Positions 1 through 64,000 of a stretch of DNA of 64,000 nt are shown piece by piece. This stretch comes from Pseudomonadota bacterium (GTDB lineage Bacteria > Pseudomonadota > Alphaproteobacteria > Rhizobiales > Pleomorphomonadaceae). Under the pieces are notes generated by a model. That model was not told the origin of the DNA. It did no database searches and saw only the letters and a list, made by a program, of their open reading frames with translations. The stretch's first letter is position 1, and each line of letters begins with the position of its first letter. The translations under genes and the position numbers were made by a program. The stretch is from positions 1 to 64,000 of the forward strand of contig JAGSYU010000007.1 of assembly GCA_018262575.1 (NCBI GenBank). The letters run 5' to 3'.

Positions 1-1
1 G

Positions 2-124
2 CTCTGGACCTATGGTGCCGGCAGCCCGTTCTGGGTCGGCGTTTATCTGACGGTGATGGCTGGTCTCACCTTCACCGCGCTTTTCCTTGGCAAGGAAACC
101 AGCGGCGTCGACATCGACGCCTGA
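2..124 (+). CDS. C-terminal end of a membrane transporter (MFS-like), truncated by window start
   Basis: Open frame from base 2 to TGA at 122-124, LWTYGAGSPFWVGVYLTVMAGLTFTALFLGKETSGVDIDA; hydrophobic transmembrane-like tail. Confidence 0.5.
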   Translation, partial: LWTYGAGSPFWVGVYLTVMAGLTFTALFLGKETSGVDIDA

Positions 125-147
125 GCGGCAGTCGCAAAGACATCGAA

Positions 148-178
148 AGCGGTCGCCATAGGCGGCCGCTTTTTTGTT
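148..178 (+). terminator. Rho-independent terminator
   Basis: AGCGGTCGCC-ata-GGCGGCCGCT stem followed by TTTTTTGTT. Confidence 0.75.
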
Positions 179-211
179 GCGCGCCTCACAATCGTCTCCT
201 AAAAGAGACGT

Positions 212-778
212 ATGGATACTTTAGAGGACGATACTGGCGTTCGACTCGCCGCCCGCCTCCGCCGTGAGCGCGAGGGGCGCGGCTGGTCGCTAGCCGATCT
301 CGCGGCACGCTCCGGCGTGGGCAAGGCGACCATCTCCAAGATCGAACGGGGTGACGCATCGCCGACAGCGGGTGTGCTGGTCCGCCTCGCCGCCGCCTTC
401 GACCTGACGCTGGCGAGCCTGCTCGTCCGGGCCGAGGCCGGCGCCGACCGGCTGATCCGCGCCGCCGACCAGCCGGTGTGGCGCGACCCCGATACGGGTT
501 ATCTCAGGCGGCAGGTGTTCCTTCGCCCCGACCATCCGCTGGAGATCGTCGAGGTGACGATGCCGCCAGGGAAAAGTGCCGTGTTGCCAGCGGCGTCCTA
601 CGCCTTCATCCGGCAGGTGGTCTGGCTAACCGAGGGCGACCTCGTCGTCACCGATCCGGACGGTCGGCACGTGCTCGCGGCCGGCGATTGCCTGGGTTTC
701 GGCCCGCCGGCCGACGTCACCATTTCCAACGAAAGCGACGCGCCCGCCCGCTATATCGTGGCGCTCGCAAGGAGCTGA
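212..778 (+). CDS. XRE-family transcriptional regulator with C-terminal cupin domain
   Basis: N-terminal HTH (LADLAARSGVGKATISKIERGDASPT) and cupin-like C-terminus. Confidence 0.85.
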   Translation: MDTLEDDTGVRLAARLRREREGRGWSLADLAARSGVGKATISKIERGDASPTAGVLVRLAAAFDLTLASLLVRAEAGADRLIRAADQPVWRDPDTGYLRRQVFLRPDHPLEIVEVTMPPGKSAVLPAASYAFIRQVVWLTEGDLVVTDPDGRHVLAAGDCLGFGPPADVTISNESDAPARYIVALARS

Positions 779-779
779 C

Positions 780-1298
780 ATGCCCGATTTTACCGTTCGT
801 CCGCTCGGCCCGGATGCCGCCACCGTCAACGCGCTCGCCGCGCTGATCGTCGAGACGGTGGCCGGCGGTGGCTCGGTGAGCTTCATGCATCCGCTAGCCA
901 TGGACGACGCACGCGCCTTCTGGCAGGGGGCGCTTACCGCCGCCGCCGAGGGCCGGCGCATGGTACTCGGCGCTTTCGACGGCGATGCGCTCATTGGTAC
1001 GCTGACGCTGCTGCTTGACTGCCCACCCAACCAGCCGCATCGGGCCGAGTTCGCCAAGATGATGACACAGCCAAGCCAGCGCGGCCGTGGCGTTGCCACG
1101 GCACTGATCAACGAGGCCGAAGGAATCGCCCGCGCCAGAGGACGGACGTTGATCGTGCTCGACACGGCGAGCGACGGCGGCGCCGGACCACTTTACGAGC
1201 GCTGCGGCTTCCGCCTCGCCGGTGAGGTGCCGAACTATGCGTTGAAGCCGCACGGCGGCCTGACCGGCACGCTCTATTATTACAAGGAACTGGCTTAG
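780..1298 (+). CDS. GNAT family N-acetyltransferase
   Basis: QRGRGVATALINEAEGIARARG acetyl-CoA binding motif. Confidence 0.85.
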   Translation: MPDFTVRPLGPDAATVNALAALIVETVAGGGSVSFMHPLAMDDARAFWQGALTAAAEGRRMVLGAFDGDALIGTLTLLLDCPPNQPHRAEFAKMMTQPSQRGRGVATALINEAEGIARARGRTLIVLDTASDGGAGPLYERCGFRLAGEVPNYALKPHGGLTGTLYYYKELA

Positions 1299-2122
1299 TT
1301 CAGCTGGCCGCGCCTCAGTTCGTAGAGCATGACGCCGGTCGCCACCGCCAGATTGAGGCTGTCGGCACGACCGGCCATCGGGATCTTGACGCGCACGTCG
1401 CAGGCCGCCGTCATCTCCTCGGTCATGCCGGCCTGCTCGTTGCCCATCACCAGCATCGTTGGCGCCTGGCTTTCGACCTGGCGATAGTCATGCGTCGCCT
1501 TGAGATGGGTACCAACGAGGCGGATGCCGGTCGTTCTCGCCCAGGCGACAAAGGCATCGCGACCGGTCTTGACCAGCGGCACGTGGAACAGCGAGCCCAT
1601 GGTGGCGCGCACCGCCTCGAAGGAGAACGGGTCGCAGGTTTCGCCGACCAGAACGACACCCTTGGCACCCACCGAATCCACGGTGCGAATAATGGTGCCG
1701 AGATTGCCGGGGTCGCGCACCTGTTCCAGCGCCACCCAGACCTCGCCCTCGCCCACCTTGACGTCGGCGAGCGGCTTCAGTCGCTGACCGAACACACCGA
1801 CCACCATCTGCGGATTGTCACGATGGGTGATCTTGGCCAGCACCGCCTCGCCCATCTCCAGCACGTCGCCGCCGCGCGCGCGCACGGCGGCGGCGGCCTT
1901 GGCAACATGCGGCTGGTCGCGCACCGCTGGCGCGTAGGCGATAGCGGCGATCGGCCAATTCTCCTCCAATGCGTCGGTGACCAGCTTCAGTCCCTCGCCC
2001 AGGAAGCGCCCCGTTTCCTCGCGCGCCTTCTTCATGGCGAGCGCCCGGATATCCTTGACGATCGGGTTGGTGAGCGAGGTGATCTGCCGGACAGCGCCGG
2101 GTGCCTTGTCCCTGTTGGTCAT
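1295..2122 (-). CDS. TrmH/SpoU family RNA methyltransferase
   Basis: EQVRDPGNLGTIIRT, MGNEQAGM and IPMAGRADSLNLAVATGVMLYE SPOUT motifs. Confidence 0.92.
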   Translation of the reverse strand: MTNRDKAPGAVRQITSLTNPIVKDIRALAMKKAREETGRFLGEGLKLVTDALEENWPIAAIAYAPAVRDQPHVAKAAAAVRARGGDVLEMGEAVLAKITHRDNPQMVVGVFGQRLKPLADVKVGEGEVWVALEQVRDPGNLGTIIRTVDSVGAKGVVLVGETCDPFSFEAVRATMGSLFHVPLVKTGRDAFVAWARTTGIRLVGTHLKATHDYRQVESQAPTMLVMGNEQAGMTEEMTAACDVRVKIPMAGRADSLNLAVATGVMLYELRRGQLN

Positions 2123-2125
2123 GGC

Positions 2126-3211
2126 TCAGGCTCCGAGAAATCGTGAGAACATCGATGTGGCGAGCAGCCGGCCCGGCCGCGTGGGGTCGCCGGTTTCGCG
2201 GACGGCGAGCTCGCCCGACGACAGCACACCCGGCCGGTGGCCGAGGAGGTCGGCGGTGATCTCGTGGATGGACAGGAATGAGGCGCGGATGGCGTAGGCG
2301 GTCAGCACCGCGAAGGCCGGCCCGGGCGCCAGTATTTGCCGCGTCAGATCGAGAAGGTGCGGCAGGTCGGCTTCGAGCGACCACACCTCGCCGTCCGGCC
2401 CGCGGCCAAAGCGTGGCGGATCCAGCAGAATACCGTCGTAGTGCTTGCCTCGCCGCACCTCGCGCTCGGCGAACTTGACGGCATCGTCGACGATCCAGCG
2501 GATCGGCGCGGCGTCGAGACCGGCCAGCGCCTGGTTCTCGCGTCCCCAGGCCACCGACTTTTTCGAGGCGTCGACGTGCGTCACCTCGGCGCCGGCCTCG
2601 GCGGCGATCAGCGAGGCAATGCCGGTATAACCGAACAGATTGAGCAGCTTCGGCCGCTCCGGCCCGCGATGGGCTTTCAACCGCTCGACCATCCAGCTCC
2701 AGTGGGCGATCTGCTCGGCAAAGATGCCGACGTGGCGGAAGGCGGTCAACTGGCAGACAACGGGAAGGCCCATCACCCGCATCTCCCAGGCGGTCCCGAT
2801 GCCCGGCCCGGTCCGCCAGCGTCCAGGGCCATCCTCCTCGACGTCGCCGGTAAAGGCGGCACCGGCGGACGCCCAGACCGACGGTGCAAGCCGACGCGGC
2901 CCCATGGCCTGCGGCTCCGGCCGCACCACCGTCAGGTCGCCATAGCGCTCGAGCTTCTCGCCCTCGCCCATGTCGAGCAGGCGATAATCGTCCCAGCCAT
3001 CAGTAATAACCAGCGCGGCCACCTCTTCCGAGGCAAGGCGCGGACCGAGCACGGCCGGCATCGGCCGCTTGAGGGCGGCGGCGGCGGATGGGCGGGCAGG
3101 GCCGCGCACTTCGGGCCGCACCGTTTGCTTTGCCGTTTCCCCAGCCACCTCAGGCTTGTGGGCGCGGCCGGTGCGGAAGGGCGGTTTCGGGGAGAAGGGC
3201 GGCTTGGCCAA
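2126..3211 (-). CDS. class I SAM-dependent (RlmI-like) rRNA methyltransferase
   Basis: [51 protein letters not shown]. Confidence 0.85.
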
Positions 3212-3391
3212 TGCGGGGCGTCCGGACAGGAAGGGATCTTTGGCTCTTATACACGGCCGCCGATCGGAATGAAGCGCCGCTTTCCCGCCTGTTCATCGAT
3301 CGCCGCCCTTTACGGGACTTCCCCGACAGGGCTACAAGGGCGCAACCTCGCGGAGCCCATCGCTCCGCGGCCGACATCTACGGAGAACAGC

Positions 3392-4114
3392 ATGCGCCCG
3401 TCCCGCCGCGCCCCCGACGAGTTGCGTCCCGTCAGCCTTGAGCGCGGCGTGTCGCGCCACGCCGAAGGCTCCTGCCTTGTGAAGTTTGGCGATACGCACG
3501 TACTCGTCACCGCCTCGGTCGACGAAAAGGTGCCGCCATGGCTGCGGGGTGGCGGCAAGGGCTGGGTGACCGCCGAATACGGCATGCTGCCGCGTGCCAC
3601 CGGCGAGCGCATGAAACGCGAGGCGGCAGCCGGCAAGCAGTCGGGCCGCACCCAGGAGATCCAGCGGCTGATCGGCCGCAGCTTGCGCGCCGTCGTCGAC
3701 CTGATCGCCCTCGGCGAGCGGCAGATCATCATCGACTGCGACGTCATCCAGGCTGACGGCGGCACCCGCACCGCCTCGATCACCGGTGCCTACGTGGCGC
3801 TCTATGACGCCATCGAGTGGATGCGCCGACGCAATTTGGTGCCAGCCCAGGCCAAGGTGCTGCGCGACCACGTCGCCGCCATCTCCTGCGGCATCTCCGA
3901 TGGCGTGCCGGTGCTCGACCTCGACTATATCGAGGACTCCGCGGCCGAGACCGACGCCAACTTCGTGATCACCGGCTCCGGCGGCCTCGTCGAGATCCAG
4001 GGCACCGCCGAGGGCGCCCCGTTCTCCGAAGACGAACTGCATCAGTTGCTCGCGCTGGCCAAGGGCGGCATCGCCAAGCTGATCGACCTGCAGAAAGCGA
4101 CCATCGCGTCCTGA
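3392..4114 (+). CDS. rph: ribonuclease PH
   Basis: [43 protein letters not shown]; start trimmed from longer ORF 2336-4114. Confidence 0.95.
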
Positions 4115-4125
4115 AAGGGCTTGAT

Positions 4126-4791
4126 ATGACCGACCAGCGCCGTATCGACGGCAAACGCCTCGTGGTTGCCACCCACAACAATGGCAAGCTCCGGGAGTTC
4201 TACTTCCTGCTGGGCGGCCTTTCGATCGACCTCGTCTCGGCCGGCGATCTCGGCCTGCCGGTGCCGGTCGAGGACGGCGAGACTTTCGTCGACAATGCCC
4301 GCATCAAGGCGCTGGCAGCCGCCCGCGCTGCCGGCGAGGTGGCGCTTGCCGACGATTCGGGCCTCTGCGTCGAAGCCCTGGATGGCCGGCCCGGCGTTCA
4401 TACCGCCGACTGGGCCGGGCCGAACCGTGACTGGTCGATGGCCATGCGCCTTGTCGAGGAAGAACTCTACAAGGCCGGCGCCGCGACGCCGGACAGGCGG
4501 CGAGCGACCTTCGTGTCGCTGCTGTGCCTCGCCTGGCCGGACGGACATACCCAGGAATATCTCGGCACGCGCGATGGCACGCTGGTCTGGCCGCCACGCT
4601 CGGCCGATTTCGGCCACGGCTATGACCCCGTCTTCATGCCGGACGGCGAGAGCAAGACCTTCGGCGAGATGACCGAAGCGGAAAAGCACGGCTCGATCTG
4701 GGACGCGCCGGGGCCGCTGTCGCACCGCTCGCGGTCGCTGAAGCTGCTCGTCGAAGGCGCGTTCCCCGTCGGCTTCGGACCGCGTGGGTGA
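4126..4791 (+). CDS. rdgB: RdgB/HAM1 non-canonical purine NTP pyrophosphatase
   Basis: LVVATHNNGKLREF, DDSGLCVEALDGRPGVHTADWAG; start trimmed. Confidence 0.95.
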   Translation: MTDQRRIDGKRLVVATHNNGKLREFYFLLGGLSIDLVSAGDLGLPVPVEDGETFVDNARIKALAAARAAGEVALADDSGLCVEALDGRPGVHTADWAGPNRDWSMAMRLVEEELYKAGAATPDRRRATFVSLLCLAWPDGHTQEYLGTRDGTLVWPPRSADFGHGYDPVFMPDGESKTFGEMTEAEKHGSIWDAPGPLSHRSRSLKLLVEGAFPVGFGPRG

Positions 4792-5998
4792 ACCGATGAG
4801 CGAGCGGGATCTTCTTTCGGGGGTGGAAGCGGCGGCCCAGGGCACGCCGGACATCGGCTTTGGTGTCTATATCCATTGGCCCTTCTGCGCCCGCAAGTGT
4901 CCCTATTGTGACTTCAACAGCCACGTCCGGCCGAAGGGCATCGACGAGGCCGGCTATCTCGCCGCCATGGAGCGGGAGATCGCCGCCCATGCCCGCCTTA
5001 CCCCCGGCCGTACGGTAACCTCGGTGTTCCTCGGCGGCGGCACGCCGTCGCTGATGAAGCCGGAAAGCGTCGGCCGTCTTCTCGACCTGATCGGTCATCA
5101 TTGGCAGATGTCGGCCGAGGCCGAGATCACGCTGGAGGCCAACCCGTCATCGGTGGAGGCCGAACGCTTCCGCGGGTATCGGGCGGCCGGCGTCAACCGC
5201 CTGTCGCTCGGTGTGCAGGCGCTCAACGATGCCGACCTCAAGTTTCTTGGCCGGCTGCACAATGTCGACGAGGCGCTCCGTGCGCTGGAGCTGGCGCGTG
5301 AGACTTTCCCGCGCCTGTCCTTCGACCTGATCTACGCCCGCCCCTACCAGAGCCTGGAAGCCTGGGAGGCGGAACTTCGGCGCGCCATAGGCTTTGCCGC
5401 CGATCACCTGTCGCTCTACCAGCTGACCATCGAGCCGGACACTGCCTTTGAGAAACTGTATGCCGCCGGCAAACTCGTGGTGCCGGATGCCGACGCCGCT
5501 GCCGACCTGTACGAGCTGACGCAGACGATTGCCGGCGCCGCCGGCCTGCCGGCCTATGAGATCTCCAACCACGCCGCGCCGGGCGGCGAGAGCCAGCACA
5601 ATCTCCTTTACTGGCGGTATGGCGAATATATCGGCCTCGGCCCTGGCGCTCACGGCCGCATCGTTCACGGTGATGACCGCGGCCGCCTTGCCACCGTCGC
5701 CGAGCGCAACCCGGAAGCCTGGACAAAGCGCGTCATGGAAATCGGCCACGGCGTGATCGAAACCGAAGAAATCTTCGGCGAGACGGCTGGCGACGAAATG
5801 CTGCTGATGGGCCTCCGCCTCGTCGAAGGCATCGACGTTGCCCGCTACCGGCGGCTTGCCGGCCGTGGCTTTGACCCGGCGCGGGTTTCTGATCTGGTCG
5901 CGCACGGTATGGTGGAAGTGCTGCCGGATGGCCGCATCCGCACCACACCGGGCGGCGCCTTCGTGCTCGACGCCGTGGTCGCCGACCTCGCCGCCTGA
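4784..5998 (+). CDS. hemW: radical SAM heme chaperone HemW
   Basis: GVYIHWPFCARKCPYCDFNSHV; VFLGGGTPSLM. Confidence 0.95.
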   Translation: MGEPMSERDLLSGVEAAAQGTPDIGFGVYIHWPFCARKCPYCDFNSHVRPKGIDEAGYLAAMEREIAAHARLTPGRTVTSVFLGGGTPSLMKPESVGRLLDLIGHHWQMSAEAEITLEANPSSVEAERFRGYRAAGVNRLSLGVQALNDADLKFLGRLHNVDEALRALELARETFPRLSFDLIYARPYQSLEAWEAELRRAIGFAADHLSLYQLTIEPDTAFEKLYAAGKLVVPDADAAADLYELTQTIAGAAGLPAYEISNHAAPGGESQHNLLYWRYGEYIGLGPGAHGRIVHGDDRGRLATVAERNPEAWTKRVMEIGHGVIETEEIFGETAGDEMLLMGLRLVEGIDVARYRRLAGRGFDPARVSDLVAHGMVEVLPDGRIRTTPGGAFVLDAVVADLAA

Positions 5999-6014
5999 AC
6001 GCCGACGGACCTAA

Positions 6015-7385
6015 CTAGAGCCTCGACATCGGTTTCGGCTTCGAGCCATCGGAGAAGCGCGACAGGCGGAAATGCGTCGGATCGACAAACGGCGTCGTTC
6101 CCGTGACGAGATCGGCAACCAGCCAGCCGGCGCCCGGACCGATGCCGAAGCCGTGACCGGAGAAGCCGGTGGCGATGATCAGACCGGAGAGGCCGGCCGC
6201 CTCCGAGATCACCGGTACCACGTCCGGCGTTACGTCAATGAAACCGGCCCAGGCCTGGACGATGCGCGTCTCCTGGAAGCCCGGAAAGCGCCGCTTCAGC
6301 TCGGTCATGGTTCGCCGCAGGAAGCGGAGATCGGGTTTCGGATCGAGGACGCGGGTCTTCTCGTAAGGCGACGTCCTGTCGAGCGCCCGTGTTGGCCAGT
6401 CATCGATCTCACGGAAGAAGCGCGAGCCGAAGGACAACGACACGTGCTGCCAATCGGAGGCCAGCGCCGGCAGGAAATCGAGGGTGAAGCGGACATGGTC
6501 GGGCGTGAGATCGGCGACATTGGCAACCCCGTTTGCCACCGTCAGGCCGCCGTCGGCGCGCTTGCGAATACCGATGACGTCATCCCAGATGCCAGCGTCG
6601 GGACCGCCGGCCACAGGATTGGTGCGCGACACCGTCGAGCGCATCTTAAGCTGCGGCAGCGTGACGCCGAGATCCTTCAAAAAGCGCCGCGACCAGGCGC
6701 CGGCGGCCAGCACCACGCGCTTGGTCTGGATGGTGCCGCGCTCGGTGACCACCGACACGATCTCACCGCAGGCGGTCTCGAGGCCGCGCGCCGCGCAGTC
6801 GGTGAGAATGACGGCGCCCTTGGCGCGAGCGGCCAGCGCAATGGCTGACGCCGCCTTCTGCGGTTCGGCGCAGCCGTCGCTTGGGCACCATAGGCCGGCC
6901 GGCGGTGGCGAGCGGTCATCCTTCATGATGCCCCTTACCGCCTCGCCCTCGATCACCTCGGCGCCGATGCCGTGCTCGGCCGCCGCCTTGACCCAGGCCC
7001 GATAGCCGTCGATATCGCGTCCACGGCGGGCGGCAAAGAAAATGCCGGTTTCCCGGAAGCCGGTATCGCCAACGCCGTGGGCGGCCATTTCCCGCCAGAG
7101 CCGCAGCGCCTCGCGAATGAGGTCAAACTCGCGCGGATCGCGATCGGCTTGCCGAACCCAGCCCCAGTTGCGGCTCGACTGCTCGCCGCCGACGTGCCCC
7201 TTTTCGAGGAGCACCACCTTGAGGCCTCGTTCGGATAGATAAAGCGCCGAACTGGTACCGATGATGCCGCCGCCGATAATCACGACATCGGCCTCCTTTG
7301 GCACGACGATATCGGACGGAACGGGATCGACCTGCGGACCCATCACTTGAAACTCCCCAAAGGCGCCGGTCATCATCGGCAGCAT
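6015..7385 (-). CDS. FAD-dependent oxidoreductase (DAO family)
   Basis: DVVIIGGGIIGTSSALYLSERGLKVVLLEKG Rossmann motif; GFSGHGFGIGPGAGWLVADL C-terminus. Confidence 0.88.
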   Translation of the reverse strand: MLPMMTGAFGEFQVMGPQVDPVPSDIVVPKEADVVIIGGGIIGTSSALYLSERGLKVVLLEKGHVGGEQSSRNWGWVRQADRDPREFDLIREALRLWREMAAHGVGDTGFRETGIFFAARRGRDIDGYRAWVKAAAEHGIGAEVIEGEAVRGIMKDDRSPPPAGLWCPSDGCAEPQKAASAIALAARAKGAVILTDCAARGLETACGEIVSVVTERGTIQTKRVVLAAGAWSRRFLKDLGVTLPQLKMRSTVSRTNPVAGGPDAGIWDDVIGIRKRADGGLTVANGVANVADLTPDHVRFTLDFLPALASDWQHVSLSFGSRFFREIDDWPTRALDRTSPYEKTRVLDPKPDLRFLRRTMTELKRRFPGFQETRIVQAWAGFIDVTPDVVPVISEAAGLSGLIIATGFSGHGFGIGPGAGWLVADLVTGTTPFVDPTHFRLSRFSDGSKPKPMSRL

Positions 7386-7541
7386 CGCTTTCGTTTTAAA
7401 CCGAAAGTCGGGCCAATCCAGTCCGGCAGCTTCCGAAGGGCGCCTGCGAGGGAGTATTTTTTTGCTTAGGCGACCGTCGCTTGAGCGGCGGGTGTTCGGC
7501 CTGTATGCCTTGGACTATCCTCCTGTTCTCCGGAGCCGCCG

Positions 7542-8327
7542 ATGCTTCTCGCCGCCTTGCAGATGCAGTCCCACCCATCCGACGTCGCTGCCAACCTCGA
7601 CCGGCTGGAGCGGGCAGCCGCTGACGCGGCGGCCGGCGGCGCTCGCCTGTTGGTGACCCCCGAACTCGGCCTCGTCGGCTACGGCGCCGGCTCCGATCTG
7701 CCGCTTCTGGCGGAGCCGGCCGATGGGCCGCTGGCCGGCAGCGTCGCGGCGATCGCCCGCCGACATTCCCTGGGCATCGTCGCCGGCTTTGCCGAGCGCG
7801 ACGGAGAGACAGTATACAACAGCGCGCTGTTCGTTTCCGGCGACAGCTGCGCGGTCTATCGCAAGAGCCAGCTCTACGGCCTCTACGAGAAGCGCTGGTT
7901 CCGTGCCGCGCCGCCGTCGACGGTGCTCGTCCGCCATGACGGGCTGAGCTTCGGCTTGCTGATCTGCTACGACGTGGAATTCCCCGAGAACGTCCGCCGC
8001 CTCGCCCGGGCGGGCGCCGACGCCGTGCTGGTACCGACGGCCTTGCCGCAAGGTGGATCAGGCGACTTCATCGCCAGCCACATGATCGCCGTGCGCGCCT
8101 TCGAGAATCAGGTCTTTGTCGCCTATGTCGACAATTGCGGCCGCGACGGCGATTTCGCCTATGCAGGCCTCTCCCGCATCGCTGCACCCGATGGCGCCAT
8201 CCTCACAGCACCAGGTGACCGCGGCGAAGCGCTGCTGTTCGCCCGCCTCGAGCCCCAAGCCTATGCGCGCTCACGTGCCGAGAACACCTATCTTTCTGAC
8301 CTCAAAGCCTGCACGAACGGCGGCTGA
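7542..8327 (+). CDS. carbon-nitrogen (nitrilase superfamily) hydrolase
   Basis: LLVTPELGLVGYG, YRKSQLYGLYEKRWF, LLICYDVEFPENVRRLA. Confidence 0.9.
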   Translation: MLLAALQMQSHPSDVAANLDRLERAAADAAAGGARLLVTPELGLVGYGAGSDLPLLAEPADGPLAGSVAAIARRHSLGIVAGFAERDGETVYNSALFVSGDSCAVYRKSQLYGLYEKRWFRAAPPSTVLVRHDGLSFGLLICYDVEFPENVRRLARAGADAVLVPTALPQGGSGDFIASHMIAVRAFENQVFVAYVDNCGRDGDFAYAGLSRIAAPDGAILTAPGDRGEALLFARLEPQAYARSRAENTYLSDLKACTNGG

Positions 8328-8355
8328 TCGCAGCGCGATCGCGCCGAAAAGACAA

Positions 8356-8384
8356 ACGGCGCGTCCCTTTCGGAAACGCGCCGT
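8356..8384. terminator. hairpin between convergent genes (likely terminator)
   Basis: ACGGCGCGT-N11-ACGCGCCGT; T-rich tract on the minus-strand side (aaaagacaa on plus). Confidence 0.6.
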
Positions 8385-8408
8385 CACGTCGGGTCCTGAG
8401 CGTTCGCC

Positions 8409-8897
8409 TCAGTTGGCGGCGCCCTGCTGCTGCTGCGCCTGCTGCAGGCGGGCGAGATACTGCTGGTAGAGGGCGACGAAATCGATCGGGTCGATCAGGA
8501 GCGGCGGGAAGCCGCCGCGGATGACGGCATCGGCGATGATCTGACGCGCGAAGGGGAACAGAAGGCGCGGGCCTTCGATGTTGACGTAGGGGTGCAGATG
8601 CTGGGCCGGCACGTTCTGCACGGTGATGAGGCCGCCATAGGCCAGCTCGACGTTGAAGACCACCTCGTCGCCGATCGCTGCCTTGGCCTCGAGATGCAGC
8701 TCGATTTCGTAGTCGCTCTGGCTGCGCTGGCGGGAGTTGACGTTGACGCCGATGGAAATTTGTGGCGCGGTCTCGCGCGCTCTCAAGCTGTCAGGCGCCT
8801 TCGGGTTCTCAAAGGACAGGTCTTTGACATACTGGGCGACGACGCTCATCGACGGCTGGGCTTCAGCGGCGCCATTCTCGGGCTGAACCGAACTCAT
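8409..8897 (-). CDS. secB: protein-export chaperone SecB
   Basis: MSSVQPENG...QYVKDLSFENPKAPDSLR; NVPAQHLHPYVNIEGPRLLFPFARQIIADA. Confidence 0.95.
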   Translation of the reverse strand: MSSVQPENGAAEAQPSMSVVAQYVKDLSFENPKAPDSLRARETAPQISIGVNVNSRQRSQSDYEIELHLEAKAAIGDEVVFNVELAYGGLITVQNVPAQHLHPYVNIEGPRLLFPFARQIIADAVIRGGFPPLLIDPIDFVALYQQYLARLQQAQQQQGAAN

Positions 8898-9026
8898 TCT
8901 CGCACTCCTCCGGCCAGCCGGGGCGACGATGCCCGCAAGGGTGACCCTTTGTTTTGGACCGGCCACAGACAGCCGTTTCCTGGATTTTTCTGCGGGTCCG
9001 AGCGCTATCAGGCTTGACGGACGAGA

Positions 9027-9569
9027 TCAAGACCGATCGCCTCCCTCATCCGGTGGGGGGATTGAAGGGCCGCCCTGCCAGGGCGAATCGCCTCTGCCGC
9101 GACTTTTCCATTCGCCCTCGTCGAGGTCGACGACGCCATCATCCGCCGGCCGGCGGCCTGCCGACGAAACGGTCGACACCGTGAGGCGCGCGGCGATCGC
9201 CGCGATGATCAGCCGCCGAATCGGAGCGAACAGCAGCAGGAAAGCCAGCACGTCGGACAGGAAACCCGGCAGGATCAGCAGGATGCCTGCGACGAGGACG
9301 ACGAAGCCTTCAAGCAGCGTGCCGGCCGGCATGCGGCCGCCGGACAGTTCGGCCTGAACGCGGCGCAGAAGACCGAAGCCAACATAACGGAACAGCGCCA
9401 GGCCGCCAAAGGCGGCGAGCAGCACGAGGCCGACAGTATTCAGGACACCAAGGTAGCCACCGACCCAGACGAGCGCGGCGATCTCGGCAATCGGCCAAGC
9501 GACAAGAAGGAGCGGCACGTAGGGCGAAAGGCGCATGGCGGTTCCGGTTCGGTCGGTATTTTCGGCCAT
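9027..9569 (-). CDS. fxsA: FxsA family membrane protein
   Basis: LVAWPIAEIAALVWVGGYLGV...AGTLLEGFVVLVAGILLILPGFLSDVLAFLLL. Confidence 0.85.
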   Translation of the reverse strand: MAENTDRTGTAMRLSPYVPLLLVAWPIAEIAALVWVGGYLGVLNTVGLVLLAAFGGLALFRYVGFGLLRRVQAELSGGRMPAGTLLEGFVVLVAGILLILPGFLSDVLAFLLLFAPIRRLIIAAIAARLTVSTVSSAGRRPADDGVVDLDEGEWKSRGRGDSPWQGGPSIPPPDEGGDRS

Positions 9570-9773
9570 GATGCGCCGGCCAGCCAGCCTGGCGCAAGGG
9601 TGGCTGTCCACTCTCGATGGTCGAAGCGACATGAGCAGCGGTCCGAACGCCCAAATCGCCCTAGATTCACCGCATGTCCGTCTTTCCCTCGCCGCCGCCG
9701 TCGCCTACATAGGCAGACGATACAGAATGCGATGTGCGCCCTCCCGGCGCCAACTGAGGGAAACGATGCTCGG

Positions 9774-10475
9774 ATGAACGCCTTTCTCGATCTCACCAGC
9801 CTCATCTTCCTCGTCATTGCCGTCGTCATCTTCTGGCGCCTCAGGAGCGTGCTCGGCACCCGTACGGGCAACGAGAAGCCCCCCGTCGATCCCTTCGCCG
9901 GCCGCAAGGCGGAAATCGAGCCTCCCACAGCCGGGGACAACGTGGTGACGCTGCCGCGCGAAGGGCGGCCCGACCCGCGCGAGGCGGTGTTTGCCCGCAT
10001 CGAAGAAGCGGTCCCGGCGGGCAGTGCCAATACAGGCCTCAAGGCGATTGCCGCAGTCGACCGCGGCTTCGACCTCGACGGCTTCATGGGTGGCGCGAGC
10101 GCCGCCTACGAGATGATCGTTTCTGCCTTCGCCGCGGGCGACCGCGCGGCCCTGAAGCCGCTGCTGTCGCGCGAGGTGTTCGACGGCTTCTCCGGCGTGA
10201 TCACCGAGCGCGAAGGACGCGGCGAGAAGATCGACTTCACCTTCGTTGGCATCGACAAGGCGGACGTGGCCGATGCCGGGCTCGAAGGCGGAGTGGCGCA
10301 AATCACCGTACGCTTCTCCTCGCAACTCATCTCGGTGACCCGCGGTCGCGACGGCTCGGTGGTCGAGGGCGACCCGCAGAAGGTCGCCGAGGTAACCGAT
10401 GTCTGGACCTTCGCCCGCGAAGTGAGGGCGGCGGATCCGAACTGGAAGCTGGTCGCCACCGACGCCGGGGGCTGA
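9774..10475 (+). CDS. Tim44/TimA-domain putative adaptor protein
   Basis: N-terminal TM segment then GFDLDGFMGGASAAYEMIVSAFAAGDRAALKPLLSREVFDGF; start trimmed to 9774. Confidence 0.88.
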   Translation: MNAFLDLTSLIFLVIAVVIFWRLRSVLGTRTGNEKPPVDPFAGRKAEIEPPTAGDNVVTLPREGRPDPREAVFARIEEAVPAGSANTGLKAIAAVDRGFDLDGFMGGASAAYEMIVSAFAAGDRAALKPLLSREVFDGFSGVITEREGRGEKIDFTFVGIDKADVADAGLEGGVAQITVRFSSQLISVTRGRDGSVVEGDPQKVAEVTDVWTFAREVRAADPNWKLVATDAGG

Positions 10476-10482
10476 CAGCATC

Positions 10483-11574
10483 TTGGCCGACACTTCTCCC
10501 GCCGCCCGCCTCGTGGCGGCCGCCTTCACCGATCTTCCCGGATGGGCCGACGACGACCACACTGCCGCCTATGCGGCCTTTCGTCGCTCGTCCGTTCGCC
10601 TCGGCGACAAGGTCCCGACGGCCAAGGCGCTGGGCCCGGACGGCGCCGCACTGGCCCAAAAGGGTCGCTTGGCTCTCGCGCTCGGCGATCTCGATGCCGC
10701 CGCTGCCCGCGCCTTCTTCGAAACGCACTTCCGGCCGTTTCGCATCGAACCGCTCGTCGGCGAGGGCTTCGTCACCGGTTTCTATGAGCCAGAGGTAGAG
10801 GCGCGACGTCAGCCTTCACTCGCTTTTCCGGTGCCTCTTCTGGCGCCTCCTGATGGCTTGCGCGAACTCACCGACGGTGACGACCGGCGCAACCTCGATC
10901 CGACGCTGACCTGGGCGCTGGAGGACGGGCGCGGCCGGCTCGCCGCTTGCCCGGATCGGGGAGCGATCATGGCCGGCGTGCTCGACGGGCGCGCGCGGCC
11001 GGTTGCTTATGTAAAGAACGCCGTCGAGGCCTTCTTCATCCACGTGCAGGGTGCAGCGCGGCTCCGTCTGCCGGATGGCAGCCTGATGCGCGTCACCTTT
11101 GCAGCCAAGAGTGGCCACCCCTATTTTTCAGTGGCTCGGCTGATGCTGGAACGCGGCGTCGTAGCGAGCCCAGCAGAGGCTACCGCCGACGCGCTTCGTG
11201 CCTGGCTCGACGGCCTCGACCCCAGGGAACGGCGGGCAGCGCTTGCTCGCAACCGCTCCTACATTTTCTTCCGCGAGGCAGCCGTCGCTGACTTGACCCT
11301 TGGGCCGATTGCCGCAGCCGGCGTTCCGCTGACACCGGGCCGCTCGCTCGCCGTCGATCGCTCGCTGATCACCTTCCATGCACCGGTGTTCGTCGAGGCC
11401 GATCTCGCTACCGGATCGTTCCGCCGCCTGATGGTAGCGCAGGACACCGGCTCGGCGATCGTCGGGCCGGCACGGGGCGACATCTTCTTCGGCTCAGGCG
11501 ACGCCGCCTTCGCGCTGGCGGCGCGGGTGCGCGACCCAGCCCGCTTCACCCTGCTCGTGCCGCGGGAGGACTGA
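10483..11574 (+). CDS. mltA: murein transglycosylase A
   Basis: TGFYEPEVEARR...HVQGAARLRLPDG...AQDTGSAIVGPARGDIFFGSGDAA; TTG start. Confidence 0.9.
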   Translation: MADTSPAARLVAAAFTDLPGWADDDHTAAYAAFRRSSVRLGDKVPTAKALGPDGAALAQKGRLALALGDLDAAAARAFFETHFRPFRIEPLVGEGFVTGFYEPEVEARRQPSLAFPVPLLAPPDGLRELTDGDDRRNLDPTLTWALEDGRGRLAACPDRGAIMAGVLDGRARPVAYVKNAVEAFFIHVQGAARLRLPDGSLMRVTFAAKSGHPYFSVARLMLERGVVASPAEATADALRAWLDGLDPRERRAALARNRSYIFFREAAVADLTLGPIAAAGVPLTPGRSLAVDRSLITFHAPVFVEADLATGSFRRLMVAQDTGSAIVGPARGDIFFGSGDAAFALAARVRDPARFTLLVPRED

Positions 11575-11577
11575 TCG

Positions 11578-12135
11578 ATGTCCCGCCGCAAGAACCGGTC
11601 ACTGGCCCCTGAGGAGGAGGAACTCTGGCGGGCAGTCAAGAAGACCGTGACACCGCTCCGTCCTGAAAAGGCGGTGCCACCACCGGCCCTTGCCGCCGCA
11701 GAGCCGGAACCTGAGCGGTCGCTCGTTCACCTGTCGCCAGCCGTCGCACCTGCTGCGTCATCGAAGCCCGCGCTGCCGAAGCTGCATCCCCTCGGCAAGC
11801 GGGAGCGGCAAGCCGTCAATCGCGGCCGTACGGCTATCGACGGACGACTTGACCTGCACGGCTACCGGCAGGACGAAGCGCATGCCCGTCTTTCTGGCTT
11901 TCTCTCCCACGCGCAAAACATGGGCTGGAAAGTGGTGCTGGTGATCACCGGCAAAGGTCGACCGGGAGGAGATTTCCAGAGCCTGCACGATCACGAGCGT
12001 GGTGTGCTGCGGCGCGTCGTGCCACTTTGGCTGAGCCTGCCGGAATTCCGGCGGGTCGTGCTCGGCTACGAGGATGCCGGACCGGTGCACGGCGGCGATG
12101 GCGCGCTCTACGTGCGTATCCGCAAGAGGAAGTAG
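11578..12135 (+). CDS. Smr/MutS2-type nuclease domain protein
   Basis: RLDLHGYRQDEAHARL...VLVITGKGRPGG Smr motifs. Confidence 0.9.
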   Translation: MSRRKNRSLAPEEEELWRAVKKTVTPLRPEKAVPPPALAAAEPEPERSLVHLSPAVAPAASSKPALPKLHPLGKRERQAVNRGRTAIDGRLDLHGYRQDEAHARLSGFLSHAQNMGWKVVLVITGKGRPGGDFQSLHDHERGVLRRVVPLWLSLPEFRRVVLGYEDAGPVHGGDGALYVRIRKRK

Positions 12136-12136
12136 C

Positions 12137-12490
12137 ATGACCCCGTTCGGTGCTCGCTTGCGCGAAATCCGCGAGGCGCGCGGCATGACCCTGAAGTCGA
12201 TGGCCGCGGCGATCGGCGTGTCGCCGGCCTATCTGTCGGCGCTCGAGCACGGGCGTCGCGGCCGACCGACCTGGGATCTGCTCCAGCGGATCATTGGCCA
12301 CCTCAACATCATCTGGGATGAGGCCGAGGAGCTTGAGCGGCTGGCCGACCTGTCACATCCACGCGTCGTCATTGATACTGAGGGCTTGTCACCGAAGGCG
12401 ACCGAACTCGCCAACCGCCTTGCCGAACGCATCGGTGGCCTCGGTGAGGAAACCCTCGACCGACTGATCGACCTGCTCGGCAAGCGCTGA
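12137..12490 (+). CDS. helix-turn-helix XRE family regulator
   Basis: LREIREARGMTLKSMAAAIGVSPAYLSALEHGRRGRPTWDLLQRI; start trimmed. Confidence 0.88.
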   Translation: MTPFGARLREIREARGMTLKSMAAAIGVSPAYLSALEHGRRGRPTWDLLQRIIGHLNIIWDEAEELERLADLSHPRVVIDTEGLSPKATELANRLAERIGGLGEETLDRLIDLLGKR

Positions 12491-12503
12491 ACCCTGACGG
12501 GAA

Positions 12504-13673
12504 TCAGCCGCCCACCGCCCGGATCGGCAGCGTCAGAAGATAGGCCGGCAGCGTCACCACCGCGCCGGCCGTATTGCCGACCAGGTTGCCGAACGATCCG
12601 GTGAGACCACGCGCGGTCTCCGAGAAACTGCCGCGCGCCGTCGCCAGCCGATCGCCGCGCCTGAGGCGGTCGCCAAGTCGGCTCACGAAATCGGGCAGGG
12701 CGACGGCGAATTTGTTATGGGCCAGGGAATCGGTGGCCTCGGTGGTCGAGAGATCGACGACGATAACGCCGAGGTCGGCGATGGCTTCCTTGTCCTCCGT
12801 ATAGGCGCCGAGACGCGGCTTCTCACCGGCGATCAACCCGGACAACCAGAGCGCCTGATCGTCAGAGGAGGAAAACAGCACGAAGGGATATTTCGGCCGG
12901 CCAATCACCCGCATCTCCGCCTTGAAGACGTCGACGTCGATGTCGGGGGCGGCCAAGATCACCGTGCGAAGCTTGCCGCCGAAATCACCATCGCCGGCCA
13001 TCTTCGCCTGGCGTAGCGCTTCGATGGTTGCCCAATTCCCCATGGAGTGGGCGAAAACGTAGAGATCCTCGACGCCGCTGCCGGAGGCTAGGCGCAGCAG
13101 TTCCTCGAGACCATCGCGGGCGATGGTGGCGCTATCGCGGTCGTAGACGTAATCGAAAACCGAACCGCGCGACGCCCAGGTGAACAGCACCGTCACGCCG
13201 TCAAAACCGGTGTCGTGGACGATCTGGGTGGCGCGGAACACCGCCTCGTCGAAATCGGTGTTGAAGCCGTGGACGATCACCGCCACCGAGCGCCGGCCCT
13301 TGGGCAAGGCAGCCAGACGGGCGGCAAGACGCGCCTTGAAGGCATCGGCGCCGTCGACATAGGCAAGCGAGCGCGCCACGAACTGCGTTTTCGGGTCGCC
13401 TGGCAGCGGCGACGGCCACTCGATATTTCCCGTCTGGTGGCTCGGTGGCACCGAAATCGACAGATCGGCAAAGTCGAGTCTGCTCGCCCGCTCACCGTTG
13501 AACATCGCCGGCCCCTCCGTCGCCCGCTCGCGCATGGCTGCCACCAGCAGCGTTTGCTCCGTGGCCTCCGGCGCCAACGCGGTCGCCACCTCGAGGGCAC
13601 CACCGTCGGGGCGCGATCCGGCGCAGGCGGCCAGGAAAAGAAGCGGAAGGAGGAGGGCGAAACGAAAACGCAT
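12504..13673 (-). CDS. alpha/beta hydrolase lipoprotein (DUF900-like)
   Basis: Lipobox LLFLAACAG; VIVHGFNTDFDEAVFRATQ, VFAHSMGN. Confidence 0.85.
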   Translation of the reverse strand: MRFRFALLLPLLFLAACAGSRPDGGALEVATALAPEATEQTLLVAAMRERATEGPAMFNGERASRLDFADLSISVPPSHQTGNIEWPSPLPGDPKTQFVARSLAYVDGADAFKARLAARLAALPKGRRSVAVIVHGFNTDFDEAVFRATQIVHDTGFDGVTVLFTWASRGSVFDYVYDRDSATIARDGLEELLRLASGSGVEDLYVFAHSMGNWATIEALRQAKMAGDGDFGGKLRTVILAAPDIDVDVFKAEMRVIGRPKYPFVLFSSSDDQALWLSGLIAGEKPRLGAYTEDKEAIADLGVIVVDLSTTEATDSLAHNKFAVALPDFVSRLGDRLRRGDRLATARGSFSETARGLTGSFGNLVGNTAGAVVTLPAYLLTLPIRAVGG

Positions 13674-13825
13674 GACGATCCAACTACGAGTGTGGCCTTC
13701 TTCTAGCCGAGCGAGAACGACAAGGCCATGCCCTGAGCTCACCGCGCTGGACAACGGCCGGCGGGAAATGCCATGACAGCCGGGATTTTCCATCCTGTCG
13801 CCACCGGTTCGCTCCGGCCGCCGAC

Positions 13826-15217
13826 ATGCCGGAGCCGTCATCCATGTCTGCCGTCAAGATCGCCGATGTCGCGGAAGCCGAGGCTTTCCTCGCCGCCAAT
13901 CCCGACGTCGTCCAGTTCGAGTGCTTCCTGACCGACTGCTCGGGTGTGCAGCGCGGCAAGCTGTTGCGCCGGTCCGAACTCCTTGGCGCCTATCGGACGG
14001 GGCGGCCGCTACCTTGCTCGGTGCTGTCGCTCGACATCAAGGGGGCCGACGTCGAGGAAACTGGCCTGCTTTGGGAGATGGGCGACGCCGACCGCATGTG
14101 CCGTCCGGTGGCCGGCACGCTCGTCCGCTCGCCCTGGCGGAAGACACCGACGGCGCAGTTCATCCTGACTTCGTTCGAAGGCGACGGATCGGGCTCGGCC
14201 AGCGATCCGCGCCATGCGCTGGCCCGGGTGGTCGATGAAGCGGAAGTGCTCGGCCTCCGGCCAGTCGCCGCCGTCGAACTGGAGTTCTACCTGCTTGACG
14301 GACGCGCGGCAGCCGAGGGCAGGGTAACGCCGCCCGCCGCGCCGAACGGGTTCCGCCAGACCGATCTCCAGGCCTATCTCGTCCAGGATCTTTCCGACTT
14401 TTCCGGCTTCCTCGAGGCAGTCTACGCCGCCGCCGAAGCGGCTGGCCTGCCGGCCCGCACACTCATCTCGGAGTACTCGCCAGGCCAGTTCGAGATCGTG
14501 CTGGAACACCGTACCGACGCGCTCCGGGCTGCCGACGACGCCATCCTGTGGAAGCGGCTCGTCAAGGGCGTTGCCGAGTGCCACGGCTTCGTCGCGACCT
14601 TCATGGCCAAGCCCTACGCGGACTTCGCCGGCTCCGGCGCCCATTTCCACGTCAGCCTCTGCGATGCAACCGGTCATAACCTCTTTGCGGGCAGTGAGCC
14701 CGAGGGCAACACACTGCTCCGCCAAGCCATCGCCGGCCTTGAGGCGACCATGGCCGAGTGCATGGCGATCTTCGCTCCCAATGCCAACAGCTATCGTCGT
14801 TTCAAGCCCAATTCCTACGCGCCGCTCGGCCCGGCCTGGGCGATCGACAACCGCTCGGTGCCGATCCGTATCACCGGCGGTCCGCCGGAAACGCGCCATC
14901 TCGAGCAGCGCGTCGCCGGTGCCGACGCCAATCCCTATCTGGCGCTTGCCGCAGTGATCGCCGGCATGCTCGAGGGTATCGAAGGAAAGCGCGAACCGTC
15001 GAAGCCGATCACCGGCAACGGTTACGAACAGGTGGCCCCATCGCTGCCGCGCTTCTGGCCGGAGGCGCTCCGCCGCGCCCGCCGTTCAGATTTCCTGAAG
15101 CGACGGCTCGGGGAACGCTTCACCGACATCTACCTGACCATCAAGGAAGCCGAGTGCGACCGTTTCTTCGCCGAGGTCAGCGACCGCGACGTTCATTGGT
15201 ACCTGAGGCTGGCGTGA
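13826..15217 (+). CDS. glutamine synthetase family protein
   Basis: AAVELEFYLLDG, SEYSPGQFEIVLEH, GSGAHFHVSL, NSYRRFKPNSYAP. Confidence 0.92.
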   Translation: MPEPSSMSAVKIADVAEAEAFLAANPDVVQFECFLTDCSGVQRGKLLRRSELLGAYRTGRPLPCSVLSLDIKGADVEETGLLWEMGDADRMCRPVAGTLVRSPWRKTPTAQFILTSFEGDGSGSASDPRHALARVVDEAEVLGLRPVAAVELEFYLLDGRAAAEGRVTPPAAPNGFRQTDLQAYLVQDLSDFSGFLEAVYAAAEAAGLPARTLISEYSPGQFEIVLEHRTDALRAADDAILWKRLVKGVAECHGFVATFMAKPYADFAGSGAHFHVSLCDATGHNLFAGSEPEGNTLLRQAIAGLEATMAECMAIFAPNANSYRRFKPNSYAPLGPAWAIDNRSVPIRITGGPPETRHLEQRVAGADANPYLALAAVIAGMLEGIEGKREPSKPITGNGYEQVAPSLPRFWPEALRRARRSDFLKRRLGERFTDIYLTIKEAECDRFFAEVSDRDVHWYLRLA

Positions 15218-15226
15218 GGACACGCC

Positions 15227-16213
15227 TCAGTCCTTGTTCTTGCCGTCCTTGATCTTCAGGGACTTCGGCCCCTTGCCGAGGATCTTGTCGTCGATCTCGC
15301 CGATGGCGGCCAGATTCTTGCGATCGTAGTCGAGTTTCGACAGCAGGTGGCGGATCGCGTTGAGGCGGGCCCGCTTCTTGTCGTTGGAGCGGACAACGAT
15401 CCACGGACTGAGATCGGAATGGCTGGCCTTCAGCATACGGTCACGGGCGACCGTGTACTGGTCCCACATGGCGAGCGCCTTGAGGTCGACCGGGGATAGC
15501 TTCCAGATCCGCAGGGGGTCGTGGCGGCGATCGTGAAAGCGCTTGAGCTGCATCTCGCGGCCAATATCGAGCCAGATCTTGATCAGCACGATGCCGTCGT
15601 GAATCAGCATGCGCTCAAAATGCGGCACCTCCTCAAGGAAGAGTTCGGCTTCCTCAGCCGTGCAGAAGCCCATCACCGGCTCGACCACAGCACGATTGTA
15701 CCAGGAGCGATCGAAGAACACGAGCTCGCCCCGAGTAGGCAACTCCTTGACATAGCGTTGAAAATACCATTGGCCCCGCTCGACGTCGGAGGGCTTGGCC
15801 AGCGCCACGTGGCGAGCCGAGCGCGGGTTCATGTATTCGAGGAAGGTGGCGATGGTGCCCCCCTTGCCGGCAGCATCGCGGCCCTCCAGGAGCACGACGA
15901 TGCGTTGCCCGGTATCATTGGCCCATTTCTGCAGCTTGACCAACTCGATCTGCAGCACCCGCAGTTCTTCGAGATAGGCCTTCTCCTTCAGGCTTTCGTT
16001 ATAGGGATAGCCGCCGGAGCCCAGCGCCTCCATTTCGATCTCCTCGGGGAGATAGGGATTGTCGAGATCGAAGGTGAGCTTGCCGAGCGTGATCGGCGGA
16101 GCGTCAGGCGCCTGTGTCGCCAGCACGGCGGCCCCCTCTCGAGCGGCGATCAGTTCGACATTCGACACGAAGCGACGCGTCAGGTCGTTCGTCGATTTAT
16201 CTTTCTTTCCCAT
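15227..16213 (-). CDS. ppk2: polyphosphate kinase 2
   Basis: VVLLEGRDAAGKGGTIATFLEYMNPRSARHVALAKPSDVERGQWYFQRYVKELPTRGELVFFDRSWYNRAVVEPVMGFC; start trimmed. Confidence 0.95.
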   Translation of the reverse strand: MGKKDKSTNDLTRRFVSNVELIAAREGAAVLATQAPDAPPITLGKLTFDLDNPYLPEEIEMEALGSGGYPYNESLKEKAYLEELRVLQIELVKLQKWANDTGQRIVVLLEGRDAAGKGGTIATFLEYMNPRSARHVALAKPSDVERGQWYFQRYVKELPTRGELVFFDRSWYNRAVVEPVMGFCTAEEAELFLEEVPHFERMLIHDGIVLIKIWLDIGREMQLKRFHDRRHDPLRIWKLSPVDLKALAMWDQYTVARDRMLKASHSDLSPWIVVRSNDKKRARLNAIRHLLSKLDYDRKNLAAIGEIDDKILGKGPKSLKIKDGKNKD

Positions 16214-16330
16214 CGGCTTTCCCCCAGAATCCGCGCATTCGTCGGCGGCGCGGGCGCAGTGAACCGCGCTACAAGCGTCATAAAAGACGTTTATCAATAT
16301 GACAGACTCCGCGTTTCCGCTTAAGGACAA

Positions 16331-17707
16331 ATGAACGATATGAGCCCGACGCCGGACAGGCCGGACAACAGTGACGCGTCGCGAGACGGACGGGGGCGCC
16401 TCGCCGAAGCGTTCGCCGAAGGACGCCTGCAGACGGTGCTTGCCGCGGCAGCCGTATTCTGGCTGGTCATGCTGTTGGCCACCGACCTTTCACCGGCCAT
16501 GGCGCTGATGGGCTTTCTCGCCACCGCCGCCGCCGCTTTCTCGGTGCTGCCAACTGGCGAGAAGGTGGCGCCGCCACGGCCGACAGACCGACTGCCGGCC
16601 CGACGTTGGCCGGACACCGGAATGAAGCTGTTGCTCGACGGCATGGATGAGCCGGCCTTTCTCACCGATGCCGACGGTACATTGCGCTACCAAAACACCG
16701 CTGCCGCTGCCGAATTTGGTCCGGCCCGCGTCGGTGATCCACTCGCCTTCCGGCTGCGCATGCCGGAAATCCTCGATGCGGTTCAGCGCGCCGGACGTGG
16801 AGAAAGCCTGCCGTCGGTGCGCTTCGTCGAGCGCGGCGGCGGCGAGCGACACTTCGTTGTTCGCTGTTCGCCGCTGCGCCTGCCACGCCCCGAACCACGC
16901 CGACGGCCAGATTTCGTGCTGCTTCGCTTTCGCGATGAGAGCGAGGCCGTCCGCCTCGACCGCATGCGCACCGACTTCATCGCCAACGCAAGCCACGAAC
17001 TCAGGACGCCGCTCGCCTCGCTGACCGGCTTCATCGAGACATTGCTTGGCCCGGCCCGGCGCGACGAAGCCAATCGCGAGCGGTTTCTGACCATCATGCT
17101 GGAGCAGGCCAGGCGCATGGCCCGACTGATCGACGACCTGATGTCGCTGTCGCGCCTTGAGATGAAAGCCCACGTCCGCCCGACCGGCGCCGTCGACCTT
17201 GCCGAAGTGCTTCCGTCGGTGGTCGACATGCTGACACCCGTGGCGGCCGCCCGAGACGCGACGATTCTCATGGAAGGCAGCCCGGCTGCCGCCGCCGTTG
17301 CCGGCGACCGCGATGAACTGACACAGGTCTTTGCCAATCTTGTCGAGAACGCCGTCAAATACGGCCGTGACGGTGGCCGCATCACGCTGACGCTCACGGA
17401 AGAGGCCGGCGACGATGGCCGACCCGGTTTTCGCGCCAGCGTGGCCGATGATGGACCCGGCATTGCCCCCGAGCACCTGCCACGCCTGACCGAACGCTTC
17501 TACCGGGTGGACGCGGCGCGAAGCCGCGAGCAGCGTGGTACCGGGCTCGGTCTCGCCATCGTCAAGCATATCGTCAACCGCCATCAGGGACGCCTGATCA
17601 TCAGATCGGAGGTTGGCGCGGGTACAGCGGTCAATGTCTGGCTACCTCGTCGGCTCAACCTATCGGGCGCCGAGATGACGAGAGACACCGGAGTGCTCGT
17701 CCCCTGA
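16331..17707 (+). CDS. phoR: sensor histidine kinase, PhoR-like
   Basis: FIANASHELRTPLASLTGFIETL H-box, GTGLGLAIVKHIVNRHQGRL; adjacent to pst/phoUB. Confidence 0.88.
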   Translation: MNDMSPTPDRPDNSDASRDGRGRLAEAFAEGRLQTVLAAAAVFWLVMLLATDLSPAMALMGFLATAAAAFSVLPTGEKVAPPRPTDRLPARRWPDTGMKLLLDGMDEPAFLTDADGTLRYQNTAAAAEFGPARVGDPLAFRLRMPEILDAVQRAGRGESLPSVRFVERGGGERHFVVRCSPLRLPRPEPRRRPDFVLLRFRDESEAVRLDRMRTDFIANASHELRTPLASLTGFIETLLGPARRDEANRERFLTIMLEQARRMARLIDDLMSLSRLEMKAHVRPTGAVDLAEVLPSVVDMLTPVAAARDATILMEGSPAAAAVAGDRDELTQVFANLVENAVKYGRDGGRITLTLTEEAGDDGRPGFRASVADDGPGIAPEHLPRLTERFYRVDAARSREQRGTGLGLAIVKHIVNRHQGRLIIRSEVGAGTAVNVWLPRRLNLSGAEMTRDTGVLVP

Positions 17708-17750
17708 ACACTCTAAAATTCGAATTCCAATGTCTTTTCAGTTGATTATA

Positions 17751-17779
17751 TTGTCACAATAGTGTCGCTCAACCGTCAT
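17751..17779 (+). promoter_or_regulatory. candidate PHO box upstream of pstS
   Basis: TTGTCAC-aata-GTGTCGC-tcaa-CCGTCAT: three 7-mers at 11-bp period resembling CTGTCAT. Confidence 0.7.
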
Positions 17780-17886
17780 AGAAGGGTAGTGCCAGGCCGC
17801 TAGGGTCCGCGGCGTGATGGGGACGAGACAGCCACCGGCTTTCAGGGCTCCGACCGTCACGATCCTAAACCGTTAGGAGTACTCCC

Positions 17887-18918
17887 GTGAAATTCTCCAC
17901 CGCCGCCAGCGCCATCGTGCTCGGCCTTTCCGCCACCGGCACCGCCTTTGCCGCCGAGCAGATCCACATCGCCGGCTCTTCCACCGTTCTGCCTTATGCG
18001 AACATCGTCGCCGAAGCGTTTGCCGAGGCCAACCCGAACTTCAAGGCGCCGATCGTCGAAGGTGGCGGTACCGGCGCCGGCCTGAAGGAGTTCTGCAAGG
18101 GTGTCGGCGATGACACCACCGACATTGCCGACGCTTCCCGGGCCATCAAGGCCGAGGAACTCAACGCCTGCAAGGCGGCCGGCGTCACCGAGGTGCAGGA
18201 AATCCGCATCGGCTATGACGGCATCGTCTTTGCCTCCGACATCAAGGGCCCCGACTTCACCTTCGAGCCGGCCGACTGGTTCAGCGCCATCGGCGCCAAG
18301 GTGTTGAAGGACGGCCAGCTCGTCGACAACCCCAATGCCAAGTGGTCGGACGTCAAGGCCGGTTTCCCGGACTGGGAGATCGCCACCTACATCCCCGGCG
18401 AGAAACACGGCACGCGCGAAGTATTCGAGCTCAAGGTCCTTCTGGAAGGCTGCAAGGCCACCAAGGCTTATGACGCCTTCATCGCCTCGGGTCTCGCCAA
18501 GGCGGATGCAGAGAAGGCCTGCGCCAAGGTCCGCAAGGACGGCAAGGCGGTCGACATCGACGGCGAGTACAACGAGACGCTGGCCCGCATCGACTCCAAC
18601 AAGACCGGCATCGGCGTGTTCGGCCTCGCCTTCTACGAGAACAACAAGGACAAGCTGAAGGTCGCGACCATGTCGGGCATCGCCCCGTCGGTCGAGACTA
18701 TCGCCAAGGGCGAGTATCCGGTGTCGCGGCCGCTGTTCTTCTACGTGAAGAAGGCTCACCTCGGCGTCGTTCCGGGCCTCAAGGACTATGTCGAGTTCTT
18801 CCTCGCCGACCAGATGATCGGCCCGCGTTCGCCGGCCGTCGCCAAGGGCCTCGTCCCGGCCCCGAAGGACGAGCGCCAGAAGGTGTTGGCCGACTTCCAG
18901 GCCGGCAAGACCCTCTGA
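17887..18918 (+). CDS. pstS: phosphate ABC transporter substrate-binding protein
   Basis: Signal peptide then QIHIAGSSTVLPYANIVAEAF; followed by pstCAB. Confidence 0.93.
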   Translation: MKFSTAASAIVLGLSATGTAFAAEQIHIAGSSTVLPYANIVAEAFAEANPNFKAPIVEGGGTGAGLKEFCKGVGDDTTDIADASRAIKAEELNACKAAGVTEVQEIRIGYDGIVFASDIKGPDFTFEPADWFSAIGAKVLKDGQLVDNPNAKWSDVKAGFPDWEIATYIPGEKHGTREVFELKVLLEGCKATKAYDAFIASGLAKADAEKACAKVRKDGKAVDIDGEYNETLARIDSNKTGIGVFGLAFYENNKDKLKVATMSGIAPSVETIAKGEYPVSRPLFFYVKKAHLGVVPGLKDYVEFFLADQMIGPRSPAVAKGLVPAPKDERQKVLADFQAGKTL

Positions 18919-18936
18919 TCGGTCTGACTTGAACAG

Positions 18937-18969
18937 GGAAGGGCCTCTTGCCGGAGGCCCTTCCTTCTT
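18937..18969 (+). terminator. intercistronic hairpin pstS-pstC
   Basis: Perfect stem GGAAGGGCCTC-ttgccg-GAGGCCCTTCC followed by TTCTTG. Confidence 0.7.
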
Positions 18970-19009
18970 GTGCCGCCGCGCTGGGCGGACGAAACATCGG
19001 GGAGGCCGT

Positions 19010-20467
19010 ATGGGTCCGCTCTGGCTGCTCGCGTTGATCGCGGGTCTTTCCTTCTTCGGCTTTGTGCTCGGCCACTGGAAGTCGGTCGTCCTGTCGGGCA
19101 AAGCGCGTGGCGCGCTCGCCGCCCGGCCCGGCTATTACGGCGCCTACGTGCTGATCTGGACGGCGATACCGGCGCTCCTCATCCTCGTCGCGCTGTCGGT
19201 CGGCAGGCCGTTTCTCATCGAGCACACCGTGCGCGTCAATCTGCCCGCGCAAGTGCTGACCAATGCCCAGCAGCTGTCGCTCGAGGTCTCCGGCGTAGAG
19301 CAAGTGGCTGCCGGCCTCAAGCTCGTGACCCCCGAAGAGCTTGAGGACATCCGCATCGGCGTCGTCGCGGCGCGTTCGGTGTTCGCCCGCCATGGACTGC
19401 CGCTCGGCGAAGACGTCAAGCCTTACCAGTTGATGGCTGCGGGAACGCTCAACCTCGTCTCGGACGGTCTCGACACCGCCATCGACGCGGCGGTGGTCGC
19501 TGCCCTCGCTTTCGGGCTGATCTTCGCCTTCGTGCGGGTAAAGCCGCGCCTCAGGGCCCGCAATCTCGTCGAGAATACCATTCTCGCACTCATGATCGCT
19601 GCGTCCTCGGTGGCCATTCTCACCACCGTCGGCATCGTTCTCAGCCTGCTGTTCCAGGCCCTACAGTTCTTCTCGATGGTGTCGCCGGCCAACTTCTACC
19701 TCGGCACTGTCTGGGATCCGCGTTTCGCCGCCGCCGGATCGACGGAAAGCGGCCAGTTCGGCTTCCTGCCGCTGTTCTGGGGTACGCTTTACATCTCCTT
19801 CTTCGCCATGCTGGTTGCCGTGCCGATCGGCCTCTACTCGGCGATTTACATGGCCGAATATGCGGGCTCGAAGGTGCGCTCGACCGCCAAGCCGTTGATC
19901 GAGATCCTGGCCGGCATTCCAACCATCGTCTACGGCTTCTTCGCCCTGACCACCGTCGGGCCGCTCATCCGCGACTATGTCGCCTTGCCGCTCGGCCTTG
20001 GCACGTCCGGCAATAATGTGCTCACCGCCGGCCTGGTGATGGGCATCATGATCATCCCCTACGTCTCCTCCCTATCCGACGACATCATCACCGCGGTGCC
20101 CCGCTCGCTGCGCGACGGCTCGCTGGCCCTCGGCGCCACCCGTTCGGAAACCACGCGGCTGGTGATCCTGCCCGCGGCGCTGCCCGGCGTGGTCGGTGCG
20201 GTGCTGCTCGCCATGTCGCGCGCCATCGGCGAGACGATGATCGTCGTGCTGGCGGCCGGCGTCGCCGCCCGCGCCTCGCTCAATCCCTTCGAGGAGATGA
20301 CCACCATCACCGTGAAGATCGTCAATCAGCTGACCGGCGACCTTGAATTCACCAGCCCGCAGACGCTGGTCGCTTTTGCACTTGGCCTCACGCTGTTCGT
20401 CATCACGCTTGGCCTCAACGTGCTGGCGCTGACCATCGTCCGCAAGTACCGGGAGCAGTACGAATGA
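19010..20467 (+). CDS. pstC: phosphate ABC transporter permease PstC
   Basis: Permease motif SEAMSRAIGETMIVVLAAGVAA-like region; position in pst operon. Confidence 0.92.
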   Translation: MGPLWLLALIAGLSFFGFVLGHWKSVVLSGKARGALAARPGYYGAYVLIWTAIPALLILVALSVGRPFLIEHTVRVNLPAQVLTNAQQLSLEVSGVEQVAAGLKLVTPEELEDIRIGVVAARSVFARHGLPLGEDVKPYQLMAAGTLNLVSDGLDTAIDAAVVAALAFGLIFAFVRVKPRLRARNLVENTILALMIAASSVAILTTVGIVLSLLFQALQFFSMVSPANFYLGTVWDPRFAAAGSTESGQFGFLPLFWGTLYISFFAMLVAVPIGLYSAIYMAEYAGSKVRSTAKPLIEILAGIPTIVYGFFALTTVGPLIRDYVALPLGLGTSGNNVLTAGLVMGIMIIPYVSSLSDDIITAVPRSLRDGSLALGATRSETTRLVILPAALPGVVGAVLLAMSRAIGETMIVVLAAGVAARASLNPFEEMTTITVKIVNQLTGDLEFTSPQTLVAFALGLTLFVITLGLNVLALTIVRKYREQYE

Positions 20468-21801
20468 CCGAAGCCGCCTCCCACCTCCCGGCCTCCCGAC
20501 TGGGCGGCTCGGACATCCGGACCATCTCCAAGGTCGACGTGGGCCTCAAGCGCCGCTACGCCGCCGAACGACGCTTTCGTGCCTTTGGCCTCGCTGCGGT
20601 CACCATCGCCATCTGCTTTCTCGCCGTGCTGTTCGGCTCGATCATCGGACGAGGCTACACTGCTTTCCAGCAGACGCGCATCACCATGATGGTTGATTTT
20701 GACGCCGGCATCATCGCGCCGGATGGCGATCGGACATCCGCCGCGGTCATGTCGGGCGACTCCTTCCGCTTCGACGACCTGATCGCTGCGTCGCTCCAGA
20801 GGACGCTGGAACTCGACCCCAACGACGAGGACGGCCTTTACGACGGCCTCGACCTCCTTTCCAAGGGCTCCGCGCCGTTGCTGCGGACGATGATCGCCAA
20901 GGATCCCTCGCTGATCGGGACCAAGAGGACCGTCGACTTTTACGCCACCGGCGATGTCGACGCCTTCGTCAAGGGCTCGATCCGGGCCGATATCCCCGAA
21001 AGTCAGCGTCTCATCAAGGACAAGCACATCGCGCTCATCGACAGGCTGGAAAAGGAGAAGGCGCTGCATCTGGCCTTCAACACGGGCCTGTTCACAAACG
21101 GCGCCTCGACAAGGCCGGAGATGGCTGGCGTCGGCGTGGCGCTCGTCGGCTCGCTTTACATGATGCTGGTGGTTCTGGCGCTGTCGCTGCCGCTTGGCGT
21201 CGCCGGATCGATCTATCTTGAGGAATTCGCACCCAAGAACCGCTGGACCGACGTGATCGAGGTCAACATCAACAATCTCGCCGCCGTGCCATCGATCGTC
21301 TACGGCCTCTTGGGCCTCGCGGTGTTCATCAACTTCGCCCATCTGCCGCGCTCGGCAAGCCTGGTCGGTGGCCTGGTGCTGACGCTGACCACGCTGCCCA
21401 CCATCATCATCGCCACCCGCGCCGCACTGAAGGCGGTGCCGCCGTCGATCCGCGAGGCCGGCCTCGGCGTTGGCGCGTCGAAAATGCAGACCGTCTTCCA
21501 CCACGTGCTGCCGCTCGCCATGCCGGGTGTTCTCACCGGCACCATCATTGGTCTCGCCCATGCGCTTGGCGAGACGGCACCGCTGCTGATGATTGGCATG
21601 AAGGCGTTCATCGTCGACTATCCGACGACACCTTTCGACCCGGCGACGGCGCTGCCCACCCAGATCTACATGTGGGCCACCGAGCCAGAGCGCGCCTTCT
21701 CCGAGCGGACCTCGGCGGCGATCATCGTGCTGCTCGTCTTCCTGCTCGCCATGAACAGCATTGCCATTGTCCTCCGCCGCGCCTTCGAGCGCCGCTGGTA
21801 A
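20464..21801 (+). CDS. pstA: phosphate ABC transporter permease PstA
   Basis: [42 protein letters not shown]; overlaps pstC stop. Confidence 0.93.
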
Positions 21802-21823
21802 CCCGCTTCCGGGAGTTTCCGCT

Positions 21824-22642
<819 letters not shown>

Positions 22643-22665
22643 CCGGAAACGGCAGGAGATTTCGC

Positions 22666-23373
22666 ATGGAACATACTGTTTCCGCCTATGACGACGACCT
22701 TAAGGCGATCGCCCGCATGGTCACTGAGATCGGCGGCCTCGCCGAGCGCGCGGTGGGCGATTCGGTTGAAGCCCTGACCCGCCTCGACGTCGCCCTCGCC
22801 CAGCGGGTGATCGCCGGCGACAAGGAACTCGACCGATTGCAGCGCGACATCGAGGACAAGGCGATCCTGGTGATCGCCCGTCGCCAGCCGATGGCCAGCG
22901 ACCTCAGGGAAATCGTCGGCGCGATGCGCATCGCCAACGACCTTGAACGGGTGGGCGACCTCGCCAAGAACATTGCCAAGCGCGTTGTCGCCATCAACGG
23001 CGTCTTCCCGCACAAGCAGCTGATCACCGGCGTCGAGCATCTGTGCGAGATCGCGCTGCAGCAGCTCAAGAGGGTGCTTGACGCCTATGCCAGCCAAGAC
23101 GATCAGGCGGCTGGCGCCGTTCGCCAGCGCGACGACGAGATCGATGCGCTTTACACCTCGCTGTTCCGCGAACTCCTCACCTACATGATGGAGGACCCGC
23201 GCAACCTCACCTTCTGCATCCACCTGCTGTTCTGTGCCAAGAACATCGAGCGGATCGGCGACCACGCCACCAACATTGCCGAATCGGTGCACTATGTGGT
23301 GACGGGCCGGTCCTATGAAGACGAGCGGCCGAAGGCCGACGCCTCGATCGCCAGCACCATTGCAGGATCCTGA
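22666..23373 (+). CDS. phoU: phosphate signaling complex protein PhoU
   Basis: VIAGDKELDRLQRDIEDKAILVIARRQPMASDLREIVGAMRIANDLERVGDLAKNIAKR. Confidence 0.95.
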   Translation: MEHTVSAYDDDLKAIARMVTEIGGLAERAVGDSVEALTRLDVALAQRVIAGDKELDRLQRDIEDKAILVIARRQPMASDLREIVGAMRIANDLERVGDLAKNIAKRVVAINGVFPHKQLITGVEHLCEIALQQLKRVLDAYASQDDQAAGAVRQRDDEIDALYTSLFRELLTYMMEDPRNLTFCIHLLFCAKNIERIGDHATNIAESVHYVVTGRSYEDERPKADASIASTIAGS

Positions 23374-23396
23374 TTTTTCGAGAACTGAGGACGGCC

Positions 23397-24092
23397 ATGG
23401 CCAAGGTGATGATCGTCGAGGACGAGGAGGCGGTGTCGCTGATGCTGCGCTACAACCTCGAAGCCGAAGGCTTCGAGGTGGAGCAGGCTTTCCGGGGCGA
23501 TGAGGCCGATATTCGCCTCAAGGAGATTACCCCCGACCTTCTGTTGCTTGACTGGATGCTTCCCGGTCTCTCGGGAATCGAACTCTGCCGCCGCCTGCGG
23601 GCACGGCCGGAGACTGAGCGACTGCCGGTGATCATGCTGACGGCGCGCGGCGAGGAATCGGAGCGGGTCCGCGGGCTTGCCACCGGCGCCGACGACTATG
23701 TGGTAAAGCCCTTCTCGGTTCCCGAACTGATCGCCCGCGTCAAGGCGATGCTGCGGCGCGCCAAGCCGGAGACGGTATCCAGCCTCTTGACGGCCGGTGA
23801 CATCGAGCTCGACCGCGAAACGCGACGCGTCCGCCGTTCGGCACGGGAGATCCACCTCGGGCCGACCGAATTCCGGCTGCTGGAATTCCTGATGCAGTCG
23901 CCAGGCCGGGTGTTCTCGCGCGAGCAACTCCTCAACGGCGTCTGGGGTCACGACGTCTACGTCGATGAGCGCACCGTCGATGTTCACGTCGGCCGCCTCA
24001 GAAAGTCGATCAACCGTGGCCGCGCCCGCGACCCGATCCGTACGGTGCGCGGTTCCGGCTATTCCTTCGACGAGAAGTTCGCCGTCGCCTGA
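23397..24092 (+). CDS. phoB: phosphate regulon response regulator PhoB
   Basis: REC plus winged-helix OmpR family; LLLDWMLPGLSGIELCRRLR; end of pst-pho operon. Confidence 0.93.
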   Translation: MAKVMIVEDEEAVSLMLRYNLEAEGFEVEQAFRGDEADIRLKEITPDLLLLDWMLPGLSGIELCRRLRARPETERLPVIMLTARGEESERVRGLATGADDYVVKPFSVPELIARVKAMLRRAKPETVSSLLTAGDIELDRETRRVRRSAREIHLGPTEFRLLEFLMQSPGRVFSREQLLNGVWGHDVYVDERTVDVHVGRLRKSINRGRARDPIRTVRGSGYSFDEKFAVA

Positions 24093-24214
24093 GCTCTTGT
24101 CCTGCTTCAATCGTCGGCAGGCGGGAGGTCGCCGTCCGAGGTGGCTTCTTGTCGCTTACCTTCCGCGCCACGATGGTCTAGGTTCCCTCCGACCATGCTG
24201 GAGAGGGGCCTGAC

Positions 24215-25420
24215 ATGCTGGCGGGCAAGCGCATTTTGATCATCATCGGTGGCGGCATCGCCGCCTACAAGGTGCTGGACGTGATCCGGCGTCTCAAGGA
24301 GCGCGGCGCCGAGGTGCGGGCAATCCTGACGCGTTCGGCCAAAGAATTCGTGACTCCGATGACCGTGGGCGCTCTCTCCGGAGAGAAGGTGTTCAGCGAG
24401 CTGTTCGATCCCACCGAGGAGCAGGACATCGGCCACATCGTGCTGTCCCGCGATACCGACCTGATCCTGGTGGCGCCGGCCACCGCCAATCTTATGGCCC
24501 GCATGGCGAATGGCATCGCTGACGAACTCGCCACCGCCAGCTTGCTTGCCGCAGCCGCGCCGATCATCATCTGTCCGGCCATGAACCAGCGCATGTGGGC
24601 GCACCCCGCGACACAGCGCAACGCCGCGCGGCTTGCTGCCGACGGCATTCGCTTCATCGGGCCGGCCGAGGGGCGGATGGCCGAACGCGGCGAGGCCGGC
24701 GTCGGCCGTCTTTCCGAACCGATGGAGATCGTCGCCGGCGTTGAGGCCTTTTTCGCCGAGGCAGAGCAGCCCAAGGCGCTGGCCGGCCGGCATGTGCTCG
24801 TCACATCCGGCCCGACCATCGAACCGATCGACCCGGTCCGCTTCATCACCAACCGCTCCTCGGGCAAGCAGGGTCACGCCGTTGCCGCCGCTGCTGCCCG
24901 CGCCGGTGCGCGCGTGACGCTCGTCTCCGGCCCCGTCTCAATCCCTGATCCTCCAGGCGTCAGCGTCGTCCGAGTCGAAACAGCCCGTGAGATGTTCGAG
25001 GCGGTGTTCGCCGCCCTGCCAGCCGACATTGCCGTGATGGCCGCCGCCGTCTCCGATTGGCGGCCGTCCGAGGTAGCGGGCGAGAAGATCAAGAAGGTGG
25101 CTGGCGGTCCGCCACCGCTGTCCTTCATCGAAAACCCAGACATTCTGGCGACGCTCGGCCACACCGCGCAGAGGCCGGCCATTGTGGTTGGATTCGCCGC
25201 CGAAACAACCAACGTCGAGGCGAATGCCGCTCGCAAGCTCGCGGCCAAGGGCGCCGACTATATCGTGGCCAACGACGTGTCGCCGCAGGGTGGCGTGTTC
25301 GGTGGTGACCGCAACAGCGTCCGCATCCTGTCGGCGTCTGGCGTCGAGGTTTGGCCGACGCTTGCCAAGGACGAGGTCGCCGACCGGTTGATCGGGATGA
25401 TCGCCGAGCGGCTTGGCTAA
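24215..25420 (+). CDS. coaBC: bifunctional phosphopantothenoylcysteine decarboxylase/phosphopantothenate-cysteine ligase
   Basis: [26 protein letters not shown]...CPAMNQRMW...[16 protein letters not shown]. Confidence 0.95.
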
Positions 25421-25916
25421 GCTCTTTTCGATTCGCTTCCGCAACAAGCCTGCTTTTCAAGGATTTTCGATGGTCGACGTCACCCTTCTCCGCCTGCCAC
25501 ATGCCCATGGTCTGCCGTTGCCGGCCTACCAGAGCGAGGATGCAGCAGGCCTAGACCTTGTCGCCGCCGTGGAGGAGCCAATGACATTGCTCCCGCTCGG
25601 CCGAGCATTGGTGCCAACCGGTCTCGCGCTGGCCCTGCCGCGCGGCTACGAGGCGCAGGTGCGGCCCCGCTCTGGGCTTGCCGCAAAACACGGCGTCACT
25701 GTTCTCAATTCGCCTGGCACCATCGACGCCGATTACCGCGGTGAGGTGAAGGTGATCCTTGTCAACCTGTCCGACACACCGTTCACCATTGGCCGGGGTG
25801 AGCGTATCGCCCAGATGGTGATCGCGCCGGTCAGCCATGTTCGATTGGTGGAAGCCGAGACCCTTGACGCGACAACCCGAGGAACCGGCGGCTTCGGATC
25901 AACGGGGCGTTCGTAA
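25413..25916 (+). CDS. dut: dUTP diphosphatase (start may be 25470)
   Basis: [51 protein letters not shown]. Confidence 0.94.
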
Positions 25917-25951
25917 GATAGGGGCAATTCGTTCTCTCAATTTGCCTATCT
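25916..25951. other. dyad/hairpin immediately after dut
   Basis: AGATAGG...CCTATCT arms with additional CAAtT/AATTTG pairing. Confidence 0.45.
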
Positions 25952-26067
25952 ATGGTATCATTTTCCAATCCCATTGCGGGTTGCGACCTCGGTTGACTGG
26001 TGGCGTTCTGCGGTCGTCGGTAGAATGGCGTCAATTCTACAGAACCATGCACCAGCGAGGACATCCC

Positions 26068-27033
26068 ATGAGTGATCTTTCCCGCCGCGGTCGCGGCAAG
26101 ATTTACGCTTCGATTACCGATACCGTAGGCGACACTCCGCTTGTCCGCTTCGACAAGCTCGCCAAGGAGAACGGCGTCAAGGCGACCATTCTCGGCAAGC
26201 TCGAGTTCTTCAATCCGATCGCCTCGGTCAAGGACCGTATCGGCGTGGCGATGATCGAAGCGCTGGAGGCACAAGGAAAGATCAAGCCCGGCGAATCCAC
26301 CCTGATCGAGCCGACCTCGGGCAACACGGGCATCGCGCTCGCCTTCGTTGCCGCCGCCAAGGGCTATCGGCTGATCCTGGTCATGCCGGAATCGATGTCC
26401 ATCGAACGACGTAAAATGCTGAAGCTGCTCGGCGCCGAACTCGAACTGACCGAGGCGGCCAAGGGCATGAAGGGCGCCATTGCCAAGGCCGGCGAGTTGG
26501 CCGCCAGCATTCCCGGTGCCGTCATCCCGCAGCAGTTCGAAAATCCGGCCAATCCGGAGGTGCACCGCATCAGCACCGCCGAGGAGATCTGGAATGACAC
26601 CGAGGGCAAGGTCGACATCTTCGTTGCCGGCATCGGCACGGGTGGCACGATCACCGGCGTCGGCCGGGTGCTGAAGGAACGCAAGCCCGGCGTGAAGGTG
26701 GTTGCCGTCGAGCCAACCGAGAGTCCAGTGCTGTCGGGCGGCAATCCTGGCCCGCACAAGATCCAGGGCATCGGTGCCGGCTTCGTGCCGTCGGTTCTGG
26801 ACACCAAGGTTTATGACGAAGTTCTGCCGATTCCCTCGGAAGAGGCCCTGGCTACCGCCCGCCAGGTGGCGAAGCTCGAGGGCGTGCCGGTCGGCATCTC
26901 CTCGGGCGCTGCGTTGGCGGCGGCGGTCAAGCTTGGTCAACGGCCGGAAAACGCTGGCAAGACCATCGTGGTGATCGTGCCGTCCTTTGCCGAACGCTAC
27001 CTTTCGACGGCGCTGTTCGAGGGGCTCGCCTGA
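26068..27033 (+). CDS. cysK: cysteine synthase A
   Basis: [18 protein letters not shown]-type PLP site, [24 protein letters not shown]; start trimmed. Confidence 0.95.
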
Positions 27034-27563
27034 TCCTCGTCCGGCTTGCCGGACGTTGTGGGTGCTTTTTCAGTGGCCGGTGCCTTCAGGGTGCCGGCCG
27101 CTTTCTTTTTGGCGAGATCGACGAAGAAGGCGAGGATAAGGTCACCAACACCAGCATCCGATACCAGCGCCGCCGCATCGACGGGATTGAAGAAGCGCAC
27201 CTCGCGCTGGCCTTTTTCCTGCCAGTCATCGAGCTGACGCTCGATCGCCAGCGGGAAAACCTCGACCAGCACCTTCTCCTGGCGCTTGGGAAATTGCTTG
27301 ATGTAGGTGAAGCGACCGACCGGCTTCGGCGCGGCGCTGCCGATCAGGCCCGCTTCCTCCATCGCCTCCGTCTCGGCGCTCTCGTGCCTCTTGAGGCCTT
27401 TGATCGGCCAGCCCTTGGGCAATATCCAGCGGCCGCTGTCGCGGGTGGTGATCATCACCACCTCGTAACCGTGCGCCGTCAGACGGTAGGGCAGGGCGGC
27501 GACCTGTCGGAATTTCTCGAGCGTCGCCTTAGCCACTGCCAACCCCTTCGGAGACTTGATCAT
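26997..27563 (-). CDS. NUDIX hydrolase
   Basis: [29 protein letters not shown] Nudix-like box. Confidence 0.85.
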
Positions 27564-27685
27564 CTGGCGTCTCCCATGCCGAATTGGATGGAGGGAAAGC
27601 GTCGGGGCGCTCTATGACATAATTCGCCGGCTAAGAACACCCATCGAGTCGATCGGGAAAAACCCGGCTATCCGCTGACGGCGAT

Positions 27686-28405
27686 TCAGGCTGTCTCTGT
27701 TCGCTCGCCGTCGTCAAAATAGGTGCTCCAGAGCGCCTTTTCGCCGATGGTGGCGATGAAGGCGGCATGCGCCTGCGCTTCGAGGGGAGAAAGGCGCGGC
27801 GGCAGTGGCACGGGGCGCGGCCGAAGGGCGACGCGGCCGCCCGTTTCTCCTGACGTCGCCGATTGCACGGACACCGTAAGGTCGAGGCCGGCCTGCCGTC
27901 CGCCGGTCAGCTCGAGATAGACTTCGGCCAACAGTTCGGCGTCGAGCAGAGCACCATGCTTGACGCGCTTCGACCGGTCGATGCCATATCGGTTGCAGAG
28001 TGCATCCAGGCTGGCCGGTGCGCCTGGATGCTTGCGACGGGCCATCATCAGCGTGTCGACGACCCGTTCGGTTCCGAAGGTCAAGCGGCCCGTGGCCTTC
28101 AGCTCGTAGTTGACGAAGCCCATGTCGAAGCTGGCGTTGTGGGCAACCAACTGGGCGTCGCCAACGAAGGCAACAAAGGCGTCGGCAACATCGTCAAAGC
28201 GCGGCTTGTCGGCAAGGAATGCGTCGGACAGGCCATGGACGTCGAACGCCTCCTTGGGCACCGATCGACCTGGATTGATATAGACGTGGAAATTGCGGCC
28301 GGTCGGGAAACGGTTGACGACCTCGACGCAGCCGATCTCGACGAGGCGGTCGCCGGTCTTGGGGTCTAAGCCGGTGGTTTCTGTATCGAAGATGATTTCG
28401 CGCAT
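27686..28405 (-). CDS. dnaQ: DNA polymerase III subunit epsilon
   Basis: MREIIFDTETTGLDPKTGDRLVEIGCVE; HNASFDMGFVNYEL; start trimmed. Confidence 0.95.
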   Translation of the reverse strand: MREIIFDTETTGLDPKTGDRLVEIGCVEVVNRFPTGRNFHVYINPGRSVPKEAFDVHGLSDAFLADKPRFDDVADAFVAFVGDAQLVAHNASFDMGFVNYELKATGRLTFGTERVVDTLMMARRKHPGAPASLDALCNRYGIDRSKRVKHGALLDAELLAEVYLELTGGRQAGLDLTVSVQSATSGETGGRVALRPRPVPLPPRLSPLEAQAHAAFIATIGEKALWSTYFDDGERTETA

Positions 28406-28473
28406 GGTCGAATCCTGCCTGCCGGCAAGACGGATTTCAAGGAAATCCGGCCCGCTTGTCCCCCGGCAATTGC

Positions 28474-29055
28474 TCAAGTCAGCAAATGACCGAGAAATGC
28501 GGCAACTGCCGCCCTGGCTGTCTCAAGGCCGTCGCCCGTCGGGATAACGAAATCGGCGCGTGCCCTTTTTTCAGCGTCGGACGTCTGACGGGCAAGGAGC
28601 GCTTCGAATTTATCTTCGGTCATGCCGGGCCGGGCGAGCACGCGCGCCCGCTGGACCTCGGCCGGTGCCGAGACGACCACCACCTTGTCGACATCGCGAT
28701 GACGGCCGGTTTCAAAGAGAAGGGGAATGTCGAGCACCACGGCGGACGCGTCGGCGGCGCGCGCCCGCTCGAGAAAATCGGCTTCTGCCCTCTGCACTGC
28801 CGGATGAACGATGGCTTCCAGCCGGCGGAACGCGTCGACATCGCCGGAAAGCCGTTCGGCGAGGCGGGCACGGTCCACCCGACCGTCCATGGTCGTACCG
28901 GGGAAAACTGCCTCAATCTCTGCGACAAGCGGGCCATCATACAGAGCGTGCACGGTGGCATCGGCATCGAACACCGGCAGACCGGCTTCCCGGAACAGGC
29001 CAGCAGTGGTGGTCTTGCCCATGCCGATCGAGCCAGTGAGACCGATGACGATCAC
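28474..29055 (-). CDS. coaE: dephospho-CoA kinase
   Basis: [36 protein letters not shown]. Confidence 0.95.
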
Positions 29056-29870
29056 AGGTCGGCCTCGATTAACGCGCGAAGCTCGGCCGTCACCGTCGGC
29101 TGGCGGCCGAACCAGCGGGCAAAGCCGGGTACCGCTTGATGGAGCAACATGCCGAGGCCGTCCACGGTGCGCAGACCGCGCGTTGCAGCACCGGCCAGGA
29201 AGGGCGTCATGAGTGGCACGTAAACAATGTCGGTCACCACGGTGCTGCCCGGCACAACACGCATGTCGAGATCAATGGCACCGTCGCCCTTCATGCCTAA
29301 CGAGGTTGTGTTGACGATAAAACCGGCTGTTGCCGCATATCGATTCGCTTCCGAAAGGACGGCTGCGGACGCCCGGCCAGGATACCGGCCGGCCAGCGCT
29401 TCGGCGCGCGACAGCGTGCGATTGACGACCCGTACCGTGAAGCCACGGTCGACAAGAGCATCCACGACGGCAGAGGCGGCGCCACCGGCACCCAGCACCA
29501 GCGCTTCACCAGGCGCAGCGTCCCAGCCGGGAGCGCGCTCATCAAGATTGGCGACAAACCCGGTACCGTCGGTGTTGTCGGCGCAGAGCCTGCCATCTTC
29601 GACCCACAGCGTGTTGGCAGCGCCGATCCGCTCGACTACCGGCTCGCGGTGACTGGCGGCGCGCGCTGCAATCTCCTTGTAGGGAATGGTGACGTTGCCA
29701 CCAGCAAGGCCGCTGTCGGCGAAACCTTTGAAGAAGCCATCAATCCGGTCAGGTTCGATCGCCTGGCGGCCATAGGCGCCATCGATGCCGAATGTCGTTA
29801 GCCAATGGCCATGGATCAGCGGTGAGCGTGACTGGCTCACCGGCCACCCGATGACAGCAGCGCGGATCAT
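29052..29870 (-). CDS. aroE: shikimate dehydrogenase
   Basis: [43 protein letters not shown]. Confidence 0.95.
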
Positions 29871-30454
29871 CCTTCGATCATCCTTTCCTCGCGCAGGAAT
29901 TCCAGCAGCGGCAGGAGCGGCAAGCCGAGAATGGTAAAGTGATCGCCCTCAACAGCCTCAAACAGCTGCACACCATAGCCTTCGAGCTGATAGGCGCCGA
30001 CAGACCCCAGCGCCGCTTCGCCGACCACGGCGAGATAGTGGCTGATAAAGCGCGTCGACAATGGCCGCATAGTCAGCCGGGCGCTATCGACAGCCCGATG
30101 CAGCACCTCGCCGTTGCGGGCAAGCGACAGGCCAGAATGGAGCACGTGCATGCGGCCGGAGAGCCGACCGAGCTGTCGGCCGGCTTCCTCGCGGTCGCGT
30201 GGCTTGTGGAAGCGTTCCTCACCCAGTGACAACGTCTGATCGGCGCCTATGACCAGGTCGCCCGGCCGACGTAGCGACACCTCGATCGCTTTGACATCGG
30301 CGAGTGCCTGCGCGACGTCTTCGGCGGAAAGGCCGATGAGGTCCTCTTCGACAACGCGCTCGTCGACGTCGGCCGGAATGCGCTTGAAGATCAGCCCGGC
30401 ACCGGTCAGGAGGGCGGCGCGAGCGGCGCTTGCTGAGGCAAGGACGAGGCTCAT
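29867..30454 (-). CDS. Maf-like nucleoside triphosphate pyrophosphatase
   Basis: LVLASASAARAALLTGAGL; VIGADQTLSL; QLEGYGVQLFEAVEGDHFTILGLPL. Confidence 0.92.
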   Translation of the reverse strand: MSLVLASASAARAALLTGAGLIFKRIPADVDERVVEEDLIGLSAEDVAQALADVKAIEVSLRRPGDLVIGADQTLSLGEERFHKPRDREEAGRQLGRLSGRMHVLHSGLSLARNGEVLHRAVDSARLTMRPLSTRFISHYLAVVGEAALGSVGAYQLEGYGVQLFEAVEGDHFTILGLPLLPLLEFLREERMIEG

Positions 30455-30457
30455 CTT

Positions 30458-31315
30458 TCAACCAGCGTCAGAAAACGGATCAAGCACCTTGCCGTAGCGG
30501 TGTTGGTCCCACAGGGCGAGGATGGCGGCGGCGGTTTCTTCGATTGATCGGCGGGTGACGTCGATCATCGGCCAACCATGCTCCGTGCAGAGACGTTTGG
30601 AATAGAGGATCTCCTGGGCAATCGATGCCTTGTCGACATAGGTCGAATCCTGGCTCTTATCGGCAAGCGCCAGCAGACGATTCTGCCGGACATGCATGAT
30701 GCGCTCGGCGGTGGCGATCAGGCAGACCACCAGCGGCCGCCGGGCAGCAATCACCTTTTCAGCAATCAGGATGCCCGGCACCAGCGGCACATTGGCCGTG
30801 CGGATGCCACGATTGGCGAGATAAATGGACGTCGGCGTCTTCGAGGTGCGGCTGATGCCGATCAGGATGACGTCGGTTTCTTCGATATCGTCAGGCAAGG
30901 CGCCGTCATCATGGGCGAGCGTGAAGTTCAGCGCGTCGATGCGCTTGAAATAATCGGCGTCCATGGCGTGCTGGGCACCGGCCTTGCCGATCGCCTGCAC
31001 ATTGAAGAACGAGCGAAACACATCGAACACCGGGCGCAACACGTCGATGCAGGGAATGGCCGCCGCTTGGCAAGCCTCTTCGAGGCGGACAGCGAGATCC
31101 TGCTGCACCAGCGTGTAGAGGACGATACCTGGCGCCGCCTCGATGTCGGCAATGACACGCTCGATATGACGCACGGAGCGGACCAGCGGATAAATGTGTT
31201 CGATCGCCACCATCGATTCATATTGGGCGGTGGCCGCTCGACCAACAGCCAGTAGCGTTTCGCCAGTGGAGTCGGAAACGAGGTGAATATGGAAATAGGT
31301 CTGGCCGCGCTTCAT
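30458..31315 (-). CDS. ppsR: PEP synthase/PPDK regulatory kinase/phosphotransferase (DUF299, RP001-type)
   Basis: FHIHLVSDSTGETLLAVGRAA; ADVILIGISRTSKTPTSIYLANRGI-type motif. Confidence 0.93.
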   Translation of the reverse strand: MKRGQTYFHIHLVSDSTGETLLAVGRAATAQYESMVAIEHIYPLVRSVRHIERVIADIEAAPGIVLYTLVQQDLAVRLEEACQAAAIPCIDVLRPVFDVFRSFFNVQAIGKAGAQHAMDADYFKRIDALNFTLAHDDGALPDDIEETDVILIGISRTSKTPTSIYLANRGIRTANVPLVPGILIAEKVIAARRPLVVCLIATAERIMHVRQNRLLALADKSQDSTYVDKASIAQEILYSKRLCTEHGWPMIDVTRRSIEETAAAILALWDQHRYGKVLDPFSDAG

Positions 31316-31591
31316 GGCCGGCGTGCTCCGAATGGAAGGCGGAGCAGCATCTCAGATGGCACCACGCTTGGCGAGTTCTTTTTTAGCGATTTTAATCAAT
31401 TACTTGGCTTCCTCTCTCCTGTCGCTGTCCACAACTGGTCGCCTCAAACGTGGATGGGCGTGGACAAAAGGGGCCTGGAAAGTCACCTCCGACTGCCCCC
31501 TGTGGGTAAGCCTGAAATCCGTCAACAGGCGGGCGAAAATGGCCTCGTCCTAACGGCTCCTGTGGGCACTGTGCAAAAGCGACGCTGGCGC

Positions 31592-31606
31592 TTAACCATT
31601 CATTAA
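31592..31606. promoter_or_regulatory. CtrA-type box 1
   Basis: TTAACCATTCATTAA = TTAA-N7-TTAA, followed by C. Confidence 0.7.
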
Positions 31607-31626
31607 CTCTTCGCCAGTCATCCCCA

Positions 31627-31641
31627 TTAACCTTTCATTAA
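31627..31641. promoter_or_regulatory. CtrA-type box 2
   Basis: TTAACCTTTCATTAA = TTAA-N7-TTAA, 20 bp after box 1. Confidence 0.7.
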
Positions 31642-31847
31642 GAATTGCGGCATTCCGCCATCCGTTAAAGTTTTCCACAAAAGCCACAGGCTGGTGGCTT
31701 CGATCCGCCCAGCGTCGGTAGCCGAGAACCTCTCGTATGGTTCGGATTGTGGAGGAACGACAATCCCTGCTATCCCTCGCCTATAAGAAAAAGAAAGACT
31801 CTCTAAATAGGATTCTTACCTTGGAAACGGCGACCGGCGCGACCACG

Positions 31848-32897
31848 ATGAAGGCTGGTAAAGCGACGAGCGAACGTCGCCTCCTCAGGGTCCTCGATGG
31901 CGAGATACTCTGGCCCCCACCGGTCTGGATGATGCGCCAAGCCGGTCGCTATCTTCCCGAGTATCGGGCGACGCGGGCGAAAGCAGGTTCGTTCCTCGAT
32001 CTCTGCTATGCGCCCGCTCTTGCGACCGAGGTGACGCTGCAGCCGATCCGTCGCTTCGGCTTCGACGCAGCGATCCTGTTCTCCGATATCCTGGTCATGC
32101 CCCACGCTCTCGGCCAGAAGGTGTGGTTCGTCGAAGGTGAGGGTCCGCGGCTCGAGCCGATTGACCTTGGTCGTCTTGATCTTGACCCGGATCGTGTTTT
32201 GCCGCGGCTCGAACCGGTCATCGAGGCGGTGGCTGGCATCCGGGCGAAGCTCCCTGAGGAGACGGCACTCCTTGGCTTCTGCGGGGCACCCTGGACGCTG
32301 ATCACCTACATGATTGCCGGCCGGGGCACGCCGGATCAGATGCCGGCGCGACGGGCGGTTTTTGCCGATCCCAACGGTATCGACCGCCTGGTCGATATCT
32401 TGGTGGCGGCATCGATTGATTATCTCGTTGCCCAGCTCAGGGCTGGTGCCGATGCGGTGCAGATCTTCGATACCTGGGCCGGCGGGCTTGACGATGCCGG
32501 CTTTTGCCGTCTGGTGATCGAACCGACTCGACGCATTGTCGAGGGTGTTCGCGCTAAGGTACCGGGTGCGCGAATAATCGGTTTTCCGAAAGGGGCAGGC
32601 GGACATCTGCCGGCCTTTGTGCGGCAGACGGGGGTCGATGCTGTCGGTGTCGACTGGCAAGCCTCGCTTGATTTTGTCCGAGATGCCGTGCAGCCGCTCG
32701 CCGCCGTACAGGGCAATCTCGACCCGCTGCATCTGATTACCGGAGGGGACGCGCTTGACACCGCCGTCGATCGCATCCTCGATCGACTTGGCAAGGGAAG
32801 GTTGGTTTTCAACCTTGGACACGGCATCACGCCGGATGGATTGATTGACAACGTCGCGCGCATGCTGGCTCGGGTGCGCGGGGCCGGAGGGCGGTGA
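31848..32897 (+). CDS. hemE: uroporphyrinogen decarboxylase
   Basis: [66 protein letters not shown]; start choice inferred. Confidence 0.95.
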
Positions 32898-33331
32898 TGG
32901 GCCTTGCCTATGAGTGGATCAAGATCGGTCACCTGTTTTCGGTGATCGCTTGGATGGCCGGTATTTTCTATTTGCCGCGTCTTTTCGTCTACCACGCCGA
33001 CGCCGTGGCCGGCTCGGTACAGTCTGAAACCTTCAAGGTGATGGAACGCCGGCTCCTCAAGGGAATCATGCGGCCGGCCATGTATGGCACCTGGGGGTTT
33101 GGCTTTTGGCTCGGTCTGAAGGGGGGATGGTTTGTTGGCGTCTCCTGGCTGTGGCTGAAGCTTCTTTTTGTGCTTGGCCTCACCGTTTATCACTATCAGC
33201 TTGATGCTTGGCGCAAGGCCTTCGCACAAGACGCCAACCGGCACGCCTCGCGCTTCTTCCGGATGATGAACGAGCTGCCGACACTGCTGTTGTTCGCCAT
33301 TCTGGTGCTGGTGGTCGTGAAGCCGTTCTGA
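32894..33331 (+). CDS. hemJ: HemJ/CopD-like protoporphyrinogen oxidase membrane protein
   Basis: [53 protein letters not shown]; downstream of hemE. Confidence 0.9.
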
Positions 33332-33582
33332 GGGTGGTCGGCCGGCGAGAATAGCCTGCCGGCTTGCCGCGCCGGATGGAACAGAGTATAGCGAACGTCG
33401 TCCCTCACTTCGCGGGCAGGCGTCTTTCGGACGAGAAGTCCGGAAAGGTCTTCCTGTGGCGGCTCCCCGCCGTCACTGCCAGCTCGCGTCTTTCGGAAAA
33501 GATCATCGATGCGTATCCCCACAAGGGGAGCTTTGTCTTTTCGATCTCATTTCCATTTTTCCAGCCAAGAGATGCCTCGTCC

Positions 33583-34848
33583 ATGTCGGAGATGAAACTC
33601 CAGGATCTCAAGAAAAAGACCCCCACCGAACTTCTGGCCGTCGCCGAGGAGGTCGAGGTAGAGAACGCCTCGACCATGCGCAAACAGGAACTGCTGTTTG
33701 CCATCCTGAAGCAGCTTGCCGACCAGGAGGTCGAGATCATCGGCGAGGGCGTCGTCGAAGTGCTGCAAGACGGTTTCGGTTTCCTGCGCTCGCCCGACGC
33801 CAACTATCTGCCGGGTCCCGACGACATCTACATTTCGCCGGCACAGATCCGCCGCTTTTCGCTCAGGACCGGCGACACTGTCGAAGGACAGATCCGCAGC
33901 CCAAAAGAGGGGGAGCGCTATTTTGCGCTGCTCAAGGTCAACACCGTCAATTTCGAGGACCCGGAGAAGGCGCGCCACAAGGTGCACTTCGACAACCTGA
34001 CGCCGCTCTATCCTGACGAGCGCTTCCGCATGGAAGTCGAGGGCGTGCCGTCGAAGGATTTTTCGGCCCGCGTCATCGATATCGTGGCGCCGCTCGGCAA
34101 GGGCCAGCGTGCGCTGATCGTGGCGCCGCCGCGGACCGGCAAGACGGTGCTGTTGCAGAACATCGCCCACTCGATCACGTCCAACCACCCGGAATGCTAC
34201 CTGATCGTCCTGCTGATCGACGAGCGCCCGGAAGAGGTGACCGACATGCAGCGCTCGGTGCGGGGTGAGGTGGTGTCCTCCACCTTCGACGAGCCGGCGA
34301 CGCGTCACGTTCAGGTGGCGGAAATGGTCATCGAGAAGGCCAAGCGTCTGGTTGAGCATGGCCGCGACGTCGTTATCCTGCTCGATTCGATTACCCGCCT
34401 CGGCCGTGCCTACAACACGGTGGTTCCATCTTCCGGCAAAGTGCTGACCGGCGGTGTCGACGCCAACGCGTTGCAGCGGCCCAAGCGCTTCTTCGGCGCC
34501 GCCCGTAACATTGAGCAAGGCGGTTCGCTGACCATCATTGCCACGGCGCTGATCGACACCGGCAGTCGCATGGACGAGGTGATCTTCGAAGAGTTCAAAG
34601 GTACCGGCAACTCTGAAATCATCCTTGACCGCAAGATCTCCGACAAGCGTGTGTTCCCGGCGATCGATATCCAGCGCTCCGGCACCCGCAAGGAAGACCT
34701 GCTGGTGGTTCCGGACAAGCTCAAGAAAACCTTTGTGCTCCGGCGTATCCTCAATCCGATGGGGACCACCGACGCCACGGAGTTCCTGCTGGACAAGCTT
34801 CGGCAGACGCGGACCAACAGCGATTTCTTCGATTCCATGAACACCTGA
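33583..34848 (+). CDS. rho: transcription termination factor Rho
   Basis: [47 protein letters not shown]; start trimmed. Confidence 0.97.
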
Positions 34849-34859
34849 CAGCGCGCCGG

Positions 34860-34875
34860 TGTTTCACGTGAATCA
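34860..34875. other. parS-like site 1
   Basis: TGTTTCACGTGAATCA, 15/16 match to TGTTTCACGTGAAACA. Confidence 0.85.
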
Positions 34876-34924
34876 GTGACCGCCGATCGATTCGCTTCCG
34901 TTCCGCATCAGGACAACACGACAG

Positions 34925-34943
34925 AGGGCCCCACTGGGGCCCT
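34925..34943. terminator. hairpin downstream of rho
   Basis: AGGGCCCC-act-GGGGCCCT perfect stem. Confidence 0.55.
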
Positions 34944-35029
34944 TCGCCATTTCAGACCCGTGACCAAGCTCTCCCCGGGCGCGTCGTGATGAGCTGCCCG
35001 AAGTCGCAAGCTTGCTGAAGGATTGAGTC

Positions 35030-36328
35030 GTGGCCGATACGATCTTTGCGGTGTCGTCAGGTGCCCTGCCAAGCGGAGTAGCCGTACTGCGCGTGTCAGG
35101 TCCCGCCGTTCGATTCACACTCGAAACGACGATCGGCGGCCAGCCAGTACCGCGCCGCGCCGCGCTGACGACGATTCGCGGGGCGGCCGGCGAAGTGATC
35201 GACCGCGGCCTGGTGCTGTTCTTTCCGGGACCCAGCAGCTTTACCGGCGAGGACGTGGCCGAATTCCATCTGCATGGTGGCCGCGCCGTGGTGGCCGCCT
35301 TTCTGGCTTTCCTTGGGAGCTTGCCGGGACTGAGGTTGGCCGAGGCCGGCGAATTCACCCGTCGGGCTTTTGAGAATGGCCGGCTCGATCTGACGGAAGC
35401 CGAAGGACTTGCCGACCTGATTGCCGCCGAGACGGACGCTCAACGGCGACAAGCCTTACGTCTTGCCGGAGGCGCATTCCGCGCGCGGGCGGAGGACTGG
35501 CGGCGGCGCCTCGTCGACCTCCGTGCACACATTGAGGCCGACCTCGACTTTTCCGATGAACAGGATGTTCCGGAGGACATCTCGGCCGACCTTGGTAAAG
35601 GCATTGCCGGGTTGCTGGCGGAGATGGAACGCGAACTCCTGGCCGGCCGACGGGGTGAACGCGTTCGTGACGGTTTTGACGTGGTGGTGCTTGGCGCGCC
35701 AAATGCCGGCAAGTCCAGTCTCGTGAATGCTATGGCCGAACGCGATGTCGCCATCGTCACCGATATTCCCGGCACTACCCGGGACCTTTTGGAAGTTCGC
35801 CTTGATCTTGGTGGCTATGCGGTAACTCTGGTCGACACCGCCGGGATCAGAGAGGGTGGCGACGTCATTGAAGCGGAAGGCATGCGACGGGGCCGCGCAC
35901 GCGCTGCAGCAGCTGATCTCATCCTGTGGCTCGACGAGGGTGGTGGCGACCCGCCTGGGGAGATGACCGCGCTTGGTGTTCCGGTCCTCACCCTCCGGAC
36001 AAAAGCCGATCTGGAGCCGGTTGGCGGCGCGGCGCCAGCGATATCGGTTTATGACCGCGCATCGATCAACTGGCTTCTCGACCGTCTATCGCGGGAGGCT
36101 GCTGATCGACTTGGTGGCGAAGCGCCGCTGGTCAGCCGAATGCGTCAGCGACAGTGTCTTGAACGGGCGGCTGAGGCGTTGAGGGAGGCGCAATCGCCGG
36201 GCTTGCCTGGCGAGGTTGTTGCGGACCGGTTGCGTCAGGCGGGAGATGCGATGGGCCGGTTGACCGGTCGCATTGACGTTGAAGAGGTTCTTGGCTCGAT
36301 ATTCTCGACCTTTTGCATCGGTAAGTGA
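35030..36328 (+). CDS. mnmE: tRNA modification GTPase MnmE
   Basis: DTIFAVSSGALPSGVAVLRVSGP, GAPNAGKSSLVNAMAERDVAIVTDIPGTTRD, C-terminal CIGK. Confidence 0.97.
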   Translation: MADTIFAVSSGALPSGVAVLRVSGPAVRFTLETTIGGQPVPRRAALTTIRGAAGEVIDRGLVLFFPGPSSFTGEDVAEFHLHGGRAVVAAFLAFLGSLPGLRLAEAGEFTRRAFENGRLDLTEAEGLADLIAAETDAQRRQALRLAGGAFRARAEDWRRRLVDLRAHIEADLDFSDEQDVPEDISADLGKGIAGLLAEMERELLAGRRGERVRDGFDVVVLGAPNAGKSSLVNAMAERDVAIVTDIPGTTRDLLEVRLDLGGYAVTLVDTAGIREGGDVIEAEGMRRGRARAAAADLILWLDEGGGDPPGEMTALGVPVLTLRTKADLEPVGGAAPAISVYDRASINWLLDRLSREAADRLGGEAPLVSRMRQRQCLERAAEALREAQSPGLPGEVVADRLRQAGDAMGRLTGRIDVEEVLGSIFSTFCIGK

Positions 36329-36450
36329 TCGATTCATCTCCGAAACGAATTGCCGGTGTCGGGTCGGACGCTTGCCTAAGGCCGTTCGTCAGGCTCGATT
36401 TGCGTTCGAGGCGACCGCAAATCGGGGGGCCGATTCTGAGAAAATTAACG

Positions 36451-36468
36451 GTGTTTCACGTGAAACAC
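36451..36468. other. parS site 2 (perfect palindrome)
   Basis: GTGTTTCACGTGAAACAC containing exact TGTTTCACGTGAAACA. Confidence 0.93.
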
Positions 36469-36483
36469 TCCACAGGCTGTGGA
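36469..36483. other. short dyad abutting parS2 with DnaA-box-like half
   Basis: TCCACAG-g-CTGTGGA; overlapping TGTGGAAAA at 36478-36486. Confidence 0.5.
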
Positions 36484-36492
36484 AAAGTATTC

Positions 36493-36515
36493 GGATTCGC
36501 TTCCGAACCGAATCC
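36493..36515. repeat. GATTCGCTTCCG-type palindromic element
   Basis: GGATTCG-cttccgaac-CGAATCC inverted repeat; related copies elsewhere in window. Confidence 0.6.
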
Positions 36516-36709
36516 GGAAATCCGGCTTTCTTGACCAGAACCAAGCTCCGGAAAGGCGGAAATCTGCGCTTTCGGCTTTGACCTGGCCTGCTGATTTGGC
36601 CTAATAAGACCGCCCCGTTTCTTAACGCCCTTTGGCGATGCGCGCCGGAATCCCGGGCGCACCCCGCCATTTTGACCGCATCACGCAGGTAGGCACGATT
36701 TTGGAATTG

Positions 36710-38590
36710 ATGGTGAGTGACCAGAACCGCTTCGACGTGATCGTCATCGGCGGTGGACACGCCGGCGCCGAGGCGGCGCATGCGGCGGCACGCAGCGGTG
36801 CCAGAACTGCGCTGGTAACGCATAATTTCTCAACGGTTGGCGCCATGTCCTGCAATCCGGCCATTGGCGGTCTTGGCAAAGGTCATCTGGTGCGTGAGGT
36901 CGATGCCCTTGATGGCCTGATGGGGCGTGTCGCTGATGCTGCCGGCATCCAGTTCCGCCTGCTGAATCGACGCAAGGGGCCGGCGGTGCGAGGGCCTCGA
37001 GCTCAGGCCGACCGCGCGCTTTATAAGGCGGCAATGCAGGCCGAACTGACGACCGCCGATCTGACGGTGATCGAAGGGGAGGCCGACGATCTTGACGTGG
37101 CGAATGGCCGGGTAACCGCGGTGATCATGGCCGACGGCCGACGCCTCGCCACTGGCGCGGTGGTGCTGACCACTGGCACCTTTCTATCCGGCCTTATTCA
37201 TCTCGGACCCAAAACGACGCCCGCCGGTCGCATCGGCGAGAAGCCGGCGCTTGGTCTGTCCCAAACGCTGGCGCGATTGGGTCTCCGCCTCGGCCGCCTC
37301 AAGACCGGGACGCCGCCGCGCCTGGATCGCAACACTATCGATTATGCGGCGCTGGAGTCGCAGCCAGGCGACGATGAACCTGAGCCTTTCTCGACGCTGA
37401 CCGCGGCAATTACTCGGCCGCAGGTTGCCTGCCATATAACCCGCACGAGCGATGCCACACACCAGGTGATCCGGGACAACGTGCATCGCTCGCCCATGTA
37501 TTCTGGCCAGATCGGCAGCCGCGGTCCGCGTTATTGTCCGTCGATCGAGGACAAGATCGTTCGCTTCGGTGACCGCGACGGCCATCAGATCTTCCTCGAA
37601 CCGGAAGGACTCGATAGCGACCTCGTCTATCCGAACGGTATCTCGACCTCATTGCCGGAGGACGTGCAGGACGCCATCATCGCCTCCATTCCTGGCCTCG
37701 AGCACGCGCGCATCGCCCAGTATGGCTACGCGATCGAATATGATCACGTCGATCCGCGCGAGCTGCTGCCGACGTTGGAGGCCAAGAAGCTGACTGGTCT
37801 CTATCTGGCCGGTCAGATCAACGGGACGACGGGCTACGAGGAAGCGGCAGCGCAGGGTCTCGTTGCCGGGCTCAACGCGGCGCGACGGGCCGGCGGGGCG
37901 GACGGCGTGGTGTTCGATCGGGCCGAAGCCTATCTCGGTGTGATGATCGATGATCTCGTCACCAAGGGGGTCAGCGAGCCCTATCGGATGTTCACGTCGC
38001 GCGCCGAATACCGGCTGTCGCTTCGCGCCGATAACGCTGACCAGCGGCTGACGGCACGCGGGCTTGCCCTTGGCATCGTCAGCACGTCGCGCGCTACGGC
38101 CTTCAATGGCAAAATGATGGCTCTCGAGACGGCGCGGCAGCTGGCGCGTTCTCTGTCGCTGAGTCCCCGCGAGGCGGAAGGCCACGGGCTTGCCCTTAAC
38201 CGGGATGGCGTACGCCGTACGGCCTACGAACTTCTATCGTACCCGGATATGTCGTTGGTGCGTCTATCGGCCATCTGGTCCGAACTCGGCCGCTTCGATC
38301 GCGTGACGGTAGCGGCCCTCGAGACCGAGGCCCTTTACTCTGTCTATCTCGACCGCCAGGACGCCGACATTGCTGCTTTCCGTCGCGACGAAGCGCGCGC
38401 GCTGCCGGACGACCTCGACTATGGCGCGGTAACCGGCCTTTCCAATGAGGTGCGACAGAGGCTCGCCGCGGTCCGGCCGGCGACACTTGGACAGGCCGGC
38501 CGCATCGATGGCGTGACACCGGCGAGCCTGACGCTGCTGATCGCGCATCTGCGCAAGCGGGCGGCACAGGTCAGCGGGGAGGTGGCCTGA
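36710..38590 (+). CDS. mnmG: tRNA uridine-5-carboxymethylaminomethyl(34) synthesis enzyme MnmG
   Basis: [62 protein letters not shown]; start trimmed. Confidence 0.97.
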
Positions 38591-39297
38591 TGGGTGGCAA
38601 ACCGGCATTTCCCGTTCTGAACGATGCCGATGGCCTTGACGCCGTGCGCACCATCCTGCCGCTCGATGCCGCCATGGAAGCTCGCTTCATTGCGTATGTC
38701 GATCTCGTTCGAAAATGGCAGCCAGTCAAGAATCTGGTCGCGTCCTCGACGCTCGCCGACATATGGCGCCGGCACGTGGCCGATGGCGCGCAGGCGCTGG
38801 CCGCCTTGCCTGAGGCAAGACGCTGGCTTGATCTTGGGTCGGGGGCCGGGTTTCCGGGCCTCGTCACCGCCATTCTGCTCGCTGATGTCGACGGTGGAGC
38901 GGTGACGCTGGTGGAGTCCAATGGACGCAAGGCGGCCTTCCTGCAGACTGTGGCGCGCGAGTTGAAGCTGCCGGCCAAGATCGTTTCGGTGCGAATCGAG
39001 TCGCTTCCGGAACGAATGGCCACAAGCAGCGATCGATTCGACGCCGTATCGGCGCGGGCGCTGGCATCGCTCGATCACCTTCTGGCCTATGCCGAACCAT
39101 GGCTGACGACCGGGGCGACCGGCGTTTTCCACAAGGGACAGGATTTTGCGGCGGAGCGCCAGCAAGCCGCTCTGTCCTGGAGCTTCGATCTGATAGAACG
39201 GCAGAGCCGGATAGAACCCGACAGCCGTATCGTCCTCGTCGATCATGTCCGCCGGCTGCCGGCTGCCAGCCTTTCAAAGCAGGATGTCCGCCGATGA
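38590..39297 (+). CDS. rsmG: 16S rRNA (guanine(527)-N(7))-methyltransferase RsmG
   Basis: WLDLGSGAGFPGLVTAILLAD, LVESNGRKAAFLQ. Confidence 0.95.
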   Translation: MGGKPAFPVLNDADGLDAVRTILPLDAAMEARFIAYVDLVRKWQPVKNLVASSTLADIWRRHVADGAQALAALPEARRWLDLGSGAGFPGLVTAILLADVDGGAVTLVESNGRKAAFLQTVARELKLPAKIVSVRIESLPERMATSSDRFDAVSARALASLDHLLAYAEPWLTTGATGVFHKGQDFAAERQQAALSWSFDLIERQSRIEPDSRIVLVDHVRRLPAASLSKQDVRR

Positions 39298-40127
39298 ACC
39301 ATCTGCCCCAAAGCCCCCGTGTATTGTCGCTGGCCAACCAGAAGGGTGGCGTCGGCAAAACCACGACGGCCATCAACCTTGGCACAGCGCTGGCCGCCAT
39401 CGGCGAGGAGGTGCTGATCATCGATCTCGATCCGCAGGGCAACGCCTCGACCGGGCTCGGAATCGACCGCAAGTCGCGCAAGGTATCGACCTATGACGTG
39501 CTGATCGGCGAAGCCGAACTTCGGGAGTCACTGGTCCCGACTGCGGTGCCGCGCCTTACCGTGGCGCCGTCGACTCTGGACAATCTTGGCGTGGAACTGG
39601 AGATCGCCAGTGCGGGGGATCGCGCCTTCCGGCTCAGAAAGGCAATCGCTCGGCATGTCGAGGCGCTGGAGGAGGCCGGCAGCCGCGAAAAGCGCTTCAC
39701 CTATGTGCTGATCGATTGTCCGCCGTCGCTCAATCTTCTCACCATCAACGCGCTGTCGGCGTCGCATTCCATCCTGGTGCCGCTGCAGTGCGAATTCTTC
39801 GCGCTCGAGGGCCTGTCGCAGTTGCTGTCCACGGTCGAGCAGGTCAAGCGCAGCCTCAATCCGGAACTCGGCATCCACGGTATCGTGCTGACCATGTATG
39901 ACGGCCGCAACAATCTCAGCGCCCAGGTGGTGCAGGATGTGCGCACCAATATGGGCGATGCTGTTTACGAGACGATCATCCCGCGCAACGTCCGCGTTTC
40001 CGAGGCGCCGTCTTACGGCAAGCCGGCGCTGCTCTACGATCTCAAGTGCACGGGCAGTCAGGCCTACCTGAAGCTGGCCTCGGAAATCATTCAGCGCGAG
40101 CGGCGTTTCCGCGCCGTGGCGGCGTAA
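39294..40127 (+). CDS. parA: chromosome partitioning ATPase ParA
   Basis: RVLSLANQKGGVGKTTTAINLGTALA; DPQGNASTGLGI; start trimmed. Confidence 0.97.
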   Translation: MNHLPQSPRVLSLANQKGGVGKTTTAINLGTALAAIGEEVLIIDLDPQGNASTGLGIDRKSRKVSTYDVLIGEAELRESLVPTAVPRLTVAPSTLDNLGVELEIASAGDRAFRLRKAIARHVEALEEAGSREKRFTYVLIDCPPSLNLLTINALSASHSILVPLQCEFFALEGLSQLLSTVEQVKRSLNPELGIHGIVLTMYDGRNNLSAQVVQDVRTNMGDAVYETIIPRNVRVSEAPSYGKPALLYDLKCTGSQAYLKLASEIIQRERRFRAVAA

Positions 40128-40143
40128 GCAGGAAGGGAAAGTC

Positions 40144-41028
40144 ATGAGCAGCGTCAGCGACGAGAGCGGACGTCGGCGGCTCGGCCGGGGACTGGCGGCG
40201 CTGATCGGCGACGCCAGCTCCGAATTCGAGGTGGTTGAGCGGGTGCGCGGCATCCGCAAAGTGGCGATTGATCTCATTCGGGCCAATCCCAAGAACCCGC
40301 GGCGGCTGTTCAAGGAGGAGGATCTTGCAGAACTGGCCGGCTCCATCCGCCAGCACGGCATGATCCAGCCGGTGGTGGTGCGACCGGCGCCAGGGGGCGG
40401 CAACGGGTATGAACTGATCGCCGGCGAGCGTCGCTGGCGGGCGGCACAGATTGCCGGCCAGCACGAGATTCCGGTCGTCATTCAGGATGTCACCGATCGC
40501 GAGGCGATGGAAATCGCCATCATCGAGAACGTTCAGCGGCAGGATCTCAATCCGCTCGAAGAGGCCATGGGCTACGATCAGCTCATTCAGGAATTTGAAT
40601 ATACGCAGAATGATCTCGCTGCGGTGATCGGCAAAAGTCGCAGTCATGTCGCCAACACGCTGCGCCTTCTCAAGCTGCCGGAAACGGTGAAGCAATATCT
40701 CAATGATGGGGCGCTGACCGCCGGCCACGCCCGCGCCTTGATCGCCGCGCCCGATCCCGCAGGGCTTGCCAAGCGGATCGTCGAGGAGGGACTGACGGTG
40801 CGGTCGGCCGAGACGCTGGCCCAGGCGACGATTTCCGAACCGCATGGTCGGGCCAAGACGCCGAAGCCTGACAAGGACGCCGATACCCGGGCCATTGAGA
40901 AACGCCTGTCCGATGCATTGGGGATCGCTGTCGAGATTCGCCACAAGCCGAATGGCTCCGGCGAGATGCGGCTCCGCTATGTCAGCCTTGACCAGCTCGA
41001 CGACGTCATTCGCCGGCTGGAAGCTTAG
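40144..41028 (+). CDS. parB: chromosome partitioning protein ParB
   Basis: GRGLAALIGD, NPRRLFKEEDLAELAGSIRQHGMIQPVVVRP, GERRWRAAQIAG. Confidence 0.97.
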   Translation: MSSVSDESGRRRLGRGLAALIGDASSEFEVVERVRGIRKVAIDLIRANPKNPRRLFKEEDLAELAGSIRQHGMIQPVVVRPAPGGGNGYELIAGERRWRAAQIAGQHEIPVVIQDVTDREAMEIAIIENVQRQDLNPLEEAMGYDQLIQEFEYTQNDLAAVIGKSRSHVANTLRLLKLPETVKQYLNDGALTAGHARALIAAPDPAGLAKRIVEEGLTVRSAETLAQATISEPHGRAKTPKPDKDADTRAIEKRLSDALGIAVEIRHKPNGSGEMRLRYVSLDQLDDVIRRLEA

Positions 41029-41069
41029 ATTTCCGGCATCGATTCGGCTCCAAACGATTCGTAAACGAA

Positions 41070-41108
41070 ACGCCCCGATGAACACTCATCGGGGCGTAAT
41101 TATTTCGG
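41070..41108. terminator. bidirectional Rho-independent terminator parB/patB
   Basis: ACGCCCCGATG-aacact-CATCGGGGCGT perfect 11-bp stem then AATTATTT; T-rich on opposite strand too. Confidence 0.85.
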
Positions 41109-41150
41109 ATCCGGTTAGAACCGACTGTTAGTGTCCGTCGCCGACGATTG

Positions 41151-42299
41151 TCAGCGCTGAGATAGCGCCCTTACCATACGGTCGATGCCATCATCGAGCA
41201 GGGCGCGCGGGCAGCCGAAGTTAAGGCGGACGTGCTGGTCGTCACTCCCGAAGCTCGGGCCGGGGTTGAAGGCAACCTTGGCTTTATCGAGGAAGAAGCG
41301 GTAGGCGTCGCCCAGGTCGAGAGCCGAACAGTCGAGCCAGGCGAGATAGGTTGCCTCCGGGGCATTGATCCGAATTTCTGGAATCTCCTGGCCGAGGCGG
41401 GTGACCAGATGGTCCCGATTGGCCTTAAGATAGGAGAGAAGCGCCTGCTTCCACGACCGGCCATACCGCAATGCGGCTTCGGTGGCGACGAGACCAAGCA
41501 CGTTGGCGCCTTCGCTCATTCCTAGGTTGGCGCCGATGAAGCGGCGGCGCAGATCGGCGTCGGGAATGATGGCGTAGGCGGTTTTAAGACCGGCAATGTT
41601 GTAGGTCTTGCTGGCGGCCATCAGGGTGACCGTGCGGCGAGCAACCTCCGGCGACAACGCGGCGATCGGCACATGCTTGCTGCTGCCGTAGACGATGTCG
41701 CAATGAATCTCATCCGAAATGATCACTGCGCCGGAGGCGAGGCAGGCGTTGGCAATGGTTTCGAGTTCGGCCCGCGTCCGCGTCCGGCCGGTGGGATTGT
41801 GCGGGTTGCACAGCAGGAAGGCGGCGGCATCCCCCAGCGCGTCGGTCAGGCGGTCGAGGTTGACAGACGAGCCGTCGGCAACCGGCCGTAGCGGTACGTC
41901 GACACGGGCGAGATCCCAATTGCTGGCCGCGGCGAGGATGGGCGGATAAACGGGCGTTTCCACCACCAGGCGGTCGCCGGGCTGGGTGACGGCCTTGAGT
42001 GCCTGGTTGAAGCCGGGCACCACGCCGGGCAGGAACACGACGTCGGCCGGCGATATAGACCACCCATAGAGATCCTGCATGTCGGAGGCGATTACATCGC
42101 GCAGCGTTGCCGGACCGGGACCGCCATAGCCGAACACAGGGTGCTCAAGACGGTCGCGCAAGGCCGCGGCGATCGGTTCGGCCACGGGGAAGTCCATGTC
42201 GGCCACCCACATCGCCAGCACGCCGTCCGGATAGCGGTCCCATTTGGACGTGGGCACCTGCCGTCGGTCGATGACGGTGTCGAAGTCGTGGGCGGTCAT
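41151..42299 (-). CDS. MalY/PatB family PLP-dependent aminotransferase/cystathionine beta-lyase
   Basis: FDTVIDRRQVPTSKWDRYPDGVLAMWVADMDFPVAEPI; NPHNPTGR; SDEIHCDIVY. Confidence 0.92.
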   Translation of the reverse strand: MTAHDFDTVIDRRQVPTSKWDRYPDGVLAMWVADMDFPVAEPIAAALRDRLEHPVFGYGGPGPATLRDVIASDMQDLYGWSISPADVVFLPGVVPGFNQALKAVTQPGDRLVVETPVYPPILAAASNWDLARVDVPLRPVADGSSVNLDRLTDALGDAAAFLLCNPHNPTGRTRTRAELETIANACLASGAVIISDEIHCDIVYGSSKHVPIAALSPEVARRTVTLMAASKTYNIAGLKTAYAIIPDADLRRRFIGANLGMSEGANVLGLVATEAALRYGRSWKQALLSYLKANRDHLVTRLGQEIPEIRINAPEATYLAWLDCSALDLGDAYRFFLDKAKVAFNPGPSFGSDDQHVRLNFGCPRALLDDGIDRMVRALSQR

Positions 42300-42403
42300 G
42301 AAGAAAATGTCCTTATCGCGGATGTGGATCTGGCGAGACTAGACCCAAAGGCTGGCGTTGATCCAGCCCTTCGGACCCTGATGGAACGGCGATAGAGAAG
42401 AGG

Positions 42404-42799
42404 TCAACCGAACCGCTTCGGCTCGATGAGATCCCAGCGGTTGCCGTAGAGGTCCTCGAAGACAGCGACGGTGCCGTAAGCTTCGTGGCGAGGTGCCTCC
42501 AGGAAGCGGACGCCGCGGGCCGAGAACTGCGCATGATCGCGGGCGAAATCGTCGGTTTCGAGGAAGAGGAAGACACGGCCACCGGTCTGGTTACCGATGT
42601 GTGCCACCTGTTCCGGGCCGTCGGCGCGGGCGAGCAGCAAGGCGGTACCGCTGCCAGCCGGACTGACCCGCACCCAGCGCTTGCCATCGCCAAGCGGTGT
42701 GTCGTCGAGCAGTGAGAACCCAAGCGTGCCGACATAGAAGGCAATCGCCTCGTCATAGTCGGCGACCACGAGCGCCAGGCTGGCGATGGTCCGGTTCAT
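42404..42799 (-). CDS. VOC family (glyoxalase/bleomycin resistance-like) protein
   Basis: [40 protein letters not shown]. Confidence 0.88.
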
Positions 42800-43392
42800 G
42801 CGGGGTCTTTCGGAACGTCCGGCCGCTCGATGGCGTGGCGCGACAGAAGCGGCAGCTGAGCGATTGAGAACAGCAGCGTCAGCGGCATGATGCCCCAGAC
42901 CTTGAAGGCGACCCAGAATTCGGTGGTCTGGGTGCGCCAGACCAGTTCGTTGAGGACGGCGAGCAGAAAGAAGAACAGGCCCCAGCGGATGGTCAGCTTG
43001 CGCCAGCCCGCGTCATCGAGGTGGAACGCGCCATCGAAGACGTATCCGAGCAGCGTCTTGCCGAACGCGAGGCCGCCAAGCAGCGCGCCGCCGAACAGAA
43101 CGTTGACGATGGTTGGCTTCATCTTGATGAAGGTATCGTCATGGAGCACCAGTGTCAGCGTACCGAAGACGGCGACGACGATGCCGGTGACGAGCGGCAT
43201 GACGGCGAGGCGCCGGTTGATCATCCAGGAGGCAACGAGCGCCACGGCCATCGCCGCCATGAAGGCGCCGGTGGCGACAAAGATGCCGAAGCGGCCGTTG
43301 GCAAAGAAAAAGACGAGAAGCGGGCCGAGCTCCAGCGTGAGTTTGAGCCAGGGGTTCTCGGCCTTGCGGCCTGCGGCGGGCACGTCGGACAT
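42796..43392 (-). CDS. septation protein A / YciB family
   Basis: [74 protein letters not shown]. Confidence 0.93.
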
Positions 43393-43420
43393 CGGTCACT
43401 CCTGGCGGCGGCGCACACTG

Positions 43421-44092
43421 TCACCGGTATTTGGAATAGTTGATCTGGAACCACTCAGGGTTGGTCTGGGTGCCGACCTTGGTCTCGTAGATGGCAACCG
43501 TGGTGTCGTAGCCCTGATCGTCAGTCACCGTCCACTGCTTCAGTTCCGTGGTGCGGGCATCAAAATACAGCGTCAGATGGCTGGTGACAAAGGTGCCGGG
43601 GTCTTTCAAGCGAATGACGATGAAATCGGAGTCGGCGCTGACCGACTGCACCACCGCTTCCTCGAGAAGGTTGATGTTCTTGTCGAGCAGAAAGCGCAAC
43701 GGCGTTTCCGACAGAAGATACAGCGTCTGCGACTGCATCGCCTTGTCGTCAACTGCCACCGTCCGGCCATCGACGGTGATATCGAGCTGAGCCGGCGGAT
43801 AGTAGCGGAAGCGCATCTTGCCGGGACGGTCGATGACGAAATAGCCGGTCGTCTCGCCGCCGTCGGGCGCTGTCTGCAGGAACTTGCCCTCGAAGGTGGT
43901 GATCGCGTTGAAATAGCGGTTGACCGCCTGCACCGTGGCGAGCTGCTCGGGTGAGAGATTGGCAAGGTTGGGCTTGGCGGCCACCTCCGTTGCCGTAAAG
44001 GGCACCGTCGTGGCGGCGAGCGCCAGCGTCAGGCCGGCGGCGGCTAGGCCGTTCAGGAACGCGCGGCGCCCTGTCCTCAGCGTTTGAAACAT
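43421..44092 (-). CDS. outer membrane lipoprotein carrier protein LolA family
   Basis: Signal-like N-terminus; VNRYFNAITTFEGKFLQTAPDGGETTGYFVIDRPGKMRFRYYPP; start may be 44146. Confidence 0.85.
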   Translation of the reverse strand: MFQTLRTGRRAFLNGLAAAGLTLALAATTVPFTATEVAAKPNLANLSPEQLATVQAVNRYFNAITTFEGKFLQTAPDGGETTGYFVIDRPGKMRFRYYPPAQLDITVDGRTVAVDDKAMQSQTLYLLSETPLRFLLDKNINLLEEAVVQSVSADSDFIVIRLKDPGTFVTSHLTLYFDARTTELKQWTVTDDQGYDTTVAIYETKVGTQTNPEWFQINYSKYR

Positions 44093-44251
44093 CGCGGACA
44101 CCCTCTCCGTTGTCGCCAGTGTCGCCCGCGTGGGGCGTTTCGGCAAACGATGGTCCTCACTTAAAGGTCAGAAGATGGCGAAACAAGGTGGCGCTTCCTC
44201 CGTCGCCTTGACAAGACGGCCGGTGATGCCAAAGACAGGCATCAGAGGCGG

Positions 44252-44998
44252 ATGACGCGGATTGTCTCCGACCTTGTCTGGCCGCTGGCCCGGACGGCTT
44301 TGACGGAGGATGGAGAGGCAAGCATGACCATTTCCGAAGCGCTTGGACGGGTGCGGGCGGTGATCGAGGGTGCCGAGGAGGAGGCCGGCCGGCCGGCCGG
44401 CGCGGTGACGTTGATCGCCGTTTCCAAAACCTTCCCGGAGGCCGATGTTCGCGCCGCCATCGCAGCCGGGCAGTTTGTCTTCGGTGAAAACCGGGTCCAG
44501 GAGGCAGCCACTAAGTTCCTGGCGGTGAAGGCGGACTTTCCGGCCATCGAGCTGCATCTGATCGGGCCGTTGCAGTCCAATAAGGTGCGCGAGGCGGTTA
44601 GCCTCTTCGACGTTATTCACAGCGTCGACCGCGAGAAGATCGCCGCTGCGCTGGCGGGTGAAATGCGGGTTCAGGGCCGCTTCCCAAAACTGCTCGTCCA
44701 GGTCAACACCGGCGAGGAGCCGCAGAAAGCCGGCGTTGCCCCCCGTGAGACGGTGGACTTCGTGAAGCGCTGCCGCGACGTCCACGGGCTTTCCATTGCG
44801 GGGCTGATGTGCATTCCGCCGGTCGGCGATCCGCCGGCGCCGCATTTCGCCCTGCTCGACGAACTGGCACGGCGGGCCGGCGTTGCCGTCCGCTCGATGG
44901 GCATGTCGTCGGATTACGAGACGGCGATTGGCCAAGGCGCGACGCACGTGCGCGTCGGCAGCGCCATCTTCGGCCACAGGGATTATGGCGCCGCCTGA
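44252..44998 (+). CDS. YggS family pyridoxal phosphate enzyme (start may be 44324)
   Basis: LIAVSKTFPEADVRAAIAAGQFVFGENRVQEA; SMGMSSDYETAIGQGATHVRVGSAIFG. Confidence 0.93.
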   Translation: MTRIVSDLVWPLARTALTEDGEASMTISEALGRVRAVIEGAEEEAGRPAGAVTLIAVSKTFPEADVRAAIAAGQFVFGENRVQEAATKFLAVKADFPAIELHLIGPLQSNKVREAVSLFDVIHSVDREKIAAALAGEMRVQGRFPKLLVQVNTGEEPQKAGVAPRETVDFVKRCRDVHGLSIAGLMCIPPVGDPPAPHFALLDELARRAGVAVRSMGMSSDYETAIGQGATHVRVGSAIFGHRDYGAA

Positions 44999-45567
44999 GC
45001 GGCGAGCGCCGTGTCGATGGCCGGCATCAGCTCGGCGGCGATGCGCGTTGGCGTCAGCGGCCCGACCAGCTTGGCGGTGATGCGGCCGTCAGCCACCACG
45101 AAGGTTTCCGGCACCCCGTAGACGCCCCAGTCGATGCCAACGCGACCGTTCCGGTCGGCGCCGATGGCTGTATAGGGATTGCCGAGACCATTGAGGAAGC
45201 GCAGCGCCTGGTCGTCGGCATCCTTGTAGTTGAGGCCATAGAGGCGGATACGCCGGTCGTTGGCCAGCTCGGTCAACAGAGGATGCTCGGCGCGGCAGGG
45301 CGCGCACCAGCTGGCGAAGACGTTGACGACGGAAACGCCCTTTTCAAGGTCGGCGGACGACAGGCCCGGAACAGGCTCGCCGTTTCGGGTTAGGCCGGCG
45401 ATGGCGTCGAGATGGAAGTCGGGCACCGGCTTGCCAATCAGGGCCGACGGCACCTCCGAAGGGTCCCCGGCACCGAGCTGGGCATAGAACAGGCCGGCGA
45501 GGGCAAGGAACAGGGCGAGCGGAACGAGCGCCAGCAGGCTCGTGCGCCGACGCGTCGGCGTGCTCAC
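44983..45567 (-). CDS. ccmG: DsbE/CcmG family thiol:disulfide interchange protein
   Basis: GTG start at 45567; VVNVFASWCAPCRAEHPLLTEL CxxC; next to ccmD/ccmC. Confidence 0.88.
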   Translation of the reverse strand: MSTPTRRRTSLLALVPLALFLALAGLFYAQLGAGDPSEVPSALIGKPVPDFHLDAIAGLTRNGEPVPGLSSADLEKGVSVVNVFASWCAPCRAEHPLLTELANDRRIRLYGLNYKDADDQALRFLNGLGNPYTAIGADRNGRVGIDWGVYGVPETFVVADGRITAKLVGPLTPTRIAAELMPAIDTALAAQAAP

Positions 45568-45776
45568 GTTGGCGTTTCCTGGGGTGTCTCGGGTGCCAGG
45601 CGGGCGGCCGAGCGGGCCGAACGGCGCGTCAGCCCGCGCGCCTCGAGGGCGGCTAGCGTGTTCTGCAGCCGGCGATGATCGAGGACGACCCAGAGCGTCA
45701 GTCCCAGAGCGGCGACCGCCGCCGCCCCGTAGCTCAGGAGGATGAAGCCGGCATAGGGACCGAGAGCGGCGATCAT
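45564..45776 (-). CDS. ccmD: heme exporter protein CcmD
   Basis: MIAALGPYAGFILLSYGAAAVAALGLTLWVVLDHRRLQNTLAALEARG; between ccmC and ccmG. Confidence 0.85.
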   Translation of the reverse strand: MIAALGPYAGFILLSYGAAAVAALGLTLWVVLDHRRLQNTLAALEARGLTRRSARSAARLAPETPQETPT

Positions 45777-46501
45777 CGGGCGGCTCCAGCAGCGGTAAGG
45801 CCAAGGGCGCGGATGCGGCGGCGCAGGATCTCGTTGCGCATGGCGGCCAGATGCAACGTCGCGAGGAGGGCGGTGAAGGCGAACGCCATGACGGCAAGCG
45901 GCAGCAGCATGGCAGTGTCGATTGTCGGGCCGTCGATTCGGAATACCGAGGCGGGCTGATGCAGCGTGTTCCACCAGTCGACGGAGAACTTGATGATGGG
46001 CAGGTTGACCGTGCCGACCAGAATCAGGATGGCGGCGGCGCGGGCACCACGCGTCGGGTCTTCAATGGTGCGCCAGAGGGCGATCAGGCCGAGATACATG
46101 ATGAACAGCACCAGCACCGAGGTGAGGCGGGCATCCCATTCCCAGTAGGTGCCCCACATCGGCCGGCCCCACAGGGAGCCTGTGACGAGGGCCAGCGCCG
46201 TGAAGGTGGCGCCGATCGGCGCGGCAGCGCGGGCGGCGACGTCAGCGAGCGGGTGTCGCCAGACCAGCGTTCCGAGCGCGGAGACGGCCATGATGCCGTA
46301 GGTCAGCATGGAGAGCCAGGCGGCCGGCACGTGGATGTACATGATCCGGACCGTCTCGCCCTGGAGATAGTCGGCCGGCGAGCGGATAACCAGTGCGAGG
46401 CCGATAGCGAACAAGGCGAGGGTGAGACCGGCAAGCCAGGGAATCAGGCGGCCGGCAAGCGCCAGAAAACGGGTGGGATTGGCCAGATCGACGAGGGACA
46501 T
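45773..46501 (-). CDS. ccmC: heme exporter protein CcmC
   Basis: TVRIMYIHVPAAWLSMLTYG; GRPMWGTYWEWDARLTSVLVLFIMYLGL. Confidence 0.94.
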   Translation of the reverse strand: MSLVDLANPTRFLALAGRLIPWLAGLTLALFAIGLALVIRSPADYLQGETVRIMYIHVPAAWLSMLTYGIMAVSALGTLVWRHPLADVAARAAAPIGATFTALALVTGSLWGRPMWGTYWEWDARLTSVLVLFIMYLGLIALWRTIEDPTRGARAAAILILVGTVNLPIIKFSVDWWNTLHQPASVFRIDGPTIDTAMLLPLAVMAFAFTALLATLHLAAMRNEILRRRIRALGLTAAGAAR

Positions 46502-46623
46502 GCTTGCCTCGGAGCGGGGGGCGCCAGTCGCGGCTTTGACGTATTCCAGATTGCACAGATAACGGCTCGAGCGGCCGGCGGCAATCCGGTGCGGTCCGAA
46601 GGCGCCGCTGGCCTGAGCGTTGG

Positions 46624-47676
46624 TCAGTCGCCGAGCCCGGCGATGGCTCGGGCAAAGTCGCGGGCCGCGAAGGGCTCGAGGTCATCGATACCCTCGCCAA
46701 CGCCGATGAAGTGCACGGGCAGGCCGAACTTCTCGGCGATAGCGACCAGGATGCCGCCCCGTGCGGTACCGTCGAGCTTGGTCATGACAAGGCCCGTGAC
46801 GCCGGCCGTCCGGCCAAAGGCCTCCACCTGGGAGATGGCGTTCTGACCGGTGGTGGCGTCGAGCACAAGGAGCACGTCGTGTGGCGCCGTGGGGTCGATC
46901 TTGCGCAGGACACGAACGACCTTCTCAAGTTCGGCCATCAGTTCGGCCTTGTTCTGCAGACGGCCGGCGGTATCGATCATCAGGACGTCGATGCCCTCGG
47001 CCTTCGCCTGGGTCAGCGCCTCGAAGGCGAGGCCAGCCGAATCGGCGCCGACTTCGCGGGCGACGATCGGTACGTGCGCCCGTTCGGCCCAGACCTTCAA
47101 CTGGTCGATGGCGGCGGCCCGGAAGGTGTCGCCGGCGGCCAGCATGACCTTTCGTCCCTCGGCGGTGAACTTCGACGCCAGCTTGCCGATGGTTGTGGTC
47201 TTGCCGGAGCCGTTGACTCCCACCACCAGGATCACCTGCGGCGCCGTATCCACCTTCAGCGCGAAGGGTACGGCGACCGGTGCGAGGACCTTCTCCACCT
47301 CTGCGGCAAGAATGGTCCTTACGTCGTCGTCGGTGACGTCCTTGCCATAGCGCTCGGCCGACAGGCGATCGGCAATGGCCGAGGCGACGGCGATGCCGAG
47401 GTCGGCCTGGATCAACACGTCCTCGAGTTCCTCAAGCGTGCCGGCGTCAAGCTTGCGCTTGGTGAAGATGGAGACAATGCCGCCGCCGATCGCCTGCGAT
47501 GAGCGCGACATGCCGCTCGTCAGGCGATGGTACCATGACGGACGGGCGACGGCCGGCTCAGGGGCGACGACCGGTGCCTCGGTTGGTGGTTGCCTTTCTT
47601 CCTCTGGCGCGACGGGCGCTTCGCGTCCGCCGCCGAACCAACGGCCGATGAGGCTGGGCTTCTTGTCGTCCGACAT
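46624..47676 (-). CDS. ftsY: signal recognition particle receptor FtsY
   Basis: VILVVGVNGSGKTTTIGKLASKFTAEGRKVMLAAGDTFRAAAIDQL; start trimmed. Confidence 0.96.
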   Translation of the reverse strand: MSDDKKPSLIGRWFGGGREAPVAPEEERQPPTEAPVVAPEPAVARPSWYHRLTSGMSRSSQAIGGGIVSIFTKRKLDAGTLEELEDVLIQADLGIAVASAIADRLSAERYGKDVTDDDVRTILAAEVEKVLAPVAVPFALKVDTAPQVILVVGVNGSGKTTTIGKLASKFTAEGRKVMLAAGDTFRAAAIDQLKVWAERAHVPIVAREVGADSAGLAFEALTQAKAEGIDVLMIDTAGRLQNKAELMAELEKVVRVLRKIDPTAPHDVLLVLDATTGQNAISQVEAFGRTAGVTGLVMTKLDGTARGGILVAIAEKFGLPVHFIGVGEGIDDLEPFAARDFARAIAGLGD

Positions 47677-47794
47677 GTTGTTCGTCCTTTGCCTCGGGTG
47701 GCCTTGCGGCGTTCGCCAATCTGATCGGAATACCGGGTCGGCGACTGCTCCGAGCATGACCTGAGCATCCACTCTTCGATCAGGCTAGGCCAGC

Positions 47795-49057
47795 CTATTT
47801 GGCGAATGCTCTCGAGATGAGTGCGCGGTCGGTCCGGCCAGTGACCACGGCTGATATGATCTCGCCGGGCGCGCCACGGTCGATTTCGGTAAGTGTGAAC
47901 TGTTCGGTGCGGCCGAGTCCGTTTTTCTCGACGAGCACGGCGTGACGGCGGCCGACCTCGGCTTCGAGATGGGTACGAAAAGCGGTGTCGCCCTTTTCAC
48001 GCAATCTAGACGAGCGTTTTTTTATTTCAGCACGCTCTACCTGTGGCATGCGGGCGGCGGGCGTGCCGGGGCGGGGCGAATAGGGGAAGACGTGCAGGTG
48101 GGTAAGGCCGCAATCGTCGACGATGGCGAGCGAGTTCTGGAACATCGTCTCGGTTTCGGTCGGAAATCCGGCGATGATGTCGGCACCAAACACCATGTCG
48201 GGCCGGAGGCGTCGGGCTTCGTCGCAGAAGCGGATGGCGTCGGCCCTGAGATGGCGACGCTTCATGCGCTTCAGGATCAGGTCGTCACCATGTTGGAGCG
48301 ACAGATGCATGTGCGGCATCAGGCGCTCCTCCTCGGCGATGGCCGCCATCAGGTCGGGGTCGGCTTCGATCGAGTCGATCGAGGAGATGCGAAGACGGGA
48401 CAGCTCCGGCACTTCCTTCAGGACGACGCGGGTCAGGCGGCCGAGGCGGGGGCTGCCCGGAAGATCGTCGCCGTAAGAGGTGAGATCGACGCCGGTCAGC
48501 ACCACCTCGGCATAGCCATTCTCGACGAGACGGCGCACCTGGGCGACCACGTCGCCCATCGGTACCGAACGGGAGTTGCCCCGGCCAAAGGGGATGATGC
48601 AGAAGGTGCAGCGATGGTCGCAGCCGTTCTGCACCTGCACGAAGGCGCGGGTGCGACCCTCGAAGCCATCGACGAGGTGCAGCGCCGTCTCGCGCACGCT
48701 CATGATGTCGTTGACGCGCGTCTTCTCCTCGGCCGACACGCCGAAGTCCGGGATCGCCTGGTAGGCCGCCTCGGTGAGCTTGTCGGCGTTGCCGACCACG
48801 AGGTCGACCTCGGCCATGCCGGCGAACAGCTCGGGCGATGTTTGGGCGGCGCAGCCGGTGACGACGATGCGGGCCTCGGGGTTGGCGCGCCGGGCGCGGC
48901 GGATCGCTTGTTTTGCCTGCCGCACCGCCTCGCCGGTAACGGCGCAGGTGTTGACCAGCACGGCGTCCGAAAGACCCGCGTCGACCGCCTTCTGTCGCAT
49001 CACTTCCGACTCCGCCGTGTTGAGGCGGCAGCCGAAGGTGATCACCTCGATCGCCAT
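47795..49057 (-). CDS. mtaB: tRNA (N6-L-threonylcarbamoyladenosine(37)-C2)-methylthiotransferase MtaB
   Basis: MAIEVITFGCRLNTAESEVM; QVQNGCDHRCTFCIIPFGRGNSRS; start trimmed. Confidence 0.94.
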   Translation of the reverse strand: MAIEVITFGCRLNTAESEVMRQKAVDAGLSDAVLVNTCAVTGEAVRQAKQAIRRARRANPEARIVVTGCAAQTSPELFAGMAEVDLVVGNADKLTEAAYQAIPDFGVSAEEKTRVNDIMSVRETALHLVDGFEGRTRAFVQVQNGCDHRCTFCIIPFGRGNSRSVPMGDVVAQVRRLVENGYAEVVLTGVDLTSYGDDLPGSPRLGRLTRVVLKEVPELSRLRISSIDSIEADPDLMAAIAEEERLMPHMHLSLQHGDDLILKRMKRRHLRADAIRFCDEARRLRPDMVFGADIIAGFPTETETMFQNSLAIVDDCGLTHLHVFPYSPRPGTPAARMPQVERAEIKKRSSRLREKGDTAFRTHLEAEVGRRHAVLVEKNGLGRTEQFTLTEIDRGAPGEIISAVVTGRTDRALISRAFAK

Positions 49058-49145
49058 GCTTTGGTTCCGATGCTCGCGTTTCAGACCGGCTATATGGCGG
49101 AAAGGCGCGGAAATTGCCAGAGCCGAAACCGCATGGCGGGGTGCC

Positions 49146-49988
49146 TCAGCCCGGACATCGGGCACGAAGGACGTGCGGGCCGAAATCGCCGCCGCTGGTC
49201 GGTGCCTCGCCGAGATAGAGTTGCCGGAGCTGGCGAAGATCGAGGTCCTCGATATCGGCAAGGCCGAGGTCAGCAAGCTCGCTGGCGAGCGCCTCCGGCG
49301 TGACGAGGCCGAGCCAGGGTTCGCCAATCTTCTCTGCCTCGATCATCTGCGCCTCGGTAACGGCGCGGCCCTCCGGCGATTGGCGGTCCGGCGGCGTGGA
49401 ATAGTCGAGGACGATTTCCGGGGTCGCCAGGCCGGCCACGAAGCCGAGAAGCGCCTGTCGCACCGCCGCTGGCAGGTAGACGGCGACGCCGAGCATCTGG
49501 AAGAAGGTCGGCTCGTCAGCCTGCCAACCCGCCGCGGCAAGTCCGCCGGCGAGGTCGCTGTCGCCGAAGATGGCCGGCACCAGCGAAAGGCCAACAGGCA
49601 ATCTCGGCCCGAAGCGCAGCAGGCGGCGGCGCTTGTCGGCCTGGGTAGTAGGATGGTCGACCTCGAAGATACGGAGGCCCGCTGCGCGATGGGGATTGCG
49701 GAGGCCGAGGGTATCGAGGCCGGCGCCCAGCACCACCACTTGGCGACATCCGCGAACCACCGCCTCGGCCAGTGCGTCGTCGGCATACCGGCTGCGGGCG
49801 GCCATGAGGAAGCGCATCGTCCTATAACCGGGCACAATCGGCAGGCCCATCATCAGTGGCGCGCCTTCGGGGCCGAGCATGTCCTCCGCGAAGGGGTCGT
49901 GAAACACCCGGCCGTCGTCATAGGCCTGGTGCGCCACTCGCAAGGCGGCGGTGACCAGGGCTGTCGCGCTTGCCGTGCCGCTTTGCAT
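49146..49988 (-). CDS. class I SAM-dependent methyltransferase (LCMT/TIGR00027-like)
   Basis: VVVLGAGLDTLGLRNPHRAAGLRIFEVDHPTTQADKRRRL; SLVPAIFGDSD. Confidence 0.82.
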   Translation of the reverse strand: MQSGTASATALVTAALRVAHQAYDDGRVFHDPFAEDMLGPEGAPLMMGLPIVPGYRTMRFLMAARSRYADDALAEAVVRGCRQVVVLGAGLDTLGLRNPHRAAGLRIFEVDHPTTQADKRRRLLRFGPRLPVGLSLVPAIFGDSDLAGGLAAAGWQADEPTFFQMLGVAVYLPAAVRQALLGFVAGLATPEIVLDYSTPPDRQSPEGRAVTEAQMIEAEKIGEPWLGLVTPEALASELADLGLADIEDLDLRQLRQLYLGEAPTSGGDFGPHVLRARCPG

Positions 49989-50000
49989 GGACGTTCCCTC

Positions 50001-50717
50001 TCAGGCGGCGGCTGGCGCGAAGATGTCCTCAGGCAACAAACCGTCGTGTTCGAACTCGGTGGCGCCGGTCATCAGGATGTGGTTGTCCGCCGTCCAGTCG
50101 ATGACGAGATCGCCGCCGGGCAGCGTCACGCGCACCGTGCGTCCGGTACGCCGCGTGCGGGCCGCCGAGACAGCCGCAGCGCAGGCGGCCGAGCCGCAGG
50201 CGCGCGTCAGGCCGGCGCCGCGCTCCCAGACCTTCAGCGTCAGCGCGTCCGGAGCCGTCACGTGGGCGAGCGAGATATTGGCGCGCTCGGGGAAGATCGG
50301 ATGGTTTTCAAGCATCGGGCCGATGGCGGCCAGATCATAGGCCTCGGTGTCGCCCACCCAGAAAATGGCGTGCGGATTGCCGATGTTGGCGACCGACGGT
50401 GAATGCAGGATCGGCGCGTCGATCGGCCCGATCTGCAGTTCGATGGCGCGGGTGTCGGCGAAGGGCTCGGCAAGCGGGATGTCGTTCCAGGCAAAGTTGC
50501 CGCAGGCAAAGCTTTCGGAGCCATCGATGTTGAAGATGCGCATGAAAGCGAGCGTGTCCGGCCGGCGTGGGGCGTAAAGCACCATCATCTGGTCGAAAGG
50601 CTCAAGAGCGCCAATGGCGCGGGCGGCTTCGGCTGTCACCGTCTCCGGACGGCCGCGCAGGTCGAGCACGACGATCTCGTTGCCGATGCCGTTCATCTTG
50701 ACGTAGGGAATGCTCAT
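50001..50717 (-). CDS. dapF: diaminopimelate epimerase with apparent internal in-frame deletion (possible pseudogene)
   Basis: Start [18 protein letters not shown] and end [19 protein letters not shown] are Dap[14 protein letters not shown] is joined directly to [12 protein letters not shown] without the usual xTRCVA...ETxAGLL...VDMGxPR stretch; 238 aa. Confidence 0.85.
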
Positions 50718-51038
50718 CGCCGCTCTCTCAGTTCTCTGCCATTCTTAGCCGATTGGCGGCGACAGCGGAAGCGCCGGGTATTGTCCGGAGCTGCGGATGC
50801 GATGGATGTCGCTGCCATGGCTTATAGCCCAGAAGTCGGTTTTTCTTGACTTGGCGCCGCCTTGGCGCTAATGCCCCAACATTCTCGTCCTGTTGCGACA
50901 GCCGAGCCGCCGACCGGGGCACGATCCCGGAGGTCAACATCCGCCAGCGCGTCGCGCTCACGGATGTGCGCGGTGTTTGGTTTCGCGCCGGCCGGGGCCA
51001 TATGAGCGGTCCGACAGACCGTTCGACGAGGACCGCCG

Positions 51039-52589
51039 ATGTTTGAGAGCCTTTCCGATCGTCTTGCCGGCATTTTCGACAAGCTCACCCGCCGCGGTGC
51101 GCTGTCGGAAGCCGACGTCGCGGAAGCCATGCGCGAGGTGCGGCGGGCACTGCTCGAGGCCGATGTGGCGCTCGACGTCGTCAAGTCCTTTACCGACAAG
51201 GTCAAGAACCGCGCTGTCGGCATCGAGGTGGTAAAGTCGGTCACTCCCGGCCAGATGGTGGTCAAGATCGTCCACGACCAGCTCGTGGAGACGCTCGGTT
51301 CGGACGCCCAGCCGATTGATCTTGAGGCGCCGGCCCCGGTGGCCATCCTGATGGTCGGCCTGCAGGGCTCGGGCAAGACGACGACGACAGCCAAGATCGC
51401 CCGGCGTCTCACCGAGCGCCAGCGCAAGAAGGTGCTGATGGCCTCGCTGGATACCCGGCGTCCGGCGGCCATGGAGCAATTGAAGGTTCTCGGCGAGCAG
51501 AACGGCATCGACACGCTGCCGATCGTCGTCGGACAGTCGGCGCAGGAGATCGCTGGGCGGGCGATGATGGCCGCCCGGCTTGGCGGCTACGACGTGGTGC
51601 TGCTCGACACCGCCGGCCGCGTCACGGTCGATGACGCGCTGATGAATGAAGCGGCCGACATCAAGCGCATCGCCCAGCCGCATGAGGTGCTTCTGGTCGC
51701 CGACGCGCTGACCGGCCAGGACGCCGTCAACACGGCGCGCGCCTTTGATGGCCAGATCGGCATCACCGGCATCGTGCTGACGCGCGTCGACGGCGACGGC
51801 CGTGGCGGCGCGGCGCTTTCCATGCGCGCTGTCACCGGCAAGCCGATCAAGCTGATGGGTGTCGGCGAAAAGGCCGACGCGCTTGAGGATTTCCATCCGC
51901 AGCGGGTGGCCGACCGCATCCTCGGCATGGGCGACATCGTGGCGCTGGTCGAAAAGGCCGCTGCCAATATCGACGCCGAAAAAGCGGCCCGCATGGCCGC
52001 CAAGATGGGCAAGGGCGAGTTCGACATGAACGATCTCGCCGACCAGCTCGGCCAGATGCAGAAGCTTGGCGGCATGAGCGGCATTCTCGGCCTGATGCCC
52101 GGCATGGGCAAGATGAAGAACCAGCTCGCCGCTGCCGGCTTCGACGACCGCCTTCTGAAGCGGCAGCTCGCCGTCATCCAGTCGATGAACAAGAAGGAGC
52201 GGGTCAAGCCGGCCGTCATTGACGCCAAGCGCCGCAAGCGTATCGCCGCCGGCTCCGGCACCGATGTTTCCGATGTCAACAAGGTGCTGAAGATGCACCG
52301 GCAGATGGCCGACATGATGAAGGCCATGGGCAAGCAGAAGGGCGGCCTGTTCGGCGGCCTCGGCAAGCTTGGCGGCATGATGGGCGGCGGCCTGCCTGAT
52401 CCGTCGAAGATGGATCCGGCCCAGCTCGAGAAAATGGCCCGTGACATGGGAATGGGCGGGGGACTTGGCGGGCAGGGTGGTCTGCCAGGCGCGCTGCCGC
52501 CCGGTCTCTCCGGCCTGCCTGGTCTTCCCGGCGGCCGTCTGCCAGGGTTGCCCGGTCTTCCCGGTCTGCCGAGGGGGCCGAAGAAATGA
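51039..52589 (+). CDS. ffh: signal recognition particle protein Ffh
   Basis: LMVGLQGSGKTTTTAKIARRLTERQRKKVLMASLDTRRPAAMEQL; M-domain; GLPGLPG-rich tail. Confidence 0.97.
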   Translation: MFESLSDRLAGIFDKLTRRGALSEADVAEAMREVRRALLEADVALDVVKSFTDKVKNRAVGIEVVKSVTPGQMVVKIVHDQLVETLGSDAQPIDLEAPAPVAILMVGLQGSGKTTTTAKIARRLTERQRKKVLMASLDTRRPAAMEQLKVLGEQNGIDTLPIVVGQSAQEIAGRAMMAARLGGYDVVLLDTAGRVTVDDALMNEAADIKRIAQPHEVLLVADALTGQDAVNTARAFDGQIGITGIVLTRVDGDGRGGAALSMRAVTGKPIKLMGVGEKADALEDFHPQRVADRILGMGDIVALVEKAAANIDAEKAARMAAKMGKGEFDMNDLADQLGQMQKLGGMSGILGLMPGMGKMKNQLAAAGFDDRLLKRQLAVIQSMNKKERVKPAVIDAKRRKRIAAGSGTDVSDVNKVLKMHRQMADMMKAMGKQKGGLFGGLGKLGGMMGGGLPDPSKMDPAQLEKMARDMGMGGGLGGQGGLPGALPPGLSGLPGLPGGRLPGLPGLPGLPRGPKK

Positions 52590-52879
52590 CGACGCTCGAT
52601 CCGGTGATGGCCGAACTTCTGGAGCTGCGCGGCTCCATCGACAACATCGACGCGGCGCTGGTGCATCTCCTCGCCGAGCGTTTCAAGTGCACGCAGAAGG
52701 TTGGTCGGCTCAAGGCGGAGCATAGCCTGCCGCCGGCCGATCCGTCGCGCGAGAAGGTGCAGATCGAACGGCTCAGGGCGCTGGCTGCTGACGCCCGGCT
52801 CGATCCCGACTTCGCCGAGAAATTCCTGAACTTCATCATCACGGAAGTGATCAGGCACCACGAGGCCCTCCGCCGCTAG
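52586..52879 (+). CDS. chorismate mutase
   Basis: [55 protein letters not shown]. Confidence 0.92.
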
Positions 52880-52941
52880 GCGATGCCTCACCCGTCAACC
52901 CGAGACAAGTCAACCTCAAGATACCAAGCTGGAGTAACCCG

Positions 52942-53301
52942 ATGTCCCTCAAGATCCGTCTCGCCCGTGGCGGCGCCAAGAAGCGCCCGCACTACTCGAT
53001 CGTCATCGCCGACGCCCGCTCGCCGCGCGACGGCCGCTTCATCGAGAAGATCGGCACCTTCGATCCGATGCTGGCCGATGATGCCGAGAACCGCGTCTCG
53101 CTCAACACCGAGCGCGCCAAGTACTGGCTCGACCAGGGCGCCCAGCCGACCGACCGCGTGCTTCGCTTCCTCGATAAGGCGGGTCTCGCCAATCGGCCGG
53201 ACCGCAGCAATCCCAAGAAGGCCGAGCCGGGCGAGCGGGCCAAGGAGCGCGCTGCCGAGCGTGCCGAGAAGGCTGCCGCCGTCGAGGCTCCGACCGAGTG
53301 A
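52942..53301 (+). CDS. rpsP: 30S ribosomal protein S16
   Basis: [44 protein letters not shown]. Confidence 0.97.
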
Positions 53302-53324
53302 TTTCGGCCTGATACCATCTTTCA

Positions 53325-53358
53325 GGGACCGTCCCGCCCCGCGGGGCGGTCCTTTTTC
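53325..53358 (+). terminator. Rho-independent terminator/attenuator rpsP-rimM
   Basis: GGACCGtcCCGCCCCGCGGGGCGGTCC followed by TTTTTC. Confidence 0.75.
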
Positions 53359-53375
53359 ATTGTCGGAGACCCGCC

Positions 53376-53921
53376 GTGGCCGAGCCGCAGAAGTCCATCC
53401 TGATCGCCGAGATCGGCGCCGCTCATGGCGTGCGCGGCGAAGTGCGCGTCAAGGCGTATACCGCCGATCCCCTGGGGATTGCCGATTACGGTCCGCTCCA
53501 TGACGGTCGAGGCGGCGTCTTCCGCGTGAAGTCGCTGAGGCATCTGAAAGACGACATGCTGGTCGTCGCCTTCGACGGCGTGACCGATCGGACCACTGCC
53601 GAAAAACTCACCCGCACGAAGCTCTACGTCGCGCGTTCGATGTTGCCGCCGCCGGACGAGGATGAATTCTACCACGTCGATCTTGTCGGTCTTGCCGTCG
53701 AGACAGTCTCCGGCGAGCCGGTTGGCACCGTGGTCGGGGTGGCCAACTTCGGGGCCGACGATCTCCTCGACGTACGGCGCCCGGGCGGTTCGTCGGTCTA
53801 TGTGCCGTTCAGCCGCGCCGTGGTGCCAACCCTCGATTTCTCCGCCGGCAAGGCAATCATCGTGCCCCCGGAGGGGCTCCTCGATGAGGGGGGTGAACCG
53901 GAGGGGGAGGAGGCATCGTGA
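53376..53921 (+). CDS. rimM: ribosome maturation factor RimM
   Basis: [52 protein letters not shown]. Confidence 0.95.
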
Positions 53922-54628
53922 CCGGCTTTGCCGCCGATGTGCTGACGCTCTATCCGGAGATGTTTCCCGGTCCCCTCGGGGCAAGCCTTGCCGGCCGGGC
54001 GCTCGCCGAGGGGGGCTGGTCTCTGAGAGCAACGCAGATTCGCGACTCGGCGGAAGGCCGGCACCGCAACGTCGATGACACGCCGGCCGGCGGTGGCCCC
54101 GGCATGGTGATGCGTGCCGACGTGCTCTCTCGCGCCATCGATGCGGTGTCGCCGCCCGACGATCCTCGGCCGCGCCTGCTGATGACGCCGCGTGGGGCGC
54201 CGCTTCGGCAAGCGCGCGTGCGGGAGCTCGCTGCCGGGCCCGGCGTCGTCGTTGTCTGCGGCCGCTTCGAGGGAGTCGACGAGCGGCTGATCGGCCGGCG
54301 CCGGCTCGAGGAGATATCGATCGGCGATTATGTGTTGTCGGGCGGCGAAGTGGCGGCCATCGTGCTCCTCGACGCCGTGGTGCGCCTGTTGCCCGGCGTG
54401 ATGGGCAACGACCTCTCCGGCCTAACCGAGAGCTTCGAGGGCGGGCTCCTTGAACACGCCCAGTATACCCGGCCGCCGGTCTTCGAGGACCAGGCCATTC
54501 CGCCGGTGCTGCTGTCGGGCGACCACGCCAAGGTGAACGCTTGGCGCCGCGCCGACGCCGAACGGACGACGCGCGAGCGGCGACCGGACCTATGGGCGGC
54601 GCATTGCGCGGCTGAAGGCCGGAAATGA
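53918..54628 (+). CDS. trmD: tRNA (guanosine(37)-N1)-methyltransferase TrmD
   Basis: [49 protein letters not shown]. Confidence 0.96.
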
Positions 54629-54786
54629 CGGCTTTTTGCCAAAGAATCTGGTGGGAAGTGGTCGACAAACCGGTCCGGCTCGTGTAGGAACCCGGCCGAT
54701 AGTTGATTGACGCATTCGCCCCTTCGTTCCAATGTGACGATGTCTCGGGCGCTCTGGTCGGCTCAGGAAGAAGAAGGAATTCAAAG

Positions 54787-55191
54787 ATGAGCAAGATCAT
54801 CCTGGAGCTCGAGGCTGAGCAGATGGCCGTGGTCAAGGCCCAGCGCGAGCTGCCCAAGTTTTCCCCCGGCGACACCGTTCGCGTCAACGTGAAGGTTACC
54901 GAAGGCACCCGCACCCGCGTGCAGGCCTATGAGGGCGTCTGCATCGCCCGCAAGGGTGGCGGCCTCAACGAGAGCTTCACCGTTCGCAAGATTTCCTATG
55001 GCGAAGGCGTCGAGCGCGTCTTCCCGCTCTACTCGCCGATGATCGATTCGCTCGACGTGGTGCGCCGCGGCAAGGTGCGCCGGGCCAAGCTCTACTATCT
55101 GCGCGACCTGCGCGGCAAGGCGGCCCGTATCTTCGAGGCGACCAACGCTCGCGCCCGCAAGCTCAACGACGACGCCAAGGCCGCCAAGTGA
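54787..55191 (+). CDS. rplS: 50S ribosomal protein L19
   Basis: [60 protein letters not shown]; start trimmed. Confidence 0.97.
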
Positions 55192-55271
55192 ATTCAGCCA
55201 GCGGCTGACCGATATTTCTGGCCCGCGTGCATCCGCTCGCGGGCCTTTTCACGTCGGAGACCCAGAAGCCC

Positions 55272-56084
55272 ATGCGACAGGTCAAGATCGCCACCTGGAA
55301 CATCAATTCCGTCCGCATGCGTCGGCTCATCGTCGAGCGGCTGCTCAACGAGGCGGCGCCGGATGTGCTGTTCCTGCAGGAGACCAAGTGCCAGGATGGC
55401 CAGTTTCCGGCCGCCGATTTTCGCAAGCTTGGTTATGAGCATGTGGCGTTGAACGGTGGTCGCGGTGGCTACCACGGCGTCGGCATCGTGTCGCGCCTGC
55501 CGCTCAGCGATGTCCGTGTCCACGAATTCTGCGACAAGATCGGCGATCCGCGCCATATCTCGGCGGTCATCGGAGAAGGCAATGCCGCGTTCCGTGTCCA
55601 TAACTTCTACGTGCCGGCCGGTGGCGACGAGCCGGACGTCGCCGTCAACCCGAAGTTCGAGCACAAGCTGCGCTTCCTCGACGAAATGAAGGACTTCCTG
55701 CCAACCGCGGGGGAGGGGGTGCCGGATGTGGTGGTCGGCGATCTCAACGTTGCCCCGCATGAGCACGATGTCTGGTCGCACAAGGCGCTCCTCAAGATCG
55801 TCAGCCACACGCCGATCGAATGCGAGAAGCTTGAGGCGGTCCGGGCCGCTGTCGGTTACGTCGATATTGCCCGGCGGTTCGTGCCGCTTCAGGAAAAGCT
55901 CTATTCCTGGTGGAGCTACAGGGCCAAGGACTGGCGGGCGGCCGACAAGGGACGGCGGCTCGACCACATCTGGGCGCATCCGAGTCTCGCCGAGCGGATG
56001 AGCGACTTCCGCGTCCTGAAAGACGCGCGCGATTGGGACCGCCCCTCCGACCACGCGCCGGTGACGGTTACCATCGAAGTTTGA
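55272..56084 (+). CDS. xthA: exodeoxyribonuclease III
   Basis: MRQVKIATWNINSVRMR; FLQETKCQDGQFP; RLDHIWAHPSL; SDHAPVTVTIEV. Confidence 0.95.
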   Translation: MRQVKIATWNINSVRMRRLIVERLLNEAAPDVLFLQETKCQDGQFPAADFRKLGYEHVALNGGRGGYHGVGIVSRLPLSDVRVHEFCDKIGDPRHISAVIGEGNAAFRVHNFYVPAGGDEPDVAVNPKFEHKLRFLDEMKDFLPTAGEGVPDVVVGDLNVAPHEHDVWSHKALLKIVSHTPIECEKLEAVRAAVGYVDIARRFVPLQEKLYSWWSYRAKDWRAADKGRRLDHIWAHPSLAERMSDFRVLKDARDWDRPSDHAPVTVTIEV

Positions 56085-56332
56085 TGTCCGACGAGGGCGC
56101 CGCGCCCCACCACCTCGGAAGCCGCCTCGGCGTCTCCCGGCGGGAATAAGGCAACTTCGCCCGAGGAAACCACGTGGGCGCAATCGGCCCGATCGCCAGC
56201 CGAATAGAGGCGCTGACCATCTCGGAAATCGCGGCTTTCCGCCGAAAATGCCAGAAGGCGCAACTTGTCCTCCGTGAAGTCGGAGAGCATAGGCACCGTG
56301 CCGAGCAGTTTGATATCGGTCTCGAGACTCAT
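55916..56332 (-). pseudogene. C-terminally truncated cyclic-nucleotide-binding-domain protein, frame running antisense into xthA
   Basis: MSLETDIKLLGTVPMLSDFTEDKLRLLAFSAESRDFRDGQRLYSAGDRADCAHVVSSGEVALFPPGDAEAASEVVGRGALVG then non-homologous sequence that is antisense of xthA. Confidence 0.75.
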
Positions 56333-56498
56333 GAATGGCCTGACGCGAGCGGGCGGGTGGCGACGGACCTGCCGGTCAAGCGCCACCCACGCGGCGCTTG
56401 ACGCAGATTCCCTAGCATGCCGCCCGCTGAAGGTTAACCGCCCAATCTCCGGCCCGCCGGTGGCGGCCGGGTTTTCCACGCCGAAGGGCTGCCAAAGC

Positions 56499-57182
56499 TC
56501 AAGGTACCAGCTTGTAGCCGCCGCCCTCGGTGATCAGAAGCTGGGCGTTGGCCGGGTCCTTCTCGATCTTCTGGCGCAGCCGATAGATGTGCGTCTCGAG
56601 GGTGTGGGTGGTGATGCCGGCGTTGTAGCCCCAGACCTCGTGCAGCAGCACGTCACGCGTGATCACCTTGTCTCCAGCCCGATAAAGGAACTTCAGGATC
56701 GACGTTTCTTTTTCGGTGAGGCGGATCTTGCCGCCCTTGCCGTCGACCAGAAGCTTGGCCGAGGGACGGAAGGTGTAGGGGCCGATGGTGAACACCGCCT
56801 CTTCCGACTGCTCGTGCTGGCGGAGCTGGGCGCGCACGCGGGCGAGGAGAACGGCGAACTTGAAGGGCTTGGCGACGTAGTCGTTGGCGCCGGCCTCAAG
56901 GCCGAGGATCTGGTCGCTGTCGGTGTCGTGGCCGGTCAGCATGATCACCGGCGCGGCGAATCCACCCTTTCGGAGGATTTTGACTGCCTCGCGTCCGTCC
57001 ATGTCGGGCAAGCCGACATCCATCAGCACGAGGTCGACGTGGGCAGAGCGGGCGGCCTGCATGCCCTTGGTGGCGGTTTCTGCCTCAAGCGGCTCGAATT
57101 CTTCGAACAGCGATAGCTGTTCGACCAGCGCTTCGCGGAGGTCAGGGTCGTCGTCGACGATCAGGATTTTTCGAGCGGTCAT
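56499..57182 (-). CDS. OmpR-family response regulator
   Basis: MTARKILIVDDDPDLREAL; LVLMDVGLPDMDGREAV; winged helix HEVWGYNAGITTHTLETHIYRLRQKIE; start trimmed. Confidence 0.92.
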   Translation of the reverse strand: MTARKILIVDDDPDLREALVEQLSLFEEFEPLEAETATKGMQAARSAHVDLVLMDVGLPDMDGREAVKILRKGGFAAPVIMLTGHDTDSDQILGLEAGANDYVAKPFKFAVLLARVRAQLRQHEQSEEAVFTIGPYTFRPSAKLLVDGKGGKIRLTEKETSILKFLYRAGDKVITRDVLLHEVWGYNAGITTHTLETHIYRLRQKIEKDPANAQLLITEGGGYKLVP

Positions 57183-57356
57183 GTCATCCCCGTCAAAGAT
57201 GATCGCCGCCAGCGCCCGATACCTCGCCTTGAGGTGCATTGCGCAAGCTTGGCGATTCATCCGATCTCTGCCAGATTATCACGGCGGATCGGATACTTCA
57301 CAAAATTATACCGTCTGTCGGTCCTTCGCGACCAACTGTCAAGCAAGGCGGAAAAT

Positions 57357-57908
57357 ATGCACGGCAAGTTGAAACCGAAGGGGCTATCGCTCACGCGCCT
57401 TCACGTTCGCGTGAGGTCGTCTCATGCTACTCTCGGGCGGCTTTTCGGTGGCGGCGTCGACGTGGCGGCGATCATTGGCCGGTCGGGGTTGACGGCGCTG
57501 AAACGGGAGGGCGACGGAGCGAGCCCGCGCGGCCGCTTTCGCATCATCGGCGGCTTCTACCGACCGGACCGTTTTGGAGCGCCGCCGCGGTCCGGCATTC
57601 CGCTGCGTCCACTCCGGGCGGCCGATGGCTGGTGCGATGATCCCGCCGATCGCAATTACAACCGGCCGGTCCGACGGCCCTATCCGAACAGTCACGAGGC
57701 GATGTGGCGCAGCGACCATGTTTATGACGTGGTGCTGGTGCTCGACATCAACCTCAGGCCGCGCGTTCGTGGTCGCGGCAGTGCGATCTTCTTCCATCTG
57801 GCACGTCCGGATTCCGGCCCCACGGCCGGCTGCCTGGCCGTGAGCCGAGCCGATATGGTGAAACTCCTGCCGCGGCTGTCGACGCGGACGGTGATTGCTT
57901 TCGGCTGA
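57357..57908 (+). CDS. L,D-transpeptidase (YkuD) family protein
   Basis: GSAIFFHLARPDSGPTAGCLAVSRADM catalytic-type motif HxxxxxxGPTxGCxA. Confidence 0.85.
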   Translation: MHGKLKPKGLSLTRLHVRVRSSHATLGRLFGGGVDVAAIIGRSGLTALKREGDGASPRGRFRIIGGFYRPDRFGAPPRSGIPLRPLRAADGWCDDPADRNYNRPVRRPYPNSHEAMWRSDHVYDVVLVLDINLRPRVRGRGSAIFFHLARPDSGPTAGCLAVSRADMVKLLPRLSTRTVIAFG

Positions 57909-57915
57909 GGCGGAA

Positions 57916-59145
57916 TCAGATCGGCTCGCCGGCCACGAGGCGGGGTACCGGTCCCGGCGCGCCGGCGGCGGCGTCGGCAAACAGGCGTTTGACCGATGGC
58001 AGCCGGTCGACCAGGCTGAGACCGAAATCGCGGATCAGCCGCAGTGGCATGACATCGTTGGAAAACAGTCGGTTGAGCCCGTCGGTCATGACGGCCATGC
58101 GCAGCGTGTCGAACCCACGCCAGCGTTGATACTCGTCGAGCACATCGGCGGCACCGGGATCCCGACCGGCCCGCAGCGCGCCGGCTACCACTTCGGCCAG
58201 TGCCGCTGCGTCCTTGAAGCCGAGGTTGAGACCTTGGCCGGCGATCGGATGGATGGCGTGGGCCGCATCACCGATCAGCGCCAGACGGTTGGCGGTAAAA
58301 CGGCGGGCTAGCGTCAAGCCGAGCGGGAAGGCTTGCCGCCGGCCGACGAGGCGCAGCTCGCCGAGGCGGTGGCCCAGGCGACGGACGAGCTCAGTGTCGA
58401 ACAGGAATGGCTCGCCGCAGACGAGGCGATCCGCGATGTCGGTTCGCTCTGTCCAGACCAGCGACGAGCGGCGGCCGCCCTTGAGCGGCAGCACGGCAAA
58501 GGGACCGGCCGGCAGGAAGTGCTCTTCAGCGCGACCTTCGTGCGGTCGGTCGTGCTCGATCGTGGCGACGACACCCGACTGGCCGTAGCTCCAGGAGTTG
58601 ATGCCAATGCCGGCTTCCGCGCGAAGGCGCGAGCGGGCGCCGTCGGCGGCCACCACCAGCGAGGCGACCAGCGCTCGACCGGAGCTGAGCCTCACGCGTC
58701 GGCCGCCCGGTGCCGGCTCGGTGGCCAACACACTATCGGGCGCCAGAAACTGGACGCCGTTGTGTTCGGCGGCGGCACCGAGTGCGGCGATCAGCGGACC
58801 ATTCGGCAGCATATGGGCGAGGGGATCGCCATCGTCCCGTCGCTCGAAGGTCAGGAAGACCGGGCGGATCAGATCGTCGAGGCGCGAATCGGTGACGATC
58901 ATTTCGCGCACCGGCTCAGCCTCGTTGGCGAGGCTGTCCCAGACGCCGAGAGCGGCAAGCATGCGGCGGCCGGCCGCCGCTACGGCGAAGGCGCGCAGAT
59001 CGCCGGACGCTTCGCGCCAGGGACGAGGGTCGGCGAGTGCCACGCGGGCGCCCGGCACCGAGGCGGCGATGGCGAAGGCGGCGGAAAGGCCGACGTAGCC
59101 GCCGCCAACGATCAGCACATCCACTCTTTCGACAGTCTCGGTCAT
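57916..59145 (-). CDS. UbiH/UbiF-family FAD-dependent monooxygenase
   Basis: DVLIVGGGYVGLSAAFAIA; LIGDAAHAIHPIAGQGLNLGFKDAAALAE. Confidence 0.92.
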   Translation of the reverse strand: MTETVERVDVLIVGGGYVGLSAAFAIAASVPGARVALADPRPWREASGDLRAFAVAAAGRRMLAALGVWDSLANEAEPVREMIVTDSRLDDLIRPVFLTFERRDDGDPLAHMLPNGPLIAALGAAAEHNGVQFLAPDSVLATEPAPGGRRVRLSSGRALVASLVVAADGARSRLRAEAGIGINSWSYGQSGVVATIEHDRPHEGRAEEHFLPAGPFAVLPLKGGRRSSLVWTERTDIADRLVCGEPFLFDTELVRRLGHRLGELRLVGRRQAFPLGLTLARRFTANRLALIGDAAHAIHPIAGQGLNLGFKDAAALAEVVAGALRAGRDPGAADVLDEYQRWRGFDTLRMAVMTDGLNRLFSNDVMPLRLIRDFGLSLVDRLPSVKRLFADAAAGAPGPVPRLVAGEPI

Positions 59146-59442
59146 GTGTCTTCCCTTCCTTTTCGGCCGCGGGCGACAAGATCAGCATAGTAGGATCGCG
59201 GATAACGGCCAAGGACCGTGTGGCGACTTTATGAGCGGCAGACGCAGGGTCGATTGGATGGGTGGTGCTTCATACGGGCAATTACTGCCCAACAGATAGG
59301 CAGTCTTGAACGGCAGACCTGATTTCAAGATGGGCACATTCGACTTTTTGCCAGAGAAATGGTCAGTGCATGTCGCCCAAGCGCTGCCAAAACCGGCGGA
59401 AACAAGGCGTTTGGTTAAGAGAAAGCAGAATCTGCCGTGTGA

Positions 59443-59892
<450 letters not shown>

Positions 59893-60000
59893 CCCCATCA
59901 GGAAGCCCGACTGGGCTTTCGAGGCACACCGCCTGTTGTTCTGGCCCCCAAGGCCGCAAACGCCGGGCGGACAGTCGACAACCGATCCAAGAGGATTTCG

Positions 60001-61347
60001 ATGAAGTATCTCAAGCCACTTCTCGCGGCCGCGCCGGTGCTGGCGCTATCGGCCGCCGCGGCTTTCGCCCAGGACGCCGTTGCGCCGGTGGTCGAGGCTG
60101 CTGCTCCGGTTCCCACCGCTGATCCCGGCCATACTGCCTGGATGCTGACCTCGACGGTGCTGGTCATCATGATGACGGTGCCGGCGCTGGCGCTGTTCTA
60201 TGGCGGTCTCGTGCGGTCCAAGAACGTGCTGTCGATCCTGATGCAGTGTCTGATCGGCTTCGCAGTGATGGCCATTCTGTGGATCACCTACGGCTATTCG
60301 ATCGCCTTCACCATGCCGGGCGAGGCGACTGCCCTGTCGCCGTTCATCGGTACGCTCGACAAGGTCATGCTGGCCGGTATTGCACCCGACTCGTTGTCGG
60401 GTTCCATTCCCGAGATCGTTTTCGTCGCCTTCCAGATGACCTTCGCCTGCATTACGCCGGCGCTGATCATCGGCGCCTCTGCCGAGCGCGTTAAGTTTTC
60501 GGCGGTGATCTTCTTCCTGGTTCTGTGGTTCACCTTCGCCTATCTGCCGATGGCCCACATGGTCTGGGGCGGCGCCGGTTCCTATCTCGGCGGTACTTGG
60601 GGAGCTCTCGACTTCGCTGGCGGCACCGTGGTGCATATCAACGCCGGTATCGCTGGCCTCGTTATCGCCATCATGGGCGGCAAGCGCATCGGTCTCGGCC
60701 GTGACAACTTCGCCCCGCACAACCTGGTGCTGACCTATATCGGTGCCATGATGCTGTGGGTCGGCTGGTTCGGCTTCAACGCCGGCTCCGAGCTTGCGGC
60801 CGACGGCATCGCCGGCTACGCCCTCATCAACACCATCGTTGCCACCTCGGCGGCCGCCATCGCCTGGCCGTTCGCCGAATGGCTGACCCGTGGCCACGCC
60901 TCGTTGCTCGGTGGCGCCTCGGGCGTGGTTGCCGGCCTCGTTGCGATCACTCCGGCCTGCGGCACCGCTGGTCCGTTCGGCGCTGTGATCATCGGTCTCG
61001 CCGCTGGCGCGATCTGCTTCTGGGCTGCGACTTGGGTCAAGTCCAAGTTCGGCTATGACGACGCGCTCGACGTGTTCGGCGTCCACGGCGTCGGCGGCAT
61101 CGTCGGTGCCATCCTGACCGGCGTGTTCGCCAATCCGGCGCTCGGCGGTCTCAAGGCCGATTACGCCGGCTTCGGCACCCAGGTCACGGCGCAGATCGTC
61201 GCCGTCGTCGTCTGCATCCTGGTGTCGGGCATCGTGTCGGTGATTGCTCTCACCATCGTCAAGGCGATCGTCGGCCTCAGGGTCACCGAGACGGCCGAGC
61301 GCGAAGGCCTCGACGTCACCACCCATGGCGAACGCGCCTACAACTGA
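60001..61347 (+). CDS. amtB: ammonium transporter
   Basis: PALALFYGGLVRSKNVLSILMQCL; VHGVGGIVGAILTGVFA. Confidence 0.97.
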   Translation: MKYLKPLLAAAPVLALSAAAAFAQDAVAPVVEAAAPVPTADPGHTAWMLTSTVLVIMMTVPALALFYGGLVRSKNVLSILMQCLIGFAVMAILWITYGYSIAFTMPGEATALSPFIGTLDKVMLAGIAPDSLSGSIPEIVFVAFQMTFACITPALIIGASAERVKFSAVIFFLVLWFTFAYLPMAHMVWGGAGSYLGGTWGALDFAGGTVVHINAGIAGLVIAIMGGKRIGLGRDNFAPHNLVLTYIGAMMLWVGWFGFNAGSELAADGIAGYALINTIVATSAAAIAWPFAEWLTRGHASLLGGASGVVAGLVAITPACGTAGPFGAVIIGLAAGAICFWAATWVKSKFGYDDALDVFGVHGVGGIVGAILTGVFANPALGGLKADYAGFGTQVTAQIVAVVVCILVSGIVSVIALTIVKAIVGLRVTETAEREGLDVTTHGERAYN

Positions 61348-61953
<606 letters not shown>

Positions 61954-62071
61954 CGCGGTAACGCGGCGGCAAGGTTAAAGCGCGTTTAACCATGGATGCC
62001 TAGAGTGGCCGGCAGCAAGAAAGGTCCGGCCGCTTCCTTGGCGGCGGGCCGAATCACCCGTTGCCCGAGCC

Positions 62072-63277
62072 TTGGTGTTCATGTCGTTCCCCGTGTCGCT
62101 CCCTCTGTCGCCTTTCCAGCGTCTCGGCCGGCTGATTGCCGGCGTTGAGCCGGGGCGCCCGCCGATTGATGTCTCGGTGGGCGAACCACGCCATCCGGTG
62201 CCGGATTTCGTCGGCCCGGTGCTTTCTGCCGCGCTTGCCGATTTCGTTCGCTATCCACCGATCAAGGGCACACCGGCCTTCCGCGCTGCCGTCGCCGGCT
62301 GGGCCGAGCGGCGATTCGGGCTTGCCGCCGGCACGATCGACCGCGATGACGGCGTGTTGCCGCTCAATGGCTCACGCGAGGGTCTGTTCCATGCGACGCT
62401 CACCGCCGTGCGCCTCGCCGGATCGGCCAAGGGCGCGCGTCCGGCCATCCTGCTGCCCAACCCCTTTTATGCGGTCTATGCCGCCGCCGCCGAGGCGGCC
62501 GGTGCCGAGCCGGTTCTGGTCGCCGCCAACCTCGAGGATGGCTTCCTGCCGCGCTTTGAGACGCTGCCGGTTGATCTTCTCGCCCGAACCGTTGCTGCCT
62601 TCCATGCCAGCCCGGCCAATCCGCAAGGGGCGGTGGCCGACCTTGAAAGACTGAATGGCCTCGTTCGGCTGGCGCGCCGCCATGGCTTTCTTTTGTTTTC
62701 CGATGAATGCTATTCGGAAATCTGGCGCGGCCGGGCACCGGACGGCGTACTCGCCGCGGCGCTCAGCGTCGGCGGCGATCTCACCGGCGTCGTCGCCTTC
62801 AACTCGCTTTCCAAGCGTTCCAATCTTGCCGGCGCCCGGTGCGGCTTCGCCATCGGCGATCCCGCCTTTCTGAGAAGCTGGGCGGCCCTGCGCAACGTCA
62901 CGGCGCCGCAGGTGCCGATGCCGATCCAGGCCGTGGCCGTGGCCGCGCTTGCCGACGAGGCGCACGTGATCGAAAACCGCCGCCTTTACGACCTGAAATA
63001 CGCGGCGGCTGCCGAGATTCTCGGCGACCGCTTTCCAGACCTCGTACCGCCCGGCGGCTTCTTCCTGTGGCTCGATGTGAGCCGCTGGGGCGGCGGTGAG
63101 GATGTGACGGCCCGGCTCTGGAAAGAGGCGGGCGTCAAGGTGGTGCCCGGCGGCTATTTGTCGGCGTCCGGTGCCGACGGCATCAACCCCGGCAGCGGTT
63201 TCATCCGCATCGCCATGGTTGAAAGCGTTGAGACAAGTTGCGAGGCGCTCAGCCGTCTCTCGGAGGTTCTGTCATGA
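62072..63277 (+). CDS. class I/II aminotransferase (possibly succinyldiaminopimelate transaminase, DapC-like)
   Basis: LNGSREGLFHATLTAVRLA; FHASPANPQGAVADL; SDECYSEIWRG; FNSLSKRSNLAGARCGF. Confidence 0.88.
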   Translation: MVFMSFPVSLPLSPFQRLGRLIAGVEPGRPPIDVSVGEPRHPVPDFVGPVLSAALADFVRYPPIKGTPAFRAAVAGWAERRFGLAAGTIDRDDGVLPLNGSREGLFHATLTAVRLAGSAKGARPAILLPNPFYAVYAAAAEAAGAEPVLVAANLEDGFLPRFETLPVDLLARTVAAFHASPANPQGAVADLERLNGLVRLARRHGFLLFSDECYSEIWRGRAPDGVLAAALSVGGDLTGVVAFNSLSKRSNLAGARCGFAIGDPAFLRSWAALRNVTAPQVPMPIQAVAVAALADEAHVIENRRLYDLKYAAAAEILGDRFPDLVPPGGFFLWLDVSRWGGGEDVTARLWKEAGVKVVPGGYLSASGADGINPGSGFIRIAMVESVETSCEALSRLSEVLS

Positions 63278-64000
63278 GAGCAGAGATGAGAACCAGTCCC
63301 CGGCTTCGCGAGTCCGGCGGTCGTCTCGACGGACCTTACGAGCCGCGACCGGCCAATGCCCGCCGTTCCGCCAATCTCAAGGACCTCGACCAGCGACAGC
63401 GGCGGGCGGCGCCAAGCCGCGAGGATCGCCTCCGGCAGGCCATGCTTCGCAACATCGCGGGCGCTTCCGGCCTGATGCTGATCGCCAGCGTCGCGACACT
63501 GTCGGCGGCGCTTGCCACCTGGTCGGTGGACGATCCGAGCTGGAGCCACATTGCCGAAGGGCCGACGCGCAACGTCATGGGATCGGCCGGCGCGGTGATC
63601 GCTGACTTGATCATGCAGCTCATCGGTCTCAACGCCGCGCTGTTCTTGGCGCCGGTTGTTATCTGGGGCTGGCAGCTGACCATCGGCCGCATCCCGCACG
63701 TGGCGCGAAATCGGCTGGTCGGCTGGCTGATCGGTACACTGATCGGCGCCGCCTTCATGGGTGCTCTGCCGCCAACCACCGGGTGGCCGTTGCCGACCGG
63801 TCTCGGCGGGGCTATCGGCGACCTCATGCTGCAATTGCCGGCCGCCTTCAACAACGGCGTTCTCACCGACACACTGCGCCTCATCGTGCTGATCGTGACG
63901 GGCCCGCTGGCGCTCGCCGCCATGATCTACGCGTCCGGCGTGCCTGGTCACCGTATCGCGGCCTCAGCGGCGTCCGTCGACGACGAGGACGACGACGAGG
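63274..64000 (+). CDS. ftsK: DNA translocase FtsK, N-terminal membrane domain (truncated by window end)
   Basis: ATG at 63274, open to window end; multi-TM N-terminus ATWSVDDPSWSHIAEGPTRNVMGSAGAVIADLIMQLIGLNAALFLAPVVIWGWQL. Confidence 0.85.
   Translation, partial: MRAEMRTSPRLRESGGRLDGPYEPRPANARRSANLKDLDQRQRRAAPSREDRLRQAMLRNIAGASGLMLIASVATLSAALATWSVDDPSWSHIAEGPTRNVMGSAGAVIADLIMQLIGLNAALFLAPVVIWGWQLTIGRIPHVARNRLVGWLIGTLIGAAFMGALPPTTGWPLPTGLGGAIGDLMLQLPAAFNNGVLTDTLRLIVLIVTGPLALAAMIYASGVPGHRIAASAASVDDEDDDE

Follow-up and report, generated by a model that had tools for sequence, protein, structure and literature searches.

CtrA sites had not been seen in replication origins outside Caulobacter according to a 2015 review, with Rickettsia as a possible exception (PMC4468827). 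For Rickettsia and Wolbachia, CtrA, DnaA and IHF sites have been predicted in the hemE-linked gap (PMC1914354), and in Hyphomonas neptunium a CtrA peak adjoining the origin was found by ChIP-seq (PMC7200025). The CtrA of Brucella abortus did not bind the origin (PMC2877005), and in Sinorhizobium meliloti loss of CtrA leads to massive over-replication, though the origin is without CtrA sites (PMC4433202). GANTC motifs are already known from Caulobacter origins (PMC3973325). The origin of Caulobacter also contains CcnA, a CtrA-driven small RNA, and hemE transcription there is under CtrA control (PMC8959179). The locus described here bears on how CtrA-dependent organisms outside Caulobacter prevent re-replication; it is the gap between ppsR and hemE in Pleomorphomonas, which is proposed to be an oriC of the hemE-linked type that is very likely bound directly by CtrA~P.

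The window, that is the whole stretch of 64 kb that was analysed, comes from contig 11 of an assembly of 4.4 Mb in 295 contigs with a completeness of 86%. Its genome is placed in the genus Pleomorphomonas (order Hyphomicrobiales) because the PpsR protein was found by protein comparison to be 95–98% identical to that of named species of this genus. The locus and its flanking genes are as follows.

30458–31315, minus strand: ppsR of the RP001 type (COG1806, DUF299), left flank, transcribed outward; an open reading frame above the cutoff of NCBIfam NF003742
31316–31820, unstranded: putative oriC, the ppsR–hemE intergenic region, with a DnaA cluster, a CtrA pair and the GC-skew minimum of a congener within 4 kb
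31821–32897, plus strand: hemE with a probable TTG start taken from the alignment of congeners; above the cutoff of the equivalog TIGR01464
39099–41028, plus strand: parA-like gene and parB, 7–9 kb from the gap; parB above the cutoff of TIGR00180, with ParA-family matches

A divergent gap between ppsR (COG1806) and hemE, by which the hemE-linked alphaproteobacterial origin is recognized, is present here, and hemJ and the parA-like and parB genes were identified to the right of hemE by profile matches. The gene order and divergent transcription that an earlier note, made from the letters of the window, had described around this gap agree with the open reading frames and profile matches. Its left limit of the gap (31316) was also retained, with the right limit being moved from 31847 to 31820, as TTG 31821 is taken to be the probable start of hemE instead of ATG 31848 or 31737. 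This start was preferred because an AGGA lies 8 nt upstream of it and because, in an alignment of 12 congeners, indels in multiples of three are found only 3′ of it and not 5′. The gap so defined has a length of 505 bp and a GC content of 54%.

Within this gap, several DnaA-like sites and one IHF-like site were identified.

31394–31406, plus strand: IHF-like site AATCAATTACTTG in the AT-rich run; the sole full match to WATCAANNNNTTR in 64 kb
31425–31433, plus strand: DnaA box CTGTCCACA, two mismatches, with TCCACA kept in all congeners
31459–31467, minus strand: weak DnaA box CGTGGACAA, two mismatches, conservation 0.90
31501–31509, minus strand: DnaA box TGTGGGTAA, one mismatch, conservation 0.96
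31570–31581, minus strand: weak DnaA-like site TGTGCAAAAGCG, invariant in 12 congeners
31671–31679, plus strand: DnaA box TTTTCCACA, the strongest and nearly invariant, one mismatch, conservation 0.97
31745–31756, minus strand: weak DnaA-like site GATTGTGGAGGA by the candidate unwinding element, with GATTGTGGAG invariant in 12 congeners

All of the DnaA-like 9-mers quoted in the earlier note, as well as its two GANTC sites (31797 and 31811), are present where it had located them. Nowhere in the window are DnaA boxes clustered more densely than in the gap, and their number exceeds chance: with up to two mismatches allowed, seven of the 64 9-mers found in the whole 64 kb lie within 31250–31900, the expectation for the gap being approximately 0.45 (Poisson P approximately 5e-7), and two of the six one-mismatch boxes of the window fall in the gap. 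The positions of the motifs in the gap are conserved across the 12 congeners, and the core of the IHF-like site, ATCAA-N4-TTG, is kept in 12 of 12. Across the order, IHF sites were detected in eight genomes against three expected, which is no convincing enrichment.

A GC-skew analysis, which the earlier note had named as a check of its proposal that this gap is oriC, was conducted on a relative as the genome of the window is broken into 295 contigs. The congener used (G012) is a single contig of 5.476 Mb, for which the skew was sampled over the chromosome and then determined contiguously from 455 to 717 kb. Up to 605 kb the sampled values are mostly below zero and beyond it they are positive, with the other switch near 3.65–4.1 Mb. 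The cumulative minimum of the 455–717 kb stretch lies at 601,010 and the homologous gap with its CtrA and DnaA sites at 604,857, a distance of 3.8 kb. This gap also has the DnaA-box peak, with eight boxes in 500 bp, the densest of the 262 kb; at other places in a 1.2-Mb sample the count does not exceed six. An origin elsewhere, for example beside dnaA, would leave the gap as a conserved divergent promoter region only. Origins linked to dnaA are common among other bacteria, and the skew of the window is shallow around 25–35 kb. It should also be noted that, within the window, positive skew sets in at approximately 26.6 kb, a distance of 5 kb from the gap, and this counts against the gap being oriC. 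In the congener, however, dnaA is located at 533 kb, 71 kb away, where the cumulative G-C count is −275, far above the −877 of the minimum, and the minimum is found close to the hemE gap with its top DnaA cluster. A dnaA-linked origin was rejected, as dnaA lies away from both the skew minimum and the top cluster, and an origin elsewhere in general is judged very improbable. The congener skew, the DnaA cluster and the conserved motif positions bear out the proposal of the earlier note, and the ppsR–hemE gap is almost certainly the chromosomal origin, a putative oriC of the alphaproteobacterial hemE-linked type.

In two genomes of other families, the skew was less helpful. It was uninformative in one (G037), and in the other, a complete genome (G151; loci L255–L274), the coarse skew shows only a broad switch, which is 0.3–0.5 Mb away from the hemE locus. 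The latter genome may have been rearranged or may have a displaced origin. Since skew performed poorly in both, the origin status of all hemE-upstream regions surveyed across the order (see below) rests on gene order and DnaA boxes; one-mismatch DnaA boxes occur 1.45 times per surveyed region, compared with 0.09 in shuffled sequences.

The gap also contains two boxes of the type bound by CtrA in Caulobacter.

31592–31606, unstranded: CtrA box 1, TTAACCATTCATTAA, a perfect TTAA-N7-TTAA
31627–31641, unstranded: CtrA box 2, TTAACCTTTCATTAA, a perfect TTAA-N7-TTAA, 35 bp from box 1

Together with the DnaA box at 31671, these are the best-conserved elements of the gap (0.96–0.97 for the CtrA boxes, compared with 0.56–0.60 in nearby spacers), and wherever a congener has two perfect boxes they are spaced by 35 bp. 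A degenerate pattern of the pair was found in 12 of the 14 genus genomes, each time at a single place and always in the ppsR–hemE gap; the reversed pattern, used as a control, had zero matches. The two genomes without the pattern (G007 and G008; loci L017 and L015) are divergent members which have one perfect box or near-boxes in similar places. These two are grouped in the genus yet their PpsR is only 79–80% identical, and G007 has Oryzibacter as its named match. All 14 genus genomes encode a CtrA orthologue which is 84–85% identical to the Caulobacter CtrA sequence used as the query. The genome of the window and the single-contig congener both code for GcrA and for one methylase belonging to the CcrM superfamily (PF01555). 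It is very likely that CtrA binds both predicted boxes. A third perfect box (TTAAAGCGCGTTTAA) was observed at 61975–61989, 30 kb to the right.

To place the pair in a wider context, hemE-upstream regions were surveyed across the order, with 121 usable regions from 43 families being obtained, of which 100 retain the divergent ppsR. A total of 55 perfect N7 boxes was detected in 46 of the 121 genomes (e.g., at loci L027, L031, L158 and L166), and 39 of the 100 ppsR-linked regions have one. Such matches could be chance products of AT-rich gaps, and a perfect box in an individual AT-rich genome surveyed can indeed be a chance one, with up to 0.15 expected per region. The Pleomorphomonas gap, however, has a GC content of 54%; a Markov model predicts close to zero perfect boxes in the whole window, and in the gap 0.004 are expected and two were found. 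Over the 121 genomes, each of the remaining spacings between N2 and N15 gives only 0–5 boxes against the 55 for N7, and shuffled sequences give boxes in 1.6 genomes. A chance origin of the boxes was rejected by these spacing, word and shuffle controls and is scarcely credible.

The distribution of the boxes follows the families. At least one box-bearing genome is present in 20 of the 43 families; seven families (f5, f13, f34, f40, f41, f44, and f45) are positive in every sampled genome, and six with at least four genomes each (f2, f17, f19, f23, f31, and f35) are negative throughout. Clustering as strong as this was obtained in none of 2000 permutations. In other families of the class, 4 of 48 genomes have a box, which is near the background of the other spacings. 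The difference between the order and the rest of the class gives a Fisher P of 7e-5 by genome and of 0.007 with one genome per family; genomes within a family are not independent.

A candidate DNA unwinding element and two GANTC sites are assigned to the hemE side of the gap.

31762–31820, unstranded: candidate DNA unwinding element, AATCCCTGCTATCCCTCG followed by A-rich triplets and AGGATTCTT, with a conservation of 0.95 and an AT peak adjoining hemE
31797–31801, unstranded: GANTC (CcrM) site, not conserved in the genus
31811–31815, unstranded: GANTC (CcrM) site, conserved in the genus, overlapping the Shine-Dalgarno AGGA of hemE

The most conserved block of the gap is 31744–31830, and the block at 31762–31820 within it is regarded as the best candidate for a putative unwinding element. 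It contains a TATCC block followed by A-rich triplets (31762–31796), which may be compared with the DnaA-trio or basal unwinding system of a DnaA box, a spacer of up to 16 bp and at least three NAN triplets, for which a scoring program has been published (PMC8287927). The AT-rich run at 31376–31405 was rejected as unwinding element, being only moderately conserved (0.84, compared with 0.95 for the hemE-side block), and is better seen as an IHF site because the only full IHF consensus match of the window lies at 31394. The origin anatomy in the earlier note was thus incomplete: oriC itself stood, both perfect CtrA boxes had been missed and the unwinding element had been assigned to the wrong side of the gap. 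A GGATTGT/ACAATCC inverted repeat at 31744–31768, beside the candidate element, is almost invariant in the genus and could be bound by DnaA or another factor.

In Pleomorphomonas alone, the case for GANTC is weak, as only the site at 31811 is conserved and it overlaps the ribosome site of hemE. Across the order, the zone adjoining hemE is an AT peak as well: in the 100 ppsR-linked regions it lies 25–100 bp upstream of HemE residue 17, with an AT content of 0.53–0.60, and its 25-bp bins have 50, 66 and 31 GANTC sites compared with 4–18 elsewhere. Over all 121 regions (loci L145–L254 and others), the zone has 1.39 sites per genome, with at least one in 97 genomes, compared with 0.39 per 75 bp outside it. 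In other orders of the class, the zone has only 0.48 sites with a nearly equal AT content (0.56 vs. 0.57). Some control palindromes also rise in the zone, by up to approximately 3-fold, with GANTC being the most frequent word, and AT content could be the source of part of the enrichment. These counts suggest that, within this order, GANTC sites are clustered in the putative unwinding element, which is hardly so in other orders of the class.

What may be read from the letters is a motif cluster that is conserved, occurs once in each genome and lies at the GC-skew switch, and a possible mode of action can be built on this. DnaA would load at the boxes at 31671 and 31501 and then spread over the weak boxes, IHF would bend the DNA at 31394, and the duplex would open in the AT-rich, GANTC-bearing block by hemE (31762–31820). 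As in Caulobacter, CtrA~P on both boxes at the centre of the array would block DnaA assembly, and the removal of CtrA as S phase begins would lift this block. The gap could also be oriC while the boxes regulate hemE, ppsR or a CcnA-like small RNA, with replication affected indirectly. Caulobacter offers precedents in CcnA and the CtrA-controlled hemE (PMC8959179), and the gap is common to two divergent genes. The boxes, however, lie approximately 180–230 bp from the hemE start and 275–325 bp from ppsR, and order-wide their median position is 0.49 of the gap, i.e., in its middle. Searches of the gap for a sigma-70 promoter or a terminator gave no match, which is a weak negative as alphaproteobacterial promoters differ; a CcnA-like small RNA was likewise not indicated by Rfam (no match) or by a fold z-score of −0.5, which is not unusual, this also being a weak test. 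A purely transcriptional role of the boxes is considered rather unlikely, and the main effect of CtrA here is probably on replication rather than on transcription.

For the order as a whole, we lean towards direct CtrA control of the origin being widespread yet patchy in Hyphomicrobiales, combined with CcrM sites in the unwinding element. If so, some families would have fixed CtrA control and others would lack it, the firing of the origin would be linked both to CtrA and to methylation, and Sinorhizobium and Brucella, the members studied best, would stand only for those of the order that have no boxes. Perfect boxes in 46 of 121 genomes speak against the published view of box-less origins in this order, and the patchy CtrA/CcrM wiring appears to be new as far as the mostly open-access literature shows. 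With a cultivable genus that has an intact, conserved CtrA pair, and with sister families that have boxes or lack them, nature provides a way to compare direct with indirect control. The clustered GANTC sites of the putative unwinding element raise the possibility of a timing step linked to methylation, similar to that of GATC/SeqA in Escherichia coli.

With Cori of Caulobacter crescentus, the Pleomorphomonas gap shares the flanking genes (the hemE/CC0001 origin) and the combination of DnaA boxes, an IHF-like site, an AT-rich element and TTAA-N7-TTAA CtrA boxes in one gap (PMC1914354). It differs in that its CtrA sites are two adjacent ones, 35 bp apart and in the middle of the gap, whereas Cori has five which are spread. 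Its main DnaA boxes are TTTTCCACA and TTACCCACA, unlike those of Cori, and the Caulobacter G-box TGATCCACA was not found in the ppsR–hemE gap. With no G-box and two CtrA boxes, the origin is Cori-like without being an orthologous copy of the Cori layout. S. meliloti and B. abortus belong to the same order, Hyphomicrobiales, which has the conserved CtrA pathway; the S. meliloti origin is without CtrA sites and B. abortus CtrA did not bind the origin, whereas Pleomorphomonas has two perfect, conserved boxes. Rickettsia and Wolbachia are distant and have AT-rich, reduced genomes, with Wolbachia having a different partner gene. Hyphomonas neptunium, which is stalked and divides by budding, is placed with the Caulobacterales; its CtrA site lies beside the origin, whereas the conserved pair of Pleomorphomonas lies within the hemE gap. 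The origin itself would be of an ordinary kind, a hemE-linked oriC, here as a variant carrying a conserved pair of CtrA boxes which is absent from the studied members of the order.
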